From a virus: a stretch of 64,000 nt of DNA. The stretch spans positions 1-64,000 of the IMG/VR virus record IMGVR_UViG_3300013286_000012; one strand, written 5' to 3'. Below, in pieces: positions 1 through 64,000 of this stretch. Positions within the stretch are counted from its first letter, which is position 1, and the number at the start of each line of letters is the position of its first letter. Both the position numbers and the translations under genes were made by a program. The notes under the pieces were generated by a model. The model was not told where the DNA came from. It saw nothing but the letters and a program-made list of their open reading frames with translations, and searched no databases.

Positions 1-740
1 GTTGGCCCAGGAGTTATCACTTCAGCGGTTACAACGGGAGCAACGTAGACACGAGTTAGACCAGCCTGCTCAAGAGTAACTATTTGACCGTTAGGTAAAC
101 GCACACCTGTGCGGGTATTAATGTTTGATTGAATATCTGATAAATAAGTAATGTTTAACGTGTTATCTGCGTTAATAGCGGCGGTAACAACAATTGTAGA
201 GAGCGAAGTATTTGCTACGTTAGAGCCGTAGGGACGAACAGCAAGGTCAACTTGAAACCCTGCTTGACTTGAAGTGATAGTTAAATGTTCATCTGTAGAT
301 TGCCAACCTGTTGGGTATCCAGGAGTGTTAGCGGTGCTAAGAACTACCCAATCATAAGCATCTACTGAAATAGAGGGTGTGGTTGGAAAATTGCTAAAAT
401 TGTTATCTTGGCGCCCAAAGACAATGGTTGAGTTAGTAGTTGCATAAACTGCTGTGTAAGTTTCTCCTTGAAAATTTACGCTAGTAGGAAGCGCCACTTG
501 ATAAGAGACATCGTCTCCACCACAAGTATTTTGTACAATAACGGGTGTTGATGTAGTAGTGACACTATCTAGTCCTACTGTTGTGCTTTCAATATTTAAA
601 ACGATAGGGGAAGTTGCCGCAGTCGCTATGGATTGTGCGGTTGTTATACACGTGGCCTGTGCTGATTCTGTAAGTAGTGAGGGGAAAAAAGCGGCAAATA
701 ATGCTACGGATAGTGCTGCGAGTATGCGCAGTGCTTTCAA
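1..740 (-). CDS. secreted protein, 3' end beyond window
   Basis: The reading frame is open from a TTG at 740 to the left window edge (246 codons, no stop). A GAGGGG ribosome-binding site lies just upstream of the TTG. The first ~30 residues form a clear signal peptide: a Lys/Arg start, a hydrophobic core (LAALSVALFAAFFP) and an AQA-type cleavage site. The mature part is rich in Thr, Ser, Val and Asn, with little charge and two Cys early on, typical of beta-rich exported surface proteins. No family was recognised. It could be a phage-encoded cell-surface protein of the infected host, or a virion decoration protein. The C-terminus, which might carry an anchor, is not visible. Confidence 0.75.
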   Translation of the reverse strand, partial: MKALRILAALSVALFAAFFPSLLTESAQATCITTAQSIATAATSPIVLNIESTTVGLDSVTTTSTPVIVQNTCGGDDVSYQVALPTSVNFQGETYTAVYATTNSTIVFGRQDNNFSNFPTTPSISVDAYDWVVLSTANTPGYPTGWQSTDEHLTITSSQAGFQVDLAVRPYGSNVANTSLSTIVVTAAINADNTLNITYLSDIQSNINTRTGVRLPNGQIVTLEQAGLTRVYVAPVVTAEVITPGP

Positions 741-785
741 GTTTTCCCCTCAGAATACTCTTAATGCCCTCTTCTAATATTTAAA

Positions 786-1001
786 TTATACTGGTTTCCA
801 ATTTTTATTTATAATAAACTTATCATTTGTATTATTTGAGTTTACAGTCTCACCCTGTACTCCGCGTCCACGATGAGCCCAAGAAACAATGCTTGGTTCT
901 GCAACTGATTTAGGAGAAAAATCTGGAGTGTAATTAAAGTGTTGTTTAATATCACGACGTTGATTAACCATTAATATTTTGCGGTTAAGTTGTTTGCTCA
1001 T
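786..1001 (-). CDS. small basic protein of unknown function
   Basis: A 71-residue protein starting MSKQLNRK. The ATG at 1001 overlaps the stop of the gene before it by four bases (ATGA), which decides the start; a longer in-frame reading would run deep into the neighbour. The N-terminal half is Lys/Arg/Gln-rich and the C-terminal half is Asn-rich. No domain was recognised. It is the last gene of a leftward run of four small genes (1711 to 786). Confidence 0.6.
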   Translation of the reverse strand: MSKQLNRKILMVNQRRDIKQHFNYTPDFSPKSVAEPSIVSWAHRGRGVQGETVNSNNTNDKFIINKNWKPV

Positions 1002-1342
1002 GAACCAAGACCTCCAACAAAACCAGCAGCAGTTCCTCCCATTCCGCTGCCATCCGTTGCTGATGCAGCATCTGCAGAACCGCTCATTGGTTGGTCGTGG
1101 TCTGTATCTGGATTTTGCACTGGGTTTGCTGCAAGCGTGCCAATAGCGTATGGATAACCCCACACGTAACCATTACCTACATAACCTGATTCATGCTTGC
1201 GTTTAAATCTGCGTCGCTGCTGTTCTTCAACTTTTCCTGTTACTGCAGCAAATTGAACAGACAGTGGACTTGTTGCTGGTCCAGTTACATACTTACCAAA
1301 TGTTCCTTTAGGACTTCCAAAATATCCGTCACCGATTGGCAT
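998..1342 (-). CDS. Gly/Ala-rich protein of unknown function
   Basis: A 114-residue protein. I prefer the ATG at 1342 (MPIGDGYFG) because AAGGAG stands nine bases upstream; an upstream alternative at 1366 would swallow that site. The middle carries a basic stretch (EEQQRRRFKRKHE), and the C-terminal 30 residues are Gly/Ala/Ser-rich and low in complexity. It overlaps the end of the DUF7455 gene by 14 bases and the next gene by four. The function is unknown. Confidence 0.6.
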   Translation of the reverse strand: MPIGDGYFGSPKGTFGKYVTGPATSPLSVQFAAVTGKVEEQQRRRFKRKHESGYVGNGYVWGYPYAIGTLAANPVQNPDTDHDQPMSGSADAASATDGSGMGGTAAGFVGGLGS

Positions 1343-1535
1343 AATTAAAAACTCCTTCAGGGTCAAATACGTGTTGTGCTTTTAGTACTAATGGAGTACC
1401 CATCTCACGTCCATGATGTCCACAAAAATAAAGGTCACCATTTGTAAGAGTTGCTCGCACCATTGCTTGCGCTCCACATTTGTCGCATCTATCTTGCACA
1501 GTAATTTTACGATGTGTGCTTAATGTTGCGGTCAT
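1329..1535 (-). CDS. DUF7455-like zinc-binding protein
   Basis: A 68-residue protein with a CDKCGAQA motif at residues 18-25 and a FCGHHGRE motif at about 37-44, giving a C-x2-C plus C/H-H zinc site. This matches the DUF7455 family, common in actinobacteria and their phages and usually about 60-70 residues long. The role is unknown; the fold suggests a small nucleic-acid- or protein-binding zinc ribbon. The start overlaps the previous stop by ATGA, so its translation is probably coupled. Confidence 0.75.
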   Translation of the reverse strand: MTATLSTHRKITVQDRCDKCGAQAMVRATLTNGDLYFCGHHGREMGTPLVLKAQHVFDPEGVFNYANR

Positions 1536-1711
1536 GAACTAAACCCAGGTTTTGGTAAAGAGTTGGTGTGTGCGTTTGCAGCCATCGAATTGTCCGCAGA
1601 AGAAACGCTAATTCCTGCAGGACCATCAAAATGCGTTGATTCAGGCATGGCCTGTTTGTTGGAAGTTATTGATTCTCCACCAAATTGTTCATTTGATAAA
1701 TTGGCTGTCAT
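1532..1711 (-). CDS. small Ser/Asn-rich protein
   Basis: A 59-residue open frame starting MTANLSNEQFGG, preceded by a GAAAGAAGG purine stretch. Its stop overlaps the DUF7455 start by four bases (ATGA), as elsewhere in this genome. The composition is rich in Ser, Asn, Ala and Gly, probably disordered. It heads the leftward run 1711-786. No homology was recognised. Confidence 0.55.
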   Translation of the reverse strand: MTANLSNEQFGGESITSNKQAMPESTHFDGPAGISVSSADNSMAANAHTNSLPKPGFSS

Positions 1712-1760
1712 AGCACTATTTTGCCTTCTTTCTACCTCTGTGTACGGTCATAATATACGC
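1712..1760. promoter_or_regulatory. divergent intergenic spacer, possible promoters
   Basis: A 49-base gap between a leftward gene starting at 1711 and a rightward gene starting at 1761, so promoters for both strands should lie here. An AT-rich CATAAT sequence at about 1751-1756 sits directly before the plus-strand ATG, which itself has no ribosome-binding site; this is compatible with a leaderless transcript, common in actinobacteria. No convincing -35 element was identified. Confidence 0.3.
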
Positions 1761-1889
1761 ATGGATAATTCTGCGCGAATTGCACTGTATACTTGCCAAA
1801 TATGTAATAAACGATTTGTAGTACCAGACCTAGCGCGTGGATGTGAGTATAAACATGAAAATCAAAATGATTATTACAACTCTTTATAA
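1761..1889 (+). CDS. small zinc-finger-like protein
   Basis: A 42-residue protein (MDNSARIALYTCQICNKRF...) with a CxxC at residues 12-15, a later Cys and a His, giving a C-x2-C-x13-C-x3-H pattern like a single small zinc finger. A longer reading starting at 1563 would run antisense to the minus-strand gene at 1532-1711 and is not supported. First of three short plus-strand genes in an otherwise leftward region; the next gene begins inside its end. Confidence 0.55.
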   Translation: MDNSARIALYTCQICNKRFVVPDLARGCEYKHENQNDYYNSL

Positions 1890-2007
1890 AGCCTTTTTTT
1901 GTAAGCATAAGATGACTGAAGAATCATCGTGTCCATTTACAGGAAAAATTTACACGGTATGCAATGAGTGTGGTAAAACTCTTTCTGCAATCAGGGTATC
2001 TAATTAA
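1855..2007 (+). CDS. small Cys-containing protein
   Basis: A 50-residue frame starting MKIKMIITTLYKAFFCKHK. It overlaps the preceding gene by 35 bases and the next by one base (TAATG). It has Cys16, Cys26 and a C-x2-C (VCNECGK) near residue 36, suggesting a zinc-bound mini-domain. The tight coupling supports expression. The function is unknown. Confidence 0.5.
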   Translation: MKIKMIITTLYKAFFCKHKMTEESSCPFTGKIYTVCNECGKTLSAIRVSN

Positions 2008-2189
2008 TGGCAATTTATCAATATGCATGCATTGAATGCGATAAAGACTATGAAAAAGAACGCCCCATTAGCAATCCTGAGCCTCAATATTTTTGTGATA
2101 AATGTGGATATAACCTTAGTCGAGTCTACTCTCCTGTAGGCGCCGTTTTTAAAGGTGGCGGGTTTTATATCAATGATTCTCGTCGTTAG
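2007..2189 (+). CDS. FmdB-like zinc ribbon protein
   Basis: A 60-residue protein starting MAIYQYACIECDKDYE, the typical opening of the FmdB-type regulatory zinc ribbon: C8-x2-C11 then C29-x2-C32 (FCDKCG), followed by a SPVGAVFKGGGFY segment that is the hallmark FKGxGFY tail of the family. FmdB proteins are small zinc ribbons of unclear regulatory role, widespread in bacteria. It overlaps the preceding gene by one base and ends converging on the holin gene by four bases. Confidence 0.8.
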   Translation: MAIYQYACIECDKDYEKERPISNPEPQYFCDKCGYNLSRVYSPVGAVFKGGGFYINDSRR

Positions 2190-2521
2190 TTATAGTTTGG
2201 GTCATCTTCTTTAGCAAAAACTTTCTTCGCTGCTTTATCGGCTGCTTGGCGTTCTTCAACTGCTACGTCTGCAACTGTCTTTGCACCTTTATCAACTGTT
2301 GAGAATGCTGCGTTGATTTCATCAAGTGTTAACTTGCCATCATCCATAAACGCACGAGCCAACTTCTCAACAACTGCTGCTACTGCTGTAAGACCAGCAA
2401 CAAGCATTGCCTTTGCAACTGAGATACCAGCAACTGCACCAGCACCGATAACTCCAAGACCGCTTGCTGCAAAGACTGCAACAATACGCATCAATACGTT
2501 ATTTAAACTTTTCATGAACAT
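2186..2521 (-). CDS. holin-like membrane protein with EF-hand-like segment
   Basis: About 111 residues from the ATG at 2521 (the frame extends to a TTG at 2545). Residues about 5-55 form two hydrophobic segments rich in Ala/Gly/Val separated by a short turn, as in class II holins. They are followed by DDGKLTLDEINAAF, which resembles an EF-hand-like calcium loop, and then a charged, helical, Lys/Ala-rich tail. Holin-like proteins of this shape occur in actinophages, and the endolysin lies 1.4 kb upstream in the same direction. Role: timed permeabilisation of the membrane at lysis. No lysis gene other than the endolysin and this one is obvious. Confidence 0.65.
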   Translation of the reverse strand: MFMKSLNNVLMRIVAVFAASGLGVIGAGAVAGISVAKAMLVAGLTAVAAVVEKLARAFMDDGKLTLDEINAAFSTVDKGAKTVADVAVEERQAADKAAKKVFAKEDDPNYN

Positions 2522-2561
2522 ATGCCTGTCTCGATTCCCCCTCAAGTACTAGGTATCATTA

Positions 2562-2825
2562 TCAGTCTTGTTGGATGCCCATACGTTCTAAATACTTATC
2601 TTTTTCGCTCATAAGGAAGTCTTGAATGTCCTTCTTGCGCAAATTAATCTGTTGCTTAATTTGAGTGACGACTTCTTCATCTAATTCTTCGTGATGCTCT
2701 TCAAACTCCCCAATAGCAATACCAAGGGTCTGCTGCATCACGGCAGCACGCATCTGTGCATCATTCCATAGGAACTCCGCATGCTCTACTTTGTTTTGTT
2801 GTTTTTTATCTTGTGTTTTTGACAT
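2562..2825 (-). CDS. coiled-coil protein of unknown function
   Basis: An 87-residue, almost entirely helical, charged protein (many Glu, Lys and Gln) with no Cys. It starts MSKTQDKKQQNK. It lies between the holin and the HslV-like gene, separated from the latter by 113 bases in which I see no convincing gene. No family was recognised; the size and position suggest a lysis or assembly accessory, but this is only a guess. Confidence 0.6.
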   Translation of the reverse strand: MSKTQDKKQQNKVEHAEFLWNDAQMRAAVMQQTLGIAIGEFEEHHEELDEEVVTQIKQQINLRKKDIQDFLMSEKDKYLERMGIQQD

Positions 2826-2938
2826 TTGCTTACCTTATCAGAAGATTAAGAGTAGTTTTTGCGTGCTCATGCTCAGGAGCCTCTTATGAAGTTGTGGGGA
2901 TATCTAACTACAGACTTAACGTATCTGCAGTACAAATG

Positions 2939-3487
2939 TTACTTGCATTGTTCTTTGGTTAAGAATGGGCCTGAAGTATTGGCGTCTATCTTTTCTGCAA
3001 TCTTGAGAGCAGCAAGTGGCTTAGCGCCAGCATGAAGGGCGCCGATAGCGTAAGAAGAGCCAGAACCTACTCCGTAGATGCCGTCATCGCTCATGCAGAT
3101 AGAGCAATCATCTGCAACATCAAATACCTCACCGCAGACTGCAATCAGGAAGTTAAATCGAGAATCATCGCCTTTTCCATCGCCCTTACCCTCATTGAAT
3201 TCGTAACCGTTCTCTGTTAAGCATTTTCTAAGAGAAGGCATTACTTTTACAATCATAAAATGATAAACATCTTGGCGGTCTTTTGGTGAAGGTTTTGGCG
3301 GAATCCAAATGTGCTGAGCAATATCACAAGGTCCTACTTCTCCAGAACCCGCAATAAGGTAATCGCCACGTTCTGTAATCTTTTCCATCTTTGGATGGTG
3401 GTAGATGCGGCCGTCGTCACCAGTTACTTGATTGTCGGCAGCAAAAAGTACTTTGTCGTCGTATTGAACGGCTACAATCGTTGTCAT
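2939..3487 (-). CDS. HslV/proteasome-beta-like Ntn hydrolase
   Basis: A 182-residue protein. The ATG at 3487 is chosen because AGGGGG lies just before it; a GTG two codons upstream is the alternative. The N-terminus MTTIVAVQYDDKVLFAADNQ places a Thr directly after Met. After Met removal this Thr would be the catalytic Thr1, with Asp17 exactly in place and a Lys (EKI) near position 33-35, the classical proteasome/HslV triad. SGSGE and, later, GVGSGSSYAIGAL match the HslV GSGG-YAL-A region. The length is typical of HslV (about 175). HslV normally needs the HslU unfoldase, which is not visible here. Possible roles: degradation of host proteins, or prohead-type proteolysis. Its neighbours are lysis genes. 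Confidence 0.75.
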   Translation of the reverse strand: MTTIVAVQYDDKVLFAADNQVTGDDGRIYHHPKMEKITERGDYLIAGSGEVGPCDIAQHIWIPPKPSPKDRQDVYHFMIVKVMPSLRKCLTENGYEFNEGKGDGKGDDSRFNFLIAVCGEVFDVADDCSICMSDDGIYGVGSGSSYAIGALHAGAKPLAALKIAEKIDANTSGPFLTKEQCK

Positions 3488-3561
3488 ATCCACCCCCTAA
3501 TAAAGAACCTCCCAAGGATACCATCAGGTACCCGTGGAGAATCTTAAGTCAGAAATGTCCG

Positions 3562-4308
3562 TTATAGGGCGGTTTTCATCAAAGCATCCCATGTTTTAGG
3601 TCCTACGATGCCGTTAGAGTCCAGATTGTCGTGGTTATCTTGAAATGCTACAACCGCTTTTTTTGTTGCTGGGCCATAATCGCCGTCTTCTACCAGCGTG
3701 AGGGCATGCTGGATGAGTTTAACGCTATCGCCTTGGTCTCCTGGTTGAATCTTTCCTGGGAATGCTGGGATGATTGGAACAGGCACGCTAGCCTTTACTT
3801 CGTTGCCCTTGTAGTTTGGACGACCAAAGCCCACAATAAAGGATGGAATTCCTTTAGCGTTCTTCTTGTAGGCACGAATCTTTTTAACGGCTTCTCCACC
3901 GTTTGCCTGTGAACCAGACTTCTTCTTATCCCCTGAAGTATTGCCCTCCATAGTTGTGACGGTTCCGTCTCCATTGTCTTTGACAACAATTCCTACATGC
4001 TCAATTGGGGCACCGCCAGATGCAAAATCAAAGTAAACGATATCGCCAGGTGTTGGTTTTGCAGCCGCTGCATCTGACCAGGTTCCCATCTTTTTGAAGG
4101 CTTCTGCCCCCGCCATAGTAGAGACAGTGTTAGGAATCTTTACCCCAGCCTCATTTGCAACCCACATGCAGAATGAACCGCACCATGGGAGGAAGTTAGC
4201 CTTTGTGAAAGCGCCAAATTTTGTTTCATTATCTTTTGGTCCTTCTACGTATCCTTCTTCTTTGAGCGCAATTTCAACAAGCGCTGCTGCTGTACCTTTG
4301 GTTGCCAT
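3562..4308 (-). CDS. endolysin: CHAP amidase/peptidase plus PG-binding domain
   Basis: A 248-residue peptidoglycan hydrolase. Residues about 5-165 form a CHAP (NlpC/P60-like) domain: the catalytic Cys lies in LPWCGSFCMWVANEAG (Cys43) and the His in EHVGIV (His104), followed by TTMEGNTS, the usual third polar-residue strand. A Pro-rich linker leads to a C-terminal PG_binding_1 repeat (residues about 185-246; QPGDQGDSVKLIQHALTL and YGPATKKAVVAFQ). There is no signal peptide, so it presumably relies on a holin. Its stop and the start of the neighbour overlap. It releases progeny by cutting the host wall. Confidence 0.9.
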   Translation of the reverse strand: MATKGTAAALVEIALKEEGYVEGPKDNETKFGAFTKANFLPWCGSFCMWVANEAGVKIPNTVSTMAGAEAFKKMGTWSDAAAAKPTPGDIVYFDFASGGAPIEHVGIVVKDNGDGTVTTMEGNTSGDKKKSGSQANGGEAVKKIRAYKKNAKGIPSFIVGFGRPNYKGNEVKASVPVPIIPAFPGKIQPGDQGDSVKLIQHALTLVEDGDYGPATKKAVVAFQDNHDNLDSNGIVGPKTWDALMKTAL

Positions 4309-4625
4309 TATTGCCCTTTCTTCTTTGGCTTGAAGTGCTTATGCTCATTTCCAAATTTAAAGTGTTCAATATTATGAAGGTGGTCGTGGAATTCATTTGG
4401 GCTCATTGAGCCTTTATCAGGGCGTGAGGTAGTCCAGGTATTGCCTGTTGGGTCTGTGGTTACATTTTTAGCGTGATGATTATCAATGTGGTATTGAAGG
4501 TCGCTATAACCTTGGCGCATAGTACGCCACTCGTTATGGTCAGAGGTTATCTCTGGAATCCACGGCTTATTAAGGCGCTTGGCAAACTTGTTGTGAAAGT
4601 CTGCGCTTTCTTCTCTTGGTTCCAT
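4308..4625 (-). CDS. His/Asn-rich hypothetical protein
   Basis: 105 residues, rich in His (about ten), Asn, Lys and Trp, with no hydrophobic segment. The start overlaps the previous stop by one base (TAATG) and the end overlaps the endolysin start. The C-terminus is strongly basic (HKHFKPKKKGQ). No domain was recognised. It could belong to the lysis cassette by position. Confidence 0.55.
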   Translation of the reverse strand: MEPREESADFHNKFAKRLNKPWIPEITSDHNEWRTMRQGYSDLQYHIDNHHAKNVTTDPTGNTWTTSRPDKGSMSPNEFHDHLHNIEHFKFGNEHKHFKPKKKGQ

Positions 4626-4717
4626 TATCGTTCAGCCCACCACATACCGATAACGGTAGCCGCAATAAGGCTTACGATAAAAGTACCTTGAAAAGTAATG
4701 TGGGTAAAAAAATACAT
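4625..4717 (-). CDS. 30-residue single-span membrane peptide
   Basis: MYFFTHITFQGT followed by a hydrophobic stretch (FIVSLIAATVIGMWW) and a charged AER end; almost the whole protein is one membrane span. A strong GAGGAGG site stands four bases upstream of the ATG at 4717. The stop and next start share a base (TAATG), and the same holds for the gene before it. Such short peptides beside endolysins sometimes act as accessory holins or antiholins; this is inference. Confidence 0.55.
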   Translation of the reverse strand: MYFFTHITFQGTFIVSLIAATVIGMWWAER

Positions 4718-4803
4718 TAATCCTCCTCGCAAATGCATTTACAGGTATCAGATGTGCAGACCCCAAATTCAATCTCGTGGTCACACTTTATGCATTTAGC
4801 CAT
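4717..4803 (-). CDS. 28-residue Cys-rich mini zinc protein
   Basis: MAKCIKCDHEIEFGVCTSDTC... with six cysteines in 28 residues (C-x2-C, then C-x4-C-x-C-x-C). Probably a metal-binding knuckle. It ends in a TAATG junction with the membrane peptide, and the GAGGAGG site of that gene lies within its last codons. The function is unknown. Confidence 0.5.
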   Translation of the reverse strand: MAKCIKCDHEIEFGVCTSDTCKCICEED

Positions 4804-4839
4804 GGTTTAAGGATACCTTAAAAAAGGTATGTTGAGAGT

Positions 4840-5343
4840 TTATTTTTTCTTCTTGAGCATAGACCTAACAACCTCATGTCCACGCCTTTCATCTTCACGA
4901 GATAACTCGTGTACGCCTTCTGTCTCTTTGTTAGTAAGGTTTACAATAGTTTTTACTGTTTTTTTTGCTTCTTTAAAGCCCACGTTGCTTAACCCCATTG
5001 ATGGGTCACGGTCATTGGCAATTTTTGCAAGTCCCTTGTCAACAAGTTTGTTGGCAATTCGAGCAGAATGCACAGACAAATCTGCACTAATTTCAGGGAC
5101 ATGACCATACGTTTTTTGAGAGTGCTCTGCCATTGCACCCATTACAGCGGGAACATGAGCAGACGAGCCTGGGGTACTGTGTAACCCAAAGGCTAATGCA
5201 GAAGAACCCTCTGCTGGTGCTCTATACCCTCCGATAACCTTCTTCTTACCGTGTTCTAAAACAAAGTCATGAGATTGAACGCCCTCAGAGTCTTTGTAAT
5301 CAACTCTACGAAAACGAAATTGTTTAGGGTTTAAATTGCTCAT
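4840..5343 (-). CDS. hypothetical protein, paralogue of the 7019-7738 product
   Basis: A 167-residue protein with no recognised catalytic motif. The central part shares a pattern with the protein at 7019-7738: TPG...V...G..A.HS.K..G.VP..S.DLS..S..I....KG. Both carry a preceding hydrophobic GL strand and a basic C-terminus, so they are diverged duplicates in one cluster. The start is fixed by TAATG overlap with the ParB-like gene upstream. It lies at the distal end of the ParB/ADP-ribosyltransferase/GNAT cluster. Confidence 0.6.
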   Translation of the reverse strand: MSNLNPKQFRFRRVDYKDSEGVQSHDFVLEHGKKKVIGGYRAPAEGSSALAFGLHSTPGSSAHVPAVMGAMAEHSQKTYGHVPEISADLSVHSARIANKLVDKGLAKIANDRDPSMGLSNVGFKEAKKTVKTIVNLTNKETEGVHELSREDERRGHEVVRSMLKKKK

Positions 5344-5849
5344 TAATAGTTCTTATCACTTTGTGCGTCATCTAAGTTTTTGGCATAAGAAATAGGAAAA
5401 ATGTGCTCTGGGAATTGCTCCGCAGATAAAGCCACTCTATGGTGTCCGCCAAGAAGTTGATGCTTATCTGAAGGGTATCCCACACGGTCTTGTACGTGAA
5501 TAACTCCTTTTAAACCTTGTTCTTTTGTTACAGACTCAAGGCTTGTTTTTGGTCCAATACCTTGTCGAGCCAAGAGAGGACCAGAAAGGCTTCTCCATGC
5601 GTTACCAGAACGTTCAAAAGCATTTTTGCCAAAACGTTCTTCGCCTGTTTGTTTTGCTTCGTTTAATTTACGATTCCACAATTCGTTATCAGTTTCATCA
5701 GGACCAATTGGGCTATTGGACGAACGGTTTTCAACTTCTTTTCGGTCACCTTCAAATGGCGCAAAATGTTCTTTTATTTCAGGACCAGTCATAAACATAG
5801 GACGATAACCAGCCTTGATTGCTTTACTTAAATCTTTTGGCGGCTTCAT
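5343..5849 (-). CDS. ParB-like (ParB/Srx fold) protein A
   Basis: 168 residues from the ATG at 5849, which overlaps the preceding stop by ATGA; an upstream in-frame TTG (5867) is less likely. The region LLGGHHRVALSAEQFP matches the core GxHRxxA motif of ParB/sulfiredoxin-fold domains, preceded by a helix and a VIHVQDRVG strand. The long N-terminal part (QAG-type helices, ..GNAWRSLSGPLL..) is not recognised. ParB-like single domains in phages are annotated as nucleases or CTP/ATP-using enzymes; the activity here is not shown. Four such genes occur between 5.3 and 11.2 kb. Confidence 0.65.
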   Translation of the reverse strand: MKPPKDLSKAIKAGYRPMFMTGPEIKEHFAPFEGDRKEVENRSSNSPIGPDETDNELWNRKLNEAKQTGEERFGKNAFERSGNAWRSLSGPLLARQGIGPKTSLESVTKEQGLKGVIHVQDRVGYPSDKHQLLGGHHRVALSAEQFPEHIFPISYAKNLDDAQSDKNY

Positions 5850-6172
5850 GCGTGTGACTTTGCCCAATTAACGTGACGTTTTACACGGAACCCTACCTCA
5901 GAGACGCGAACGTCGTTTCTATTTGAAAGAAGAGATTTGCGTCGTTGTGGGTTTGGGTCCTTCTCTACGGATTCGACTTCGTATACAGAACCAAAAAGAG
6001 TGTTACGGTTGGCTGCACGGGCGCCAGCGTAATTATAGGCTTCTGGGTAACTGTGTGTTGCGTACGCTTCTGTAAGACCACTGATTACTTGAGGAGTAGG
6101 TTTGATGATATCTCCAGGTTTCATGTTTTCTGTTGTCCCATGAAAGAGTGGTTTAGATAGTGGAGCGCTCAT
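5846..6172 (-). CDS. Arr-like ADP-ribosyltransferase
   Basis: A 108-residue protein. LFHGTTENMKPGDIIKP at residues 9-25 matches the Y/F-HGT...L..GD.I.P opening of rifampin ADP-ribosyltransferase (Arr). It is followed by AYATHSYPEAYNYAGARA, then SVYEVESVEKDPN and a late basic VGFRVKR strand, the same order as Arr (yfT...A..A....VYVVEP.G..EDDPN). The length is only slightly shorter than Arr (about 140). In a phage, a mono-ADP-ribosyltransferase would be expected to modify host proteins, as T4 Alt/Mod do; the substrate is unknown. Coupled by ATGA to both neighbours. Confidence 0.65.
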   Translation of the reverse strand: MSAPLSKPLFHGTTENMKPGDIIKPTPQVISGLTEAYATHSYPEAYNYAGARAANRNTLFGSVYEVESVEKDPNPQRRKSLLSNRNDVRVSEVGFRVKRHVNWAKSHA

Positions 6173-6690
6173 GGCATCAACTGCTTAAAGTGATAAGGGT
6201 GAATATTAGAAGGTACATAACGACCTGTAGTTCCGCCTACGTTTTCTGAACTAGTGTCTGGGCCAAAATCAGTAAGCATTGCTAAATGATTACCTCTACG
6301 TTTTCTAATCTTATCTTGCATTCCGCTTTTGTTACGAACAACGGATACTGGAAGGTGAGTAACTCCTGCTTTTAGAGCCGCCTCTAACCTATGGTGACCT
6401 TCGATGAGGTGACCCCATTTATCTTGGTGATTGTAGTCAATGACAAGAGGATTATGAATTTGACCACCAGCACGAAGTTCGTTAGCAATATCATCAATAG
6501 TTTTTGCACTACTTGGATAGGCATGAACACCAGTACGTTGCAAATCTCTTAAACCAACCAAATTTCTAACATGCACCATTCCAGTTGCACTACGAGAATT
6601 AGTTCCTTCAATATGACCCATGCCACTTGCATTCATGTGGTCAACTTCTTTAGGGACAGGAAAGGCTTGCGCTAGTTGTGCTGGGTTCAT
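6169..6690 (-). CDS. ParB-like (ParB/Srx fold) protein B
   Basis: 173 residues. The segment from about 75 to 120 is a clean ParB-like core: IDDIANELRAGGQIHNPLVI followed by a strand, then LIEGHHRLEAALKAGVTHLPVSVV, with the GHHRLxAA nucleotide-binding motif. The N-terminus is disordered-looking and the C-terminus (GGTTGRYVPSNIHPYHF) is unrecognised. Four-base overlaps join it to the ADP-ribosyltransferase and to ParB-like protein C. It lacks the HTH and dimer domains of partition ParB, so chromosome segregation is unlikely. Confidence 0.75.
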   Translation of the reverse strand: MNPAQLAQAFPVPKEVDHMNASGMGHIEGTNSRSATGMVHVRNLVGLRDLQRTGVHAYPSSAKTIDDIANELRAGGQIHNPLVIDYNHQDKWGHLIEGHHRLEAALKAGVTHLPVSVVRNKSGMQDKIRKRRGNHLAMLTDFGPDTSSENVGGTTGRYVPSNIHPYHFKQLMP

Positions 6691-7022
6691 AGTAATGGTG
6701 CCTTTGAACGTTGGTATTGAACGTCATTGTCATCATGGTGCTCTACAGGCACTAACATATTAGGGTTAACTTTGTTTGCACCAATTACACGGTGATGACC
6801 ATTTTGCAGGTAACGACCAGAGTCATCATGGTAAACGTCTACAGGTTTTTGTACGCCTTCGTTTCGAATTGATTTCTGCAAACCAGTTACTTCGTTATCA
6901 CGCAACTTAGATGTAATCATATCTTTGCGTGATGAATAGTTTGGAGCATCCATCATCGGCATCTTGTTGAGTTCGTGTGCTGGCATAAACATAGCCAGTT
7001 GCTGATGAGATATTACGCTCAT
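6687..7022 (-). CDS. ParB-like (ParB/Srx fold) protein C
   Basis: A 111-residue minimal ParB-like domain: VTGLQKSIRNEGVQKPVDVYHDD, then YLQNGHHRVIGANKV and MLVPVEHHDD. The GHHR motif and preceding strand-helix order agree with the ParB/sulfiredoxin fold. Tandem with ParB-like protein B and joined to it by ATGA. The two diverge strongly outside the core, so this is not a recent duplication. Confidence 0.75.
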   Translation of the reverse strand: MSVISHQQLAMFMPAHELNKMPMMDAPNYSSRKDMITSKLRDNEVTGLQKSIRNEGVQKPVDVYHDDSGRYLQNGHHRVIGANKVNPNMLVPVEHHDDNDVQYQRSKAPLL

Positions 7023-7738
7023 TTGTTTCCCTCAAGTGGCAACTCATCTTGTTGGAACTGCTGCTTGTTTAAGTGGCGCCCAGAAAATAAACCACGCATT
7101 AATTGACTACCAGAATGAATTTCTTTTTCAGAAACAGGCTTAGCCCTATCATAATCATATGGAGAGTAGTCTTTATTAAAATACCTTTTTGCTTCTGTTG
7201 TTGCAGTTGTTTTGCCTTGTTCTTTAGTAATGTCATTACGAGGAGTATGAGGAGCGTAAAGGTCTACACCCTCTACCCCTTTTTCTTTCATTTTTCCCAT
7301 AATACGAGAAACGATTGGTTGACTTTGTGGAGATAAGTCACGGCTTGCAGCAGGCACTTGACCAAACTTCTTCATGGAGTGATTAGCAACGACGCCTAAA
7401 GCAGTTGCAACGTCTGTTCGTGCTCCAGGGGTTGCAAATAACCCAGTAATGGTTGGAGGCTTTGCTCCACGGTGTGGTTCATTCCAGAGAGTATGTTGAT
7501 ACTGCTCTCTTCCTTCAAAGGTACCAGTTCCTCTTACCCATTCTGCATTGTATTTAGGGTCAGATTCTTGCAATTCTGGAATATGAGGGTGGGACAGCGC
7601 TACGCTGACTGATTCTTTGCCACGCTTAAACACAAAGTTATCGGAGTCGTTAACTTCTTTATAGTCTTGGTTATAGTTATGATGAACATTAAGAAGTTGC
7701 TCATCAACTTTACCTTTAAGTTTACGTGGCTTTGTCAT
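7019..7738 (-). CDS. hypothetical protein, larger paralogue of the 4840-5343 product
   Basis: 239 residues. The middle (FATPGARTDVATALGVVANHS, then FGQVPAASRDLSPQS) shares the TPG...HS.K..G.VP..S.DLS pattern with the 4840-5343 protein. The N-terminus has VFKRGKESVSVALSHP; the C-terminus is basic and Gln-rich (HLNKQQFQQ). No catalytic signature was recognised. ATGA overlaps join it to the GNAT gene upstream and ParB-like C downstream. Confidence 0.6.
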   Translation of the reverse strand: MTKPRKLKGKVDEQLLNVHHNYNQDYKEVNDSDNFVFKRGKESVSVALSHPHIPELQESDPKYNAEWVRGTGTFEGREQYQHTLWNEPHRGAKPPTITGLFATPGARTDVATALGVVANHSMKKFGQVPAASRDLSPQSQPIVSRIMGKMKEKGVEGVDLYAPHTPRNDITKEQGKTTATTEAKRYFNKDYSPYDYDRAKPVSEKEIHSGSQLMRGLFSGRHLNKQQFQQDELPLEGNK

Positions 7739-8277
7739 TGGTTTTTAAAGTCAATCATTCCCTGCATCTGACGAGCAGATAGCAACTGATTTTTTGGAAC
7801 AGGTGGAACTTCGCCACCAACTTTTTTAGCCCACGCATCTCCCGAACGTGTGCGAGAGGTTCCGTGTCGTGGTGTTGGTACACCTGGAGTAGTTTCTGCA
7901 TGTTGCTGTGCTGCATGCCACAACTCAGATGCAAGGCCTTGACGACGGTACTTTGGGTGAGTCTCTATAGCATCGACTTTTCCTTCGTGGTTAGTCACCA
8001 TATTAGAAATGAATTTGCCTGATTGTGCATCAGACATGATGTACCAGTGTGGGTGATTACGTGTGATGTTAGGGTAGTAATGAACTACGTGCCCTTCTGA
8101 TGACTCCCAAGATTCTGGTGCTGGCTTATCTGAATGAACATTACGAAGATGCGCTGCGTGTCTATCTTCTGAAAAAAACGACGCAGGACAATGACTGCAA
8201 CCTAATGCAGGAATTTTATGTCCTGTCTCTGTTTTAATCGGTAGGTCGCCACCGTACTGGTCTGTTTGTTCGCTCAT
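7735..8277 (-). CDS. C2H2 zinc finger fused to GNAT-like acetyltransferase
   Basis: 180 residues in two parts. Residues about 27-50 form a C2H2 finger (CSHCPASFFSEDRHAAHLRNVH). Residues about 60-145 look like a small GNAT domain: a WYIMSDAQSGKFISN strand pair, then VDAIETHPKYRRQGLASELW, in which RRQGLAS is the acetyl-CoA pyrophosphate-binding Q/RxxGxG/A motif. The finger presumably directs it to DNA, RNA or a protein partner. This two-part arrangement is known from actinophages. ATGA overlaps link it to both neighbours. Substrate unknown; together with the ADP-ribosyltransferase it suggests modification of host proteins. Confidence 0.75.
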   Translation of the reverse strand: MSEQTDQYGGDLPIKTETGHKIPALGCSHCPASFFSEDRHAAHLRNVHSDKPAPESWESSEGHVVHYYPNITRNHPHWYIMSDAQSGKFISNMVTNHEGKVDAIETHPKYRRQGLASELWHAAQQHAETTPGVPTPRHGTSRTRSGDAWAKKVGGEVPPVPKNQLLSARQMQGMIDFKNQ

Positions 8278-8567
8278 TCGAACTGCCTTGGGCTCAAGTT
8301 AACGTTCTTCATAATATGTTTTACTTGTTGGTCCATAGCAGCGTTATCCCACGAAGCAATTGATTCCTTATTAGATTGATGCTCTTGCTCTAATGAACGA
8401 TTGTCGTGCGGATGCGCGATGTGAGAGTAATCGGGGTTGTGGTCTAACTCAGATGGATTGTGCGCCCAGCCTTGAGATGGCTCGGTCCAGTTAGCGCCAT
8501 GGATATCGTGAGCAATTTCTTGTGGCACAACTTGCACGCCACATGTAGCGCATTTGGCCGCCTTCAT
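8274..8567 (-). CDS. His/Asn-rich protein with N-terminal CxxC
   Basis: 97 residues. MKAAKCATCGVQVV opens with a CxxC (residues 6-9), the half-site of a zinc ribbon; an unusual number of His (about eleven) in HNPSELDHNPDYSHIAHPHDN may complete metal binding. The rest is polar. The start overlaps the previous stop (TAATG). Unrecognised. Confidence 0.55.
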   Translation of the reverse strand: MKAAKCATCGVQVVPQEIAHDIHGANWTEPSQGWAHNPSELDHNPDYSHIAHPHDNRSLEQEHQSNKESIASWDNAAMDQQVKHIMKNVNLSPRQFE

Positions 8568-8698
8568 TACTTTACTTTCTCAGGTGGATACTTACTCAAG
8601 ACTGCCTTGATGCGTCCATCTTTTGCAACACGCACGATGTGACCATCTTTAATCTGAGTGCGATTGAAGCCAACTTTAGGCTTGACATACTTAGGCAT
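8567..8698 (-). CDS. 43-residue basic protein
   Basis: MPKYVKPKVGFNRTQIKDGH..., strongly basic (eleven Lys/Arg) and without Cys. It resembles a small SH3-like strand set (IVRVAKDGRIKAVLSKYPP). The TAATG junction to the following gene supports it. The function is unknown. Confidence 0.5.
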   Translation of the reverse strand: MPKYVKPKVGFNRTQIKDGHIVRVAKDGRIKAVLSKYPPEKVK

Positions 8699-8768
8699 GC
8701 ACACAGTGTGACAGATTTCGCCCCCGTACGTTTTTTAAACCGACGAGGCGTTTTTTCTCAGTAACGAC

Positions 8769-9266
8769 TTACATGATAGTCAGAGATGGGTTGAATTCAC
8801 TTAGCGGAATGCGCCATGAACCTTCTGGGGCATAGCGCCATTCATCTCGTTGGCAATCCTCCATATGTAGCCAGCCATAGACTTCAACCTCTGAATAGTA
8901 ATCTCTATCCGTAACACGTGCACCGACTAATACCCAGCCTGGATGAATATCCTTGGGAAATACTGGTATCTCGTCCCTAGTCCTAATTGACTTGACTTCT
9001 ATATTAGGAAAGACATCAGGCAGATTGGTACGGAATGCATGCTCCTCATTGGGATAGAAGGGGAATGACATTGACTTCTTATACAATTTTGCAACGGCAT
9101 ATTCTGCAACGATAGTCCTTACATTGGCGGCAATCTCTGGCTCTAACTTTGACTTGTCTTGGTAATTGGGACGGTCGATGCTACCGAACTTCATCATCCA
9201 TCTATTGAGGGCGATATCGGCGCACGCACGGACTTCCTCTTTTGATAACTGAACGATGTGACTCAT
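8769..9266 (-). CDS. PD-(D/E)XK nuclease-like protein
   Basis: 165 residues. A helix with EYAVAKLY (Glu near 53) is followed by LPDVFPNIEVKSIR (residues about 82-95), which fits the D-x(n)-E-x-K active site of PD-(D/E)XK nucleases, then hydrophobic strands (GWVLVGARV) and EVYGWLHMED. The predicted order (helix, D, ExK, strand) matches small phage nucleases of this fold. Possible roles: DNA degradation, resolution or self/non-self cleavage. The gene overlaps the preceding mini gene by four bases. Confidence 0.55.
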   Translation of the reverse strand: MSHIVQLSKEEVRACADIALNRWMMKFGSIDRPNYQDKSKLEPEIAANVRTIVAEYAVAKLYKKSMSFPFYPNEEHAFRTNLPDVFPNIEVKSIRTRDEIPVFPKDIHPGWVLVGARVTDRDYYSEVEVYGWLHMEDCQRDEWRYAPEGSWRIPLSEFNPSLTIM

Positions 9267-9355
9267 CCCAACTCCTTCTCATCATCCATCGCACCACATA
9301 CGGAGCAGGTCACCTGACCATCTAAATCTCTTACAAAGTCGTGCTCGTGAGTCAC
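9263..9355 (-). CDS. 30-residue zinc-knuckle mini protein
   Basis: GTG start at 9355, sharing bases with the preceding stop (GTGA). MTHEHDFVRDLDGQVTCSVC carries two N-terminal His and a CxxC, a common composition among actinophage zinc mini-proteins. The ATGA overlap with the PD-(D/E)XK gene supports it. Unknown function. Confidence 0.5.
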   Translation of the reverse strand: MTHEHDFVRDLDGQVTCSVCGAMDDEKELG

Positions 9356-9573
9356 TGAACTTCTTTTTTAATAAATTGAATGGTTGGGCACGGATAAGAA
9401 AATCCGCACTCCGTGCATCTCTTAGTTAGCCCGCTCTTGCCCCTGTTGAGTTGTACAAAGGTATGTAACTGCACGATTGAACGCAGAGCCCTGGTATGTG
9501 GGACTTCGTGACTCCCTATTGCTTCTAGCAATTCCTCGTGCTCTTTAAGAAGCGTTATGGCAACAGCATCCAT
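9352..9573 (-). CDS. small protein with C-terminal CxxC...PCPT motif
   Basis: 73 residues from the ATG at 9573, preceded by a GGAAGGAA purine run; a TTG reading from 9606 lies inside the upstream gene. The C-terminus RCTECGFSYPCPTIQFI fits the CxxCG..YPCPT motif seen in many small actinobacterial and actinophage proteins. The N-terminal 45 residues are helical. Function unknown. Confidence 0.6.
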   Translation of the reverse strand: MDAVAITLLKEHEELLEAIGSHEVPHTRALRSIVQLHTFVQLNRGKSGLTKRCTECGFSYPCPTIQFIKKEVQ

Positions 9574-9676
9574 CGTGTCCAGATTCCTTCCTATCCATCT
9601 CAACAATTGAGTTCACTTCATCGGTTGCACATAGGCACATTGTAAAATCCGTTCCAACGCTCGTCATTTCAGTCAT
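9545..9676 (-). CDS. 43-residue Cys-rich protein
   Basis: ATG at 9676 with AAGGAG upstream and an ATGA overlap with the gene before. The sequence MTEMTSVGTDFTMCLCATDE... ends with DGCCCHNAS, giving five Cys and two His. It overlaps the next gene by 29 bases in another frame, so one of the two starts could be shorter. The metal-binding role is inferred. Confidence 0.45.
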   Translation of the reverse strand: MTEMTSVGTDFTMCLCATDEVNSIVEMDRKESGHDGCCCHNAS

Positions 9677-9777
9677 CTCTGCTCCTTCTTTGAATATCTA
9701 GACAACATCTTGTTTACCATATGATAAGTAACGATATAGGTAGGCACAATGAGACAGATATAAAGGAATGACTTCAT
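9673..9777 (-). CDS. 34-residue single-span membrane peptide
   Basis: MKSFLYICLIVPTYIVTYHM is a hydrophobic N-terminal span followed by a basic tail (KMLSRYSKKEQR). It is joined by ATGA to both neighbours. One of two membrane peptides alternating with zinc mini-proteins in this chain. Function unknown. Confidence 0.5.
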   Translation of the reverse strand: MKSFLYICLIVPTYIVTYHMVNKMLSRYSKKEQR

Positions 9778-9896
9778 ACTTTCTCTCTGCAATCTCGGCA
9801 TACCTTCTCTGGGATGCTATAAACAATCAGCGTCTTACAGTCCGTGGCCCACTTTCCGCAGTGGCTGCAGTAGCCCTTGACTATCACCTTAGTCAT
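9774..9896 (-). CDS. 40-residue zinc ribbon mini protein
   Basis: MTKVIVKGYCSHCGKWATDC then VCRDCREKV: two CxxC pairs (10/13 and 33/36) plus Cys20, a complete treble-clef-like zinc ribbon. The start at 9896 is chosen because of the ATGA overlap; an ATG three codons upstream is possible. Probably a nucleic-acid- or protein-binding accessory. Confidence 0.55.
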   Translation of the reverse strand: MTKVIVKGYCSHCGKWATDCKTLIVYSIPEKVCRDCREKV

Positions 9897-9991
9897 CGCC
9901 ACCATCTCTTAGCGGAACCGTATCCGTAAATGCCAAAACAAATTCCTACGGTGTTAAGTACGCAGATATAAATTAAAATCCCAATAATCAT
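9893..9991 (-). CDS. 32-residue single-span membrane peptide
   Basis: MIIGILIYICVLNTVGICFG then IYGYGSAKRWWR: nearly all membrane span with a cationic aromatic tail. ATGA overlaps on both sides. No homology was recognised; an accessory holin, superinfection-exclusion or membrane-depolarising role is possible but untested. Confidence 0.5.
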   Translation of the reverse strand: MIIGILIYICVLNTVGICFGIYGYGSAKRWWR

Positions 9992-10221
9992 TGACAGTTA
10001 TCCGCCATCCATACCTTAAATAATTCCGCCAACTCAACCAACTCAATCTCGGTGCCCATTGATTCTTCCTGTAAGAATTCTAAAAAGTCATCATCGGCAA
10101 CCATCACGGGTAGACCTTTCTCATAACCGAAGTGATACTCTTCTTTGGCTTTTTCTTTATCTGCTTTGAGCATCTCAAATACCATCTCTGGTGTCACTTG
10201 CTTCTTGAATAAACTGAACAT
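9988..10221 (-). CDS. acidic helical protein of unknown function
   Basis: 77 residues, acidic (about 18 Glu/Asp), helical, starting MFSLFKKQVTPEMVFEML. Its first 47 bases overlap the end of the HNH gene in another frame. No domain was recognised. Confidence 0.55.
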   Translation of the reverse strand: MFSLFKKQVTPEMVFEMLKADKEKAKEEYHFGYEKGLPVMVADDDFLEFLQEESMGTEIELVELAELFKVWMADNCQ

Positions 10222-10660
10222 CTATCTCCCCCGTATCGTTACTGGGAGAAAGGCTACTGCTTAAATCGTCAAGGGCAAAATTATCTTTGATGACGTTGCT
10301 ATGTGAGTAGTGATTCTTCTCATGAGTCCTGATTCTATGGCAATTGGCACATACCACGTCACATTTAGCGATTTCAGCCAACATTTTATCCCAACTGCCC
10401 GTCTCGGCTAACTTTGCTGGCTCATATCTCTTGTTTTGTGGTTCACGATGGTCAAAATCGAGTACGTAGTAGGCAAATTTGCCTCCACAGTCGCAGCAGC
10501 CGTGAAATTCCTTGTATTTATGCAAAAAATCACGTAATTGACCCTTTTTTTCGCTATTTCTGGCTATGTAGGCTGATTTATTGCGTCGATAGTGCCGTTT
10601 TGAGTCCATCTGAGCCTTTAATTTGCCCTCTGGGGTGCCTCTACCTGCTCTTGGCGACAT
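10175..10660 (-). CDS. HNH endonuclease
   Basis: 161 residues from the ATG at 10660 (a GTG three codons earlier is possible). A basic N-terminus (RHYRRNKSAYIARN) is followed by a zinc-bound HNH domain: CCDCGGK, then VLDFDHREP (the first H of HNH) and CDVVCANCHRIRTHEKNH (N and H with the second CxxC). The same CD(V)xCANCHxxxTH signature occurs in the protein at 18271-18684. HNH proteins in phages can be homing endonucleases or packaging/nicking nucleases; there is no adjacent terminase, so the homing type is more likely. Confidence 0.8.
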   Translation of the reverse strand: MSPRAGRGTPEGKLKAQMDSKRHYRRNKSAYIARNSEKKGQLRDFLHKYKEFHGCCDCGGKFAYYVLDFDHREPQNKRYEPAKLAETGSWDKMLAEIAKCDVVCANCHRIRTHEKNHYSHSNVIKDNFALDDLSSSLSPSNDTGEIDVQFIQEASDTRDGI

Positions 10661-10715
10661 GGGCGGCACGCTATCACGGCCGTTACTGAGAAAGAAATCT
10701 TAAACGACAAATGAT

Positions 10716-11249
10716 TTATTTAGGTTTTTTAACAGGTGGGATGGTTTTATTGTAGCGTTGGTTAATAGTTGGCTTATCCCATCTGCCTTTTGGGTTATCC
10801 CACTCAAGATTGATAGGGGCATCGGGCTGCTCGTGATACATCACGGCTAATCGGTGTTGTCCATTAAATACCATGGGGATATTGGAAGAGGCATTTTCAT
10901 CGCCAGTCTTCTTAACATGCTCTTCATACACGTGACGGGGCGCAATAAAGTGCGGCAAATCTTCATCTAATCCACTGGTCATACGGAGAGGGTGCAGGAT
11001 GCCACGCTTCCTGATGTCTTCGGCAATCCCGATATCTTTGGCTCTCTTATACTTACGCTCCATAACGGCCTCAACAGTGTCTGGAGGCAGTTTTTCATCA
11101 CGGCGATACACCTTGCCATCTATCTCCGTGGTATTAAAGTCCATCGGATACGAGTGTTGAACAATCTCACGAGCAGTGGCTGTGGCAGGCTTCTTAGCGC
11201 CCCACGCTTGAAATTCTGATAGACGACTCATGTGGCCATTGTGACTCAT
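10716..11249 (-). CDS. ParB-like (ParB/Srx fold) protein D
   Basis: 177 residues. KRAKDIGIAEDIRKRGILHPLRM gives the helix and I.PL strand of a ParB-like core, and IPMVFNGQHRLAVMYHEQPD gives the conserved (G/N)GxHRLA motif. An insertion of about 35 residues separates the two. Met7 (11231) is an alternative start. It is the first gene left of the 1.6-kb control region and so may be transcribed first in the leftward left-arm operon. Confidence 0.7.
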   Translation of the reverse strand: MSHNGHMSRLSEFQAWGAKKPATATAREIVQHSYPMDFNTTEIDGKVYRRDEKLPPDTVEAVMERKYKRAKDIGIAEDIRKRGILHPLRMTSGLDEDLPHFIAPRHVYEEHVKKTGDENASSNIPMVFNGQHRLAVMYHEQPDAPINLEWDNPKGRWDKPTINQRYNKTIPPVKKPK

Positions 11250-11351
11250 TTTGGCTACTGCCTAGGCCTAAAAACCTTCAACCATGGCTCCGACCTGGCT
11301 GCTCCCACGCGTGCGCGTGCTTAACCATGGGGGGTCAACTGCAACTGGCAT

Positions 11352-11402
11352 CGTGTTTACATCACCACCTGACTATCAATCAGGTGGGAACGTGTAAACA
11401 CG
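11352..11402. repeat. nested inverted repeat
   Basis: CGTGTTTAC at 11352-11360 pairs with GTAAACACG at 11394-11402, and inside it CCACCTGA at 11365-11372 pairs with TCAGGTGG at 11380-11387, leaving a seven-base loop. There is no T-tract on either side, so it looks more like a protein-binding or replication structure than a terminator. Confidence 0.6.
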
Positions 11403-11430
11403 TGCTCAAAGTCAGGTGTTTTCAATAGTT

Positions 11431-11450
11431 TGGTGACAATCTGGTGACAA
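11431..11450 (+). repeat. direct repeat TGGTGACAA
   Basis: TGGTGACAA (11431-11439) recurs as TGGTGACAA at 11442-11450, eleven bases on, i.e. about one helical turn, as expected for adjacent binding of one protein on the same DNA face. It lies 30 bases from the large hairpin. Confidence 0.45.
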
Positions 11451-11508
11451 GGCTTCGGCTACTACATCGCTACATGGCACGCTAATCGTTGGAGTAACCA
11501 GACCAGCA

Positions 11509-11667
11509 GTTACCTTCCCACGTTGTAATCAGGTACTAATTAAACAATTTCAAAATAGGTAACGTAACCAGATAACTATCGATTCCAACTGCACTCATGG
11601 CATCGTGGCTCGCTAGCCTGTTGGTAGATAGTTACCTGATTACATCTGTTACCTGTTAATAGTTACT
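11509..11667. repeat. cluster of GTTACC/GGTAAC sites
   Basis: GTTACC occurs at 11509, 11631 and 11648, its complement GGTAAC at 11558, and variant GTTACT at 11662. GATAACTATC (11571-11580) and GATAGTTACC (11627-11636) form an imperfect inverted repeat around 46 bases. The clustering suggests a multimeric DNA-binding protein; related GTTACTG/CAGTAAC arms occur upstream of the integrase. Confidence 0.45.
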
Positions 11668-12311
11668 TATTAACAATTACTTACTATGTGTGCCATGTAA
11701 TGTGTCATACATATATTCCACATACCACGCACCCACATTGTATTTAGACTGGTCACTTAATTTGTTCCAGATTTCATACATATCGTTACCCCCTCCCATA
11801 ACTATTACTCTTCCTTGAGAGAGATTCTGTTAATCACTCTCTATCTATATCAACCCCAGGTTGGGTTTTCAGATGTACCAGATATCTCTCTTTATCTATT
11901 TACTTCTCTCTTCATTCTCTATCTGTTAAATCATTACTGAGAAAAAAATCCATGCGCGGAAATTTCCCACCATGTCATTACGTCATCACGACCATGTGAA
12001 CTAATTGAACTTTCAACTACCTTCCATGAGTTACTTCGATGCGCCACGCTCATGTGTGAGCCACGTCTCCAAATCGCCACCTCGCCAGATGCCCCTGTGA
12101 GCCCCTATCAGCCCCTCTCTGGGGTCATTGGGTCAATCTGGGGGGTAATCGCCTCTAATCGGGCTTCTAGGGTTTGTGAGGGCTATCTGAGCGTAAATCC
12201 CACACGCTCAACACGCCTGTGCGCCCCAGACACGCTCTACCTATCTATTATCAGGGTGTCGCACGTTGTCCGACATCTGTGGTTCAATTCTCCTAGCACA
12301 CCCCCTGCGGT

Positions 12312-12325
12312 CTGATTCGAATCAG
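12312..12325. promoter_or_regulatory. operator-like palindrome, copy 1
   Basis: CTGATTCGAATCAG is a perfect 14-base palindrome. Its 12-base core TGATTCGAATCA recurs at 12402-12413. Perfect palindromes of this size in a phage divergent region are typical repressor operators; no repressor gene with certain identity was found nearby. Confidence 0.5.
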
Positions 12326-12400
12326 AATCTCTTCGGAGCATTCGAGTCATCAACTGAAAGCGTGAAAAAGGCTAAAGAAGTAAATCGCAATAGCGGTGAA

Positions 12401-12414
12401 CTGATTCGAATCAT
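12401..12414. promoter_or_regulatory. operator-like palindrome, copy 2
   Basis: CTGATTCGAATCAT contains the same perfect core TGATTCGAATCA as copy 1, with the outer base pair lost. The core copies start 89 bases apart. A second, unrelated palindrome, TCCCTAGGGA, follows at 12421-12430. Confidence 0.5.
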
Positions 12415-12883
12415 TATGAATCCCTAGGGAATTCGATATCAGGTGACGGAAAGCGATTAGGACTTTTAATTACATAGAGACTAGATACACACGACTTAAT
12501 TGTTATTGGTCGTTACTGGAATAAATAAATGATTCTGTAATGGCGCAATTAATTCTCGTTGATAAATAACTGCAATATGCATGCACTCAACGACAACTAA
12601 GTTACTTCGAAACGTTAATGAAAATTAATCGTGAATAGTGTGGGGCTAGTGAGATTCATGGAATGCAATCAATATCAATTATGGAATGCCAATAATTACA
12701 TCACGCCTTATGTGTTGCTACTTATTGGTGCAGTCAGTAATCAATCTGTACGACAGAACATTGACGTTGATATTGAATGCATAGTGATTCTGCTTATGTA
12801 TTTTCTGCGGTTGCAACTAACACTCATTCAGCGAAATGGCATTGGTTGCAATCGTGGTGAACACATAAACGAAAGGCAACACA

Positions 12884-13039
12884 ATGAAAAACACATACGC
12901 AATCGGTGACATCTACACCACAACCAAAACACAAGAAACTGGAACGATTAAAGAAATCGTTGTAATCAAACCAGACCTTGTAAAAATCCGACTAGACGTT
13001 GCTGGCGATACTCGCTGGACAACATGGAAACCCGAATAA
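12884..13039 (+). CDS. 51-residue small protein
   Basis: ATG at 12884 with GAAAGG eight bases before. MKNTYAIGDIYTTTKTQETG... predicts a small beta-barrel (IKEIVVIKPDLVKIRLDVAGDTRWTTW). An overlapping frame from 12631 has no ribosome-binding site and random composition, so I prefer this one. First gene of the rightward block. Confidence 0.55.
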   Translation: MKNTYAIGDIYTTTKTQETGTIKEIVVIKPDLVKIRLDVAGDTRWTTWKPE

Positions 13040-13067
13040 CAACTACAACACAAAAGAGGGGCAACAC

Positions 13068-13367
13068 ATGGCAACTGCAATCGCAAATAATAAATCGGCT
13101 GAATACATTCAGAACCGAATCAATTTCACAGCCAGTAACTTCAAGGGATTTAATCTCTCGACAACACCTGACTGCTTCCGACCTGCAACTGGTCGTTTGC
13201 AATCAGACTTGGTTGTACAACTGCAACAAGATGAACCCGACTACATCATTTACTCATATGGCACACCAATCGCATGGCATGGCAAATTCGGTTGGCACTT
13301 ACCAGCAATCAAATACTCACAGATAACATCACGTCACCAATCACTAGTTAGAGGGGCAATCGCATGA
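13068..13367 (+). CDS. hypothetical protein
   Basis: 99 residues from the ATG at 13068, which has AGAGGGG upstream; the frame stays open to 12999 but without a better start. It begins MATAIANNKSAEYIQNRINF. Mixed composition, ending ITSRHQSLVRGAIA. It overlaps the next gene by ATGA. No family was recognised. Confidence 0.6.
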   Translation: MATAIANNKSAEYIQNRINFTASNFKGFNLSTTPDCFRPATGRLQSDLVVQLQQDEPDYIIYSYGTPIAWHGKFGWHLPAIKYSQITSRHQSLVRGAIA

Positions 13368-13645
13368 CAACTTTATTTATGGGAACTGATTACTCTGAAA
13401 TCATTCTTGCAATCAACGGCAAACTTGATGATGAAATCGATAACGACATAACTGTTCGAGAACTCATTAAAGAAGAGAACATCGAAATTCTGCGTCAATT
13501 TTTATCCGCACATATCAACCACAATGAAAAGTGTGAGAATGGTCGTACAGAAGATAACGGCGTGTTCAAAGAATTGTTAAAGATAGAAGATGAATTCACA
13601 TTCTTAAATATCTTCTACGCTCTTGTTCCTCTGATGTGGTGTTAG
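13364..13645 (+). CDS. acidic hypothetical protein
   Basis: 93 residues, acidic and helical (LDDEIDNDITVRELIKEENI). The start overlaps the previous stop by ATGA. No domain was recognised. A nine-base gap with an AGGAG site leads to the next gene. Confidence 0.6.
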   Translation: MTTLFMGTDYSEIILAINGKLDDEIDNDITVRELIKEENIEILRQFLSAHINHNEKCENGRTEDNGVFKELLKIEDEFTFLNIFYALVPLMWC

Positions 13646-13654
13646 GAGATACCA

Positions 13655-13918
13655 ATGAAGGATTTCAATCTAAAAGAACTCGGTGTGATTCACATGGTCA
13701 TTGATATGGCTCTGGAAAATTCAGATGACCTTGATGCACCACCACACATCATCACCACATTCGAATCAATACTTGCAAAGTTGCAACCACTCATTGATGA
13801 ACAATGTGAAATCTTTAATGAGTTTCAAGAACTCACAACACAACTTGCAGATGTAGAACTTGCATCACGCATCATCGCAAAGAATCCAGATGCAGTTACA
13901 ACTGAATACACCAACTAA
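13655..13918 (+). CDS. helical hypothetical protein
   Basis: 87 residues starting MKDFNLKELGVIHMVIDMAL, with AGGAG just upstream. Two to three amphipathic helices; no metal or catalytic motif. It precedes the AAA+ gene and may belong to the same operon. Confidence 0.6.
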   Translation: MKDFNLKELGVIHMVIDMALENSDDLDAPPHIITTFESILAKLQPLIDEQCEIFNEFQELTTQLADVELASRIIAKNPDAVTTEYTN

Positions 13919-13943
13919 CCAATCAAAAGAAACGGAATACAAA

Positions 13944-14819
13944 ATGTCAACATCTCTATTCGTACCAACGCTCGAATCAACATCGCACTACATTCCACGA
14001 ACCTTCTCTGGTGGAATTGGTGAGTATCAAGCCTTTGACTTTGCATCAGATAACAACATGAACGTGTTGTCAGAAGGTGCAACTGGAACTGGTAAAACTT
14101 CTGCGGTGCTTTCGTATTGCGCCCAACGTCACTTGAACTTCTTTGCTGTTCCTTGCAACTCTGCAATCGACTTCACTCAGGTGATTGGTGGACTCTTTCC
14201 AAACGCTGACGGCAAACTCGAATGGGTTGACGGCGGTATCACGAAGATAGTTCGTGAGGGCGGTGTGCTTCTCATTAACGAATTAAATAATGCGCCAAAG
14301 AACTTGTCGCAGTACCTCATGTCATTACTAGATGACCGACGTTCAATCACTCTCATGGGTCATGGAAACGAAGTTGTGAAGGCGCACCCAGACCTTCTCA
14401 TCATCGCTGACCAGAATCCTCACTATCGTGGAACACAACTTCTCAACGAAGCATGGAAAGACCGATTCGAAATCAAGTTGCGTTATGAATATGACAACGA
14501 GATTGAAAAGAAAATTGTTGCATCGTCATCACTTCTGGAACTTGCTAACGGAATGCGTGCAACTTCACGACAAAACGAATACGCATCAGCAGACCGAGGA
14601 ACAATCTTCGAGACACCAATCTCTCCACGACTTCTTAAAACATTCGAGAAGGTTGCAAAGGGATTGACATTCGAATTCGCTGTCGAGAACTTCATCAATA
14701 ACTTCACAGATGAAGAACGCCCTGCAGTCAAGATGCTTCTTGAAGGCGTTACATACAACATCAAGGAAGAACTCGGACTTGCTGTTGATTCAATTAAAAC
14801 CGAATACGCAAACGCTTAA
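13944..14819 (+). CDS. MoxR/CobS-like AAA+ ATPase
   Basis: 291 residues from the ATG at 13944 (MSTSLFVPTLES); an in-frame extension to 13860 overlaps the previous gene in another frame and is unlikely. Walker A GATGTGKT is at residues 45-52, Walker B VLLINELN at about 108-115 (E within LINE), a GHG turn and a HPDLLIIADQNP sensor region follow, then the arginine-finger region NEAWKDRFEIKL. This is the MoxR clade, whose members (CobS, NorQ, CbbQ, GvpN) remodel metal-enzyme or vWA partner proteins. The next gene encodes such a partner. CobS-like genes are known from T4-like marine phages. Confidence 0.8.
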   Translation: MSTSLFVPTLESTSHYIPRTFSGGIGEYQAFDFASDNNMNVLSEGATGTGKTSAVLSYCAQRHLNFFAVPCNSAIDFTQVIGGLFPNADGKLEWVDGGITKIVREGGVLLINELNNAPKNLSQYLMSLLDDRRSITLMGHGNEVVKAHPDLLIIADQNPHYRGTQLLNEAWKDRFEIKLRYEYDNEIEKKIVASSSLLELANGMRATSRQNEYASADRGTIFETPISPRLLKTFEKVAKGLTFEFAVENFINNFTDEERPAVKMLLEGVTYNIKEELGLAVDSIKTEYANA

Positions 14820-14828
14820 GGAGACATC

Positions 14829-16823
14829 GTGCAATACGGAGATGCAATTAAAGACTGGGAGTTAGAACTTCTAGGTGTAACTCGCAAAGAGATTGAAGAG
14901 CAGAAGGCTCGTGAAGAACTCAAAAAGCAGAAATTAGAACGTTTCACACAATTCTTCGGGCGTGTTAATTCTGCATTCACATTCCGCAAGGTGACTGTAA
15001 AGATTGAAGATTCACAGTTATCTGCACCAGCATGGTCAACAGCATCAGAAGTTACTTTCAATTCCAGAATGATTGAAGAACTTGATTCTGCTCGTGCTAT
15101 CGCTGGCATCAAGGGTCTAGACCTTCACGAGATATCACATATCCTTTACACATCTCGTGAGGGTTCAGAACTATTCGATTACGTCAAGGAGAATAAATTC
15201 TTCATGGCGTATAACTGCTTGGAAGATTCCAGAATTGAATTCCTCTTTACATCGAAGTATCCGTCAACGATTGATTGGTTCACATCAACTATCTTGATTC
15301 ACTTCGTTGATAAGCCAAATGCATTCAATACCTCATATCCGTTGCTATGCGGTCGCAGATATCTTCCTGTTGAATTGCGAGCCCGTTCTCGTAATGCATA
15401 CCCACATCAACACCTTGTCGACGATATCTCTGATGTCGTTACTCAATATCGTTCACTTATCTTTCCTGCTGATACTGATAAAGGAAAAGAACTCATCGCC
15501 AAATTCCACGACCTGCTACAGCAGACTGGTGACGATTCTGGTGAGGGCGAAGGAGAGGGCGAGGGCGGTACTGGTACAGGCAAGGTTCGTATCTCACAAG
15601 GCGCAGGAGAGGGCGATACAGTCGTTCGTATCTCTGACCCATTCGGACATGGCTCACGTCCACATGAGGGCTTGGAAACCTCTGCACAGTCACGACCACA
15701 ACCAGCACGCAAGCAAGCCAACGACTTGAAGCGTGCGCTCGATAACGATTCAGTCGACGATAAAGAATTCGCTGAATCACTCAAAGATAAAAACGTCATT
15801 GATATAGATATTAATGACATTGAATTCGATGATGCAGATGATTCTGATTCAGATAATTCTGATGCAAATACTTCTGGCGATTCTGATTCAAATGATTCTG
15901 GTGATTCAACTGGTGGTGATTCTGCTAGTGATTCTGCTGGCGATATCGTTAACACATTAATTGACAATCTTCTTGAAGATATTCTCAACGATGCAGATAA
16001 CGTCAAAGAATTAAACGACACTCTTCGACAACTTGGTGGACTCACTTCTCTTTCTACCAATAAATCAAAAGAGCCAGAGTTAAATCGTTATCACTCGCTC
16101 ACACCAGATGCAGATACATTTCACGCATCACTTGCATTCGGTCGTGAACTTGAACGCTTGCGTGCAACGTTCGACCCTGCTTGGGATAAATACCAATCAC
16201 AAGGTCGTATCGATGCACACAGGTATCTTCGTGGCGATGAACTCGACACAGTATTCGACCAATGGAATGAAGGTCGTGAAGATGCAACTGAGATTGAATG
16301 CGTTATCGCACTCGATGTCTCTGGTTCGATGTCTGGCAAGAAAGCAACGAATGCATATCGTGCGATGTACGCAATCAAACGTGCGCTAGATAGAATCGAT
16401 GCAAACTGCACAGTCATTACATTCCACGACAGCACCCACGTTCTCTATCGTGCAAAGGATAAGGCTGGCGCACAGATTCGAGATGCTGGTACTGGTGGTG
16501 GAACTGTTGCAACTGATGCAATCACCTACGCAACTAAGTTACTTGCTGAAACTGAAAAACCAGTACGTCTCTTCGTTGCAATTACTGACGGCGAATGGTC
16601 TGGCAATCAAGATGTAAATCACGATGCAATCAAGCGCATGAGTAATGCTGGTGTGCTTACAGCACTTGCATTTATTCCAGATACAGATTCATCAATCACA
16701 CTCAACGACGAGAATTCACATCATTGTGAAATTCGTGAAGTGGTTCGTAACCCAATCGACCTCATCGGGTTGGTTCGTTCAATCGTTAAATACGGAGTCA
16801 ATCGTCGATTGATTTCTCACTAG
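14829..16823 (+). CDS. CobT-like vWA protein with HExxH motif
   Basis: 664 residues with a GTG start at 14829 behind AAGGAGA. Residues 100-104 read HEISH in LDLHEISHILYTS, a zinc-protease-like HExxH, followed by CLEDSRIEF about 30 residues on, which could give the third ligand. A low-complexity Gly/Glu and Asp/Ser-rich linker (residues about 235-375) leads to a C-terminal von Willebrand A domain with the MIDAS motif DVSGS at Asp496, a later TGGGT and an ITDGEW motif. An acidic linker plus C-terminal vWA next to a MoxR ATPase matches the CobS/CobT pair of aerobic cobaltochelatase; the large CobN subunit is not present here. A general chaperone-like pair is the alternative. The Asp/Ser-rich region creates a long false frame on the other strand. 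Confidence 0.75.
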   Translation: MQYGDAIKDWELELLGVTRKEIEEQKAREELKKQKLERFTQFFGRVNSAFTFRKVTVKIEDSQLSAPAWSTASEVTFNSRMIEELDSARAIAGIKGLDLHEISHILYTSREGSELFDYVKENKFFMAYNCLEDSRIEFLFTSKYPSTIDWFTSTILIHFVDKPNAFNTSYPLLCGRRYLPVELRARSRNAYPHQHLVDDISDVVTQYRSLIFPADTDKGKELIAKFHDLLQQTGDDSGEGEGEGEGGTGTGKVRISQGAGEGDTVVRISDPFGHGSRPHEGLETSAQSRPQPARKQANDLKRALDNDSVDDKEFAESLKDKNVIDIDINDIEFDDADDSDSDNSDANTSGDSDSNDSGDSTGGDSASDSAGDIVNTLIDNLLEDILNDADNVKELNDTLRQLGGLTSLSTNKSKEPELNRYHSLTPDADTFHASLAFGRELERLRATFDPAWDKYQSQGRIDAHRYLRGDELDTVFDQWNEGREDATEIECVIALDVSGSMSGKKATNAYRAMYAIKRALDRIDANCTVITFHDSTHVLYRAKDKAGAQIRDAGTGGGTVATDAITYATKLLAETEKPVRLFVAITDGEWSGNQDVNHDAIKRMSNAGVLTALAFIPDTDSSITLNDENSHHCEIREVVRNPIDLIGLVRSIVKYGVNRRLISH

Positions 16824-16831
16824 TTCAAAGG

Positions 16832-16855
16832 TGGGGCGCATGAGGGTGCGCCCCA
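16832..16855 (+). terminator. hairpin after the AAA+/vWA genes
   Basis: TGGGGCGC (16832-16839), an eight-base loop, then GCGCCCCA (16848-16855): a perfect GC-rich stem just downstream of the vWA stop. The following bases (tttactact) are only weakly T-rich, so termination may be partial. Confidence 0.5.
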
Positions 16856-16887
16856 TTTACTACTTCAAACAAAAAGGAATCTAACAA

Positions 16888-17514
16888 ATGAAATTTACAG
16901 AACTTACAGTAGGTACAACATACGCAGTCATTCCGTCATGGGATTATTCATCAGCAGATAAGAAGAACGCAGATACAGTTCAACGTCGCTCTGTTGCAAA
17001 GGCAGAGTTAATCTCACTTGATAAATATCAATACGAAGTATTTCGTAGCGAGACAGTTGACCACCCACAATTCAAACCAGCACCAAAGGGTTCTCGTGCT
17101 GTTGGTTATCTTGTCTCATCAACCGACTGGGCTGATGCAAGCGACCCAAATAAAAAAGTTTTCTGGCTTGCACGTCCACAGGACATCGTTGCTGAATACT
17201 CCACACTCGAATCTCGTTGGGCTATTGAAGAAGCCGAGGAAGCACGCAAGAAGGCTGAACAGGAGGCTCGTAGAGTAGAAGAAGAACGCATTGAACGTGA
17301 GGCTCATGCTTATGCTGAGCGCATCGTTACTTCATGCACCGAAGTTCTTACTTCAATTCTTGGTGACCGAATCAAGAACGTACGAGGTGAAGTAACTCGC
17401 AAACGTGACATGACTACAGGTAACTATCTTCCTTGCGCCGAGTTCACTATCGACGGACGAACTATGCAATATCTTGCAGAAAAGATTCTAGAAGCACAGG
17501 ACTTGGTGGCATAA
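16888..17514 (+). CDS. hypothetical protein with central coiled coil
   Basis: 208 residues. The N-terminal 100 form a mixed domain (VGTTYAVIPSWDYSS..., VFWLARPQDIVAEY), residues about 105-150 a charged coiled coil (EEAEEARKKAEQEARRVEEE) and the C-terminal 55 an alpha/beta region. AAAAGGA precedes the ATG. No family was recognised; an association with the vWA/AAA+ pair is possible by position only. Confidence 0.65.
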   Translation: MKFTELTVGTTYAVIPSWDYSSADKKNADTVQRRSVAKAELISLDKYQYEVFRSETVDHPQFKPAPKGSRAVGYLVSSTDWADASDPNKKVFWLARPQDIVAEYSTLESRWAIEEAEEARKKAEQEARRVEEERIEREAHAYAERIVTSCTEVLTSILGDRIKNVRGEVTRKRDMTTGNYLPCAEFTIDGRTMQYLAEKILEAQDLVA

Positions 17515-17515
17515 C

Positions 17516-18274
17516 ATGAACGTACCAATTATCAATGTAAATAATTCTTCACTCGTTGAGGAATCTGTATATGCAAAGAGACTTCGTGATTACTACTCAA
17601 AAGATTATTTGCAATCAATGGGTGATAACCAAGATTACATCTGGAATGGTCGCAAGCGATTAGACGGATATGCACAGATAAAAACCACGCACTTCTCTAT
17701 TCAAGAAGAGGAATACAAGGGTCATCAAATTGTGGTTATTGGTTATCATAAAGAGTTCCAGTATTACTTATCGCGTGGCACACTCGAACACGTTGACAAA
17801 TATGAAGAATTAGGAACAGCAATCTTGGAGACACAGGTTCATAAGTTTTCGAACTACATCGCATTCGGATACAGAATTGGTGACACCAGTTCAGCAATAG
17901 ATAGCCTCAACTGGTCTTTTCAGTTTGCTGTTATCAAAGGTACATTCGAAACCGATTCATTTGATGCAACGATGAAGAAGGCAAAGAAACGTATCGACCT
18001 GCAAGCAAAGATAGTTGCAGTCAGCGATGAACTGATTCGTATTGCTGATGAACGAATTGTTTGTTCATCAACAGCGATGCAGGACTATTCTGTATACAAC
18101 GCACTCGTTGGTGACCATGTATTTATTCAGGCACATGGTCGACTTCGTAAAGGAATCGTGGTCGATACGACTGGTTCTCGATTCATCGTTGGCTATGTAA
18201 CTCCGTCGAATCATAATGAGTTGAAGTTCAAAACTCTTCGACTATCAAATCTGTATACACAGGCAAAAGTATGA
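17516..18274 (+). CDS. hypothetical protein with C-terminal barrel-like segment
   Basis: 252 residues starting one base after the preceding stop. The N-terminal two thirds is mixed; the C-terminus (DHVFIQAHGRLRKGIVVDTTGSRFIVGYVTP) resembles a small SH3/Tudor-like barrel. No catalytic motif. Ends in an ATGA overlap with the HNH gene. Confidence 0.6.
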   Translation: MNVPIINVNNSSLVEESVYAKRLRDYYSKDYLQSMGDNQDYIWNGRKRLDGYAQIKTTHFSIQEEEYKGHQIVVIGYHKEFQYYLSRGTLEHVDKYEELGTAILETQVHKFSNYIAFGYRIGDTSSAIDSLNWSFQFAVIKGTFETDSFDATMKKAKKRIDLQAKIVAVSDELIRIADERIVCSSTAMQDYSVYNALVGDHVFIQAHGRLRKGIVVDTTGSRFIVGYVTPSNHNELKFKTLRLSNLYTQAKV

Positions 18275-18684
18275 GCCAATTAAAAGAATGCAAAGAATGC
18301 AAAGAAGTGAAGTTACTTGAACACTTCGACATCACCAGAAAAAAGTTACTTGCAATCTGTAAGCCATGCAGACGGCAACGAAATCGTAATTACTACCTCA
18401 CTCGCAAAATCGATATCAAGAAATGGCTCTTCGATTATCTGTCGCAGAACCCTTGTATCGACTGCGGTGAAAGTGACCCGATGCGACTTCAACTCGACCA
18501 CAGGGGCGATAAAGAGTTCGTTATTGGTAAGTCACTCGTTGGTAAGAGTAAATCTCTTGCAGACGTGCAAGCAGAAATCGCAAAGTGCGATGTGCGATGC
18601 GCGAACTGTCATCAAGTAAAAACTCATGGTGAACAGAACACTTGGAAATATCAAATGAATCTAGAAAGGAAACACCATGAATAA
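18271..18684 (+). CDS. HNH endonuclease
   Basis: 137 residues. An N-terminal zinc pair (CKECKEVK, then CKPCRRQRNRNY) is followed by the HNH core: PCIDCGESDPMRLQLDHRG and CDVRCANCHQVKTHGEQN. The core shares the CANCHxxxTH signature with the 10175-10660 protein, but the N-terminus differs. The surrounding genes are uninterrupted, so it looks like a free-standing phage HNH nuclease. Confidence 0.8.
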   Translation: MSQLKECKECKEVKLLEHFDITRKKLLAICKPCRRQRNRNYYLTRKIDIKKWLFDYLSQNPCIDCGESDPMRLQLDHRGDKEFVIGKSLVGKSKSLADVQAEIAKCDVRCANCHQVKTHGEQNTWKYQMNLERKHHE

Positions 18685-18862
18685 ACAACATCTCACACGT
18701 CGTGGTTGGGTGGTTCTAGTAATCCTTCCAATCATTCTCTTCGTATCGCTATTTACTTATGCCACTCGTGACATCTGCTACGTCGGTACACAGTACGGAA
18801 ATATATTGGGCTATGGCTCATGCAACGACATGATTGACCGAGTAATTAATGGGGGCAAATAA
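18677..18862 (+). CDS. small single-span membrane protein
   Basis: 61 residues: a basic start (MNKQHLTRRGW), one strong membrane span (VVLVILPIILFVSLFTYA), then an outward-facing segment with two Cys (DICYVGTQYG...GSCNDM) that could form a disulphide. An AGAAAGG site precedes it. Unknown; superinfection exclusion is one possibility. Confidence 0.6.
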   Translation: MNKQHLTRRGWVVLVILPIILFVSLFTYATRDICYVGTQYGNILGYGSCNDMIDRVINGGK

Positions 18863-18863
18863 A

Positions 18864-19070
18864 ATGGCAAAAGATGAAAACACAATCTCAGTTATATGGA
18901 GTCCAGAAGATATCCAATCACTCGTACCTAATATGAGCGATGAGGAAGCAGTCGAAGCACTTCACACGATTCGAGATTCATTCAAAGATAGAGCAACCGA
19001 AGAAGGTTGGCAGATTCTAGAAACACTTCTAGAGATGTACGGATACAAAGAGGAAGAAGAGGAAGAATAA
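18864..19070 (+). CDS. acidic small protein
   Basis: 68 residues from the ATG at 18864 (MAKDENTISVIW); an ATG five codons upstream lies in the previous gene's end. It contains MSDEEAVEALHTIRD and a poly-Glu end. The acidic composition suggests a protein-binding or DNA-mimic-like role; no homology was recognised. Confidence 0.6.
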   Translation: MAKDENTISVIWSPEDIQSLVPNMSDEEAVEALHTIRDSFKDRATEEGWQILETLLEMYGYKEEEEEE

Positions 19071-19232
19071 ATGGGTTACGTCGAACTTATTCCAGTAACA
19101 GCAAAGCAGTTAGATATTTGCGATGAATGCTGTCAACAAGGATTAAAATCATCAGGAAAAACTGTCAACGATGAACATGGTGACCCAGTTATTTTCTTCT
19201 GCTTCAACTGCGTACAGAAATTTAAGTTGTAA
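19071..19232 (+). CDS. 53-residue zinc ribbon protein
   Basis: Starts directly after the stop of the preceding gene. MGYVELIPVTAKQLDICDEC has a C-x2-C, and FFCFNCVQKF a second, 27 residues apart: a compact zinc ribbon. The function is unknown. Confidence 0.55.
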   Translation: MGYVELIPVTAKQLDICDECCQQGLKSSGKTVNDEHGDPVIFFCFNCVQKFKL

Positions 19233-19240
19233 ATAATCTT

Positions 19241-19347
19241 GTCGAATGCGAGTCAACATAAGTTCTTGGTTATTCATGCCGTTCTCTCTTATGAAGGACG
19301 TTCACGACCTCAGCAGACCGAGCGAAACGTACCTGCTCGCATTCGAC
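19241..19347 (+). ncRNA. candidate structured RNA or leader
   Basis: A non-coding 107-base element closed by a perfect 12-base stem: GTCGAATGCGAG (19241-19252) with CTCGCATTCGAC (19336-19347). Inside, CATAAG (19257-19262) pairs with CTTATG (19288-19293) as a second stem, and ACGTT near 19299 can pair with AACGT near 19326, so a three-way-junction-like fold is possible. It lies in the only sizeable gap of this gene run, 28 bases upstream of the 19375 ATG. It could be a cis-acting leader (riboswitch-like), a small RNA, or a protein-binding DNA site. Confidence 0.5.
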
Positions 19348-19374
19348 TTCCCCTTATTAGTAGAAAGGAAAAAA

Positions 19375-19557
19375 ATGATTCAACAAGTTATTTTCGATAA
19401 CGTAGAACTACTTACTAACGATGAAAAGAACAGCATTATTCTTCATCACATGAACAGTTCTGCATCAATAGATGAACTCTCCAAGGTGCTTGGTATCGAC
19501 CAACTCATCATTCAAAGATTCATATCCAATTATCAGAACAGATTAAGAGGTGCGTGA
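19375..19557 (+). CDS. small HTH-like protein
   Basis: 60 residues from the ATG at 19375, which has AGAAAGGA upstream. The C-terminal half (ASIDELSKVLGIDQLIIQRFI) has the spacing of a helix-turn-helix, like a sigma-factor region 4 or a small repressor. It is directly downstream of the structured element, so it may be a regulator with a regulated leader. Confidence 0.5.
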   Translation: MIQQVIFDNVELLTNDEKNSIILHHMNSSASIDELSKVLGIDQLIIQRFISNYQNRLRGA

Positions 19558-19558
19558 C

Positions 19559-19948
19559 GTGTTAACAATCGAAGAAAAGAAATTAAGAAATCTTGCTGTG
19601 TCTCGTGCAAAGCAACGACTCGCAGTAAACAATGCAAATGAATATCGAAAACTATTAGTTGAAGAATGTGAACGTGTTGGTGTTAGCGCACCAAAAGAAC
19701 ATGGCACAACTAAAGTTTCTCTGGAACTTGAATTAAAAATTAAACAACTTGAAAAGTTAATTGAATCGCAACACCTTCAATGTGACTTCTGCGGTTGGAA
19801 TGAGCCAGAGGGATTACTCGTTGGCTCAGATAATAAACTTCGTTGTTCAGTTCACACTTGCGAAATTTGTAAGTATGAAGGATACGCACGTTCTGGCGGT
19901 GACATTCGATGCAATACGCACGCACCAGAACATGACAAGGGAGATTAA
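19559..19948 (+). CDS. zinc-finger protein with two Cys clusters
   Basis: 129 residues with a GTG start at 19559, chosen because AAGAGG ends eight bases before it. An N-terminal helical region is followed by CDFCGWNEPEGLL and CSVHTCEICKYEGYA, then IRCNTHAPEH, giving two C/H zinc sites. Unrecognised family; possibly nucleic-acid binding. Confidence 0.55.
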   Translation: MLTIEEKKLRNLAVSRAKQRLAVNNANEYRKLLVEECERVGVSAPKEHGTTKVSLELELKIKQLEKLIESQHLQCDFCGWNEPEGLLVGSDNKLRCSVHTCEICKYEGYARSGGDIRCNTHAPEHDKGD

Positions 19949-19949
19949 A

Positions 19950-20279
19950 ATGAATAAACATCAAGATGATTTAATTAAATCAATCGACTTTGCCAACGAA
20001 TTTATGAAGGTAGTTCGTGGATTCAAAGTCGAACACGACCGACCTGACGGCTTGCCACAGGACGTTAAAGAACATCTTGCCAATCAACATCTCAACACCT
20101 TTATTGCAGAACGCAATCTAGAGCCAGAGATGCTCATCTGGGGAATGCTCCACATGATTGAAATTTTATTGGAGTATTGTGATTTAGAACCAGAAAATTT
20201 AATGTCTGTCATGGATACATTCGTACAACACATTAAAGATAACTCAGAGATATATGGAGATAAAGATGAGAATGACTAG
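19950..20279 (+). CDS. helical hypothetical protein
   Basis: 109 residues from the ATG at 19950 with AAGGGAG upstream; a longer frame from 19761 is antiparallel in composition to the gene before and rejected. All-helical, acidic end. No domain was recognised. It overlaps the WhiB gene start by 14 bases. Confidence 0.6.
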   Translation: MNKHQDDLIKSIDFANEFMKVVRGFKVEHDRPDGLPQDVKEHLANQHLNTFIAERNLEPEMLIWGMLHMIEILLEYCDLEPENLMSVMDTFVQHIKDNSEIYGDKDEND

Positions 20280-20574
20280 ACCAAAGAAGGCACTATCTGT
20301 CGGATTCGAATTGACAACAGAGCGACCCGATATCGTTGATGCACCATGTCAATCAGTTGACCCAGAGACGTTCTTTCCAGACCCAACAGACCTTGCGTTA
20401 ACTCGTGAAGCAAAGTTGCTATGCAAACAATGTAATGTAAAAATTAAAAAAGATTGTCTCACATTTGCGCTTATCAACAAGATTGGTTACGGGATATGGG
20501 GTGGACTTACTACAGATGAAAGAAGAAACTTTAAACGTAGGGAGCAGAGAAGTGAAAGTAAGAATTCGCTATGA
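20266..20574 (+). CDS. WhiB-family iron-sulphur regulator
   Basis: 102 residues from the ATG at 20266 (GGAG seven bases upstream). Four Cys at 28, 53, 56 and 64 give the C-x(n)-C-x2-C-x5-C pattern that binds a [4Fe-4S] cluster. GIWGG (residues 76-80) and TTDERRNFKRRE are the G[VI]WGG turn and basic DNA-contacting tail of the family. WhiB-like proteins occur only in actinobacteria and their phages; phage copies can act on host sigma factor or septation genes. It lies just before the excisionase-like gene. Confidence 0.9.
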   Translation: MRMTRPKKALSVGFELTTERPDIVDAPCQSVDPETFFPDPTDLALTREAKLLCKQCNVKIKKDCLTFALINKIGYGIWGGLTTDERRNFKRREQRSESKNSL

Positions 20575-20762
20575 CAGATTGGCTAACAAGTACAGACATC
20601 GCAAATCAAATCGGAGTAAAGGTTCGCACGATATACAAGTATCGAGAGCGCGACACCCTTCCAACCCACGATGCCATGATTGGCAACAGACCAGTATGGA
20701 AGCAGACAACAATCGACGAATGGATAGTAAATCGTGATTCAAATGAATTGGAGATTCAGTAA
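20571..20762 (+). CDS. excisionase-like HTH protein
   Basis: 63 residues. LTSTDIANQIGVKVRTIYKY forms a MerR/AlpA-type winged helix-turn-helix, followed by a basic strand and RPVWKQTTIDEWIVNR, the usual wing and terminal helix of the HTH_17 (excisionase) family. ATGA overlap with whiB. Its place, two small genes before the integrase, fits a recombination directionality factor (Xis) or a repressor. Confidence 0.7.
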   Translation: MTDWLTSTDIANQIGVKVRTIYKYRERDTLPTHDAMIGNRPVWKQTTIDEWIVNRDSNELEIQ

Positions 20763-20908
20763 TGGCAATAAAAATTAGAGACTGCGTGGAATGTGCAGAC
20801 CAGCATTACACCAAAGATATGTATCCACATGAGGGTGCATATATCTGCGAACAATGCTTTCACGATACTTTTAAGTTCGAAAAATCTGATGAATTGGAGA
20901 TTCAGTAA
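20762..20908 (+). CDS. 48-residue zinc-knuckle protein
   Basis: MAIKIRDCVECADQHYTKDM with a CxxC, then ICEQCFHDTF with another, and a His between: a zinc ribbon. The last six codons and stop repeat those of the preceding gene (ELEIQ-stop), part of a 22-base duplication. TAATG junctions on both sides. Confidence 0.55.
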   Translation: MAIKIRDCVECADQHYTKDMYPHEGAYICEQCFHDTFKFEKSDELEIQ

Positions 20909-21012
20909 TGAATAAAATAACTGTCGAAGTAAATGATGAATGGTTAGAGTTTCTTGGAGAGATGAGTCGTGACAACAACGGATTCGTCTGGTTGAAAGTT
21001 GAACGAAAGTAA
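20908..21012 (+). CDS. 34-residue mini protein
   Basis: MNKITVEVNDEWLEFLGEMS... predicts a strand-helix-strand mini domain. The start is set by the TAATG overlap and a GGAG site within the duplicated 22 bases. Unknown function. Confidence 0.45.
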   Translation: MNKITVEVNDEWLEFLGEMSRDNNGFVWLKVERK

Positions 21013-21106
21013 CTACGTCCAAATTCTTGGACGATATAAAAAGTTACTTCAAATTACATAAGCAGAATCAAATCTCGCTAGGTGTATCTAGTCTCATTAT
21101 GTGGAC

Positions 21107-21136
21107 ACCCCAGATTTCGGTCTGGGGTTTTTTTTG
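21107..21136 (+). terminator. rho-independent terminator
   Basis: CCCCAGA (21108-21114), loop TTTCGG, TCTGGGG (21121-21127), then nine T's (21128-21136). A textbook intrinsic terminator that ends the rightward run and insulates the integrase gene from it. Confidence 0.85.
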
Positions 21137-21144
21137 ACTTCTAA

Positions 21145-21175
21145 GTTACTGGTCAGTAACCTACTGATGAGTAAC
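21145..21175. promoter_or_regulatory. inverted repeat upstream of integrase
   Basis: GTTACTG (21145-21151) and CAGTAAC (21154-21160) form a 7-base-arm palindrome with a two-base centre, followed by a half site GAGTAAC near 21169. Similar GTTACC/GTTACT sites cluster in the 11.5-kb control region. Likely an operator for the integrase or an integrase/excisionase arm site. Confidence 0.45.
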
Positions 21176-21198
21176 ATGGCACAGATTGGGGGTGGCAG

Positions 21199-22476
21199 AT
21201 GTACGTTGTAGAGCGAAATGGTCGGTGGACTGGCTATTACAGGCAGGGCGGTAAACGCCTCTCTGCTGGCACATGGGCAACAAAAGTGGAAGCCGAATAT
21301 CACGCCATGCAAGCAGGGGTATCGGGCGTTACAGAGCCTTCCAGAGCCGTATTTACCCTATCCGAATATCTAGAGGGCTGGTTCAAGAGTGCAGACCTCA
21401 TGCCGATTACGCTTAAGGGCTATGAATCGGTTCTGAGAAGATTCGTCATGCCCGAATTAGGAGCACAGAAAGTAACTGCCATCTCAGTTCGCCAGATTTC
21501 AGAGTTACTTGCTCGCTTGCGGGCGCAGGGGGTCGGTAGCGCGACTGTGGCGCAGGTGAAGGCATCACTAGGGTCAGCCCTATCTCGGCTCGTGGAGACT
21601 GGTGAACTGCCTGTGAACCCCACCAGAGGCATTAGGGTGAAGCAGAAGCACGCAGATATCCAGAATGTGCTTGAACCAGAAGAATTCAAAGAGATACTCA
21701 ATAACTTACCAACACATGGGGCAAAGTTACTTGCCCAGTTCCTAGTGGTATCGGGTTGCAGATTTGGTGAAGCGACCGAGATGAGGGTCAAAGATATCAA
21801 TTTCAAGAGTGGCGAGATATATGTCCAGAGGCGAGTGAGTGATTTGGGAGCAAGCCATACCAGTAGGTTCATGGTCATTGATGCCACAAAGTCAGGTCAT
21901 AAGAGAAGCCTCACCATAAGCAAAGCCCTACTACTAGAGATTCAGGGCTATGTCACAGCAAAAGCCCTACGAAAAGATGACTTGCTGTTCTCAAGGTTAC
22001 TGGTAGGTGAACAGACTAAAATAAAGAGTTCTCGTAGCACAAAGCCTTCTCGACCATTCGAGAAGGACGGAAAAAAGTTCCAGCATGGAACGCTGTACGC
22101 CTACACGCATGGCAGATGCAGATGTGAGGCTTGCTTAGGGTCGGTGCGAAAGCACAGGCAGAAAGCAAAGCCATACCAGAAGCCAAAGCCATACCAGAAG
22201 CAACATCGGTTCATCGACCAAACGAGTCACCTGCCACGAGATGTATGGAGAACAATCTGGAACAAAGCAATAGATAAGTCCGCAATCGGTTGGAGTCCAA
22301 GAACCCATGACCTTCGGCACGCTAACGCTACCCACCTTCTAAAAAGTGGGGTAGATGTGCATGAGGTCAAGGAACGTCTAGGTCACCAGTCGATTAAGAC
22401 GACAGAGCGATACTTACATCGCCTTCGTCACAACCAGTCAAAGGCATCAGAAAGTGCCAGCGACTTTTTGGAGTGA
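21199..22476 (+). CDS. int: tyrosine integrase with Cys-containing insert
   Basis: 425 residues. An N-terminal AP2-like arm domain (MYVVERNGRWTGYYRQGGKR), a SAM-like core-binding domain (residues about 60-150), then the catalytic domain with Arg188 (SGCRFGEA), His370-Arg373 (HDLRHA), His396 (GHQS) and nucleophile Tyr405 (TTERY). Between the second and third catalytic residues, residues about 294-325 hold an unusual insert: GTLYAYTHGRCRCEACLGS, followed by PYQK repeats. A GGGGGTGG site lies just before the ATG. The partner attachment site is not identified. It integrates or excises the phage genome, so the phage is probably temperate. Confidence 0.9.
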   Translation: MYVVERNGRWTGYYRQGGKRLSAGTWATKVEAEYHAMQAGVSGVTEPSRAVFTLSEYLEGWFKSADLMPITLKGYESVLRRFVMPELGAQKVTAISVRQISELLARLRAQGVGSATVAQVKASLGSALSRLVETGELPVNPTRGIRVKQKHADIQNVLEPEEFKEILNNLPTHGAKLLAQFLVVSGCRFGEATEMRVKDINFKSGEIYVQRRVSDLGASHTSRFMVIDATKSGHKRSLTISKALLLEIQGYVTAKALRKDDLLFSRLLVGEQTKIKSSRSTKPSRPFEKDGKKFQHGTLYAYTHGRCRCEACLGSVRKHRQKAKPYQKPKPYQKQHRFIDQTSHLPRDVWRTIWNKAIDKSAIGWSPRTHDLRHANATHLLKSGVDVHEVKERLGHQSIKTTERYLHRLRHNQSKASESASDFLE

Positions 22477-22478
22477 TG

Positions 22479-23030
22479 ATGAAACATCTACATAAGAATA
22501 AAGCAGTTGTAATTTGGGCTATAGGAGTTCTAGTGGTTGGTTTACAGGTTGCTGGCAGTCATACTGCCGAAGCCTTGAAAGCCATACCACAAGCCCAATC
22601 ACAACTATCAGAGAAAGCATTGCGTGTTAAGACCCTTGATAAGTTCCACAACGCTGACAGCCTCACCAAGACAGACTTGATGCAGTTACTTTCAGCCGTG
22701 GGATTCAAAAACAAAGCCTTACAAGAAGCATGGGCAATCGCAATGAAGGAATCTAAAGGCAATCCTCTCTCCCATAACGGAAACCGAAAGACTGGGGATA
22801 ACTCTTACGGGTTATTCCAAGTCAACATGATTGGTTCAATGGGTCAAGAGCGTAGGGATAAGTTCAATTTGGATTACAACGCCAAATTGCTTGACCCTGT
22901 GGTTAATGCTCAAGTTGCTTATCACATGAGCAACGGAGGCAAGGACTGGAGTGCATGGAAGGGAACAAAAACACCAGTAGTAAAGAGCCTCATGGCTCAG
23001 TTCCCAGACAAAGCAAAAGCAAAGCCATAG
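22479..23030 (+). CDS. secreted lytic transglycosylase (SLT-like)
   Basis: 183 residues from the ATG at 22479 (GGAG five bases upstream; an ATG one codon earlier is possible). A signal or anchor (VVIWAIGVLVVGLQVAGSH) is followed by a goose-lysozyme/SLT domain: AWAIAMKESKGNP with the catalytic Glu, TGDNSYGLFQVNM, and LLDPVVNAQVAYHMSN. It resembles the C-terminal domain of the tape measure protein in this window. Starts at the integrase stop. Role: cell-wall opening during DNA entry or release, or lysogenic conversion. Confidence 0.8.
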   Translation: MKHLHKNKAVVIWAIGVLVVGLQVAGSHTAEALKAIPQAQSQLSEKALRVKTLDKFHNADSLTKTDLMQLLSAVGFKNKALQEAWAIAMKESKGNPLSHNGNRKTGDNSYGLFQVNMIGSMGQERRDKFNLDYNAKLLDPVVNAQVAYHMSNGGKDWSAWKGTKTPVVKSLMAQFPDKAKAKP

Positions 23031-23053
23031 CAAAAGCATAGGCATACGGGAAG

Positions 23054-23073
23054 CCCCCCTAGCAATAGGGGGG
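23054..23073 (+). terminator. GC-rich hairpin
   Basis: CCCCCCTA (23054-23061), loop GCAA (a GNRA tetraloop), TAGGGGGG (23066-23073), then TTAT. A strong eight-pair stem 20 bases after the transglycosylase stop; the T-tract is short, so it may also stabilise the mRNA end. Confidence 0.55.
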
Positions 23074-23097
23074 TTATCTCCCAGAGAAGGAGCGCAG

Positions 23098-23538
23098 ATG
23101 GACGGTAAAAACTACTTAAAATTAGCAGAGCAGTATGAAAAGCAAAGCAACAAGTCATACCAGAAGCAATACCAGAAGCCCAAACAACAGCACGAGCAAC
23201 ATCACAAGCAGACGCTAGGTAATGATTACAGTAAGAAGGTTGAAGAGTTACCTCTCATTGCTGAAGAAATAGATGCCTTCTTTTGGGGCAAATTAGTTCA
23301 ACTTGGTTGGCGCATTGACAGCACACCACTTGAAACTTTAAATTCAACCGCCAAAATTACTCGGTTTATTTATGTATGCCCAGATTGTGATATGCCTCTT
23401 CACTTTGAAGGCTCATTACAAATAACTCCAACTAAAGCCAAGAAGATGTGTGATGTTAGTTTGTTACAAGAAAAGTTAGTTAGACATCAAACCATAGCCA
23501 AAGATTGCAAAGCCATACCAGAAGAGGAAGCAGAATGA
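23098..23538 (+). CDS. Gln/Lys-rich protein with zinc ribbon
   Basis: 146 residues. The N-terminal 50 are Gln/Lys/His-rich with the YQKQYQK segment encoded by the dispersed AAGC-ATACCAGAAGC repeat. The C-terminal part has VCPDCDMPLHF and a later MCDV Cys, a partial zinc ribbon. An AGAAGGAG site precedes the ATG. Unknown. Confidence 0.55.
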   Translation: MDGKNYLKLAEQYEKQSNKSYQKQYQKPKQQHEQHHKQTLGNDYSKKVEELPLIAEEIDAFFWGKLVQLGWRIDSTPLETLNSTAKITRFIYVCPDCDMPLHFEGSLQITPTKAKKMCDVSLLQEKLVRHQTIAKDCKAIPEEEAE

Positions 23539-23645
23539 AGTGCTACGTAAAAGGTTGTCTAGAAGAAGTTAAATGGATAATTTTTATAGATGGCTCAACA
23601 GCGTGCGATGAACACGCCCCAGGAGATTACTCAACAGAACTCTAG
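23535..23645 (+). CDS. 36-residue Cys-containing protein
   Basis: MKCYVKGCLEEVKWIIFIDG... with Cys at 3, 8 and 24 and a His at 27, consistent with one zinc site (C-x4-C...C-x2-H). ATGA overlap with the preceding gene. Last gene of the rightward block before the convergent terminator. Confidence 0.5.
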   Translation: MKCYVKGCLEEVKWIIFIDGSTACDEHAPGDYSTEL

Positions 23646-23654
23646 CAAAAGCAA

Positions 23655-23678
23655 AAGCCCCACCAAAAGGTGAGGCTT
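23655..23678. terminator. bidirectional terminator
   Basis: AAGCCCCACC (23655-23664), loop AAAA, GGTGAGGCTT (23669-23678), one mismatch. It lies between two convergent gene runs; on the minus strand it is followed by a T-rich TTTTGCTTTTGC, so it can end the reductase transcript as well. Confidence 0.6.
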
Positions 23679-23701
23679 AAGCCAAAGCAATACCAGAAGC
23701 G

Positions 23702-25753
23702 TTACTGGTTATCTTTAATTAACCGTACTTCGCAAGCATCAGTGGTGCAGTAAGCCTCACCAATAGCATCAGCAGCCATTCCAGCATAGACACCAGTTAA
23801 ATCAATAGGGAACAACTTCATAACTCCATCGTTCTCATATTCTTCGGCAGTAATCTGTGTGTACGGCATCTGTGGGTAAACAGCATTACCAGAAGGTAAG
23901 AATGAAACAGTCTTAAGTTGACCGTCATACATATGCAAAGCCGTACCAATAGCCGAAGCCTCTGTTGTTGGGTCAAAAGAAATAGTTACGGAGACAGAGT
24001 TGTCTGACCAGTAGCGTTGAGCGGTAGCAGCGAGTGCCATCTTCTCGTAGATACTGACATCCTTCTCACTGCGCTTTGCTTCTGACTTGATAGGGAAGAA
24101 GACAACGCTAGTCGTATCAGGAGATTCGCTTGCTGGTTCTACTCTGTAGTTTGCCAACTTAAAGAGTGGCAGCATCGGGTCAGAGTTAGCAAAACGAATT
24201 GCACGGTTGAAGTACTCACCGCCAACAGTCCAGTGAACTCCAGGGCTCTCGCCTGCAAGAATACTTACTGTGCCTGATGGTTTAACAGTTGTCATCTTGA
24301 TGGATTCACGGATACCAAGCCACTCAGAGTACGAGGTGTCATACGCCTTGATGGTCTTATATCCCTCGTCCATCCATGTGCGAAGAATTGGAAGACCACG
24401 GTTATCTGCAAAGTTTGCTACCCCTGATACAGATGTACCGATGCGACGATTACGCTGCATGATTGCATTTGTTTCTTCCCAATGAGTTGGAAGGAGAGTC
24501 ACTGTCTTTGCATACAGGTATGCAAACTTTAATGTGCGCTTAAAATCATCTAAATCTTTGTGACGGTTTAAATACGTCTCAACCAACGTACAGCACTCAT
24601 ACGATTCAAGTGATTGCTCAGCACACGGGTTGTAACCAGAAATGCGCCAATCCCTGTTGTTGATTGGGTCAGAAAGTCGACCATATTGCTTTGAGATATC
24701 CATCCAAATAACTCCAGGCTCACCGTTGTGCGCAATGCCTTCAATAATGTTATCTAAGTTGTCACCTACATTAACAGCCACAGAATTATTTGACATCCAT
24801 GCCCAGCCTGGACTTGCTGGATTGTAAGAGTTTCTTTCTGGAAATTTATCTGCGTTCTTTAAATTAAGAAACTCTTGGTCATCTATGCGACCAATTAGTA
24901 ACTCTGCAGAACGACGTACATTGCCAGAAACAACGCATACGCCGATAAGATTGCCAATATCAGCAATGTCGATTCGAGTAAGTTTTTGCCCACCGCGACC
25001 AGCAAAGATTTGAATGATGTAGTTGTGGAGTTTGATAAGAGGTTCGGGCCCTGCTGCTGTTCCGCCAAAAGTGCGAATATGCTCCCCTGCTTTGCGTATT
25101 TTCGAATAGTCAAAGACAGGAGTTTTCGTGTCTGGCTTGAGGTAGGCGTTAATGAGAAGTGCTGTTGATTCGACCCACCCCTCTCTGGTATCTGGAATGA
25201 CATACGCTTCTCCTTGTTGTGGGTCGTAAATAGTGAAGTCTTTATCCGCACCCCTATCGTCAAATCCTACTCCAACACCCAGCATGGATGCCTCCATGAG
25301 GAAAGCAAACGGTTTGGCTGGCTCAACCTTATTCATGGAGCCAGTTGATACAAAAGCACAGTTCTGCAGCGCTGCCGAGTTACGCTCCTTATTTACGATG
25401 GCTGTACCCATCACCCAGAGTCCACGACCTGGGGGTGTCCACTTCAATTCAAAAAGGCGGTCAAAGGCTTCCTTGGCAGAGGAGGCTGCCTTGGCATCAG
25501 ACCATGGCAGGCGGTTAGTCTTGGCGTGGTCTTTCTGTAGTGAGTACATTCCGTTAATGACTCTCTCGCATACGTCTGTCCACGTCTCCTTAGTACCATC
25601 TTCCTTAATACGTGAATAGGTTCTGAGAAAAGTAATCTCTCCTACTGAATTTCCTGCTGCATCTCTGTATCCGAATGGTGCAGTCTTGCTTCTGTATGGC
25701 GCCACAAAATCTTCGGCTAACTTAAATGAGAATAATGACATAACCCCTACCAT
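23702..25753 (-). CDS. nrdJ: class II (B12-dependent) ribonucleotide reductase
   Basis: 683 residues (679 if the ATG at 25741 is used; the upstream ATG lacks a clear binding site). WTPPGRGLWVMGT, GGTAAGPEPL, LIGVCVVSGNVRRSAELL, NPCAEQSLESYECC with the thiyl-radical cysteine, TVKPSGTVSIL and a C-terminal CTTDAC pair mark the monomeric adenosylcobalamin-dependent ribonucleoside triphosphate reductase of Lactobacillus leichmannii type. It reduces ribonucleotides to deoxyribonucleotides without oxygen or a second subunit but needs coenzyme B12 from the host. The C-terminal Cys pair relays electrons from thioredoxin; no phage thioredoxin is visible. A gene of this kind feeds phage DNA synthesis. 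Confidence 0.9.
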   Translation of the reverse strand: MVGVMSLFSFKLAEDFVAPYRSKTAPFGYRDAAGNSVGEITFLRTYSRIKEDGTKETWTDVCERVINGMYSLQKDHAKTNRLPWSDAKAASSAKEAFDRLFELKWTPPGRGLWVMGTAIVNKERNSAALQNCAFVSTGSMNKVEPAKPFAFLMEASMLGVGVGFDDRGADKDFTIYDPQQGEAYVIPDTREGWVESTALLINAYLKPDTKTPVFDYSKIRKAGEHIRTFGGTAAGPEPLIKLHNYIIQIFAGRGGQKLTRIDIADIGNLIGVCVVSGNVRRSAELLIGRIDDQEFLNLKNADKFPERNSYNPASPGWAWMSNNSVAVNVGDNLDNIIEGIAHNGEPGVIWMDISKQYGRLSDPINNRDWRISGYNPCAEQSLESYECCTLVETYLNRHKDLDDFKRTLKFAYLYAKTVTLLPTHWEETNAIMQRNRRIGTSVSGVANFADNRGLPILRTWMDEGYKTIKAYDTSYSEWLGIRESIKMTTVKPSGTVSILAGESPGVHWTVGGEYFNRAIRFANSDPMLPLFKLANYRVEPASESPDTTSVVFFPIKSEAKRSEKDVSIYEKMALAATAQRYWSDNSVSVTISFDPTTEASAIGTALHMYDGQLKTVSFLPSGNAVYPQMPYTQITAEEYENDGVMKLFPIDLTGVYAGMAADAIGEAYCTTDACEVRLIKDNQ

Positions 25754-25867
25754 TTCTATAAATTTGCAAATACCCCTCAGTGGGTTGCTTAGTATTACGC
25801 TTGGAACCCTATCAGGTATATGTTAATAAGGTGAAGTACTAAAGCCAAACTTGAGGGGCTAAACTCT

Positions 25868-25907
25868 GCTCCACCTTGCTCCACTATGTTCCACGCTACT
25901 CCACACG
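25868..25907 (-). repeat. four tandem 10-base repeats
   Basis: tgctccacct, tgctccacta, tgttccacgc, tactccacac at 25868, 25878, 25888 and 25898: a consensus TGYTCCACNN every ten bases in the 170-base gap between the TGT-like gene and the reductase. A spacing of one helical turn suggests cooperative binding of a protein on one face of the DNA, possibly controlling the reductase. No NrdR-box-like sequence or B12 riboswitch was recognised in this gap. Confidence 0.6.
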
Positions 25908-25923
25908 TTGTTATCAGGTAATA

Positions 25924-27426
25924 TTATTTTTCAATAGACTCGGAAATAATCTTGGTAACAGTCTCTTCTCGAAGCGTTTCTGGTAATTCTTTTAGCGCTT
26001 GAGCACGGTCTCCAAAGATGGCAGAAAGCACTCCACCAGAAGATTGTCGTTGCGCTGTAATCTGAATGAACTCCTTATTGGTATCCATGTCCTTAACTTG
26101 ACCAACCAATTTATACAGTCTATCGATTTCTTGCGAGAGGTTAGGGTCTGCATAACCTCCATTCATTTCTTCTGCAAAACGCATAAAAGCCACTCTTTGA
26201 CCCTGCATTTCAATGATTGCAGTAAGCAAAGATTTTAATTGCTCTTTAGTTTTAACTTCAATAGGAAGGTTAAACGCACACATATTGTCTGGTTTAAATG
26301 CTGGGCAATTGCTTGCAACAAAACAGGTGTTGCATTGTCGAAGAGAAGATTGTTGGTTATTGATGACTGGAACATCTTGCAAAATGTCTTTGCCGTTTTC
26401 ATCTTGTTCAACTATCGTCTTCATCTTTACGCCAAAAACAGGAAGGTTCTGTATTTCTTCGGGGTCTCTTGGAACTACTTTATTGGGCTCTTGTTTCCGC
26501 ACTGGCACGTCACTGTTATCAGAAGCGGGAGTTTCAAATCCCATTAAACCTGTTAAGAAGGTATCGCTATTATCAGGTAAGTTCTCACCTTTACCACCTT
26601 CAATAATATGAAAATCAGGTGTCTTCTTATCCATTGATGTCTCCAACTGTTGGTATGACCAGACGGCAACTCTAGTCGCTTCAAGGGTACTATCTTGCAC
26701 GAAGTCTAAATAGTTTAATCCAGCCTTCTCCACCATAGCCTTATAACGGGGTCGTGCTTGGTCTTTCATTTTCTTTGGATAGCGGTTTAATTTGGTGCCA
26801 TCCCAAACGATAGTCTCGCCTCGTCTCATGGGTGAAAGCCAAGACAATGTACTGGCTGTACTAAATGGTATCTGTCTTAAATTGTCTGGCTTAGCACATC
26901 CAAGAGCATGGAACTGGGTCTTATATTGTCTGGAGTAACTTCGAGTTACGGCCGCCAAGTTAGTTACTGACTCAATCTCGTCATTAGGGATAGCCACATT
27001 CTTGTGGTCTTCGCACATCTTTCGGAGTGTTTGTTGTCCATATTCTTCATGCCAGATAACCCACAGTTTGGGGTCGTTATTGAAGAAGAAGCGCTGCTGC
27101 TCTATCCATTCATAGCCCAAAATTATTGAGTCAAATTCTAAAAAGGCTGTGGCTCGGTTTGCATTGTTGACAAGAAATTCTTGATAGTCGGCGGCTAAAT
27201 CAATAAGTTCTTGTTTTGACAGCCCAGCCTTTTCAGCCTGTGGAGCGCCTGATTCAATGAAAACCTTAGTCTCTGCATCAAAGTGTTCGCTTATAAGCCA
27301 ATTTTTAGTTTTAGGTAAGCCACGTTTACGGAGCCCCCAGTAGTTAAGCCCCATCGACTCAACTTTTAGTTTTTCGAGAAGGGTTCTGTTAGAGCCAACT
27401 TCAACTCCAGAAAAGATGAGATTCAT
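25924..27426 (-). CDS. TGT/DpdA-like TIM-barrel protein with Cys cluster
   Basis: 500 residues from the ATG at 27426 (TAATG overlap with the HAD-like gene). The first 290 residues show the order of tRNA-guanine-transglycosylase-like phage and DpdA proteins: KVFIESGAPQ (the DSGA-like loop, here ESGA), FLEFDSIILGYEW, LWVIWHEEYG, then FHALGCAKPDNLRQIPF with WLSPMRRGE. A disordered linker (residues about 290-355) leads to CNTCFVASNCPAF and a later Cys (residues about 362-380), probably a zinc or iron-sulphur site, then a helical end. The proposed role is a base exchange in nucleic acid; no 7-deazaguanine synthesis genes are in the window, so the substrate is open. Confidence 0.5.
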   Translation of the reverse strand: MNLIFSGVEVGSNRTLLEKLKVESMGLNYWGLRKRGLPKTKNWLISEHFDAETKVFIESGAPQAEKAGLSKQELIDLAADYQEFLVNNANRATAFLEFDSIILGYEWIEQQRFFFNNDPKLWVIWHEEYGQQTLRKMCEDHKNVAIPNDEIESVTNLAAVTRSYSRQYKTQFHALGCAKPDNLRQIPFSTASTLSWLSPMRRGETIVWDGTKLNRYPKKMKDQARPRYKAMVEKAGLNYLDFVQDSTLEATRVAVWSYQQLETSMDKKTPDFHIIEGGKGENLPDNSDTFLTGLMGFETPASDNSDVPVRKQEPNKVVPRDPEEIQNLPVFGVKMKTIVEQDENGKDILQDVPVINNQQSSLRQCNTCFVASNCPAFKPDNMCAFNLPIEVKTKEQLKSLLTAIIEMQGQRVAFMRFAEEMNGGYADPNLSQEIDRLYKLVGQVKDMDTNKEFIQITAQRQSSGGVLSAIFGDRAQALKELPETLREETVTKIISESIEK

Positions 27427-27914
27427 TAATCTTGCCAAAATTCTAACGATTTAGGACTAGCAGCATCTTTGGATTTAGCAACGTTAACTCTATCAATAGC
27501 ATTTTCAATATCAGTCCATTTGCGTACCTTGCTAGGTGCATCAGGGCGACGCTCTACGGCAAGATAGCCTGGGTTCATAAACATGATGGTAGGAACACCT
27601 TGCTCTTCAAATACCCATGCACACATGGATGGGTCAGAGTCAACGTAGAGTTCTACTGGAGCCTTACTACGACTTATAATGAATTGACGTTTCTTTAAAT
27701 CTTCACCTTCAAGGTGGTAAGACGTGTCAATCAATTCATCATAGTTAATGATTCCGTGAGAGTGAAGCCAGTGTTTTGCATCCTCTGTATTGCGGGACGT
27801 TATGATTGCCACACGATTATTAATATTAAGGGCATAATAAAGCATTACTCCTGCACGGATAGGTTCCCCTGTATCCGAACTTAATACGCCATCTAGTGAT
27901 ACGAGTACGTTCAT
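27426..27914 (-). CDS. HAD-like protein, altered motif I
   Basis: 162 residues. MNVLVSLDGVLSSDTGEPI resembles HAD motif I (DxDG), but the first Asp, the usual nucleophile, is Ser (SLDGV). VAIITSRNTEDAKHWL supplies motif II (T/S), ISRSKAPVELYVDSDP suggests the motif III/IV region with VDSDP. The loss of the nucleophile suggests a non-catalytic or altered enzyme. It overlaps the TGT-like gene by one base and may work with it. Confidence 0.65.
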   Translation of the reverse strand: MNVLVSLDGVLSSDTGEPIRAGVMLYYALNINNRVAIITSRNTEDAKHWLHSHGIINYDELIDTSYHLEGEDLKKRQFIISRSKAPVELYVDSDPSMCAWVFEEQGVPTIMFMNPGYLAVERRPDAPSKVRKWTDIENAIDRVNVAKSKDAASPKSLEFWQD

Positions 27915-27920
27915 TTAGTC

Positions 27921-28439
27921 CTATCCGTTTGACTCCACAGTTGTAGCATCAATAGGTTTTACGTACGTATTGTATGCAAGAACCCAATCTTTAGAAATAG
28001 CCTTTTGTGCAGCCTTTAACGTAATGGTTCCATCACAAATTAAACGCTTTAACTTGGTTTCAACTACGTCTTTTTTACGAGCATTGTTACCTGCGTATGG
28101 TTGAGGAAATAAATTTTTTGGGTTAGTAGGAGAACCGCCAAGTTGAAGGGATATGAGGTGGTCTTCTTCATAGCCTTTTGGGTCTGCACCCCAAACAGCA
28201 ACGTAAGACTTATAATCTCCCGCTAGTTGCGTATCTTTTAATTTGTTTGTGTAAGAAACAGATGGGCGAACAATATCTGTCCAACCTGGCTTACAAATAT
28301 TGTCTTTAATGTTTGCTTGTGTAACCGCAGAATTTAACGCTCCAGGAGTTACTTTAGCATTTGGTTTTACCCAATCAGGAGTTGCTCCGTACGCTGCAAT
28401 GGGCGTTAGTAATAATACTATAAGTAGTGCCTTCTTCAT
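27921..28439 (-). CDS. secreted HNH-like nuclease
   Basis: 172 residues with a signal peptide (MKKALLIVLLLTPIAAYGAT; cleavage after AYG-A). The mature part has VWGADPKGYEEDHLISLQLG with the DHLI motif, and SPTNPKNLFPQPYAGNNARKKD. DH...N...N-x8-K is the layout of secreted His-Me finger nucleases. Cys49 and Cys135 could form a disulphide. It would digest extracellular DNA or act in the host envelope; a virion location is also possible. ATGA overlap with the nucleotidyltransferase gene. Confidence 0.6.
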   Translation of the reverse strand: MKKALLIVLLLTPIAAYGATPDWVKPNAKVTPGALNSAVTQANIKDNICKPGWTDIVRPSVSYTNKLKDTQLAGDYKSYVAVWGADPKGYEEDHLISLQLGGSPTNPKNLFPQPYAGNNARKKDVVETKLKRLICDGTITLKAAQKAISKDWVLAYNTYVKPIDATTVESNG

Positions 28440-29374
28440 CCATGACTCCTGTATGTTGCTGCTCTACGAATTAGGGTCTGAGTATCGGGCAGGTCGACGC
28501 CGTATGTGCTATCTGCTTGTTGCGCTTTGTACGCTGCCCAGTACTCAGACATCTTTTTAAGTGCAGGAACTGTGCCGTAACGTTTTCCTGCTTGCCATCT
28601 ATAATTGTAAAAGTCAGAGTAACCCTGACCTGAAGTACTAAACGCAATGCGACGGGCATGATGAATATCGTCATATAGCATTGACCCTTGTATCATTGCA
28701 GATTGCAAACGCGCTTCTGCATTACGACGGGTTGCGTCGTTGCGTGCTGCGTGTAACTCTGTAATTGCGTTAGAGTAACGAGAGACAATGTCTCCCGCCA
28801 TCTTTCGGTCATGCTTTGCCATCTCTTCCCACACAGCATTGTGTGGTGCACCAGTCCTTACAGGAACTACAGTCCACTCATTATGTGTAAGGTCGTAGGC
28901 TGCGTATGGGTTGATGGTACGAATGTCTGTAGCGCCAGGGTTAACGTAAAAAGTTACTTCAAAACCATTCCAATTTTTTGTTTCTGGTTGGAGATGCTCA
29001 CGAAAATCTTCATTTAACATCTTGCTAACTTCAAGGTCAGTAAGCCCCTGATATTCTGGATGTGCTTTACGGAATTGAATGTAATCAACACCAATGAGGA
29101 CATCAAGGTCTGCTGGGTCCCGCTGCGCCTGCCATTGATAGGAAACGCCAGAACCAGCAAGCCATACGGTTGTCCATAAGTCTGAATGGCGATAAGTTTC
29201 ACCTAAGAAGTCATAAAGCAGATTGAGCAAACCGTTACGAATCCACCCCTTAATTCGATGGTCATCAAACAAGGTAGGGTCTAGCGTTTCTGATGGTGCA
29301 GAGAAGTAAGACGTAGAAGACTCATGCAGGTCTACACGACCCACGTAGTTTCCTAGACCATCGTTACGATTCAT
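28436..29374 (-). CDS. nucleotidyltransferase-like protein
   Basis: 312 residues. TVWLAGSGVSYQWQAQRDPADLDVLIGVD (residues about 69-97) fits the pol-beta superfamily motif hG[GS]...D-x-D, with DLDV as the two metal-binding Asp residues, and EVTFYVNPGATD a possible third Asp region. The C-terminal half is helical. Fold likely, substrate unknown (tRNA, protein AMPylation or nucleotide second messenger). It lies between the secreted nuclease and a small unrecognised gene. Confidence 0.55.
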   Translation of the reverse strand: MNRNDGLGNYVGRVDLHESSTSYFSAPSETLDPTLFDDHRIKGWIRNGLLNLLYDFLGETYRHSDLWTTVWLAGSGVSYQWQAQRDPADLDVLIGVDYIQFRKAHPEYQGLTDLEVSKMLNEDFREHLQPETKNWNGFEVTFYVNPGATDIRTINPYAAYDLTHNEWTVVPVRTGAPHNAVWEEMAKHDRKMAGDIVSRYSNAITELHAARNDATRRNAEARLQSAMIQGSMLYDDIHHARRIAFSTSGQGYSDFYNYRWQAGKRYGTVPALKKMSEYWAAYKAQQADSTYGVDLPDTQTLIRRAATYRSHG

Positions 29375-29384
29375 ACCTCATAGT

Positions 29385-29681
29385 CTATTCGACTATAGGG
29401 GTTTCTATGCCTCTATCGCTTAGCGCTTCTCTAATCTTTTCCTTCATTTCTGAAGAAGGATTAACAGGTTGGAGCGCCTGTACGACTGCTTGTGCTACAC
29501 GGTCAGCCAATAAAAAGGTTTCTACATTAGTAGCAAGTTCTTTGCTGGTGGAGTAAATATCCATGGTCGTTGCTTGGCGCTGAATTTGCTCATCTGCTGG
29601 CAGTGCGTGTGTAGTAATAGTTCCATCTAACTCAATAAGAACTGTATATCCTGCTACTACCTTGTGTTGTTCGTCGCTCAT
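29385..29681 (-). CDS. hypothetical protein
   Basis: 98 residues from the ATG at 29681, which shares a base with the preceding stop; a TTG one codon upstream is possible. It begins MSDEQHKVVAGYTVLIELDG. A beta-hairpin start and a helical C-terminus. Unrecognised. Confidence 0.6.
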   Translation of the reverse strand: MSDEQHKVVAGYTVLIELDGTITTHALPADEQIQRQATTMDIYSTSKELATNVETFLLADRVAQAVVQALQPVNPSSEMKEKIREALSDRGIETPIVE

Positions 29682-30229
29682 CAAATCATTCCTATCAATT
29701 TTTGTTTACGTTGTGCTACGCCAATTGCTACTGGGCAAAAATCGCATAGATAGGTCTTTTGACCTGGAGAATCTTTGTACTTTTCCATTCCTTCTGCTCT
29801 GCGTTCTTTTTCTGTTTTAGGAATTAGCATCTTTTTTTCATCATGCCATTCTACGCAGCCATCTTTTGGTTTATTGTGGGCTTTGTAGCAAGCCATGGCA
29901 TCTTCCATAAAAATAGAGCGTGATTCATAAAATGTGTCATCAATTTCAGCAAGGCCTTTAGAACCTCCGCCTTTAATTTGACGAATAATTTCTTGTTTTG
30001 ATTTTGTATCTGCCCATGAACGAAGAGGCAATACAAATAGTTTGCCTTTATGTGGTTCTCCTGAAGGGAAGGCGTGAGTCTCACAAGCAACAGCCAACAA
30101 CATGTCTAGTTCGGGGTCACCGTCATACGGCGGAAGTTCTTCTAGCGTTTGACAGACAAGACAAAATAGCAGCCGAAACATCGGCTCTGCATCTGCGGGT
30201 TTTTGTCCCAAAAGTGGTACGTTACTCAT
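29681..30229 (-). CDS. Cys-rich hypothetical protein
   Basis: 182 residues with eight Cys: CLVCQ early, AVACETHAF, MACYKAH, DGCVEWH and YLCDFCPVAIGV near the end. Several metal sites are likely. The last part (LCDFCPVAIGVAQRK) resembles the terminal zinc pair of small actinophage proteins. Family not recognised. Confidence 0.6.
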   Translation of the reverse strand: MSNVPLLGQKPADAEPMFRLLFCLVCQTLEELPPYDGDPELDMLLAVACETHAFPSGEPHKGKLFVLPLRSWADTKSKQEIIRQIKGGGSKGLAEIDDTFYESRSIFMEDAMACYKAHNKPKDGCVEWHDEKKMLIPKTEKERRAEGMEKYKDSPGQKTYLCDFCPVAIGVAQRKQKLIGMI

Positions 30230-30293
30230 AGTGCTCCTTATGGTGTTCCTTGGAGACTAACCTATGACTTTTAAAACCTATATGGGTCTTAAA

Positions 30294-30515
30294 CTATTTA
30301 AATTTTTTATTCTTTGGGTCTACTGGGTATCCAGGGATATTGCCACGAGTTAACTCGTTCTCAAGATTTGAGCCGTAGTGCTTGTTCTTGGTTGCCTGAC
30401 GAAGATTTTTTCCACCCATAAAACTGTACTGATAATCACCAGTATTTTGATTGTGGACATCCCAAATATGCTTGCGCCTTGGGTCATCTCCACGGTCAGG
30501 AACCATTGTTGGCAT
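30294..30515 (-). CDS. small basic hypothetical protein
   Basis: 73 residues, polar, rich in Asn, Lys and Gly (HIWDVHNQNTGDYQYSFMGG). The first of about ten tightly packed unrecognised genes (30.3-34.1 kb). No motif. Confidence 0.5.
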   Translation of the reverse strand: MPTMVPDRGDDPRRKHIWDVHNQNTGDYQYSFMGGKNLRQATKNKHYGSNLENELTRGNIPGYPVDPKNKKFK

Positions 30516-30517
30516 AA

Positions 30518-30718
30518 TTACTTACCTGGATTTACCTTATTTGGATATTCAGATGTAGCAAAACCATAACCATAGAATGGGTGAAGCGTCTGACGGTTGT
30601 CAAGAGTATTGGCAGAGTCAGCGGTTACTTCTGTATCTGGGCGTACTTTGCGGTACTTACCATCTGTAGCGCCTTCGTTAAGGCCTGCGTTCATTGAACG
30701 TGATGAGTTAACTGCCAT
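30518..30718 (-). CDS. small hypothetical protein
   Basis: 66 residues, low-complexity polar with Ser, Asn, Thr and Tyr (TLHPFYGYGFATSEYPN). Same cluster and orientation as its neighbours; two bases separate it from the next. Confidence 0.5.
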   Translation of the reverse strand: MAVNSSRSMNAGLNEGATDGKYRKVRPDTEVTADSANTLDNRQTLHPFYGYGFATSEYPNKVNPGK

Positions 30719-30720
30719 AA

Positions 30721-31035
30721 TTATTTACCTTTTCTTTTATTTTTTGGAATGCTAATAACAATAGGGTTTTGGTCGTTTTCTGCTCTGTAACGATTTGCTG
30801 CTTTTAATTCTGTAGGATATTTTTCGTAAAATTCATGTGCATCAACTCCACGTCCCACGGCTTCTTTCTTACCCATTAGAGACCCTTGCTTAAGAGAAAG
30901 GTTTCTTTCGTCTGCAGCAATGCGGCGTACGTTGTAACGGCTTTGGTCATCTCGTTCATAACCTGCAGGTGAAAGACCTGGCCCATTAGCAGCCTTAAGC
31001 GCTCGTGCATTTGCACGGCGGTCGTTAAATAACAT
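30721..31035 (-). CDS. basic hypothetical protein
   Basis: 104 residues from the ATG at 31035, fixed by TAATG with the zinc ribbon gene; an earlier in-frame ATG at 31092 lies inside that gene. Rich in Arg, Asn and Lys (MLFNDRRANARALKAANG; ends PKNKRKGK). Unrecognised. Confidence 0.55.
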   Translation of the reverse strand: MLFNDRRANARALKAANGPGLSPAGYERDDQSRYNVRRIAADERNLSLKQGSLMGKKEAVGRGVDAHEFYEKYPTELKAANRYRAENDQNPIVISIPKNKRKGK

Positions 31036-31238
31036 TATGCCATTCTGCCTTTCACTCGTGCTGCCTTTGTCTGAGTCAGACAAGATAGGCAATGCCCTCT
31101 ATTGCTAATAAATTCTACTGGATTCATAATAACTCCACAGGTTGGACATGGGGCAGAACCGTTGTACTGAGTAATATTTTGAGCAATTTGTTTTGCCTGC
31201 AACTCCATTGAGAGCATGCCATCTCCGTCATCAGCCAT
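31035..31238 (-). CDS. zinc ribbon protein
   Basis: 67 residues: a helical acidic start, then APCPTCGVIMNPVEFI and GHCLSCLTQTKAA, i.e. two CxxC pairs 15 residues apart, a classical zinc ribbon. TAATG junctions on both sides. Unknown target. Confidence 0.6.
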   Translation of the reverse strand: MADDGDGMLSMELQAKQIAQNITQYNGSAPCPTCGVIMNPVEFISNRGHCLSCLTQTKAARVKGRMA

Positions 31239-31609
31239 TAGTTACTCCCCAGTGCGTTGCGCTCTGCTGCTTGGTAACCAGAGACACCACCAGAGAACCA
31301 TGATACTCGTGGCTCTGTGTAATTTCTGTCGATAGTCACAATGTCATCAATGCCAGGCTGTGAACGGTCTCCATAACCATAACGGGCTGGAAAGAGTTGA
31401 ATCTGTGGCAGTGGTGGTCGAACCATTGCCTGGATATCAGCACCTGGAACATTCATAATCATGAGAGCCTGTTGTGTAAGGCGCTCTTGGTTGGTTGCCC
31501 ATGGGCCGTAATAAGAATATTTTTTTGCAACCATATCGGGATTAATAGGGGAGCGAAATGCTGACCATGGTTTTGTGTGGTCATAGCGACCGTCGACGTG
31601 TTGTGTCAT
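31238..31609 (-). CDS. hypothetical protein
   Basis: 123 residues from the ATG at 31609 (ATGA overlap); the frame extends to 31636 within the previous gene. Pro, Tyr and Arg-rich without Cys (ARYGYGDRSQPGIDDIVTID). Possibly a structural or packaged protein, on composition only. Confidence 0.55.
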   Translation of the reverse strand: MTQHVDGRYDHTKPWSAFRSPINPDMVAKKYSYYGPWATNQERLTQQALMIMNVPGADIQAMVRPPLPQIQLFPARYGYGDRSQPGIDDIVTIDRNYTEPRVSWFSGGVSGYQAAERNALGSN

Positions 31610-32253
31610 TGGACTGCACCTCTGTGTGTTACCCACGTCGTTGCCTGAACTTTATTTGGAATGTCTACACCTAATTGTTCTGATGCTGTTTTGTATGCCC
31701 GAACAAAATGGTCATAACGACCTTTAGAATGAAATACTTTTGTTGCATCTTCTGGTTTAGGTCCCACACGTTTTCCACCTTGACCAACAAAAGGGTTTCC
31801 TACAGCAAGGTTAACGGCATGTGTGTCAATTGTTACAGGATGTGGATTACTTGGGTCAGCAATATTTGCAAAAAAGTTAGGGACTTTTCCGTGAGTTCCA
31901 AGAACTAAATCTGGGTCTTCTCCTTCATGAATTCTTCGTGCTTTTCTTGCATTAGTATCGAAAGTTGGTGCTGTTCCAGTTTTAATTATGCTATTAGCAT
32001 GAGAGATGTTAGTTGCCCAATCTGTAAGAGGAGAAACTGCAGCAATAATTCCAGCGCCTTTTCTAGCGTCTCCACCACCAATTTTTGTGGCTGTTTCGTG
32101 TGCACGCTCATACCACTCGTGTCCTCCTTTTAATAGTTCTGGAGTTGCACTCTTATAAGTATCTGTAATATTTTTTACATGTGCAGTAAGTAGTTGACGG
32201 GATAAATTAGCATTCCATCTTGGGTGCTCTTCTTGTCCACTAAACGTTTCCAT
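31606..32253 (-). CDS. actinophage protein with glycosylase-like motif (DUF7178-type?)
   Basis: 215 residues. The segment AGIIAAVSPLTDWATNISHA, then KVPNFFANI and PVTIDTHAVNLAVG, follows a pattern I know from phage proteins possibly catalogued as DUF7178: A..SP...W..N..., K...F..N, V.IDxHA. The helical layout recalls helix-hairpin-helix DNA glycosylases (the D-x-H near residue 135 would fit an active site), but this is not certain. Largest gene in the 30-34 kb cluster. Confidence 0.55.
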   Translation of the reverse strand: METFSGQEEHPRWNANLSRQLLTAHVKNITDTYKSATPELLKGGHEWYERAHETATKIGGGDARKGAGIIAAVSPLTDWATNISHANSIIKTGTAPTFDTNARKARRIHEGEDPDLVLGTHGKVPNFFANIADPSNPHPVTIDTHAVNLAVGNPFVGQGGKRVGPKPEDATKVFHSKGRYDHFVRAYKTASEQLGVDIPNKVQATTWVTHRGAVQ

Positions 32254-32254
32254 G

Positions 32255-32788
32255 TTAACTCCACGCTGGTTTCAAGTAAGCCATCATTGCTTTGCGACGC
32301 TCATCAATAGTTCCTGGTTGGTTAGCCTGTGTGTTTGCTTTGCCATCATTAACGAGGTGAGGCGCTGGTGTAAGAGAAATTTCAGGAGCACTTCTTGCGC
32401 TTTGGTATACGACTCCACCATTAATATTTACTTGGCGTGCCTTCATTTGACGTTCGATGCCCATCATTGGATTAATTTGTTCTGGCCAATAGTACATAGA
32501 TGGCTCAATGCGCTCACCCTTGTGTACACCACGCTGATATGCCTTTTGATTAACACGATTCTTGATACTATCCAATAGACGGTCATCACGACGTGAACGG
32601 ATAGTACCAAGGTACCCGTCTGGATATTCTGCAGAGGGTATTCTTCCCACTCCAATACGAAGGGAATCCATTGTGTCTCGTGCTACAGGTGTGCCTGCAC
32701 CACCTTGATTGTTATAACCATTAAGTCCACCGCCACCAAGTGACTGCCAATTTTGCGATGCGGAAAAATTATTTGTGCTGCCTGCCAT
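32255..32788 (-). CDS. hypothetical protein
   Basis: 177 residues, Gly/Asn-rich N-terminus (MAGSTNNFSASQNWQSLGGG), then Arg-rich segments (SRRDDRLLDSIKNRV). No motif. TAATG-type junctions on both sides. Confidence 0.55.
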   Translation of the reverse strand: MAGSTNNFSASQNWQSLGGGGLNGYNNQGGAGTPVARDTMDSLRIGVGRIPSAEYPDGYLGTIRSRRDDRLLDSIKNRVNQKAYQRGVHKGERIEPSMYYWPEQINPMMGIERQMKARQVNINGGVVYQSARSAPEISLTPAPHLVNDGKANTQANQPGTIDERRKAMMAYLKPAWS

Positions 32789-33393
32789 TACTTGGCCTGC
32801 TTTAGTGCTTCTAGCGCTTTTGCTTTGTCTGCTGAAGTTACTCTGCGACGCTGCTTACTTTCTTCACGTTGTTGCTTGAGGTAACCAATTGTCATCTCTG
32901 CTGCTGGGTTGACAGTCTTCTTACCTGTCTTCTCATCTTCAAAGTGTGTAGTAAGTGTTTTACCAGTTCCTGCTGCATATACGCCAAGTTGTCGTTGACT
33001 AATACCACGGCTTAGCGCTGTCTCTAGTGAGGAACGAGAGGCACGTTCACCAATACGGTCAGTTACGTCTAAATAAGTTTTACCTTTATCTTGCCAAATT
33101 CCTTGATGCACATTTGCACTCTCTGTTGGTGTGGCACCACGAGCCTTCATCCAACCAGTTGGTACAATTTTTTCAGCCACACCTTTAACTTCATCAATGT
33201 GCTCTTTAACAGCCTTTGGGTTAGTAAGACCACTGATTGCTTCTGGACTACCACCCATGTTTACAGGCACGCGAGGGTCACGTGATACATAGTATCCAGA
33301 ACCCTTACCTGCTTTACCTGTAGCAACTTCACGTGAGCCACCAAGAAGATGAGCAAATTGTATGTCGTTAATTATTGGGCGGTTATCAGACAT
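32788..33393 (-). CDS. hypothetical protein
   Basis: 201 residues. A mixed N-terminus (FAHLLGGSREVATGKAGKGS) and a helical basic C-terminus (LKQQREESKQRRRVTSADKA). A possible nucleic-acid-binding end. Unrecognised. Confidence 0.55.
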   Translation of the reverse strand: MSDNRPIINDIQFAHLLGGSREVATGKAGKGSGYYVSRDPRVPVNMGGSPEAISGLTNPKAVKEHIDEVKGVAEKIVPTGWMKARGATPTESANVHQGIWQDKGKTYLDVTDRIGERASRSSLETALSRGISQRQLGVYAAGTGKTLTTHFEDEKTGKKTVNPAAEMTIGYLKQQREESKQRRRVTSADKAKALEALKQAK

Positions 33394-33644
33394 TACTCTC
33401 TACCTATGCCTTTATCCGAATTTGGAAGAGAAGTTTTAGTGTCATCATCAAATCTATAAGTTGTTCCCGCAGTGCGTCTTGATAATGACATTGGGTGTCC
33501 ACCACCAAGTCCTTTAGTGCGCCACGCCGTTGCGCCCGCTGCTGAACCTGTTGTTGAACTACTTAAAGACAATGGGGCATCAACACGTGGAGTGTTAGCC
33601 ATTGACTCATAGTTACTGCCAAACTGCGAAGATGACAATGCCAT
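33393..33644 (-). CDS. Ser/Gly-rich hypothetical protein
   Basis: 83 residues, Ser/Thr/Gly-rich and probably disordered (LSLSSSTTGSAAGATAW). It shares the start/stop overlap style with both neighbours. Unrecognised. Confidence 0.5.
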   Translation of the reverse strand: MALSSSQFGSNYESMANTPRVDAPLSLSSSTTGSAAGATAWRTKGLGGGHPMSLSRRTAGTTYRFDDDTKTSLPNSDKGIGRE

Positions 33645-33645
33645 T

Positions 33646-34101
33646 TTAATACTCGGTATTCATACCGTATTCGAAGTTAGGTGCATTCTTACCCATAACG
33701 GAAGGAACAATCTTTGCATTCATCATTGTTGCTGATGCTTCAATTGAATGAACTGCTGGAAATGTTGCACCAATTACATAACGAGCACCCATACGTTCAG
33801 ACTGTGCTGCATTTCCTGCAAGCATGTTTGGACGGTTTGCTTTTCCACCCATTGTTGGGTCTCCTGCTTGTGTGTTCTTCTTTGGCATAAGTGTGCCTAC
33901 TAAAGGTGCTCCGCTAATGTTAGCCACGCCCGTTACCTGACCAACGTACTTGCGTGCGCTGTTAGCGTGTTCTGCAGATGCAAGAACTTCTTCTGGTGTC
34001 ATATTATTTCTGCTCATGCTTTTTCCTGCCGCTTCGTGGTGGTTGGAGGGTGCGCCCATGCGACGACGCATAGCGTGACCCATTGATGTCCATGTTGCCA
34101 T
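33646..34101 (-). CDS. hypothetical protein
   Basis: 151 residues with a strong AAGGAG site upstream of the ATG. It has many Met and Asn, a basic start (MATWTSMGHAMRRRMGAPSN) and a beta-like end. Unrecognised; first gene of the 34.1-30.3 kb cluster in transcription order. Confidence 0.55.
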   Translation of the reverse strand: MATWTSMGHAMRRRMGAPSNHHEAAGKSMSRNNMTPEEVLASAEHANSARKYVGQVTGVANISGAPLVGTLMPKKNTQAGDPTMGGKANRPNMLAGNAAQSERMGARYVIGATFPAVHSIEASATMMNAKIVPSVMGKNAPNFEYGMNTEY

Positions 34102-34138
34102 AGGGACTCCTTAATCTTGATACAAGGATACGACTGAA

Positions 34139-34432
34139 TTAACTGGCTGTAATGGCAAATACAATGGCGCTAATTTCTCCATCACGAGATTCAATAGTGG
34201 TAAACCCTGGTTTGCATACTAAATCTAAGCCACGAGGAGCCACATAACCTCTAGCAATTGCCATGGCCTTAACTGCTTGATTTACTGCGCCTGCACCAAC
34301 TGCTCGCATTTTAACTTCATGCTTATCATAAATTGCGTGAGCAATGGCTGAGGCTACGCTTTGAGGATTGGAACTTGCGCTAACTCGTAGAAACGGTTCT
34401 TCAGCAGAAACTTCTGGCGGTGTGTTATTCAA
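34139..34432 (-). CDS. SpoVS-family protein
   Basis: 97 residues with a TTG start at 34432 behind AAGGA. LRVSASSNPQSVASAIAHAI then VKMRAVGAGAVNQAVKAMAI and ARGYVAPRGLDLVC match the stage V sporulation protein S family (Alba-like RNA/DNA-binding fold, usually about 85-90 residues). SpoVS influences sporulation and septation in Gram-positive bacteria; in a phage it may bind nucleic acid or reprogramme host division. Confidence 0.8.
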   Translation of the reverse strand: MNNTPPEVSAEEPFLRVSASSNPQSVASAIAHAIYDKHEVKMRAVGAGAVNQAVKAMAIARGYVAPRGLDLVCKPGFTTIESRDGEISAIVFAITAS

Positions 34433-34485
34433 TTGTTAGTCCTTTAATTCGGTGTCGTATGCCGCTCCTGGACTAAAGGGTACGG

Positions 34486-35073
34486 CTAAAGTCTTGATGC
34501 GTCTCTATATTTGGAATCTTTCATCTGCTCAACAACAGCCAGTTCTATTGCATCTATGTGGCATTCAGCAGCCAATCGTCCTAATCCATATGCGTCTGCT
34601 GCATTGTCATCATTAAACTCAACATTCCATCGTTTGTAAATTTGTAACAGCATCTCTTGCTTTTTAGCGTTTCCTTTGCCTGATGCATATTTTTTTAATG
34701 TCATTGGCGGAACTTTTAACGGGTAACGTCTATCATCTCCTTCTTCAAAAAAGTCATGTATTGTCAAACGAACCGCAGCAGACAATTCCCCAAGAACGAG
34801 GGCGGCATGGCTGGCGAGGACTGTGCCTTCCATAGCAATGTCTTGAATTATGCATCCTTGTTCTTCTACATACTCAAGGTGTTCAATTAGCCATTGACGA
34901 ATATCCACAAGGCGCTCAATACCAAAGTATGGGGATTTGTATACCCAGGTCATGTGATGAGTTGGGTTTGTTGTACTTACAGCAGAAAAAGCAAACCCAG
35001 TAAGCGATTGGTCAATACCTATCGCCACTGGATTTCCCATCGGAAGTTTTCCGTCAATCAGTTTTGTTGGCAC
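34486..35073 (-). CDS. RuvC-like resolvase
   Basis: 195 residues with a GTG start at 35073 behind GAAAGAGAA; an ATG at 35040 (MGNPVAIGIDQS) is the alternative. IGIDQSLTGFAF (first Asp), DIAMEGTVL (Glu) and DDNAADAYGLG (Asp pair) are the four acidic residues of the RuvC/RNase H fold. It cuts Holliday junctions or branched replication products before packaging. It overlaps the DUF6378-like gene by 20 bases. Confidence 0.8.
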   Translation of the reverse strand: MPTKLIDGKLPMGNPVAIGIDQSLTGFAFSAVSTTNPTHHMTWVYKSPYFGIERLVDIRQWLIEHLEYVEEQGCIIQDIAMEGTVLASHAALVLGELSAAVRLTIHDFFEEGDDRRYPLKVPPMTLKKYASGKGNAKKQEMLLQIYKRWNVEFNDDNAADAYGLGRLAAECHIDAIELAVVEQMKDSKYRDASRL

Positions 35074-35347
35074 GGAGTTCTCTTTCTTCAATAACCATTT
35101 CAATAGTACCAAGATAGCCTGCCCCGTCCGTCAGGTTATCTCGTTTATGTCGATAAGACTCTCTTGCAATTTTTACCCACGCCATTGCAAGTCCAACTTG
35201 TTCTTCTGTTAATTCACAATCAAATATAACTTCCCAACCCTTTTTAATGCGGTTAAAATTATCTAATGGATGGTCATACGTGTAGTTGCGCTCTCCATTA
35301 ATTAAATCATCTGCTTCTTGCAAAATGTTTTTATGGGATTCTGACAT
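35054..35347 (-). CDS. DUF6378-like phage protein
   Basis: 97 residues from the ATG at 35347. ILQEADDLINGERNYTYDHP followed by NFNRIKKGWEVIFDCELT and VKIARESYRHKRDNLTDGAG fits the DUF6378 family of small phage proteins with a helical fold similar to MazG-type NTP pyrophosphohydrolases (ExxD helices), but the catalytic acidic residues are not proved. Overlaps neighbours on both sides. Confidence 0.65.
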   Translation of the reverse strand: MSESHKNILQEADDLINGERNYTYDHPLDNFNRIKKGWEVIFDCELTEEQVGLAMAWVKIARESYRHKRDNLTDGAGYLGTIEMVIEERELRANKTD

Positions 35348-36212
35348 AGCGCCCCGTTTGAAACTCATTTTTTACAGCAATAGTAGATGATAAAATTGAA
35401 TTAAAAGTTTCATCAAATGAATCTTTTTTGTTTAGTACCCACCACGCTGCTAGCGCTGCCGTAGAGTTAGAAGTCCCAGCAGTAAACTTTGTTGAGCCGT
35501 TTAATTGAGTGGTGATATAACGAGCATCAAGGAAGAAGTCTGTCTGTCCTTGCGCACCGTTGCTATACCGTGCAATGGTCTTGTCGTAATCGGTTGTTTT
35601 TATTGTTGACAATGCGCTATCTACAGCGCCCACAGCGACCGCATCTGAAAGACATGCTGGAGAAAACACGGATGTGTGGTCTTCATCATTTCCTACAGCA
35701 GCCATTACTGGAACTTGTGCAGATTTTAATGCTGAAATGCTTTGAGCCATAGTTGCTGGAACTTTACATCCTGCAAATATTTTGCCCTGTGACAAACTTA
35801 CGGCAACAATATTGTATTTTTTACGATTTGCAACTACCCAATTGAGAGCGTTTTTAACGTCATCTAACGAGTAGGCGCTTTGCGCTCCAGATTGAGTTAT
35901 TCCTACAATTCTAATAGGAATAATTTTTACCGATGGGTTTACTTGAAGAATGACGGATAACATCTCTGTTCCATGATTAAAGTTTATATCAGTCGTAGGC
36001 GGTATATTTGCTGCACCAAGTCCTTCCATAGTTGTTTTGCCATTAGGACATTTAAACAACGTAAGGACACAAACTTCATACGCAATATTGTCTTTAAACA
36101 AAGACGTATTTGTTCCACTGTCAATCACCGCAATAGATTGTGGAACATCTGCGCGTGCAGGTGCTATAAAAGACACTAATAAAGTTATTACAACTAGCAG
36201 TTGTTTAATCAA
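35331..36212 (-). CDS. secreted subtilisin-like serine protease
   Basis: 293 residues with a TTG start at 36212 behind AGGGG. A signal peptide (QLLVVITLLVSFIAPARA) is followed by the S8 triad: Asp31 (IAVIDSGTN), His80 (NFNHGTEM) and Ser248 (AGTSNSTA); Asn175 in AAVGND is the oxyanion residue. Compact, without a long propeptide or C-terminal extension; four Cys may form disulphides. Phage-encoded secreted proteases are uncommon; it might act on host surface proteins or on competing phages' receptors. A companion secreted protein precedes it. Confidence 0.85.
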   Translation of the reverse strand: MIKQLLVVITLLVSFIAPARADVPQSIAVIDSGTNTSLFKDNIAYEVCVLTLFKCPNGKTTMEGLGAANIPPTTDINFNHGTEMLSVILQVNPSVKIIPIRIVGITQSGAQSAYSLDDVKNALNWVVANRKKYNIVAVSLSQGKIFAGCKVPATMAQSISALKSAQVPVMAAVGNDEDHTSVFSPACLSDAVAVGAVDSALSTIKTTDYDKTIARYSNGAQGQTDFFLDARYITTQLNGSTKFTAGTSNSTAALAAWWVLNKKDSFDETFNSILSSTIAVKNEFQTGRYVRIP

Positions 36213-36831
36213 GAATCCAACCCCTAAGCAACATAAATACCTTGCTTAAATATCTAGTTAGAAGGGGCTTGTTTACAACAGCAGCAGTAACTTGTTCTTT
36301 AGTTTGCGGGTTAGTAAAACTTTGAGTTTCGTTAGTTGTACCTTGAGTAGCAGAGATACTTGCACCAGTTGTGCTTGTAACTACTGGAGTAAATTTCATT
36401 TGACCATCTATAAAACTGTCAGGACCAAATGTAACAGCATCAGAATTAATAGTTGCAGAAACGGTTGTAGTATCTACAATTTCAATTTTTACTACAACAG
36501 GTGCTGGCATACTTGTTGAGCCTTGAGTAAATACTTGGGCTTGTAAATCATATTTTACAGGGTTATCAGGAGTACCACGATAACCTCCTTGAGTTTGTCC
36601 AGTAACTGGGTTTTCTGGAACTTGTAACACCAATCTTTGTCCAGCCCAAGGGGTGTCAGTTGGCATAACTCCACCTAAAGACCCGTTAGGACCACACACT
36701 GCAGGTCCACAAGCAATTACGTTTGTTACAACGCCATTAGAATCAACAACAGCATAAGTAGATTGGTCTCCTGCATATGCAGGAATTGTAGATAATGTTA
36801 AAAACGTTAATACAATAAATAATTTTTTCAT
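36205..36831 (-). CDS. secreted hypothetical protein
   Basis: 208 residues with a signal peptide (MKKLFIVLTFLTLSTIPAYA). The mature part is beta-rich with Thr, Val and Gly (YAVVDSNGVVTNVIACGPA) and two near Cys, ending with a hydrophobic basic tail (LSKVFMLLRGWI). ATGA overlap upstream; overlaps the protease start by eight bases, so the two may be co-exported partners. Unrecognised. Confidence 0.65.
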   Translation of the reverse strand: MKKLFIVLTFLTLSTIPAYAGDQSTYAVVDSNGVVTNVIACGPAVCGPNGSLGGVMPTDTPWAGQRLVLQVPENPVTGQTQGGYRGTPDNPVKYDLQAQVFTQGSTSMPAPVVVKIEIVDTTTVSATINSDAVTFGPDSFIDGQMKFTPVVTSTTGASISATQGTTNETQSFTNPQTKEQVTAAVVNKPLLTRYLSKVFMLLRGWILD

Positions 36832-37283
36832 AATATAAATGAATCCCTCCGACCCATTGTTTGCGAGCGACGACTTATCTCTCTTGATACCAAGGTGATG
36901 TCCCGTTCTTGATTGTTTAACATCATCTCTAATATCTTACGATAAGCGTACTTCTCTTCGTACTTATCTCGCAAATCAAGGATGTCAGGCTCAACATCAA
37001 TCTGAGCCTTAATGAGCGAGACCGTGGTGCCCTTGGGCGCTCCTGTGGTTTTTGTTACAAGCATGCGGCTCTCAGCCAACTCAGCCTTGCGCAGGGCATC
37101 CCGTTCAGCCAGTTGAGCCTGTACCAACTGGCTAGACATATAGTCAGCCCAACCTGTAAGAATGGTAAACATCTCAGCCAACTGTTCACTGCTTAATTCA
37201 GTGATATCTGGTGGCAGTACCGCTTGAGCATACGTTGGCTTAGGGAGGTCTATGCCACCTTGCATCATCGGTGAGAGTTCCAT
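36828..37283 (-). CDS. coiled-coil protein of unknown function
   Basis: 151 residues, nearly all helical (LVQAQLAERDALRKAELAE; RDKYEEKYAYRKILEMML). Directly downstream of the Cas4-like gene, three bases away. Possibly a recombination or nuclease partner; no family recognised. Confidence 0.6.
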   Translation of the reverse strand: MELSPMMQGGIDLPKPTYAQAVLPPDITELSSEQLAEMFTILTGWADYMSSQLVQAQLAERDALRKAELAESRMLVTKTTGAPKGTTVSLIKAQIDVEPDILDLRDKYEEKYAYRKILEMMLNNQERDITLVSREISRRSQTMGRRDSFIL

Positions 37284-37285
37284 AA

Positions 37286-38131
37286 TTAATCTCCAATCAA
37301 ATCACACTGCTTACAACCACTAGGGTCAACATTACACTTCGGCATAACGCCAGCGTCAACCGCATCATTAATCTGCTGTGCCTTGTAGAAGACTCTCTCA
37401 ACCATGTCATAATCAGCCTTTACTGTGAACTCTTTGTAATCTTGGTCCATCTTTAATTCATATAAAAATACAATTTCTTTGGGCGCATCTTCTCCATACA
37501 TACGATGAGCAAGTTCTAGATACATCTGACCTTGCAACAAGTGACCACGGAATGGACGACGAATATTACGCCACGCCTTCTTTAAGTCATGGTCAGCATC
37601 ACGGAGCAAATCTGGTGCCTCAAAGCGCAGCGTGCCTTCACCAATAGACTTAATCTCAATCAAGAAATCATCATCAAGACCCTTGACCCAGCCATCGGTG
37701 TGTCCCGCAATACGAAGACTGTGGTCAACAAGTGCTACTTCGTCATAAACTAACGTTGCACACTTGCAGTGTTCGCATACTTCTGGAGATAACCCTGCAG
37801 TAATGCCCTTACAATTTTGACATTTAAAATCTCCCCACATATTTCCCATCTCATAGATGCGATTTTGCCATTTAGCATGAATGAAATGACCCTCATCAAA
37901 GATATTTTGCAGACGAAGGTTGGGGTTTGCTTGTTTCTTGATACCACCAGTAAGCAAGTAATAGGAATAACGATGGCAAAAGTCAGACCTAATCATCTCT
38001 GATGGATGAAGTACAATAGTACTGCGGTCATCTGGAACTCTCTTAAGTAGATGACGTTCAATAGGACCAAGAAGGCGCGTATCTGCTTTCTTAGTATCTA
38101 AGTATTTTTGTAAGTTATTCTTGACTACCAT
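37286..38131 (-). CDS. Cas4/RecB-like PD-(D/E)XK exonuclease
   Basis: 281 residues. A Cys near the N-terminus (SDFCHRYSYYLLTGG), AGHTDGWVKG (D) and FLIEIKSIG (E-x-K) form the PD-(D/E)XK site; QGQMYLELAHRM is the Q-x3-Y motif of RecB/Cas4 nucleases; the C-terminal CNVDPSGCKQC supplies the other Cys of the iron-sulphur cluster. A central CQNCKG...CEHCKC insertion is a zinc ribbon. Such nucleases serve phage recombination with the RecA and resolvase coded nearby. TAATG with the WhiB gene. Confidence 0.85.
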   Translation of the reverse strand: MVVKNNLQKYLDTKKADTRLLGPIERHLLKRVPDDRSTIVLHPSEMIRSDFCHRYSYYLLTGGIKKQANPNLRLQNIFDEGHFIHAKWQNRIYEMGNMWGDFKCQNCKGITAGLSPEVCEHCKCATLVYDEVALVDHSLRIAGHTDGWVKGLDDDFLIEIKSIGEGTLRFEAPDLLRDADHDLKKAWRNIRRPFRGHLLQGQMYLELAHRMYGEDAPKEIVFLYELKMDQDYKEFTVKADYDMVERVFYKAQQINDAVDAGVMPKCNVDPSGCKQCDLIGD

Positions 38132-38460
38132 TATTTATCCCTCTCATTACTAAAAATAAATTCTTGAAGCGTCATTTTTTTCTTGTACTTCTTCTTCCAT
38201 TTTCTTATGAGAGCATTTCTTTCTCGATGAGAAAGTCCTCCCCAAATACCGTGAGGCTCATCTCGACTTACTGCATCCCATAAACACTTTTCGCGTACAG
38301 GACACGGACTTTGACGAGATTCTCCAAAACAAATAGATTTTGCTTGTGTTGCAAGCACTTTGTATTGTTCTTTATCACGGGGTGGAAAAAAAATAAAAGT
38401 TGTATCGTCTTTGCCTCGGCAACGTGCTTCGTATACCCAAGCGTGGCGGGACTCATCCAT
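38131..38460 (-). CDS. WhiB-family regulator, altered Cys spacing
   Basis: 109 residues. GIWGGLSHRERNALIRKWKKK (residues 71-91) is the family turn and basic tail. The cysteines are at 14, 44, 53 and 59: the usual central C-x2-C is stretched to C-x8-C (ICFGESRQSPCP), followed by C-x5-C. The cluster may still form; the deviation is noted. Second WhiB in the window, next to a different gene set, so it may regulate replication genes. Confidence 0.8.
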   Translation of the reverse strand: MDESRHAWVYEARCRGKDDTTFIFFPPRDKEQYKVLATQAKSICFGESRQSPCPVREKCLWDAVSRDEPHGIWGGLSHRERNALIRKWKKKYKKKMTLQEFIFSNERDK

Positions 38461-38772
38461 TTATTGGAGTTTCTCTCTCATCTCTAAAAAATCATCTTCG
38501 GTTAAGAGTACATAGTTCTTGTCGTTAAGGCTAATTCCAAACACTGGCATTCTGCTATCAATAATTGCTTCTATAACAATTTTTTCAACTTCTAATGCTT
38601 TAATTGAAAACGATTTTTTGCCAGTCCACTTATGTTCAATCAATAAATCAGGTGAACGGACATCTCCTTTTCTAGACCAGAAAGCCCCAGAAGCAGCAGT
38701 CTTTGACCCACCAACTTTCTTAGCAAGTCGTTTCTCGTGCTTTTGAGATTGTTTTTGACCTTCACTCTTCAA
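38461..38772 (-). CDS. PD-(D/E)XK Holliday-junction resolvase-like protein
   Basis: 103 residues. KRLAKKVGGSKTAASGAFWS, then SRKGDVRSPDLLIEHKWTGKKSF gives D...D-x(n)-E-x-K, as in Hjc-type and phage resolvases. FSIKALEVEKIVIEAI is the terminal helix pair. A basic N-terminus contacts DNA. Overlaps the next gene by 11 bases. Confidence 0.7.
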   Translation of the reverse strand: MKSEGQKQSQKHEKRLAKKVGGSKTAASGAFWSRKGDVRSPDLLIEHKWTGKKSFSIKALEVEKIVIEAIIDSRMPVFGISLNDKNYVLLTEDDFLEMREKLQ

Positions 38773-39007
38773 GAAGTTCTACCTTGCCCTCTTCGTAGCC
38801 CTCCAGCAAACGAGGAACAAGGTAGAAAAATGTTTCACGCCAAAAACATTGTGAACAACCGCAGAATAATTCTCCAGAAAGTGTTTCTGATACCTCATCA
38901 TCAGTGCCTTCGTAAATAGCATCCATGAGCATATCGGTGTAATCCTCTACTCCTTTCTCTAATGTGTGCGCCCAATCTTGGTCATTGACAATAAAATTTT
39001 TAGGCAT
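38762..39007 (-). CDS. small acidic protein with Cys pair
   Basis: 81 residues with CGCSQC (C-x-C-x2-C) in the middle and an acidic helical start (VEDYTDMLMDAIYEGTDDEV). Probably one metal site. Between the resolvase and recA. Unknown. Confidence 0.55.
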   Translation of the reverse strand: MPKNFIVNDQDWAHTLEKGVEDYTDMLMDAIYEGTDDEVSETLSGELFCGCSQCFWRETFFYLVPRLLEGYEEGKVELLEE

Positions 39008-40046
39008 CTAATTCCTCCGCCATTGGTAGGTCACTTGTTTCAAAAACTAACTTTTGTAATTCATCTTTAAGTTCAATTTCTTCACGGATGCTTTGGATAG
39101 CAGAGTCAATTCCTTGCCATTTGCGTTCACCAAAGTAATACCATCCGCCTTTACGTTGGATAATATTTTTTACAACAGCCAATGCTGCAACTTCTTTGGC
39201 AAAATCAAACTCACCAGGAGCACACTCGCCACCTTCTGCAAAATAAAAATCAAAGTAAGCAAGACGTTGTGGTGGTGCAGTTTTGTTCTTTAGCGTGCGA
39301 ACTTTAATACGTTGTCCTATACGGACCTTGTTTGTTCCAGAACCAATCTCAATCCACTCATCACGTTTTACCTCACAACGAGTAAAGAACGCATAGTTCT
39401 TTCCCTCTCCACCAGGAGTTGTGCGTGGGTCTCCGTGCATTACTCCAATCTTCATGCGGTACTGGTTGATGATAAGACCAAGAACTGGGCGCTCATCTTC
39501 AACAAGGGAACGCTTCATGGCTGTTCCTACTACACGAAAAAATTTATTGGTGAGTAATGCACCACGACCAACGGTTGCCTCGCTCATATCTTTCTCCATT
39601 TCTGGTGCAGGAGATAATGCTGGCAATGAATCAATAACAATTGCATCTACTGATTTAGATTCAGCAAATTGAATAACGGCTTGGTATGCCTCTTCCATAA
39701 TGCTAGTCTCAATGACAATAATACGACCAGTATCAACTCCACACATCGCCGCATACTCAGGCACCCATTGTTCTGCAGCAACCCACACAGTTGTATGTTC
39801 TGGATTCTTTGCTTGATTTGCAGCAATCGTTTTAAGCGCTAATGCAGTTTTACCGTGTGAGGGTTCTCCAATTAATTCATTCCATTGGTTTCCTGGAAAT
39901 CCTCCTCCAAGGACATAATCCAATGTAGTAGAACCACTGGTAATGCGAGGAATAAGGTCACTCCTAATGTCAGAAGCGATAACCACCACATTGTCCCCAA
40001 ATTTTTTGTTGAGGAGCGCCATAATTTTTTTTGCTTCATCATTCAC
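39000..40046 (-). CDS. RecA-type recombinase
   Basis: 348 residues. GEPSHGKTAL (60-69) is Walker A; AIVIDSLPALSP is Walker B (about 135-146); GLIINQYRMKIG (loop and beta) and the C-terminal helical part agree with RecA. It lacks the exact 96-residue N-terminal polymerisation motif but has a short helix, like other phage RecA/Sak4-type proteins of actinophages. It catalyses strand exchange for recombination-dependent replication. TAATG with the zinc ribbon gene upstream. Confidence 0.85.
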   Translation of the reverse strand: MNDEAKKIMALLNKKFGDNVVVIASDIRSDLIPRITSGSTTLDYVLGGGFPGNQWNELIGEPSHGKTALALKTIAANQAKNPEHTTVWVAAEQWVPEYAAMCGVDTGRIIVIETSIMEEAYQAVIQFAESKSVDAIVIDSLPALSPAPEMEKDMSEATVGRGALLTNKFFRVVGTAMKRSLVEDERPVLGLIINQYRMKIGVMHGDPRTTPGGEGKNYAFFTRCEVKRDEWIEIGSGTNKVRIGQRIKVRTLKNKTAPPQRLAYFDFYFAEGGECAPGEFDFAKEVAALAVVKNIIQRKGGWYYFGERKWQGIDSAIQSIREEIELKDELQKLVFETSDLPMAEELDA

Positions 40047-40441
40047 TAGTTAATCCTTCCAATGATTCCTTGTGGATTCCAATTACTTGCAATGTCATTT
40101 CCAATTGAAGCCTTTGTTGCTCCCTCTACCTTTGCACCAGTTAATGCGCCAAAACGACTACCCGACTGTTCTACTGGGTAACCACAGTCATAACAGCGTG
40201 GTTTTGCATTTTGAACAGACATGTAATTGTTACCCCCACAATCGGGGCATGAGTCAGTCTGCTGTGCGCTACCAATGCGAAGAGACGGTGCCTGTGGTTG
40301 TGGCGGTGAATACGGAGTCATAGGTTGTTGTGACGGCGGCATCGGCACATCTGCTGGTCGTGTTTGTTGTGGTGCTGCGGGCTGTGCACCTAGTTGTTTT
40401 GCCCACCAGTCTGCATTACTCAATCTTTTGCCTCTCCCCAT
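40046..40441 (-). CDS. Pro-rich protein with zinc ribbon
   Basis: 131 residues. A Pro/Gln-rich, likely flexible N-terminus (PADVPMPPSQQPMTPYSPPQ) is followed by a zinc ribbon: SCPDCGGNNYMS and PRCYDCGYPV. The Gly-rich end (GALTGAKVEGATK) is unrecognised. Between DNA polymerase and recA; it overlaps the polymerase by 22 bases. Possibly a single-stranded DNA or loader accessory. Confidence 0.65.
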   Translation of the reverse strand: MGRGKRLSNADWWAKQLGAQPAAPQQTRPADVPMPPSQQPMTPYSPPQPQAPSLRIGSAQQTDSCPDCGGNNYMSVQNAKPRCYDCGYPVEQSGSRFGALTGAKVEGATKASIGNDIASNWNPQGIIGRIN

Positions 40442-42423
40442 TTGTTAACTATCTTTACCTCTGCAATAAGAGGAACTGTAATTTCTGGAAGTTTAATTCC
40501 TTCCATTGATTCCCGAATTGCTTCGGCAGTTTCTTCTGCTAGGTCTCCACGTGCCACTGTAACTAACTCGTCATGTACAGTCAACACAACATTGACATCT
40601 GGTTCATCAACAAAACAAGAATGTGCCCTAATAATGGCTAATTTCATTAAATCTGCAGCAGAACCTTGAATAACGGTGTTAAAGGCTTGTCGGTCAGCCC
40701 TAGCCTTTAAGCCACGGTCTTTGCTCTTTAACTCTGGAATGTAGCGGCGACGTCCAAAAATAGTTTCAACATAAGGTGTCGGTCCACGTCCATTAGCCTG
40801 ACGTATAACTTTTGCTTTGTATTTAGAGATATCGTGAAATTGTTCTTCAAAACGATTTAACAAATCTTTAGCATCTGCAACAGAGCACCCAACTTGTTGA
40901 GCAATTTTTTCTGGCCCAACACCATAAGCAATAGAAAGAACAAGAACTTTTCCAGCCTTTCTGTTTACTCCCATTGTGTCACCAATAGTGGTGTAAATAT
41001 CACCGCCATTTAAATAATTATTCATCATAATTGGGTCGTTAGAAAATGATGCAATAATTCTTGGTTCAATCTGCGAGTAATCAGCCACTATTAATTTGTA
41101 CCCTGGTGGAGCAACAAATAAATTTCTAATTAATATTCCATACTTTCCACTGCTTGGAATATTTTGTAGGTTTGGGTCACTACTGGAGAACCGACCAGTT
41201 TCTGCTCCGTGCGCTTTAAAATTTGTGTGAACCCTTCCCTCAATCATGAGGCTTTTTTTATCCACAATCTTTTCTTTTCCCATTGTTGTGCGAGTAATCT
41301 CTCCACCAAGGTAAGGCATCACATACGTGGTCATTAATTTGTTTAAGTCTTGGTATTCTAAAATTGCGTCAACAAGTTCATCTTTTGCACGATAAAACTC
41401 CAATGCATCAGAAGACACGGAATAATGTTTAATTCCTAACTCTGATGGATTTGTTGCTGCCACATCTTGACCTTTAAGAGTAAGGGCCACACGAATACGC
41501 AAATTAGGTTTAATTCCACGACCCTCTGGTTTTGGTGAGAACAACAACTCTTGTTTTTCTTTGATGGAGTTCATAGAAAAAGGACGACCCGTAAGTTTCC
41601 ATGCTTTGGCTTTAGCATTGTCAATATCTTTTTCAAGGCGCATTTTCAATGCCTTTAACTCTTCTACATCAATGTTGGCACCAGTTAATTCCATGTCACA
41701 AAGCGCTGCAACAACGTCCATCTCTAACTGCCAAACTCTTTTAAGATTTCCCTGTAATTTTGCATTTAAAGATTTATACAACTTCCAAGTTACTTCGGAA
41801 TCAAAACCAGAATAATGAGCAACATCGCTAAATGAGTGCACTTCAACCATTGCTCCAATTCCTTTTTCAACTTTGATACCCAACTCTCGTTCAGAGCAAG
41901 CAGCAAGTCCAAGGGCATTCCGACTACGATTATCAATAATAAAAGAAGCCATTAAAGTATCAAAATGTGGTTTGCTAGGAACTACTCCACGGTAATATTT
42001 AGCAATAGACTTTAAATCAAACTTAACATTATGACCAATCTTTAATTTGTCGCTAAAAAATAATGGCTTTAACTCTTTAAATACATCTCCAGGAAATAAC
42101 TGCGCTGGCGGATTACCAAACACGGGCGTCCATTTGGCTTGATTCTTTGAGTAGTCTGCTTCTGCAAGTGTTTTACCTGCTGCAACCTTACGCTGACCAC
42201 TAAGGAGCATCTCTTTATCCCAATGCAAAAATTCACCATTTGGGTGACCCATAGGAATAACATCTGTGCGACCTTCTGTTGCTAAAGAAATCCACATAAC
42301 ATCATTGACTTTTGGTTGAATTCTATTTTCACCAACTGTTTCCACATCAAAGGAAAAAGCATCTACCTTGGAGTAAAACTCAACAAGTTCTTGTAACTGT
42401 TCTTTGGTTGTAATAATATTCAT
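40420..42423 (-). CDS. polA: DNA polymerase I (family A) with 3'-5' exonuclease
   Basis: 667 residues, ATG at 42423 behind GAGGGG. Residues 1-220 form a DEDDy exonuclease (FSFDVETVG, HNVKFDLKSI, FDTLMASFI, HYSGFDSEVTWKLY with the catalytic Tyr/Asp). The polymerase part has motif A DYSQIEPRIIA, motif B K-x3-x3-YG in GKVLVLSIAYGVG, and motif C LTVHDELV. No 5' nuclease domain, as in most phage family A enzymes. It replicates the phage genome with the helicase and primase coded upstream. The long upstream hairpin (42448-42487) may set its expression. Confidence 0.95.
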   Translation of the reverse strand: MNIITTKEQLQELVEFYSKVDAFSFDVETVGENRIQPKVNDVMWISLATEGRTDVIPMGHPNGEFLHWDKEMLLSGQRKVAAGKTLAEADYSKNQAKWTPVFGNPPAQLFPGDVFKELKPLFFSDKLKIGHNVKFDLKSIAKYYRGVVPSKPHFDTLMASFIIDNRSRNALGLAACSERELGIKVEKGIGAMVEVHSFSDVAHYSGFDSEVTWKLYKSLNAKLQGNLKRVWQLEMDVVAALCDMELTGANIDVEELKALKMRLEKDIDNAKAKAWKLTGRPFSMNSIKEKQELLFSPKPEGRGIKPNLRIRVALTLKGQDVAATNPSELGIKHYSVSSDALEFYRAKDELVDAILEYQDLNKLMTTYVMPYLGGEITRTTMGKEKIVDKKSLMIEGRVHTNFKAHGAETGRFSSSDPNLQNIPSSGKYGILIRNLFVAPPGYKLIVADYSQIEPRIIASFSNDPIMMNNYLNGGDIYTTIGDTMGVNRKAGKVLVLSIAYGVGPEKIAQQVGCSVADAKDLLNRFEEQFHDISKYKAKVIRQANGRGPTPYVETIFGRRRYIPELKSKDRGLKARADRQAFNTVIQGSAADLMKLAIIRAHSCFVDEPDVNVVLTVHDELVTVARGDLAEETAEAIRESMEGIKLPEITVPLIAEVKIVNKWGEAKD

Positions 42424-42447
42424 GTAAATCCCCTCAAAAGTTTTGGT

Positions 42448-42487
42448 GTGAGAGAGCCTGAAGCGTCGTAAGCACAGGCTCCCTCAC
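42448..42487 (-). terminator. hairpin between SSB-like and polymerase genes
   Basis: GTGAGAGAGCCT (42448-42459) pairs with AGGCTCCCTCAC (42476-42487) with one mismatch, around a 16-base loop, in the 76-base gap between the ssDNA-binding-like gene and polA. There is no T-tract, so it may be an attenuator, an RNase processing site or an mRNA stabiliser that lowers polymerase relative to SSB. Confidence 0.5.
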
Positions 42488-42499
42488 GTGGAAGCGTAC

Positions 42500-43147
42500 T
42501 TACGCTACAGAGCGAGCAACCTCAAGCATTTCGGAGCGAGGGGTCTCTCTAATAACTTCTGCTGTGAACGGTACAGCGGCTGCTACTAACTCTTGTACAT
42601 CGTCAGTGCTTAACTTCCATTCCTCAGCCAGGTCACGTCCACGAACAAAGTTAAGGGTATACTGTGTTGTTGGGCCTGAACCTAGACGAGAAACTTCCCA
42701 GAACTCTTTGGAAAGAGGTCCTTTACGCTCATCATCGTGCGCCTTCTTAATTTGGCGAGCAAGTGATGGTGGTGCTGTCATGATTTGAACTCCTTGTAAC
42801 TCTCCTGAGAGAACAAGTACGTTGAATGAAAACTTGCCACGTGGCTTATCGCCAAGGACATCGCAGAGTGGACATGCCTCACCGATGCAAACAAAAGATT
42901 TCTTACCCTTTGGGCGTTCAATCCAATGCTGCTCGTATGATGCAAATGGTTGGTCTTCAAGAAACTTCACCAATTGTGGTGATTCTGAAAACTTGAAGTC
43001 GGTAGGAAAATCAGATGAATTTTCCTGTATGAGTGAGTCGAATGCATCCCAACCTTGTTGAACTGTTGTTCCAACTTTTGGCATTGCATCTTCGTTATCT
43101 TCTGAGAGGTATGAATCTGCCTCTACTGTTGGTTTTGTTATTGGCAT
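42500..43147 (-). CDS. ssDNA-binding-like protein (gp32 type)
   Basis: 215 residues. The central part (SYEQHWIERPKGKKSFVCIG, then ACPLCDVLGDKPRGKFSFNV) has a CIGxxCPLC zinc motif inside an OB-like strand pattern, as in T4 gp32-type phage ssDNA-binding proteins. An acidic N-terminus and a long helical C-terminus follow. Its place directly before polA, and single-gene size, fit. A direct SSB assignment is inference. Confidence 0.6.
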   Translation of the reverse strand: MPITKPTVEADSYLSEDNEDAMPKVGTTVQQGWDAFDSLIQENSSDFPTDFKFSESPQLVKFLEDQPFASYEQHWIERPKGKKSFVCIGEACPLCDVLGDKPRGKFSFNVLVLSGELQGVQIMTAPPSLARQIKKAHDDERKGPLSKEFWEVSRLGSGPTTQYTLNFVRGRDLAEEWKLSTDDVQELVAAAVPFTAEVIRETPRSEMLEVARSVA

Positions 43148-43170
43148 TTGTTTCTTTCTGGTAATGAGGC

Positions 43171-43647
43171 CTATTGGCTCTCGGTGGATGTGATGTCTTT
43201 CCAGCGCTTTATTAAAGCCTCTGTTAAGTCATTGTATTGATTCCACTCTACGCGAGCAGAACCGAGCAATCCTCTACGGTTAAATTCTTCAACTGTAGAT
43301 TCAATAAGTGCACGAGTATAAACTCGGTTTCCTCCAGTGCTTTGGCCTTTTAAAGTTTTAGACCGAAGGCGATATGGGGCGCGAGGGATATACCCCTTAC
43401 GTTCCCACAGACGGATAGTAACAATGGTTTTTTCTAACGCTTGCGCTAACGCACTGATAGTAAAAACTTCTGCTTCTTTTCCACCTAATGTTTTAACAAT
43501 GGGATTTGCATCCCAACCGTTACTTTCTCCCGTCCTACGACGAGAAACTTTTGGGTCTTGTTCACGTCGTTTGCGTTTTGAACCAGGAACGTACTCCAAG
43601 TTAGCAAACGCTTCAAGGATTTCATCTTCCCCACGTAGACCAGCCAT
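43171..43647 (-). CDS. MerR-like HTH regulator
   Basis: 158 residues from the ATG at 43647 (MAGLRGEDEIL). FTISALAQALEKTIVTIRLWERKGYIPRAPYR is a MerR-type winged helix (HTH then wing), followed by GNRVYTRALIESTVEEFNRR. A basic linker (KRKRREQDPKVSRRR) precedes it. No ligand Cys. Possibly regulates or primes replication; it lies within the replication run and overlaps no neighbour by much. Confidence 0.75.
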   Translation of the reverse strand: MAGLRGEDEILEAFANLEYVPGSKRKRREQDPKVSRRRTGESNGWDANPIVKTLGGKEAEVFTISALAQALEKTIVTIRLWERKGYIPRAPYRLRSKTLKGQSTGGNRVYTRALIESTVEEFNRRGLLGSARVEWNQYNDLTEALIKRWKDITSTESQ

Positions 43648-43649
43648 TG

Positions 43650-44090
43650 TTACTTCTTCTTCAGTACTAATGCCCAAACAATTTGTTGTGGGTACATTTC
43701 TTCAATCTCTTCTTCAGTAAGTTCATCGCTGTAAAGAGCAGCCATCAAAGCATCCTCATCAACAACTTCTTTAGTAATAATAAGTTTATCTCGTAAACCC
43801 TTTTCTTCAATTAATTCAAAGGCTCGTAGTTCATTTATTTTTCTAGAAACACGACGCTGCTTTACAACTGCAACTGCTCCATCAATTTCTTTATCAAGTT
43901 CAATCACAATATTTCCAGATGAGTCAGGCTCACCATTAGCGTCCAGTTGTTCAAACAACTTAACTTTTAATTCTTTTTGCTGTGTTTCCCAATACTCAAG
44001 TTGTTGCTTTACAAAAGAGTATTGTTTTGCTTGTGCTGAAAAATCATTATCATCAGCAAATCGTGGCTCTGTTGGTTTTACTCTTGCCAT
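43650..44090 (-). CDS. coiled-coil hypothetical protein
   Basis: 146 residues; N-terminal helix (SFVKQQLEYWETQQKELKVK), a beta hairpin with IELDKEIDGAVAVVKQRRV, and a helical C-terminus with EEIEEMYPQQIVW. The layout resembles phage recombination or exonuclease-associated small proteins, but no family is assigned. Confidence 0.6.
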   Translation of the reverse strand: MARVKPTEPRFADDNDFSAQAKQYSFVKQQLEYWETQQKELKVKLFEQLDANGEPDSSGNIVIELDKEIDGAVAVVKQRRVSRKINELRAFELIEEKGLRDKLIITKEVVDEDALMAALYSDELTEEEIEEMYPQQIVWALVLKKK

Positions 44091-44099
44091 GTGTTCCCC

Positions 44100-45674
44100 C
44101 TATGGTCTTGCTTTCTGTAGGAATCCTATAAGGCTACCCACCGTTAAGTCAACTCCACCCTTGGCGTTGATTCCTATTCCATCCATAACGGCATCCGCTA
44201 CGGCATTCTTTTGTTGGAGCATATCGTGTTGGCGTTCCTCTATGGAGTTGGCAACAATCATGTCTTGGATAGTGATGCTAGGCCAACGACTTGATGCTCT
44301 CTTAATTCGGCCGTTTCTTTGGACGGCTAAACCCGCTGACCAAGGAAGGTCATAGTTTACGAGAAGGTTTGCATTAGGAAGGTCAACACCATAACCTCCA
44401 GCATCAGAAGAAATAAATACGCGACAGTCAGGGTCAGAAATAAACTTTTCTTTGCTTTTTTCTTTTTCTTTGGCATTCATACTACCTGTGTAAAGGGTTC
44501 CTCCAACTTCTGAGTGGATAAGGTCAAGCATCCCTACCCACGAAGTAAATATAACTACCTTTGCTTCTGGGTCTGTATCTAGATGGTCATTAACGTAGTT
44601 CTTTAATTCTTGCAGTTTCTGAGATTTAACGACCCCCTCTAATAAGCCCCGTTCTTTTAGGCTATATGCATATGCGCTTCCATTACCTAGTTGTTTATCA
44701 AATGCTTGGGCGCTATTTTCCAGCAATGATGGATGGTCGCACAACATTCTGAGAGCAGTTATTTTGGACATGATAGAGCCACGCATCATGTCTGCAGGGC
44801 TTCCAGGGTTGCTGTCGTGCCCATAGTGAGCAAAGAGTGAGAAAGATGAACCCAGAAGTTGTTGCGCCTCGTACAACTCGTTACTGAGTTCATCAGCAAT
44901 AAAGTTGTAAAGAACAGATGTTTTTTTATCAAAAGGAACTAATATTGGGTCACGATAAAGGGTGTCAGGCAAATACGGGGCTACATCTGCGTCTGTTTGA
45001 ATTTTACGAACAGATGCTTGCTTCATTTTTTCATGAAAAATAGGGAGATTACGGTAACGTTGAACTCCACCAAAATGATTCCGTACAATAAAAGTTTGGT
45101 CAAACAAATCAAAACGACCCAAGAGACCATCATCAACAAACTGCATGATGCTGTACACCTCTTCTGGTCTACCGTTTTCAATAGGTGTTCCAGTCAATGC
45201 AAATCTAATAGGAATTTTAAAGGCTAATTTCTTTACCATTTTTGCACGTTTTGAACGAAACCCCTTTATAGCCGTGGCCTCATCGCAGATGACTGCTCCC
45301 CATTCGTAATCTTTAATTAAATCCCAGTCTGCAACAATTGTTTCGTAGTTACAGATGATGTAATTGGTGTGGTCTTCCCATTCAACATCTCGCATCCAAC
45401 GAACTGTACGAACAGACTTAGCGCCATCAATAACAGAAGTACCTGCATCAGAAAACTTTTTTATTTCTTTTTCCCATTGGTATTTAAGACTGGACAATCC
45501 AATAACAAGAACTGGTTTAGTAATAGAACCATCTTCTTTTAACTTTTCAATAGCAGCAATGGTCATGCAAGTTTTCCCTAAACCCATTTCGTAAGCCACT
45601 AGCATCTTTTTACGAATAACCATCTTGTTTACAGCATCTACTTGATAAGGTTTTAATGTTCCAATAAAAGTCAT
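44100..45674 (-). CDS. SNF2-family DNA helicase/translocase
   Basis: 524 residues. Motif I EMGLGKT (29-35), Ia region, motif II VICDEAT (DEAT in place of DEAH), motif III ALTGTPIENG, and, in the second RecA lobe, VVIFTSWVGML (IV), SSDAGGYGVDLP (V) and QRNGRIKRASS (VI, with QxxGRxxR). Phage SNF2 proteins remodel nucleoprotein or help branch migration. Its start overlaps the zinc ribbon gene by ATGA. Confidence 0.9.
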   Translation of the reverse strand: MTFIGTLKPYQVDAVNKMVIRKKMLVAYEMGLGKTCMTIAAIEKLKEDGSITKPVLVIGLSSLKYQWEKEIKKFSDAGTSVIDGAKSVRTVRWMRDVEWEDHTNYIICNYETIVADWDLIKDYEWGAVICDEATAIKGFRSKRAKMVKKLAFKIPIRFALTGTPIENGRPEEVYSIMQFVDDGLLGRFDLFDQTFIVRNHFGGVQRYRNLPIFHEKMKQASVRKIQTDADVAPYLPDTLYRDPILVPFDKKTSVLYNFIADELSNELYEAQQLLGSSFSLFAHYGHDSNPGSPADMMRGSIMSKITALRMLCDHPSLLENSAQAFDKQLGNGSAYAYSLKERGLLEGVVKSQKLQELKNYVNDHLDTDPEAKVVIFTSWVGMLDLIHSEVGGTLYTGSMNAKEKEKSKEKFISDPDCRVFISSDAGGYGVDLPNANLLVNYDLPWSAGLAVQRNGRIKRASSRWPSITIQDMIVANSIEERQHDMLQQKNAVADAVMDGIGINAKGGVDLTVGSLIGFLQKARP

Positions 45675-45883
45675 GGCCTATCCAAAAGAGTAGGCGCCTT
45701 AGCGTACGAGCCGCATATAGCGCACTCCATATCTAATAGGTATTGAGAAATCTCATAATCCTCAAAAGATACTTTTATATTCCACAGAGTGGACTCACAA
45801 TGCAGGCATTCGTGACAAACCAATTGGGCATAATCCATCGTCCCTGTGTAGTCTGGTTTTAATTCACGAATTGATTTATTCAT
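45671..45883 (-). CDS. small zinc ribbon protein
   Basis: 70 residues with HECLHCESTLW and MECAICGSYA, two CxxC pairs separated by 30 residues. ATGA junctions link it to the primase and the SNF2 gene. Likely a nucleic-acid- or protein-binding accessory of replication. Confidence 0.6.
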   Translation of the reverse strand: MNKSIRELKPDYTGTMDYAQLVCHECLHCESTLWNIKVSFEDYEISQYLLDMECAICGSYAKAPTLLDRP

Positions 45884-46815
45884 AAGTAGGCAGCCTTCCC
45901 TAAAACGGAAGTCTTTGCAGTCTTAATTCCATGCTCAACCTCGGCCTCAGTCATGTCCCCAACGTCTTTTACATCTATGCCACGGTAGTTAAAATAATAC
46001 AAATCCATACCGTATTTGCGAGCCATGACACGTATCTGCTCGTTGGCTGTGTGCCCAGCCTTATCGTTATCAAACGCCGCAATAACCCTTGATGCTCGTC
46101 GCATAATCTTTGCTTGGTCTTCGCTAATAATTGCGCCATAAGTAGAAATTGCGTTGTGACCAAGACCCGTAAGACGGACTGCATCTAACGGGGACTCAAC
46201 AACAATAAGAGTGTGTTTAGAACTCATTACCTGCACACCAAATACAGTCCTTGATTTCTTTACTCCTGCTGGTTGATTTTTAAAAAAACGACCACGGGCT
46301 CCTTTTTCTTGCCAACCTAAAAGCGCACCAGTATCTGGGTCTCTAATAGGAAGAATCCATGCTTCGTTCTTTTCATCCCAAAGAACTCCGTGAACCGTTA
46401 CTGCTCCTCGTATTAAAAACCTTTTCTTTAATTCTATATCTGGTGGAGTTGTGTACACCGCAAGACGAGCCTCAGACATGGCAATCACAGGTTCTTCGGG
46501 TTGCATGTACTCTGGTAAATCTTTAATGCGTCTCATTAAAGAGTCAAGAGGAACCTCTGCACCTTCACCGATAAAATCTTGTGCATCAAAATACGAGATA
46601 CCTTTAATGTCAGCAACTAATGTGTAAATATTTCCTTTATACCCACAAGAAAAACAGATGTGAACTCCTGTTTCAGAGTTAACCCACCATGAAGGATGTT
46701 GGTCTTCTTTTCCTGTACGCTTCTTATGCATTGGGCACAAACCATTAACTTCAACTCCACGCTGCGAATACAGGGGAAGTTCTAAGTTAAGAAGAACTTT
46801 TTCAACATCAATCAC
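45880..46815 (-). CDS. DnaG-type DNA primase
   Basis: 311 residues from a GTG at 46815 that overlaps the helicase stop (GTGA); an upstream GTG at 46845 would overlap more. A CHC2 zinc domain opens the protein: LCPMHKK, then HICFSCGYKG (Cys27, His30, Cys54, Cys57). The TOPRIM region follows: LIVVESPLDAVRL (Glu), ISTYGA, and VIAAFDNDKAG (DxD). A short C-terminal helical part replaces the helicase-binding domain. Makes RNA primers at the fork with the adjacent DnaB-like helicase. Confidence 0.9.
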   Translation of the reverse strand: MIDVEKVLLNLELPLYSQRGVEVNGLCPMHKKRTGKEDQHPSWWVNSETGVHICFSCGYKGNIYTLVADIKGISYFDAQDFIGEGAEVPLDSLMRRIKDLPEYMQPEEPVIAMSEARLAVYTTPPDIELKKRFLIRGAVTVHGVLWDEKNEAWILPIRDPDTGALLGWQEKGARGRFFKNQPAGVKKSRTVFGVQVMSSKHTLIVVESPLDAVRLTGLGHNAISTYGAIISEDQAKIMRRASRVIAAFDNDKAGHTANEQIRVMARKYGMDLYYFNYRGIDVKDVGDMTEAEVEHGIKTAKTSVLGKAAYL

Positions 46816-48062
46816 ACACGGCTCCAGTCGGAGCAGTACTTGCACTTAAAAACTTGGTCTTCGTCGTGAAAACAACCAGTCTCCCAGCGCCAAGTAAGTG
46901 CGGTCTCTGTAGGTCCACAGTTACGGCTTGCAACTACTTTGAGGTTGCGAAGTTCTTCATCTTCATCAATGGGTTCAAGACCCAAGATGACGTCAGAGTC
47001 TTGGAAGAATGATGATGAGTAACCAATTGAGTCCGCAGTTACTTTTCCAGCACGCATCTTCCACAACAATGTCTGTGTAGTAATAACAATAGGTTTATCA
47101 ATACGCTGTGCTAATCGCTTCATACCACGAGTAATGTTAGTGATGGCTTGAGGGGTATTCATCTCACCACTAACTTCATCAAGCATCAAATACACACCGT
47201 CAACAAACACGATGTCTGGTTTAGTTTGCTCAATCTTTGCCGCTAATGCTGAGACAGTAATTCCATTCACTGCGTCTACCAAGTGAAATGGGTGCTCTTT
47301 CTCCATGTCATTTAACATATCAATAAGCCTTGACTCTTCTGGTGGTAATAGTTTTCCACGACGATAACGTCCATGAGAAATATGAGCACGCATGGCATCG
47401 TGACGCTGTTGTTGTTCATGATTGTTCATTTCAAAAGATTGAAACATCGGTGTCTTACCTTGCAGGTGGATATTGATAGCCATCTTTAATGCAATTTGTG
47501 ACTTACCAGTTTTTGGTGGAGCAATAATTGTTACTAATTGCCCACCTTGCAAACCTGCAGTTGCTTCATCAATTTTTGCAAAACCTGTTGGAATACCTAA
47601 GAACTCTGCATTCTGTAACGATTGATAATCCTTGTAACGTTGTTCTGTATTTTTTGTTAAGTCAATCTCGTGAGTGCCAAGGACACCTTGTTCATTAACT
47701 CTAGTGATGGTGCGTTCCATTGCCAGCAATGCCGCATCGTGGTTGTTGTCTTGCAATTCCTCAATTGCGGATTCCAAACCTTGACGAGTAAGCATGCGGC
47801 GTCGAAAATCAACCATCGTGTCAAGCAAGTATTCGATGCTGTCTTGAACATCAAGAATTTTGTAATTTGGGTAATGGTCTTTAACTGTAACTGATGTTGG
47901 AACTTCGCTGTACTCGCCATAGTGTTGGCGAACAAAAGACCACACTCTTTTGTTTTCGTCATCTAAAAACCAGTTCTCAGATACCCCACGTGAGAGAGCA
48001 GGGACAATATCTCGGTCACGAATAACTTTACTAACTAACCGTGCCTCATTGTCTGCTGCCAC
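46812..48062 (-). CDS. DnaB-like replicative helicase
   Basis: 416 residues. An N-terminal helical domain (NEARLVSKVIRDRDIVPALS) is followed by the RecA-like lobe with Walker A APPKTGKS (181-188), MNNHEQQQRHDAMRA, Walker B IVFVDGVYLML, and late VVASRNCGPTETALTWRW. The C-terminus carries CKYC, an added Cys pair. It unwinds DNA ahead of the family A polymerase and is presumably loaded by the DnaC-like ATPase coded 700 bases upstream. Confidence 0.85.
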   Translation of the reverse strand: MAADNEARLVSKVIRDRDIVPALSRGVSENWFLDDENKRVWSFVRQHYGEYSEVPTSVTVKDHYPNYKILDVQDSIEYLLDTMVDFRRRMLTRQGLESAIEELQDNNHDAALLAMERTITRVNEQGVLGTHEIDLTKNTEQRYKDYQSLQNAEFLGIPTGFAKIDEATAGLQGGQLVTIIAPPKTGKSQIALKMAINIHLQGKTPMFQSFEMNNHEQQQRHDAMRAHISHGRYRRGKLLPPEESRLIDMLNDMEKEHPFHLVDAVNGITVSALAAKIEQTKPDIVFVDGVYLMLDEVSGEMNTPQAITNITRGMKRLAQRIDKPIVITTQTLLWKMRAGKVTADSIGYSSSFFQDSDVILGLEPIDEDEELRNLKVVASRNCGPTETALTWRWETGCFHDEDQVFKCKYCSDWSRV

Positions 48063-48077
48063 TTATTACCCCAAGGA

Positions 48078-48494
48078 TTAGATGTTGTCTATTTGTACAC
48101 CAGCGGAACCGTATTGTGCAACTCGTGCAGGAATATCCAACACAGCCTTTAAATTTGGTCGGTAAGGCAAACCAGCAACTAACTCTTGAGAATCCTCATA
48201 AAGTTGCCAATAGTTAAATGGATTAACTACGCGTCGTTCTAACTTTTCAAATGCTTTATCAAGTAAATCTTCAGTCCAGCCTTCGCTTTCAAATCCAGCC
48301 AACTCTAAAGATATCTCGTACTTATTTGACATTACCCATAGTTTGTTAGCATTTTGCAAATCAATGTTTCCTATTTTAGAAGAGACTTTTTTTATTAAAA
48401 AAGTTTTGGTTTCTTCTTTAATTAAACTGATGACTAAATCTGTAACGCACACTATTTGAGGAGAGGAGACATTTGAGATGTCTCCATTTTTCAT
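48078..48494 (-). CDS. hypothetical protein
   Basis: 138 residues, mixed alpha/beta, starting MKNGDISNVSSPQIVC. The middle is Lys-rich (EETKTFLIKKVSSKIG), the C-terminal part helical. Between the helicase and the SWIM protein genes; overlaps the latter by four bases. Unrecognised. Confidence 0.55.
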   Translation of the reverse strand: MKNGDISNVSSPQIVCVTDLVISLIKEETKTFLIKKVSSKIGNIDLQNANKLWVMSNKYEISLELAGFESEGWTEDLLDKAFEKLERRVVNPFNYWQLYEDSQELVAGLPYRPNLKAVLDIPARVAQYGSAGVQIDNI

Positions 48495-48799
48495 AGGACT
48501 TCTACCTTGGCGTATTTCACTATAAAATCACGAAATTTAACAGCATCATCGCTAGCATCTACGGCTAATTCTTCGGAGATTTTATTTGGAACAAGGATTG
48601 AATAATTTCCTCTATTCATACGCATTTTTTCTTTAACAAAATCAGAATGTTTACATACGGAAGTTTTGCGCCATACAGGGCAATTACAACGGGTGTTCTG
48701 TGTGCTGGTATCAACCTCAACTTCAAAGATACCAGCAGCCTGAGAAGAGATAAAAAGTTGAACTGTTCTCCAGGAACTCTTCATGCTCATACCTTTCAT
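48491..48799 (-). CDS. SWIM zinc-finger protein
   Basis: 102 residues. TRCNCPVWRKTSVCKHSDFV fits the SWIM motif C-x-C-x(n)-C-x-H, a DNA/protein-binding zinc fold also found next to SNF2-type helicases. SWIM-containing proteins are known in recombination and repair. A beta N-terminus (TVQLFISSQAAGIFEVEV) precedes it. Overlaps the loader gene by four bases. Confidence 0.7.
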   Translation of the reverse strand: MKGMSMKSSWRTVQLFISSQAAGIFEVEVDTSTQNTRCNCPVWRKTSVCKHSDFVKEKMRMNRGNYSILVPNKISEELAVDASDDAVKFRDFIVKYAKVEVL

Positions 48800-49518
48800 T
48801 GTGCGGCTCGTAAGTCTTCTCCAATTATAGGGACTCGAACGAATGCTTCATTGGCAAACGATGCCATGGCTTCCTTGTACACCGCTTCCCAATTCTCCAA
48901 CCTTACATTAGTAGTAACAATAGTAGGAAGAGCCTTGTCATACCTTAAACGCAGAATTTCATCAAATGAAGAATCGTTGTATTCAGAGCCGTACTCTTTT
49001 CCTAAATCATCTATTACCAAAACTCTAACGTTTAACCAATCAAACTTAGAGCGACCATGAAAACCGTCTAATTCGTACATGGCATCCCGTTTGTCGTCTG
49101 GCATTGCATCAAAAGTTGATTTTTTACGAGACAAGAACTCAGGGTAAGTCATGTAGTAGATGGGCTTAAATGCAAGTCCATAGTCTTTCTGGTTAGCGCC
49201 AAGAACTTTGCATGCCTCGGCATCGTTGTCAGGTAGTCGACGGAGGAACTCCATTGCGGCTACAACGGCGTGCGTCGTCTTGCCGATGCCAGGACCGCCA
49301 TCAAATAGCAGACCAACGCCATTGATACCAATGTTGCCAATCTGTTTGATGACGTGCCCGTTAGTGGCATCCTCAATCCATGTCGCTACTTCTTCTGGAA
49401 AATCTCCAGCACGGTCGACGATATCTTGTGGCTCAAGACCAAAAAATCGACGCGGAATATTTGAGGTACGAGTTAGCCAATGACGTTTAAGTGATGACAA
49501 CTCGTTTATGTCGTACAT
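48796..49518 (-). CDS. DnaC/IstB-like helicase loader ATPase
   Basis: 240 residues. Walker A GGPGIGKT (74-81), Walker B VRVLVIDDLGKEY, sensor TIVTTNVRLENW and a C-terminal RVPIIGED region with Arg match the AAA+ DnaC/DnaI/IstB family. The N-terminal 55 residues (SSLKRHWLTRTSNIPRRF) would bind the helicase. It sits just before the DnaB-like gene in the transcription order. Confidence 0.85.
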   Translation of the reverse strand: MYDINELSSLKRHWLTRTSNIPRRFFGLEPQDIVDRAGDFPEEVATWIEDATNGHVIKQIGNIGINGVGLLFDGGPGIGKTTHAVVAAMEFLRRLPDNDAEACKVLGANQKDYGLAFKPIYYMTYPEFLSRKKSTFDAMPDDKRDAMYELDGFHGRSKFDWLNVRVLVIDDLGKEYGSEYNDSSFDEILRLRYDKALPTIVTTNVRLENWEAVYKEAMASFANEAFVRVPIIGEDLRAAQ

Positions 49519-49533
49519 GTGCCCCCAAGTTAA

Positions 49534-49821
49534 TTAAAGAATAATTTTAAATGCAACTGAGCCAGTAAAATTAACTGGCTTGTCTTTAATGTCTTTTGCA
49601 TCTGTAGCAGCCATCTTAACGCTCTTCTTAGTTGTATTAGCAAGAACCATAGCCTTTATCCAACGTTTGCCTGCTGATGCGTTAGAGAACGCCTGACGGC
49701 CTGATGCGGAAGGCTGTTCGACATCGTCACGAACCACTGAAAACTCTCCGAGCCATGCTCCGCCTTTTTCTTGGTTCTTGATAAGTTCTGCTTCAAACAC
49801 TGCATTAATTTTTTTAACCAT
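49534..49821 (-). CDS. small hypothetical protein
   Basis: 95 residues, mixed, basic (WIKAMVLANTTKKSVKM), with beta strands at both ends (INAVFEAELI; FTGSVAFKIIL). Its start overlaps the Cys-rich mini gene. No homology. Confidence 0.55.
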   Translation of the reverse strand: MVKKINAVFEAELIKNQEKGGAWLGEFSVVRDDVEQPSASGRQAFSNASAGKRWIKAMVLANTTKKSVKMAATDAKDIKDKPVNFTGSVAFKIIL

Positions 49822-49936
49822 TGTTAGTTGCCCCTAATTCTTCTTTGACGATATTACGAATATCTTCTTTTGTTATTTGACATCCGCATTGGCTGCCACA
49901 TTGACAAGAGGAACCTGTCATCTCTACTGGAATCAT
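49814..49936 (-). CDS. 40-residue Cys-rich mini protein
   Basis: MIPVEMTGSSCQCGSQCGCQ: four Cys within nine residues (C-x-C-x3-C-x-C), reminiscent of a metallothionein-like or copper-binding knot, then a helix (DIRNIVKEELG). ATGA with the initiator gene and an eight-base overlap with the next. Unknown. Confidence 0.5.
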   Translation of the reverse strand: MIPVEMTGSSCQCGSQCGCQITKEDIRNIVKEELGATNNG

Positions 49937-50901
49937 TTACTTGCTCCTAATCGTTTTTCATAGCGCTCTAATTGTGCACGACCAGAGAGCGAGTTCTGGA
50001 ACACACGACCATCGCTGGCTGTGAGAATGCCTGTCTTTATGGAAGTCTCCACTGGTGCATTGATTTTTGTCAAACCAAGGTTGGCTCGCGCTTGATTCAT
50101 CTTCTTGCCAAAAGAAGCGAGGTACTTCTTGTAAAGGAAGGGTGCCTCATCGCCAATCTGTTCAAAGTTCCTTTCATCCGCAATAAAAAGACGAAGCAAC
50201 TCTAATTCAATTAAGGCTGTGGTGTTGTATTGCCCTCTGAATTTTGCAAGGGCTCCTGATAGCGATTTGACGTTGACGGTACCTGGAAGTAGCGGGTATA
50301 AGCGGCCCACCTGATAACTAAACTCTGCAGCGACGTCCATCGGCGTCCACTCATGTTCTGGTCGCTTTCCACGGGTCTTGGGGTCGGACTTTTTAATCCG
50401 TGGCTGCTTTGCCTCTTTTGGTTCGACAAGTCCGAATCCTGCGAGTTCATCTCCATCATCTTCCCATTTTCTCATAGGTACCTTTATTTCTTTGAGGAAA
50501 TCCTTTTCCTCAATATCTTTTAATTTATAACTATCTTGGCTATTAGGTACTAATGGCTTATCTACTATTTGGCTACGTGACTTATAGCCATGTGAGGTGC
50601 GGTAATTCTCAGTGCGGTAATTTTCAGCATCAGTGCGGTAATTTTTGACAACCTCGTACCAGTCCATTCCCTTAAAACCATTGGCTCTCCTGCTCTGGCT
50701 GCGAGTAAGAAAGCCGCCCTCTTCCAAGGCTTTGAGGGCCGTTCTGACAGTTCGGTCAGAAGTTTTGCCAGTCTTTGTACCCAACTCGGCTACGGATGTC
50801 TTAAAACGCCCTCCAGAGCCTTGTAGATGGCATATGGTGGCGAGCAGTCGGAACTGATAATCGGTTAGTTGAGAGGTATACGCCTCAGCAGGGATTTTCA
50901 C
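49933..50901 (-). CDS. replication initiator-like winged-helix protein
   Basis: 322 residues. The N-terminal 75 residues (FRLLATICHLQGSGGRFKTS, then TGKTSDRTVRTALKALEEGGFL) form a winged helix as in phage O/DnaD-type initiators, followed by a linker containing three NYRT repeats (encoded by iteron-like DNA at 50596-50647), an acidic-basic linker and a C-terminal helical part. As the first replication gene with internal repeats and a loader, helicase and primase downstream, it is a good initiator candidate. Alternative: a transcriptional regulator. Confidence 0.6.
   Translation of the reverse strand: MKIPAEAYTSQLTDYQFRLLATICHLQGSGGRFKTSVAELGTKTGKTSDRTVRTALKALEEGGFLTRSQSRRANGFKGMDWYEVVKNYRTDAENYRTENYRTSHGYKSRSQIVDKPLVPNSQDSYKLKDIEEKDFLKEIKVPMRKWEDDGDELAGFGLVEPKEAKQPRIKKSDPKTRGKRPEHEWTPMDVAAEFSYQVGRLYPLLPGTVNVKSLSGALAKFRGQYNTTALIELELLRLFIADERNFEQIGDEAPFLYKKYLASFGKKMNQARANLGLTKINAPVETSIKTGILTASDGRVFQNSLSGRAQLERYEKRLGASK
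50596..50647 (-). repeat. three iteron-like repeats in the initiator gene
   Basis: TGCGGTAATT at 50598-50607, 50613-50622 and 50634-50643, within longer copies reading (A/G)GTGCGGTAATT(C/T)TCA, 15 and 21 bases apart. On the coding strand they encode NYRT three times. Initiator genes of several phages (e.g. lambda O) carry their origin inside the gene, so this is an origin candidate. Confidence 0.55.
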
Positions 50902-51476
50902 AGGTCTTCGTCAAAGGGCGAGATGTCTTTCATATCGTCCTCCTCGGCTATGCGGTCTCGGATAGTCTCACTAAGGACCTCCAGTACCGCAGAGGTTACA
51001 TATGCTGCAAGGCTTTCTGCAAATAGTGTCAAGGTGGAGGCCATGACATCGTATAGTTCTTCTGTATCGGTGTCCTTGTCGTAGTCAATCTCAATGATAT
51101 CCAAACCGTCAGTTATATCCCACATCTCTAGACCGTAGTCTTCTAATGAGTGCAGTACGGCGTGAGCCTCAAGGCTGTCATCCCAGACCATTGCAAGTAC
51201 ATCATGTGGCTCAATGTGCCTCATGACTTCTTTAATGGGGTTGGAACATATGGTGATGTTCTCATGAGGGATGTGCTCTATGCCTTCTGTTTCTGAAACA
51301 AAAAGAGTAAATGAAACATCGTATGAGAGCATTGCTTTAAGGGCGCTCTTTACAAAGTTGTTGTTATTGGCTACTGCTAAAAAAATATGGGCTTCATCAA
51401 ATTTTTCTAACAGTTGTTCTAGACCATCAGTTACATCTGCATTTTCATCAAAACTAATAACAGCAATACGTTTCAT
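50898..51476 (-). CDS. alpha/beta hypothetical protein
   Basis: 192 residues from the ATG at 51476 (TGATG with the gene before). MKRIAVISFDENADVTDGLE, HIFLAVANNNN and SFTLFVSETEG are alternating strands and helices of a Rossmann-like type, with a long acidic C-terminus. It lies between a membrane protein and the initiator gene. Family unrecognised. Confidence 0.55.
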   Translation of the reverse strand: MKRIAVISFDENADVTDGLEQLLEKFDEAHIFLAVANNNNFVKSALKAMLSYDVSFTLFVSETEGIEHIPHENITICSNPIKEVMRHIEPHDVLAMVWDDSLEAHAVLHSLEDYGLEMWDITDGLDIIEIDYDKDTDTEELYDVMASTLTLFAESLAAYVTSAVLEVLSETIRDRIAEEDDMKDISPFDEDL

Positions 51477-51748
51477 CACATGTTACGCATTCGTGGAAGG
51501 TTAGTTACAACTGGTTTATTTAACTGCTTACTAATCCAAACAGCAACAAATGCTGCGGCAGGAATTGCTACTGCAATATAGTGAAGTGGTGCATCAAGCA
51601 GCAAAATTCCTAACGCACTAAGTGGAAGCGTTAAGAATTTATTGAGGGCTCCAACGCCAAGTGCATCCATAGTTATTAGGTTTAAAAACTCAATAACATA
51701 AGCAATAGCAGTTCCAGTAATGATTATCGATATAAGTAGGTCCGTCAT
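51476..51748 (-). CDS. small multi-span membrane protein
   Basis: 90 residues with an N-terminal span (LLISIIITGTAIAYVIEFL), a second hydrophobic region (FLTLPLSALGILLLDAPLHY) and a third (IAVAIPAAAFVAVWI). Basic end. Possibly a holin-type protein, though far from the endolysin; directly between tail and replication genes. Confidence 0.55.
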   Translation of the reverse strand: MTDLLISIIITGTAIAYVIEFLNLITMDALGVGALNKFLTLPLSALGILLLDAPLHYIAVAIPAAAFVAVWISKQLNKPVVTNLPRMRNM

Positions 51749-51758
51749 GGCCCAGATA

Positions 51759-53696
51759 CTACACCGTTAGGTTGTTTCCTTCCACCCCTGAATATGACCT
51801 GACTACCCAAAAAGCATTCATCGGAACCCAATCATTAAGAGTTTTTTCTAATCTTGATATTTTTTGAACTTTGTTTGGATAAAGGTGGGAATACGAGTTA
51901 TTGCTTGACCCTTCCCAAACAACCCCAAAATCAGAAGGCAAATTTCCATCAAAATAGTCTGATGCTTTGTTTGCTTTTTCAAATTGAATACAGTCTAAAT
52001 ATACAGTTCCAGAAGTTCCTTTAAAAGCAATTTCGTAAGTAACAACCCCTAAATCAAGTGCATTAGTTAGATGAGTAATTGAAAATTCAGCCCAACTATT
52101 TGTTGCAGAAATAGTATAAAGATTTTCTGTTTGAACTATGCTTCCAGCGCTGTTGCGTCCGATAAAAGTAACGTCTACGTTTACATTAGATTTTATAAGT
52201 CCTGCCATAGTGTAGTAAGTGCCTTGTTCAATAGGTATAACGTTTGAAGTAAATGACCATATCCCTGTTCCAATTATTTTTGCACTACTGGTTCCAGAAT
52301 AAGACAGGTTTGATACGTCAGAGTTTTTTGCTGCTGTTGCCGCACCAGCAAGCGTCCAACTATCTGTTACATTATTTTCAAAAGAAGGATTCTTAACAAA
52401 ATTAGTTTTAGTTGGGCTTAAAAAAATGTCAATAGCACGCGCTTCATGGTAGTCAACAGTAATACCTGATTGCAAGGATACTTGGTCTACATAATAAGTT
52501 CCTGCATTATTTGAAATAATATTAATTCCTGCATAAATAGCATTTACTGGAGCAGTTGCTGTATTACTTAAAGATTTCCAAGTATTGTTTGCTGCAACTG
52601 TAGAGGCTGTGCTGGCGCTTATAAATGTTCCTGTATAATCAAACCATCTAATATTAATGCTTACATTTCCTGCACTTGCTGGAGATTTTATTTTGCAAGA
52701 CGCTGTATACGCTATTCCTGTTGTAATTGGAATGCCTTTTGTAATTGGTTCAGCATTACCAAGCGACATAGTAAATCCACCTGATGCGATTAACTTACAA
52801 GCATTTATAGTATCAATGACGTTATCACCAGATGCAGGTAGTTGTTCTTGACTTACAGAGGCCGTAGCCGTAGTAAAAACCCAATTGCCTAATCCGCCAT
52901 AAAACGTTGAGTCTTGCACAGACAGTAGCAAATTAGGTGACACCGTAATGGTTGGATTAAATCCAGTTAGAGACTCAACATAAGTACCTAACGATAATGC
53001 TGTTCCTTTTCTGCTATACATATACAAGGCTTCACGTATAAGTCGCTTTTGATTTTTAGTAGGTAATGCTGGTTCTGGACTTAATCCAAAGTTATTTCTG
53101 TAGGCAGCCAATAATTGAAGGGGAGTCTCTAACCCCGTATGCGTTGGTCGCAACAAGTCTAAGTAAGACATTGCCTCTTCTTGCGAAAACAATAGGCCAT
53201 CCATGTACTTATACAATGAAGAAGAGTTGTCTATAGACCCTAAAGGACTTTGTTCTTTTGTTGTAAAGACTCTTGGAAGAATGCCCATAAATTGATTTTG
53301 AGTATTGTGACTTGATGGAATAACTGCAGTAATAGAGCCTGCAACTCTCCATATTTTTTCTACAGTAAAAATAAAAAAACGATAGTAAGTTTGACGTCCA
53401 GGCACAAAAGGAATGTCATTTGGATTATTTTCCCCATCTACAAAATAAGAACGAGAAACTGTTCCTTCTGTAGCAAACTCATCAAAAATAATAATTCCGT
53501 CTTCAGCAGTTTCTGAAAAACCTGATTGATTTCTAACTAAACGAACACGAGAAAATGTTCCTCTAGGAGTTTGCCATTGCAAATAGACTCGATTAAAATC
53601 AAGAACCAAAATTCCCATTGGTTCTACGGAATAGATTAATTTTGCAAGAGCACCATATTTAGATGCGCCATAATAATTTACGCCATATTTAGCCAC
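51759..53696 (-). CDS. tail/baseplate protein with carbohydrate-binding modules
   Basis: 645 residues, GTG start at 53696 behind AAAGGTGG. Residues about 20-125 form a fibronectin-III-like domain (MGILVLDFNRVYLQWQTPRG...). Residues about 140-260 resemble the tail protein I / wedge region (YMDGLLFSQEEAMSYLDLLR). From about 255 on, two beta-jelly-roll-like, Asn/Ser/Thr-rich modules resemble CBM-type sugar-binding domains (GLGNWVFTTATAS...; NVTDSWTLAGAATAAKNS). It probably connects the baseplate to host glycans. Confidence 0.7.
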   Translation of the reverse strand: MAKYGVNYYGASKYGALAKLIYSVEPMGILVLDFNRVYLQWQTPRGTFSRVRLVRNQSGFSETAEDGIIIFDEFATEGTVSRSYFVDGENNPNDIPFVPGRQTYYRFFIFTVEKIWRVAGSITAVIPSSHNTQNQFMGILPRVFTTKEQSPLGSIDNSSSLYKYMDGLLFSQEEAMSYLDLLRPTHTGLETPLQLLAAYRNNFGLSPEPALPTKNQKRLIREALYMYSRKGTALSLGTYVESLTGFNPTITVSPNLLLSVQDSTFYGGLGNWVFTTATASVSQEQLPASGDNVIDTINACKLIASGGFTMSLGNAEPITKGIPITTGIAYTASCKIKSPASAGNVSINIRWFDYTGTFISASTASTVAANNTWKSLSNTATAPVNAIYAGINIISNNAGTYYVDQVSLQSGITVDYHEARAIDIFLSPTKTNFVKNPSFENNVTDSWTLAGAATAAKNSDVSNLSYSGTSSAKIIGTGIWSFTSNVIPIEQGTYYTMAGLIKSNVNVDVTFIGRNSAGSIVQTENLYTISATNSWAEFSITHLTNALDLGVVTYEIAFKGTSGTVYLDCIQFEKANKASDYFDGNLPSDFGVVWEGSSNNSYSHLYPNKVQKISRLEKTLNDWVPMNAFWVVRSYSGVEGNNLTV

Positions 53697-53708
53697 AAGT
53701 TACCACCT

Positions 53709-54092
53709 TTACGAACTCAAATCGCCAGATAACAACCACTCATTTGTTCCAATTTTTATTAATCTAATTTCAGAATATTGTCCAGCAGTTTTAACATAAC
53801 TACTTTTTGACCTAAGTGTGACGCCAACACCAGCAGCAACTGTTATAACTCCGCTTCCTTTTTGAAGTACTACAAAAGTTTGACCATCAATAAAAGGATA
53901 AGTTGTTTCTGGTGGTATTGTTAGAGTTATGCTGCTACTACTATTAAACACTATGGCTTTACTAATGTCGTTTGCGCTAAGAGTGTAGGCTGTTGCAGTG
54001 CTATTATTTATAAATCTTTGATGTGCTGTAGGAAAAGCAGAAGCAACCGCAAGCCATTCACTTCCCGTCCAAATGTACGAAGCCTTTGCCAT
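53709..54092 (-). CDS. tail fibre/receptor-binding-like protein
   Basis: 127 residues. The repeated beta pattern AYTLSANDISKAIVFNSSSS, then LTIPPETTYPFIDGQTFVVL and VTVRS-type strands is the trimeric-fibre tip motif found in many phage tail proteins. Between the CBM-bearing tail protein and the next tail protein. Likely part of the adhesion device. Confidence 0.6.
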   Translation of the reverse strand: MAKASYIWTGSEWLAVASAFPTAHQRFINNSTATAYTLSANDISKAIVFNSSSSITLTIPPETTYPFIDGQTFVVLQKGSGVITVAAGVGVTLRSKSSYVKTAGQYSEIRLIKIGTNEWLLSGDLSS

Positions 54093-54093
54093 G

Positions 54094-54666
54094 CTAGCCT
54101 CCCATTAACATTAAAGTGTCTACTATTGACGCGCCAGTTGTAACTAACGTTGCATCTACATTAGTAGACGAATCAACCCAAATAGTTCCAGCGGCAAAAT
54201 CTGAGCCAGTTGGTTGAGTTGCTGCGTATATTACTGGTACAAGTTCTTTTCCTCGTGTGTAGATAGTTCCGTTTGGTTGTACTTTAGTTACTACTGTAGA
54301 ATCAGATTTTTGAAATTCAATAAGGTTTGCGCTTTGGCTAGAGACAGCCTTTACAACAAGACTGGTTGTGCTTGTTAATGTTGATTGAATGGTTGAACCG
54401 CCGCTTGGAGAAACTGCCGTGCGGTCGTAAACCGATTTAATTCCGTACTCAATATTAGCAATTCTGTCTTTTAAGGTATTCCAGGATGTGGTGATAAGGT
54501 CAAAAGACCCGACCCATCCAGAACCAGTCTTAATGCTAGTTCCCAAATTTGATTCAATAGAGTTAACTTCATCTTGCAGGCTGTTTACATGCTCAGCAAG
54601 GACAGTATCAGTAAAGTCTACTTTTGTAGTAAAAGATTTTACTGTTGAGGGGTACTGGGCTGTCAC
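54094..54666 (-). CDS. tail fibre-like protein
   Basis: 190 residues, GTG start behind GGAAG. A coiled coil (LAEHVNSLQDEVNSIESNL) and a beta-rich C-terminal half (FAAGTIWVDSSTNV) as in short phage fibres. Unrecognised family; position in the tail run gives the assignment. Confidence 0.6.
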   Translation of the reverse strand: MTAQYPSTVKSFTTKVDFTDTVLAEHVNSLQDEVNSIESNLGTSIKTGSGWVGSFDLITTSWNTLKDRIANIEYGIKSVYDRTAVSPSGGSTIQSTLTSTTSLVVKAVSSQSANLIEFQKSDSTVVTKVQPNGTIYTRGKELVPVIYAATQPTGSDFAAGTIWVDSSTNVDATLVTTGASIVDTLMLMGG

Positions 54667-54728
54667 TTAACTTCCTTTCAAACCTGTCGGTCTATTTTCT
54701 CTGGTTTACTACGTATTTACTGCCTTAA

Positions 54729-55262
54729 CTATGGGTGGGTATGGTTTGTTGCGGCTTTTCCTGTCATTTGTGTTTCTAGGGTAGAGACTTTGCCCTGCAA
54801 AGTAGTTATCTTTCCTTCAGCAACAGTTATCTTTCCTTCAGCGGTCGTCATTCTAGTTTCTAAACTTTTAACTTTGTTAGCCAATGCCACAATGGTAGAT
54901 ATTAAATCAACTTCAGTAGTTCCATCAGGCTGCTTTATTGTAATTACATGCGTAGTTAACCCAGTTAATGACACAGAATCAGCCAAGGGCTTAATAAGAA
55001 TACGTTTATTTTTTCCTTGATTTTTACCGTATGTACCATTCCATACGGGATATTCAGGGTCACCGTTTAAGTATGTTATCCAAACACCTTGTCCAATTAC
55101 AGGTGCATCAACACTTATGTGAGCAGGCTCCATAGGCCAAACCCACTCAGTTTTTTCAATTCCCGTAATTTGAGGTACTGAAACTTTTAATCGTCGTTGA
55201 TTTTGAGGGTCTTTATTTTCTTTTACAATGCCTCTATGAAATCCATGATGGCGTTTCTCCAT
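54729..55262 (-). CDS. OB-fold baseplate spike protein (gp5/gpV-like)
   Basis: 177 residues. HRGIVKENKDPQNQRRLKVSVPQ and WVWPMEPAHIS, then GVWITYLNGDPEYPVWNGTYG are the OB-fold of the T4 gp5 / P2 gpV family at the base of the spike. A long helix with AEGKIT repeats (residues about 130-165) follows in place of the needle. Sits under the hub and wedge genes. Confidence 0.75.
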   Translation of the reverse strand: MEKRHHGFHRGIVKENKDPQNQRRLKVSVPQITGIEKTEWVWPMEPAHISVDAPVIGQGVWITYLNGDPEYPVWNGTYGKNQGKNKRILIKPLADSVSLTGLTTHVITIKQPDGTTEVDLISTIVALANKVKSLETRMTTAEGKITVAEGKITTLQGKVSTLETQMTGKAATNHTHP

Positions 55263-56818
55263 TAAATTAATCCAAGGCTTAAGTTTGCTTCTGTAAAACG
55301 ATAAAGTTCTCCAGGACCTCCAACAAGCGTAGTTAAACCGCTTCCTCCTACCTCATAAAGATTTAAAACTTTAACAGTCTTTACTCCAGGCGCTTGTTGA
55401 ATTACAAATTCAATATCTTGAGGATAAATTGTGTCTTTAAAATTAACTCCCAAATATCCAAATCCAGTTAAAATTGCTGTTTTAATATTGGCTTCAACTT
55501 CTGCAGAAGTATACTGATTAATAATTGCGTATTGAATATTGGCTACAACATCCACGTAAGTTGGCGGTTGAACAGTTACGGTTGTTCCAATAAGAACTTT
55601 ATCTGCTAAAGATGTTTCAACGTCTTTTTTTAAGCGAAGATACTCAGCACTAGGGTCATTGTTGTCATCTAAACCAGGCTGCACATCTGTATCCAACGCA
55701 GTCCTACTTGGAGCAATATAAACAGTTACTGAGGTCCAAATTGATGCATTAGCATTTGCTTTTCCTACTCCACTAACTGATAACGCAATGTCTGCAAAGT
55801 CGTTTAAAGAAACCGCTCTATTTCCAGAACGAATAGCAGAAGGCGCTGCAATACGGATTTGGTCATTACTTTCAGGGTCTGAACCACCAATTCCAGGTCC
55901 AGGATTTGTTAAAGTTACGCTACCTTGTAGCGCAGTTAATTGAGATTCAGATAATCCTGCTACATAAAAAATGTTGTTTACTGTGTTAGAAGAAACATTA
56001 CCAATTGTTCCTCCGCCTACTATGTAGTTAGCGCGTATTTCTGAGTATGCGGTAGGAATTGCTCCAGAAACACCGTCTCCAAAATTAATTGTTACAACAT
56101 TATTTTCATTAAGAAAAACAGTATAAACAGTATCAGATGGACCGTAATCAATAAGGTGTTGCACTTGCGTCCATTTAGAGTACAGGTCTCCATCTTGAAC
56201 GTATACCTTTATTGAACCATCAACCACTGGTTTTTCTAAAAGGTCAAATGACATATTAGGAGAACCGTCAGCAGTTCCAATTAACTCTCCGTATGTTGTT
56301 GCATTGTCTGCAACTAAAGTTACGGACCTTCCTTGAGATGCACCCACAGTTGCGGTTCCAAAAACATTACCTACAGCAGCATCTACAATCGAATCTGCAT
56401 TTGTTGTAAAATAAACGGTTTGAACTACATCTCCAAATACCACATCTCCACTAACGACGGTTCCTGCTGGAATAGTGATGCTAGTACTAGAGGAGTTACT
56501 GAATACAATACTTAAAGTTGCTTGGCGATATCCCGCAGGAATATAGCCATAGGTTTGAGCAAGATTTAAAATGCTTTGTCTTTGAACTGCAGTTTTTAAA
56601 AAGGCTTCATTAGCGGTTCTATCAATGTAGTACGCCATTACATCGCCAAGGTATGCAAAGGCTTCTACCAAAGCAACGCCAAAATCAGATGGGTCAGAGG
56701 CAGTCCACTCTGGGATACGGTCTTGTACACGAGCAATCATTGACTCACGTAAAGAGTAATAATCACGACCTGTGTAATCAACCGAAATAGGGATATTAGA
56801 GACGGGGGTTACGCTCAT
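55262..56818 (-). CDS. baseplate wedge protein (gpJ/gp6-like)
   Basis: 518 residues. RDYYSLRESMIARVQDRIPE, then FGVALVEAFAYLGDVMAYYID, and later PGPGIGGSDPESNDQIRIAAPSA and VPFR-type strands match the Baseplate_J family. The length is close to the family average (about 400-500). With gp25 it forms the wedge arms. TAATG-type junction with the next gene. Confidence 0.85.
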   Translation of the reverse strand: MSVTPVSNIPISVDYTGRDYYSLRESMIARVQDRIPEWTASDPSDFGVALVEAFAYLGDVMAYYIDRTANEAFLKTAVQRQSILNLAQTYGYIPAGYRQATLSIVFSNSSSTSITIPAGTVVSGDVVFGDVVQTVYFTTNADSIVDAAVGNVFGTATVGASQGRSVTLVADNATTYGELIGTADGSPNMSFDLLEKPVVDGSIKVYVQDGDLYSKWTQVQHLIDYGPSDTVYTVFLNENNVVTINFGDGVSGAIPTAYSEIRANYIVGGGTIGNVSSNTVNNIFYVAGLSESQLTALQGSVTLTNPGPGIGGSDPESNDQIRIAAPSAIRSGNRAVSLNDFADIALSVSGVGKANANASIWTSVTVYIAPSRTALDTDVQPGLDDNNDPSAEYLRLKKDVETSLADKVLIGTTVTVQPPTYVDVVANIQYAIINQYTSAEVEANIKTAILTGFGYLGVNFKDTIYPQDIEFVIQQAPGVKTVKVLNLYEVGGSGLTTLVGGPGELYRFTEANLSLGLI

Positions 56819-57216
56819 AGCAACTCCTGATACATTGGGTTAGCACCATCAACAAGAACCAATCCAACGACGGTGCTTACAACTTCGTTGTTTGGTAATC
56901 CATATACGGCTTCAACTGTAAGAACATTTGTATATTGGTCTACAGTTACATTTACTTTTTGCAAATTTAAAAGGTTTAGTTGTTGAGCAAAGGCTTTGTG
57001 AACCTCTGCATCAACTTGAGCAATGGCTCCCGTTTCTGTATTAAAAAGAGCAAAAGGAATTAAAGTTCCAAAAGTAGGACGAATTACTCTTTCTCTTACT
57101 GTTGTTCCTAAAACAGACCTAACTCTATCTGCCCAAATTTTTGATTGGTCTAAAGTAGAATTAACTTTGCCGTAAGAATCAATCGAGAATGGCAAAGCAA
57201 TTGCGTATTCCGCCAT
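56815..57216 (-). CDS. gp25-like baseplate wedge protein
   Basis: 133 residues from the ATG at 57216 (TAATG). RERVIRPTFGTLIPFALFN is the GPW/gp25 core motif, and FAQQLNLLNLQKVNVTVDQY the C-terminal strand. Family about 110-140 residues. It is a wedge component next to gpJ. Confidence 0.8.
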   Translation of the reverse strand: MAEYAIALPFSIDSYGKVNSTLDQSKIWADRVRSVLGTTVRERVIRPTFGTLIPFALFNTETGAIAQVDAEVHKAFAQQLNLLNLQKVNVTVDQYTNVLTVEAVYGLPNNEVVSTVVGLVLVDGANPMYQELL

Positions 57217-58472
57217 TATGCGCCACCCCATTTTCTTGGATTTGTTTTATACCCAGCATTACGTTGATTTACTAACGTTGTTGTAGAACTTAGTGTAGTA
57301 GAAGTTGGCCTTCTTTGGGCACCTGTGAGTAGTTCATTTGATATGTTTCGAATAGGAACAGGGCCCGCAAAAGACGGTCTTGTTGCACTGGATTTGTTTG
57401 GTCCAATACCATCTGACATACAACTGAACTCCACTAAATAACGTCCATCTCCATGCAAGACGTGCTGGGCTTTTTGTACAATCCAGTAACCGTCCGTGGT
57501 TGCTCCTGTACCTTGAACCTCTACTGTTCTCCATGGAGAAATACGGGGGTCTCCTTGCCCCACTGCATCTGCTGGAATAGTAAATCGCCCTAACTGTGCG
57601 CGTGATTCTGACAATGACTTAGCCATAGCAGAACTGGCAACAACTGTTTTTGTTTCTACGGTAGAAAATAAAGGCTCTCTTGTATCTTTACGAAGATTTT
57701 TACCAACTTGATTTGATGAAGTTGTATAAGAAATTAATTTTCCGCTTATAGGGTCTACTCCCGACACTATATTAAGACTACGAGAAAACTCTGCTGATTC
57801 GATATGGTCTCCAATAACGGGTTCAAAATAAGTTAAGGTTGGCGCATCTCTGTTGCTTTCTGGATTTTGTAATGGGTCTTTAAAAGACATGATTGGAATA
57901 GTAGTCATAAATTGGTCAACCATTTTGTCAATTGGATGAAAGTGAAGTTCTGTTCCAGTCACGCGAACTCCATACCCAATTTTTGTTGCTAATTCATTTA
58001 ATTTTTCCCAATAAGATTGGCCAACTAATGATTGTTGAGTAAACCTAATTGTACTAGGAGTAACAAATGGCTTTAATTTAAATTTATTAGATATCTCTAT
58101 AGCAATTTCTGGTGCTGTTTTATTTTGCCAAATTTTAGAAGAACTATCTTTTAAAGGATACGAGGCTCCTACGCAAGTAACTTTTAAATCTCTGTCTAAT
58201 TGCTGCGCTGTAGTGTAAGAAACGTCAACTGTATATCCAAAAAACGTTTCAGTAACTTTATCATTTCTCCAAGTAATTTGTACAGGAACACCCGTCTTAA
58301 TTCCTTTAAAAAATACGCTGCTAAAAGTTGAATAATAAATCTCAACAATGTCATGACTTCCTATTTTTTGATTTATAATTAAACTTCTAGCAGGTTTAGT
58401 TAACCCAGGAAAATCAGGAAAAATAATTTTAAAAGAATTTGTAAATCTATTTTGACGTAATGGGTCACGCAC
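57216..58472 (-). CDS. baseplate hub protein (gpD/gp27/VgrG-like)
   Basis: 418 residues. A beta-rich N-terminus (FKIIFPDFPGLTKPA), then GVPVQITWRND and YTVDVSYTTAQQL, then IAIEISNKFKLKP and YWEKLNELATKIGYGVRV as in late control gene D proteins. It forms the hub ring above the spike. Mid-length for the family; C-terminal half holds the extra beta domains. Confidence 0.75.
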   Translation of the reverse strand: MRDPLRQNRFTNSFKIIFPDFPGLTKPARSLIINQKIGSHDIVEIYYSTFSSVFFKGIKTGVPVQITWRNDKVTETFFGYTVDVSYTTAQQLDRDLKVTCVGASYPLKDSSSKIWQNKTAPEIAIEISNKFKLKPFVTPSTIRFTQQSLVGQSYWEKLNELATKIGYGVRVTGTELHFHPIDKMVDQFMTTIPIMSFKDPLQNPESNRDAPTLTYFEPVIGDHIESAEFSRSLNIVSGVDPISGKLISYTTSSNQVGKNLRKDTREPLFSTVETKTVVASSAMAKSLSESRAQLGRFTIPADAVGQGDPRISPWRTVEVQGTGATTDGYWIVQKAQHVLHGDGRYLVEFSCMSDGIGPNKSSATRPSFAGPVPIRNISNELLTGAQRRPTSTTLSSTTTLVNQRNAGYKTNPRKWGGA

Positions 58473-58740
58473 TTGGTACCTTCAATTGCGTGCCTGGTGC
58501 AATATTAAAAGGATTTAAAATGCTTGGATTTATATCAAGAATTTCCCACCATGATGCTGGGTTTCCAAGATAACGGTTAGCCAAGTTATCTAAACGGTCA
58601 CCTTCTACCCATTCATAAATAAAATATGATTGAACATAGTTTGACCATTGCCGCAATACAACAAGGTCATATTGGTTCTTTTTAGCATGCCAAGTTTTGA
58701 CTAAAGTTCCGTCAGCGTACCTACTGTCTAAATAAATCAT
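58465..58740 (-). CDS. LysM-containing baseplate protein
   Basis: 91 residues. FIYEWVEGDRLDNLANRYLG, WWEILDINPSI, PGTQLKVPSA is a LysM repeat of the type found in phage baseplate proteins (T4 gp53-like). It presumably supports hub assembly or wall contact. Overlaps neighbours by a few bases. Confidence 0.8.
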   Translation of the reverse strand: MIYLDSRYADGTLVKTWHAKKNQYDLVVLRQWSNYVQSYFIYEWVEGDRLDNLANRYLGNPASWWEILDINPSILNPFNIAPGTQLKVPSA

Positions 58741-60089
58741 TAGTTACCCGTTTTTACATAAGGAAAACGTGCACAAGAAATGTTAACGTAAGAAACAATT
58801 GGCACCATACGTTCATCAAAAATAATGTGGTTAAGGTCTACGTTAGTAACTCTTACAAGATAACGAAGCCTGTTTCCAAGATGCAATTCAACTGCAAAAC
58901 CTTGAAGCCAACCTTGGTCTGCTGTATCTCCTTTAAACCCAGAATAAGAAATAGAGTTTAATCCAGTCAAAGTCCTAAACAAGTACTCCATATCATACAT
59001 AGTTCCTTTTTCATATAACTCTGCAAGTTCTTCATTTATTGTTTTGCTATGAGCAAAAGTTCCATATGGATTGCCTACTCCCGCTTTTAATCCATTTGAA
59101 TCAAGGTACCCCAAATCATTGCTTCTATTAAGCAACAAAGAAAAACTAATGGTGCTGTTTTGAAGGGCTGAACTTGGTGCGGTTCCCGCTTCAAGTCCCG
59201 CAGCAATTCCTTCCCAGTTTTGACCTTCTGCAACTCCCCAAGTCATTGCCACTTCTTTAGGGTTATACAAAAATTTAAACCCATATAAATTGCCATCGTA
59301 CTGCGTTGTGTTGTAAGTAGAAGAATTTGCAATACTAAATGCGCTCGTTACATCCATTTGTATTACGCCTTTTGAAGCCGCAACACCCGTCCAAGCATCT
59401 AATCCTTGGCCATAATTATCTGCACCAGAAACAGACAAATTTGAAGTTCGTTGCTGTGGGCTAGGGCTATCCTGTGAGGCTCCTCCTGATAAATAAGATG
59501 TTTTAATCATTGGAGCGTTGTAGTAGTAAGTTAAAGGACTTGGAACTTTAGCGCCACCACTTGCTGCTTCAATGCCTGCAAGCGAAGAAGTATTAATTCC
59601 AGAAGATTGTGAAGTTGTTTTAGTGATAGTTTTATTTACAATGGCTTTATGTACAATAATTTTGCTTGTTACAAGACCAGGCGGTGCCATATTTTTTTCT
59701 TTTGCAAGACGAGATGCGTTGATAGTTGCAAATGATGCTTTAGCCCTATCAAGAACAAGTTTGTTAAAGTCCAAAGCCGATTTAGAAGCATTAACTCCTG
59801 TTTGTTCTTCTGATGTAATTGTAGTACCACCAGGAGACCCTGAAAGAATGGCTGCATTTTTTCTATCGTTATACACCTTGTTTTGCGTAGCGTACGCTTG
59901 TTCAGCCTGAGTTAGAGCATCTTTGGCTCTGGCTTCTTGGTCCTTTAAAGAATTTAATTCTCTTTGATTTTTTGCTTTATTTGCTTTTTCTTTTTCTTTA
60001 ACAACTTTTGCAGCAGCAGCGTTTTGCTGAACTTGAAGTTGCTCATCGTAAGTTAATGGACGTTGGTATTGATTTGGTTTGATAGCCAT
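58740..60089 (-). CDS. baseplate/tail protein with N-terminal coiled coil
   Basis: 449 residues. Residues about 20-75 form a Lys/Glu/Ala-rich coiled coil (AAAKVVKEKEKANKAKNQRE), a Gly/Ser-rich linker follows, and the C-terminal 190 residues are beta-rich (FKFLYNPKEVAMTWGVAEG, ELHLGNRLRYLVRVTNVDL). Between the tape measure and LysM protein, where tail-tip connecting proteins lie; a family was not identified. Confidence 0.6.
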   Translation of the reverse strand: MAIKPNQYQRPLTYDEQLQVQQNAAAAKVVKEKEKANKAKNQRELNSLKDQEARAKDALTQAEQAYATQNKVYNDRKNAAILSGSPGGTTITSEEQTGVNASKSALDFNKLVLDRAKASFATINASRLAKEKNMAPPGLVTSKIIVHKAIVNKTITKTTSQSSGINTSSLAGIEAASGGAKVPSPLTYYYNAPMIKTSYLSGGASQDSPSPQQRTSNLSVSGADNYGQGLDAWTGVAASKGVIQMDVTSAFSIANSSTYNTTQYDGNLYGFKFLYNPKEVAMTWGVAEGQNWEGIAAGLEAGTAPSSALQNSTISFSLLLNRSNDLGYLDSNGLKAGVGNPYGTFAHSKTINEELAELYEKGTMYDMEYLFRTLTGLNSISYSGFKGDTADQGWLQGFAVELHLGNRLRYLVRVTNVDLNHIIFDERMVPIVSYVNISCARFPYVKTGN

Positions 60090-62173
60090 TATTTAGTTCC
60101 CATCGCTGCCATTGTTTTGTCTTTTGTTAAAATATCTTTTACTCTTTTAGCAAGGGCAACTGCTTCGGCATCAGAGGCTTTTGCGATAGTAAGATTAATG
60201 TTTACAACTTGTCCACCATTTGCATTTGAGGTTAATTGGTTTGCATATGAGCCACTCTTATAAGTGGACCACGGCTGAAAATTAGTTCCGCCCTTAGATA
60301 AATCATATGCAATTTTTGCGTTAATGGTTGGGTCATACAAACTTTGGGGGCCTTTATACCCAATGCTTGCGTATTTCTTTAGGTATGCCGCATTGCGTTT
60401 AGTTCCCATATTAAGATTACTTGGGTCATTATTTTCTAAGTTAATTTGAAAAAGACCGTAAGATTTATCTAAACCTTTGCCATTATAACTATTTGATTTT
60501 CCACCAGATTCGGCTCTAGCAATACCGTAAGCAGTAACCAAAGATTGTCCTGTAAATCCAGCAGCAGCCAATGTTTGCACTAAGTTGGGGTCAGCATTGG
60601 CTGGCAAACTGAGGTTGCCTTGCCCAACACCACTTGCTTGGCTTCCAGAAGCCGCGGCCTGTGTTGCAGTTGATGTCATAGCCTTAATTGCTTTGGCACC
60701 TAAATAACCAAGAGCAGTTAGGCCAGCAGCGGTGAGGGCTGCGGGTATAGCGCCTACTCCACCTGTAGTAACTCCACCAATAATTCCAGCGGCTGCCGCA
60801 CTTGTGAGTACAGTAGACAAAAATCCTTTATCTGTTGCTCCTGCATAAGCGCCTCCAAGAACAGGAATTGCTTTTCCTAGAAAACCAAAACCAACTTTTG
60901 TTGCAACTTTTCCTGCTGTTTGAACTGCTCCTGATTCAGTTGCTGTCACTACTCCACCAGCCGCCGCAGTTGCGGCAGCCTTTGTAGCAGCGTTTGCTGC
61001 CATCTTTTTAAAGGCTGACCGAACCAAAATTCCAGTTCCAATAGTTCCAACAACTCCTGCTGCGGTAGCAACCACACCTGAAACAGCCTTTCCAGGATTA
61101 GATAAACTGAGGGCATCAAGCGCACCTTTAAGTTGAAAAAATTTATCTGGCAATCCTTCTAGAGATGAGTTTAATGCAACTAATGCTGAAGTGGTTGTAG
61201 CGTATCCTTTTAGCATTGGGTCTGTAGCACGGTTTGCTAAAGACATGTCTGAGGTTGTTTGTTTGTATAGAGTCGATGTATTAGGGTTATCAGCACCTGT
61301 TTGCGTAAGTAGGTTTCCGTTACCGCCAGTTGCAATTTTCTCCAGCATTGGTCTTAATATTGCTTGCTGTTGCCCATTTGTAGTGTCGTTTAAAAATCTA
61401 TTTAAAGCACCTTCACGGTTAGAAAATTCAAATTGTGCGGCTGTAATTTTTTTTCCGCGAAAAACTCTATTATAAATTTGTTGAGCAATTTCTTGCATAG
61501 GACGAACTTTGCCTGATTTAACATCCAAGGTACTAATTCCGTATTGATAGAGGCTTCCGCTCATCTCGCCCGTGTGCATACTACCAATTGCTTGAGCGGC
61601 AGTAGCGTTTGGAATAGCAAGACTAAGCGCAGCACCGCGAACTTCTTGCTGTGATTGGGCAAGGTTTTGCCCCATCATTCCAAAACTATTGGCAAGAATA
61701 TTTGTTGCTGCTACATCTTCATTTGGTCCAGTAATTCCCCCACGCATATTTGCCATGGTGGAGTTAGTAAGTTGTTGCCGAGATACTCCAGGAAGCATTG
61801 TGGTGGCTTGATAAAAACCAGTGGTACGAGGCATTACAGTTGAAAGACCAGGTAGCGCTGAGTACGCAGAACCCGCTAGACCCAATACCCCCTGCGCTGT
61901 GGCAACAGCGGCAGTGCCACCCTTGCTGTATGCCCACGGCATAAGATTTGTACCGCCAGAACCCGCAGTACTAAATTGAGCATTAGATGAACCAAGGCCC
62001 ATCCCCGTGCTTTGACCAGTGCTGGAAGAAAAAATTCCTTTGATGGATTGAGTGGTTTTTCCAGTAAGACCTAAAACACGTTTAAGGCCAGCCTCAAGAA
62101 GATTTACTTCTTTATTGATTGACTTTAATTCTTTGGTGGCTTGGGGGAGTTCACTAATAGGGTCTTTAGCCAA
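60089..62173 (-). CDS. tape measure protein with C-terminal lytic transglycosylase
   Basis: 694 residues with a TTG start at 62173, seven bases after AAAGGAG. Long helical and Ala/Gly-rich central segments (residues about 380-500) with many hydrophobic stretches are typical of tail-length proteins. The C-terminal 150 residues hold an SLT domain: YGIARAESGGKSNS (catalytic Glu), KSYGLFQINLEN and PTINAKIAYDLS. It sets tail length and helps local wall opening on injection. Short for a myovirus, implying a short tail. It follows the chaperone gene. Confidence 0.85.
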   Translation of the reverse strand: MAKDPISELPQATKELKSINKEVNLLEAGLKRVLGLTGKTTQSIKGIFSSSTGQSTGMGLGSSNAQFSTAGSGGTNLMPWAYSKGGTAAVATAQGVLGLAGSAYSALPGLSTVMPRTTGFYQATTMLPGVSRQQLTNSTMANMRGGITGPNEDVAATNILANSFGMMGQNLAQSQQEVRGAALSLAIPNATAAQAIGSMHTGEMSGSLYQYGISTLDVKSGKVRPMQEIAQQIYNRVFRGKKITAAQFEFSNREGALNRFLNDTTNGQQQAILRPMLEKIATGGNGNLLTQTGADNPNTSTLYKQTTSDMSLANRATDPMLKGYATTTSALVALNSSLEGLPDKFFQLKGALDALSLSNPGKAVSGVVATAAGVVGTIGTGILVRSAFKKMAANAATKAAATAAAGGVVTATESGAVQTAGKVATKVGFGFLGKAIPVLGGAYAGATDKGFLSTVLTSAAAAGIIGGVTTGGVGAIPAALTAAGLTALGYLGAKAIKAMTSTATQAAASGSQASGVGQGNLSLPANADPNLVQTLAAAGFTGQSLVTAYGIARAESGGKSNSYNGKGLDKSYGLFQINLENNDPSNLNMGTKRNAAYLKKYASIGYKGPQSLYDPTINAKIAYDLSKGGTNFQPWSTYKSGSYANQLTSNANGGQVVNINLTIAKASDAEAVALAKRVKDILTKDKTMAAMGTK

Positions 62174-62345
62174 TTGTGTAACTCCTTTCCTGTCGCATCT
62201 TGGCTACTTCTAGCCAATTCTTTCGGTCTCTTTTAGACAACTGCTTGATGTCCTCTAAAGTCCATCCGTTATAGATATCTGATAGTGCAAACCATTCAGA
62301 AAATAGTTCTGCATATCCTGTTATGTTAGAACTGAAATAAGGTGC
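62166..62345 (-). CDS. frameshift extension of tail chaperone (+1 frame)
   Basis: A 59-codon open stretch in the +1 frame relative to the gene at 62326-63138, beginning after a TAG at 62348-62346 and ending TAA at 62168-62166. It contains no ATG, GTG or TTG at its beginning with a ribosome-binding site; the first Met is near its end. Its encoded residues (LFSEWFALSDIYNGWTLEDI, then RDRKNWLEVAKMR) resemble the C-terminal extension of phage tail assembly chaperones. The overlap of open frames is only about 18 bases (62346-62329), which would be the shift window. Confidence 0.55.
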   Translation of the reverse strand, partial: APYFSSNITGYAELFSEWFALSDIYNGWTLEDIKQLSKRDRKNWLEVAKMRQERSYTIG

Positions 62346-63138
62346 CTAAATTAATAGGAACCAATACCTCGCCTTCACAGTCAGGACATGTAACAGTGAC
62401 ATCAGCAAACTGAGGTCCTGGTGCTCTATCGTTAATCTCGTCAATAATTTTTCGGCGGTCTGTAACGCTTAATGCTTGAACCTGCATTGGGCTATACACA
62501 GGGGCATCGCCAATCTTAATAACAGTTCCTTCAAGGATAATTGTGCTGAGTTCAGCAGGTGTCTTATCCATGTTTTCAATCATTTTCTTTTGCACAATTC
62601 CGTTAGGAAGTTTGACGGTAAATTCTTTGTTTTTTCCAGCAACCGTAAAGATGCGGTCACTTATTGAATCAGTCAAAATTTTAACTTTAATATCAGATTT
62701 AACATTGATACTTACTGTTTTATTTTCATTGCAGCCTTGACAATAAGAAAGGACATCTACATCGGGGCCAAATGTTGCTTTAAGAATACCCAAAAGCAAC
62801 TGGTCTCTATCTCCTACCAGCAACTGGTCAAGCATCTGTTCTGTAGCAAGTTCGCTACCAATCTTGACTGTGCCACGTTGAAGGATGACAAGAAGAGCCT
62901 TACCCAAAGTTGATGCTCGTGAGATTGCTTCTTCGTCTTTACCGTTAAGTTCCTTTACTTCTGCAGTACTGAGAACCTCCCCAGTGGCTGTGATATAGCC
63001 ACCAGGAAGGTCAACAGTTACGTCCGAAGGTAAAACAATTTCAGGCATATTTTCCTGAGAAGGCATTTCGTTTAGCGCTTTGTTTAATATATCGTTTGCC
63101 AATGCGGGATTAGCCGCTGCATTAATTGTGTTCGTCAT
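62326..63138 (-). CDS. tail assembly chaperone / T4 baseplate-hub-like protein
   Basis: 270 residues. The C-terminal part has LSYCQGCNENKTVSINV and VTVTCPDCEGEVLVPINL, two CxxC pairs, and helical central parts (LATEQMLDQLLVGDRDQLLL), agreeing with the T4_baseplate-type family that lies between tail tube and tape measure genes. Such genes often make a second, longer product by programmed frameshift, and an open +1 extension follows. It chaperones the tape measure during tail assembly (inferred). Confidence 0.7.
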   Translation of the reverse strand: MTNTINAAANPALANDILNKALNEMPSQENMPEIVLPSDVTVDLPGGYITATGEVLSTAEVKELNGKDEEAISRASTLGKALLVILQRGTVKIGSELATEQMLDQLLVGDRDQLLLGILKATFGPDVDVLSYCQGCNENKTVSINVKSDIKVKILTDSISDRIFTVAGKNKEFTVKLPNGIVQKKMIENMDKTPAELSTIILEGTVIKIGDAPVYSPMQVQALSVTDRRKIIDEINDRAPGPQFADVTVTCPDCEGEVLVPINLGTLFQF

Positions 63139-63152
63139 ATTATTCCTTTAGT

Positions 63153-63782
63153 TTAGGCTGGGAATGCTGCTGCGTTGTCGGTTAAGTTTGCTGCCCAGTT
63201 AACATCGAATCCTTCATGGACAAGAGTCATCTGTTCAACAAAGAGTGCGTTGTCACCAGCGTTGAGGTCTGAGTACGCTACAGCAGTAGGCCAGCAGTTA
63301 TACACATTAAAGCGCATCGCTACATGGTCTGTCTTTGCAGGCGAGTTTTCAGCAGTTTCTCCTGCTGATGGGATTGGGTGAGAGAGAACGGCAATCTCAA
63401 GGTCACAACGGAAGTTTTCCGTACGACCACGAGTTGAGCCTCCGCCTTGAACAGTTGCAAAAAGATTACGCATCCACTCATAGTTTTGGTTGCTGCCCAA
63501 GATAACTCCACGCTGCAATGTAATTGGAGCAAATGTTGTTTGTCCTGGAATTTGATGAACTGTTGTGTTATATCCGCCTTCACGGTAAGGAATAGAGTCT
63601 GTTGTTACAGCCATTCCTGACACAGAAGTAAAACCAAAAGTTGTAGAATTTTCTAGCATTTTGGTTGCAGCACTTGGGGTAGCGCCTGTTGCGCTTGTAA
63701 GAGATTTAAACGTAACCAAAAATCTAAAGTTACGTAACGGGTCGGTAATTAATGATGACCGATTATTAATAATTGTAGGCAT
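63153..63782 (-). CDS. tail tube protein (gp19-like)
   Basis: 209 residues. FRFLVTFKSLTSATG, FGFTSVSGMAVTTDSIPYREGG and ITLQRGVILGSNQNYEWMRN match the phage tail tube gp19 family (FxVxF... S.V.GL.../...Y.EGG... LRG...). It forms the inner tube of the contractile tail and follows the sheath gene in the usual order. Confidence 0.85.
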   Translation of the reverse strand: MPTIINNRSSLITDPLRNFRFLVTFKSLTSATGATPSAATKMLENSTTFGFTSVSGMAVTTDSIPYREGGYNTTVHQIPGQTTFAPITLQRGVILGSNQNYEWMRNLFATVQGGGSTRGRTENFRCDLEIAVLSHPIPSAGETAENSPAKTDHVAMRFNVYNCWPTAVAYSDLNAGDNALFVEQMTLVHEGFDVNWAANLTDNAAAFPA

Positions 63783-63802
63783 CTAGTGATTTCTCCTTTG
63801 GA

Positions 63803-64000
63803 TTAATTCAGCGTCTTTTGGCTGAGGTCGATGACGATGAACTCTGCTGGGTATTGAAGCGCCACACCAACTTGAATGTGAACCTCTCCATTGGCAATTG
63901 TTTGTGCTGTGTTGTTTTCATTATCACATTTAACAAAGTAAGCCTGAGTAGCGGTTGCTCCACGGAGACCGCCTTGGTTACGGTACTCATTGAGAAATGA
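63803..64000 (-). CDS. tail sheath protein, C-terminal 65 residues
   Basis: The frame is open from the right window edge to TAA at 63805-63803. The sequence (SFLNEYRNQGGLRGATATQA, then YFVKCDNENNT and ALQYPAEFIVIDLSQ) is the conserved end of phage tail sheath proteins: G..RG.T..eA..V.cd.eNnt and vap.yPAEFIvi.i.q. Its presence next to a gp19-type tube identifies the phage as contractile-tailed. The N-terminus lies outside the window. Confidence 0.85.
   Translation of the reverse strand, partial: SFLNEYRNQGGLRGATATQAYFVKCDNENNTAQTIANGEVHIQVGVALQYPAEFIVIDLSQKTLN

Follow-up and report, generated by a model that had tools for sequence, protein, structure and literature searches.

A MoxR-type ATPase and a metallopeptidase-like vWA protein encoded as a pair in an actinobacterial-type phage, probably not a B12 enzyme

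Introduction

Viral cobS and cobT are counted among the common auxiliary metabolic genes, and phage cobS (and cobT) genes are widely taken as cobalamin genes (PMC3037559, PMC2984593, PMC8651126). The literature holds two incompatible readings of such pairs, one as CobST working with the CobN of the host (PMC8651126) and the other as a MoxR chaperone with a peptidase-vWA partner (PMC7824862). The question is raised again by two adjoining genes in the IMG/VR record IMGVR_UViG_3300013286_000012, a virus record of 76,545 bases of which a part of 64,000 nt (the window; all coordinates refer to it) was analysed. The original prediction was that the two proteins have the layout of the CobS and CobT subunits of cobaltochelatase and share a theme of cobalamin supply and use with a B12-dependent ribonucleotide reductase of the same phage. 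The most likely role of the pair is to remodel or cut proteins in the course of infection, and it is probably no B12 enzyme. The preferred reading, given a probability of about 0.7, is a MoxR AAA+ ring with a vWA adaptor bearing an N-terminal zincin-like metallopeptidase domain, which would cut the remodelled target.

Gene pair and genome context

The gene for the MoxR-type AAA+ ATPase (291 aa; 13944..14819, + strand; Pfam AAA_5 and PDB profile matches) is read from the ATG at 13944, preferred over an upstream TTG on the basis of a relative's own start. The gene for the metallopeptidase-like/acidic linker/vWA protein (664 aa; 14829..16823, + strand; ORF, Pfam, and AlphaFold) has a GTG start at 14829, separated from the end of the ATPase gene by 9 nt and preceded by an AAGGAG ribosome-binding site. 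Relatives were gathered from 80 loci on viral contigs and 2 in bacterial genome bins; the two genes adjoin in nearly all of them, with gaps of mostly a few nucleotides. The vWA-protein relatives in the bins (Thiotrichales and Propionibacterium MAGs; L089:9941-11956 and L090:2082-3683) are possibly from prophages. Among the genes of the phage are those for WhiB, for the sheath and baseplate of a contractile tail, and for an adenosylcobalamin-dependent RTPR; the WhiB gene and the related Gordonia/Brevibacterium phages are consistent with an actinobacterial host.

A hairpin (16828..16860, + strand; -23.2 kcal/mol) lies 3' of the two-gene unit, in the gap that separates it from the next gene. It carries no U-tract and is possibly a terminator or processing site. 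Many relatives also have strong hairpins at this position, differing in sequence, and in some of these another hairpin (GTCAC...GTGAC) lies upstream. The next gene (16888..17514, + strand) encodes a 208-aa protein and follows the pair immediately in most relatives: a similar gene was found at 72 loci, at 71 of them, the window included, no more than 260 nt from the vWA stop. The 208-aa protein matched neither a PHROG family nor, above cut-off, any Pfam family, and may be a partner or substrate of the pair. Elsewhere in the window, a gene at 2939-3493 encodes an HslV/proteasome-like peptidase (PHROG 1040, 2.4e-27; Pfam Proteasome, 4.5e-5).

ATPase and vWA domain

The ATPase matches Pfam AAA_5 at 2.7e-19 and has a MoxR AAA+ core (AAA_5/MoxR, Walker A, catalytic Glu, sensor 1 Asn, and conserved Arg). 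Walker A is GATGTGKT at residues 45-52 (14076..14099, + strand; alignment of 81 relatives), and Walker B is LLINE at residues 109-113 (14268..14282, + strand; alignment of relatives). The catalytic Glu of Walker B is invariant. The usual Asp is replaced by Asn in the window ATPase and by either Asn or Gly in 64 of 80 relatives, which could weaken ATP hydrolysis. A PDB profile search returned Midasin at 3.6e-78 (an E-value summed over several repeats of one chain), NorQ at 2e-28, CbbQ at 3e-23, and CobS at 1.5e-10, and a single-sequence search of solved structures returned Midasin at 1e-49, NorQ at 2e-21, CbbQ at 5e-13, and CobS at 3e-4. By these sequence matches, the ATPase appears nearer to Midasin and NorQ/CbbQ than to CobS by many orders of magnitude.

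The vWA protein has an acidic, low-complexity linker of low pLDDT at about residues 236-366 (15534..15926, + strand), with pLDDT <50 at residues 236-266 and 322-369 and a length that differs among relatives. The vWA domain, assigned by Foldseek, runs from residue 489 (16293..16823, + strand), and Pfam VWA_2 matches residues 492-589 at 6e-7. The MIDAS is made of DVSGS at residues 496-500 (16314..16328, + strand), T559 (16503-16505), and D587 (16587-16589); a 19-member alignment shows no variation at D496, S498, S500, T559, or D587. The two open reading frames, the MoxR-type ATPase, the vWA domain with its MIDAS Asp496, and the acidic linker are thus all as first described.

In a Foldseek search, the predicted vWA fold matched MDN1-MIDAS (2e-6), Rea1 (1.6e-5), and NorD in NorQD (1.7e-5); CobT was not among the 50 matches listed for the full protein, in a library that may not include the 9uka-series CobT. 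Structural and profile matching favours Midasin and NorQ/CbbQ over CobS for the ATPase, and Midasin and NorD for the vWA fold. Midasin (Rea1/MDN1) is the best profile match of the ATPase as well as the best fold match of the vWA domain. It is a single giant polypeptide with six AAA modules, and to our knowledge it has no N-terminal peptidase domain.

N-terminal domain

The N-terminal zincin-like domain (residues 1-235; 14829..15533, + strand) was modelled by AlphaFold with a pLDDT of 91 and a pTM of 0.84. In this confident model, HEISH (HExxH; residues 100-104, on helix 88-107; 15126..15140, + strand) and LEDSRIE (LEDxRIE; residues 131-137, on helix 125-143; 15219..15239, + strand) lie on neighbouring helices. 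An HExxH with a second motif on a neighbouring helix is the arrangement expected of gluzincins. Glu132 of LEDSRIE, or a neighbour, is the candidate third zinc ligand; E132 is nearly invariant and is Asp in one clade. HExxH and the following [ED]DxR helix motif are kept in all 82 family members that retain the N-terminus, and HEISH is therefore not a chance occurrence. Among 53 aligned sequences, the sole invariant residues of the domain are H100, E101, H104, D133, R135, E137, and G175. The suggestion that HEISH at residue 100 points to a protease or another metal role is well supported by the conservation of the motif throughout the family.

A Foldseek search of the domain against the PDB gave no significant match: the top match was the minigluzincin selecase, weak at a probability of 0.60 and E of 0.8, and jannalysin was lower and also weak. 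No curated peptidase family was matched in Pfam. Viral predicted structures with the same N-domain fold include many that bear the name CobT or VWFA. The putative metallopeptidase domain DUF2201_N was considered as the source of the N-domain and rejected; the vWA protein has no Pfam match to it, and the sampled genomes held too few bacterial examples for a comparison.

Viral relatives

The pair is a new member of an already described MoxR/metallopeptidase-vWA kind. Group 2.2 jumbo phages carry a MoxR chaperone whose vWA cochaperone is fused to a peptidase, ascribed to virion assembly (Iyer et al. 2021, PMC7824862), and the gene pair and domain order of the published description are the same as here; unlike the jumbo-phage pair, the window pair belongs to a 76.5 kb phage of actinobacterial type. 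The evidence favours this chaperone and cochaperone architecture over CobST.

The same layout, an HExxH and E-D-x-R-[IV]-[ED] N-domain followed by a vWA domain, is found in the pair of Kyanoviridae, T4-like cyanophages, and in Pelagibacter phage HTVC008M and Ochrobactrum phage OC. HExxH is present in 11 of 11 Kyanoviridae proteins named peptidase or CobT (the count includes MED4-213, listed as a Eurybiavirus without family) and in two divergent actinophage proteins, and the N-domains of the phage family and the cyanophages are homologous (97.7%, E 2e-12). In the regions examined, the cyanophage, Pelagibacter phage, and Ochrobactrum phage "peptidase" or "CobT" genes adjoin, or are one gene from, a MoxR gene named cobS. 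In Kyanoviridae the vWA gene comes first, the reverse of the order in the window.

The cyanophage-type partner is held by 463 phage records. The window pair is useful as an argument against the cobalamin interpretation of viral cobS/cobT, and if the partner is a metallopeptidase-vWA cochaperone, that interpretation needs revising for hundreds of phage records. It may be, and we put this forward tentatively, that much of viral cobS/cobT is an ATP-driven, vWA-gated metalloprotease machine, of which bacterial CobT would be a descendant that kept the architecture and lost the HExxH site.

Proposed mechanism and alternatives

In the preferred reading, the ATPase would form a hexamer with the vWA domain docked in its pore, as proposed for NorD in NorQ, and the MIDAS metal would grip an acidic residue of the target protein; the idea that a vWA finger enters the AAA+ pore, like that of the MIDAS capturing an acidic target residue, comes from work on NorQD (PMC9976466). 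ATP hydrolysis would then pull or remodel the target, and the tethered HExxH domain would cleave the exposed segment and so mature or inactivate it. For this machine we infer hexamer formation, docking, zinc binding, and proteolysis, the last because the HExxH and LEDxRIE motifs of the N-domain are conserved. Candidate targets are a phage morphogenesis protein or a host protein.

A version of the same machine that assembles and trims the structural proteins of the particle is possible, though the less likely reading. It was proposed for the jumbo phages by Iyer et al. 2021 (PMC7824862), who also report that a MoxR-vWA pair without a peptidase domain is needed for tail assembly in Acidianus two-tailed virus, and the window phage does have a contractile tail. 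However, the pair belongs to a + strand gene cluster that also contains WhiB and integrase, whereas those tail genes that could be identified lie on the - strand, from about 51 kb onwards. In the cyanophages and the Pelagibacter and Ochrobactrum phages, moreover, it is found among replication and recombination genes (gp46/47, sliding clamp, and clamp loader); Gordonia phages have it flanked by DnaB/primase genes on one side and SSB/DnaE genes on the other. Since the pair lies away from structural genes, host or replication proteins are possible targets too.

It is unlikely that the pair is a metal-handling chaperone, in which HExxH would bind metal without cutting and the target would be remodelled for cofactor insertion, as NorQ/NorD do for iron in nitric oxide reductase. 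After Midasin, the closest ATPases and vWA proteins do include NorQ/CbbQ, like the window ATPase, and NorD, with a vWA fold like that of the window protein. NorD also has an N-domain, a disordered linker, and a C-terminal vWA domain, and NorQD is needed for metal cofactor insertion, according to the portion of PMC9976466 drawn on here, which, in contrast to the window vWA protein, mentions no peptidase domain with HExxH in NorD. The catalytic Glu of HExxH is invariant, however, which plain metal binding would not require, and the pair has no known phage metalloprotein target that accompanies it across lineages; the B12 reductase does not do so.

Cobalamin reading

The remaining alternative is that the two proteins are CobS/CobT-like chelatase subunits that borrow the CobN of the host and raise cobalamin for the B12-dependent reductase of the phage. 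This has been published for archaeal tailed viruses, with CobST taken to borrow host CobN and the name "peptidase" called an annotation mistake (PMC8651126). CobS/CobT likewise combine a MoxR ATPase with an acidic linker and vWA domain, and have a similar ExxRxE in the N-domain. The vWA region does match CobT in a profile-profile comparison (96.6%, E 5e-10); the top PDB sequence match of the vWA protein is the 9uka CobT (4e-7), a match that takes in the acidic linker, and there is a partial CobT_C match in the vWA domain (22.8 bits against a cut-off of 21, covering 53 of 220 positions). The CobS/CobT layout of the original prediction holds for this region; as an identity it fails, for the window proteins miss the curated equivalog limits. 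The ATPase scores 16.8 bits against the CobS equivalog TIGR01650, with a cut-off of 558.55, and the Kyanoviridae ATPase, a more CobS-like branch, scores 61-95 bits, still far under that cut-off. The vWA protein has no match to TIGR01651 (CobT equivalog) at E ≤ 0.1 and none to the CobT N-terminal Pfam family at E ≤ 1.

Genuine CobT, scoring above the curated cut-off, was found in 35 of 150 genomes sampled from one phylum, and 20 CobT were examined. None of these 20 bacterial proteins has HExxH, a motif that the original prediction had not associated with CobT; the corresponding places hold H[DN]xxxH and, in almost every one, ExxRxE. When the phage N-domain is aligned with that of CobT, HExxH falls opposite HDxxxH and LEDxRIE opposite EQARVE, but the alignment lacks significance (probability 2%, P 0.02), and the match of the cyanophage N-domain to that of CobT is weaker than that of the window family, so that a common origin is only suggested. 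CobT works with CobN, and CobN (PF02514) was absent from all 29 pair-bearing records, which are the window's genome and 28 others. Nor was any B12-synthesis family found by Pfam among 60 window ORFs scanned; of the 12.5 kb that follow the window, a part was covered, by PHROGs. The hosts point the same way: Pelagibacter phage HTVC008M carries the pair, yet SAR11 bacteria are described as having no need of B12 and not producing it (PMC8552899). A recent survey assigned viral cobS to a SAR86 host not known for cobalamin biosynthesis genes (PMC12965618).

The reductase itself (23702..25753, - strand) was correctly identified as adenosylcobalamin dependent (TIGR02505, 360.9 bits against a cut-off of 340), although it had been placed "beside" the pair, loosely, at a distance of about 7 kb. 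It is not judged part of the system of the pair. It is present in 19 of the 29 pair-bearing records, the window's genome and close relatives among them, all from the window's own contig family. The ten without it are four Gordonia/Brevibacterium phages, four Kyanoviridae, and two contigs of the window's family; a class I small subunit is present in five of these ten, and a class I reductase was found in each of the four Kyanoviridae tested. A relative of the B12 reductase occurs in 1194 phage records, mostly of Mycobacterium and Streptomyces phages, neither of which is among the vWA hits of the pair. Outside one contig group, the pair and the reductase occur independently. The shared cobalamin theme is not upheld: the best matches of the ATPase and of the vWA fold are to non-chelatase proteins and CobN is absent, yet the reductase does use cobalamin. 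With the curated models failing, HExxH absent from all 20 CobT examined, CobN missing, and the reductase distributed independently, the chelatase reading is very improbable. The reductase gene is adjoined by a gene at 25924-27438 for a queuine tRNA-ribosyltransferase-like protein (PHROG 887, 6.7e-62).
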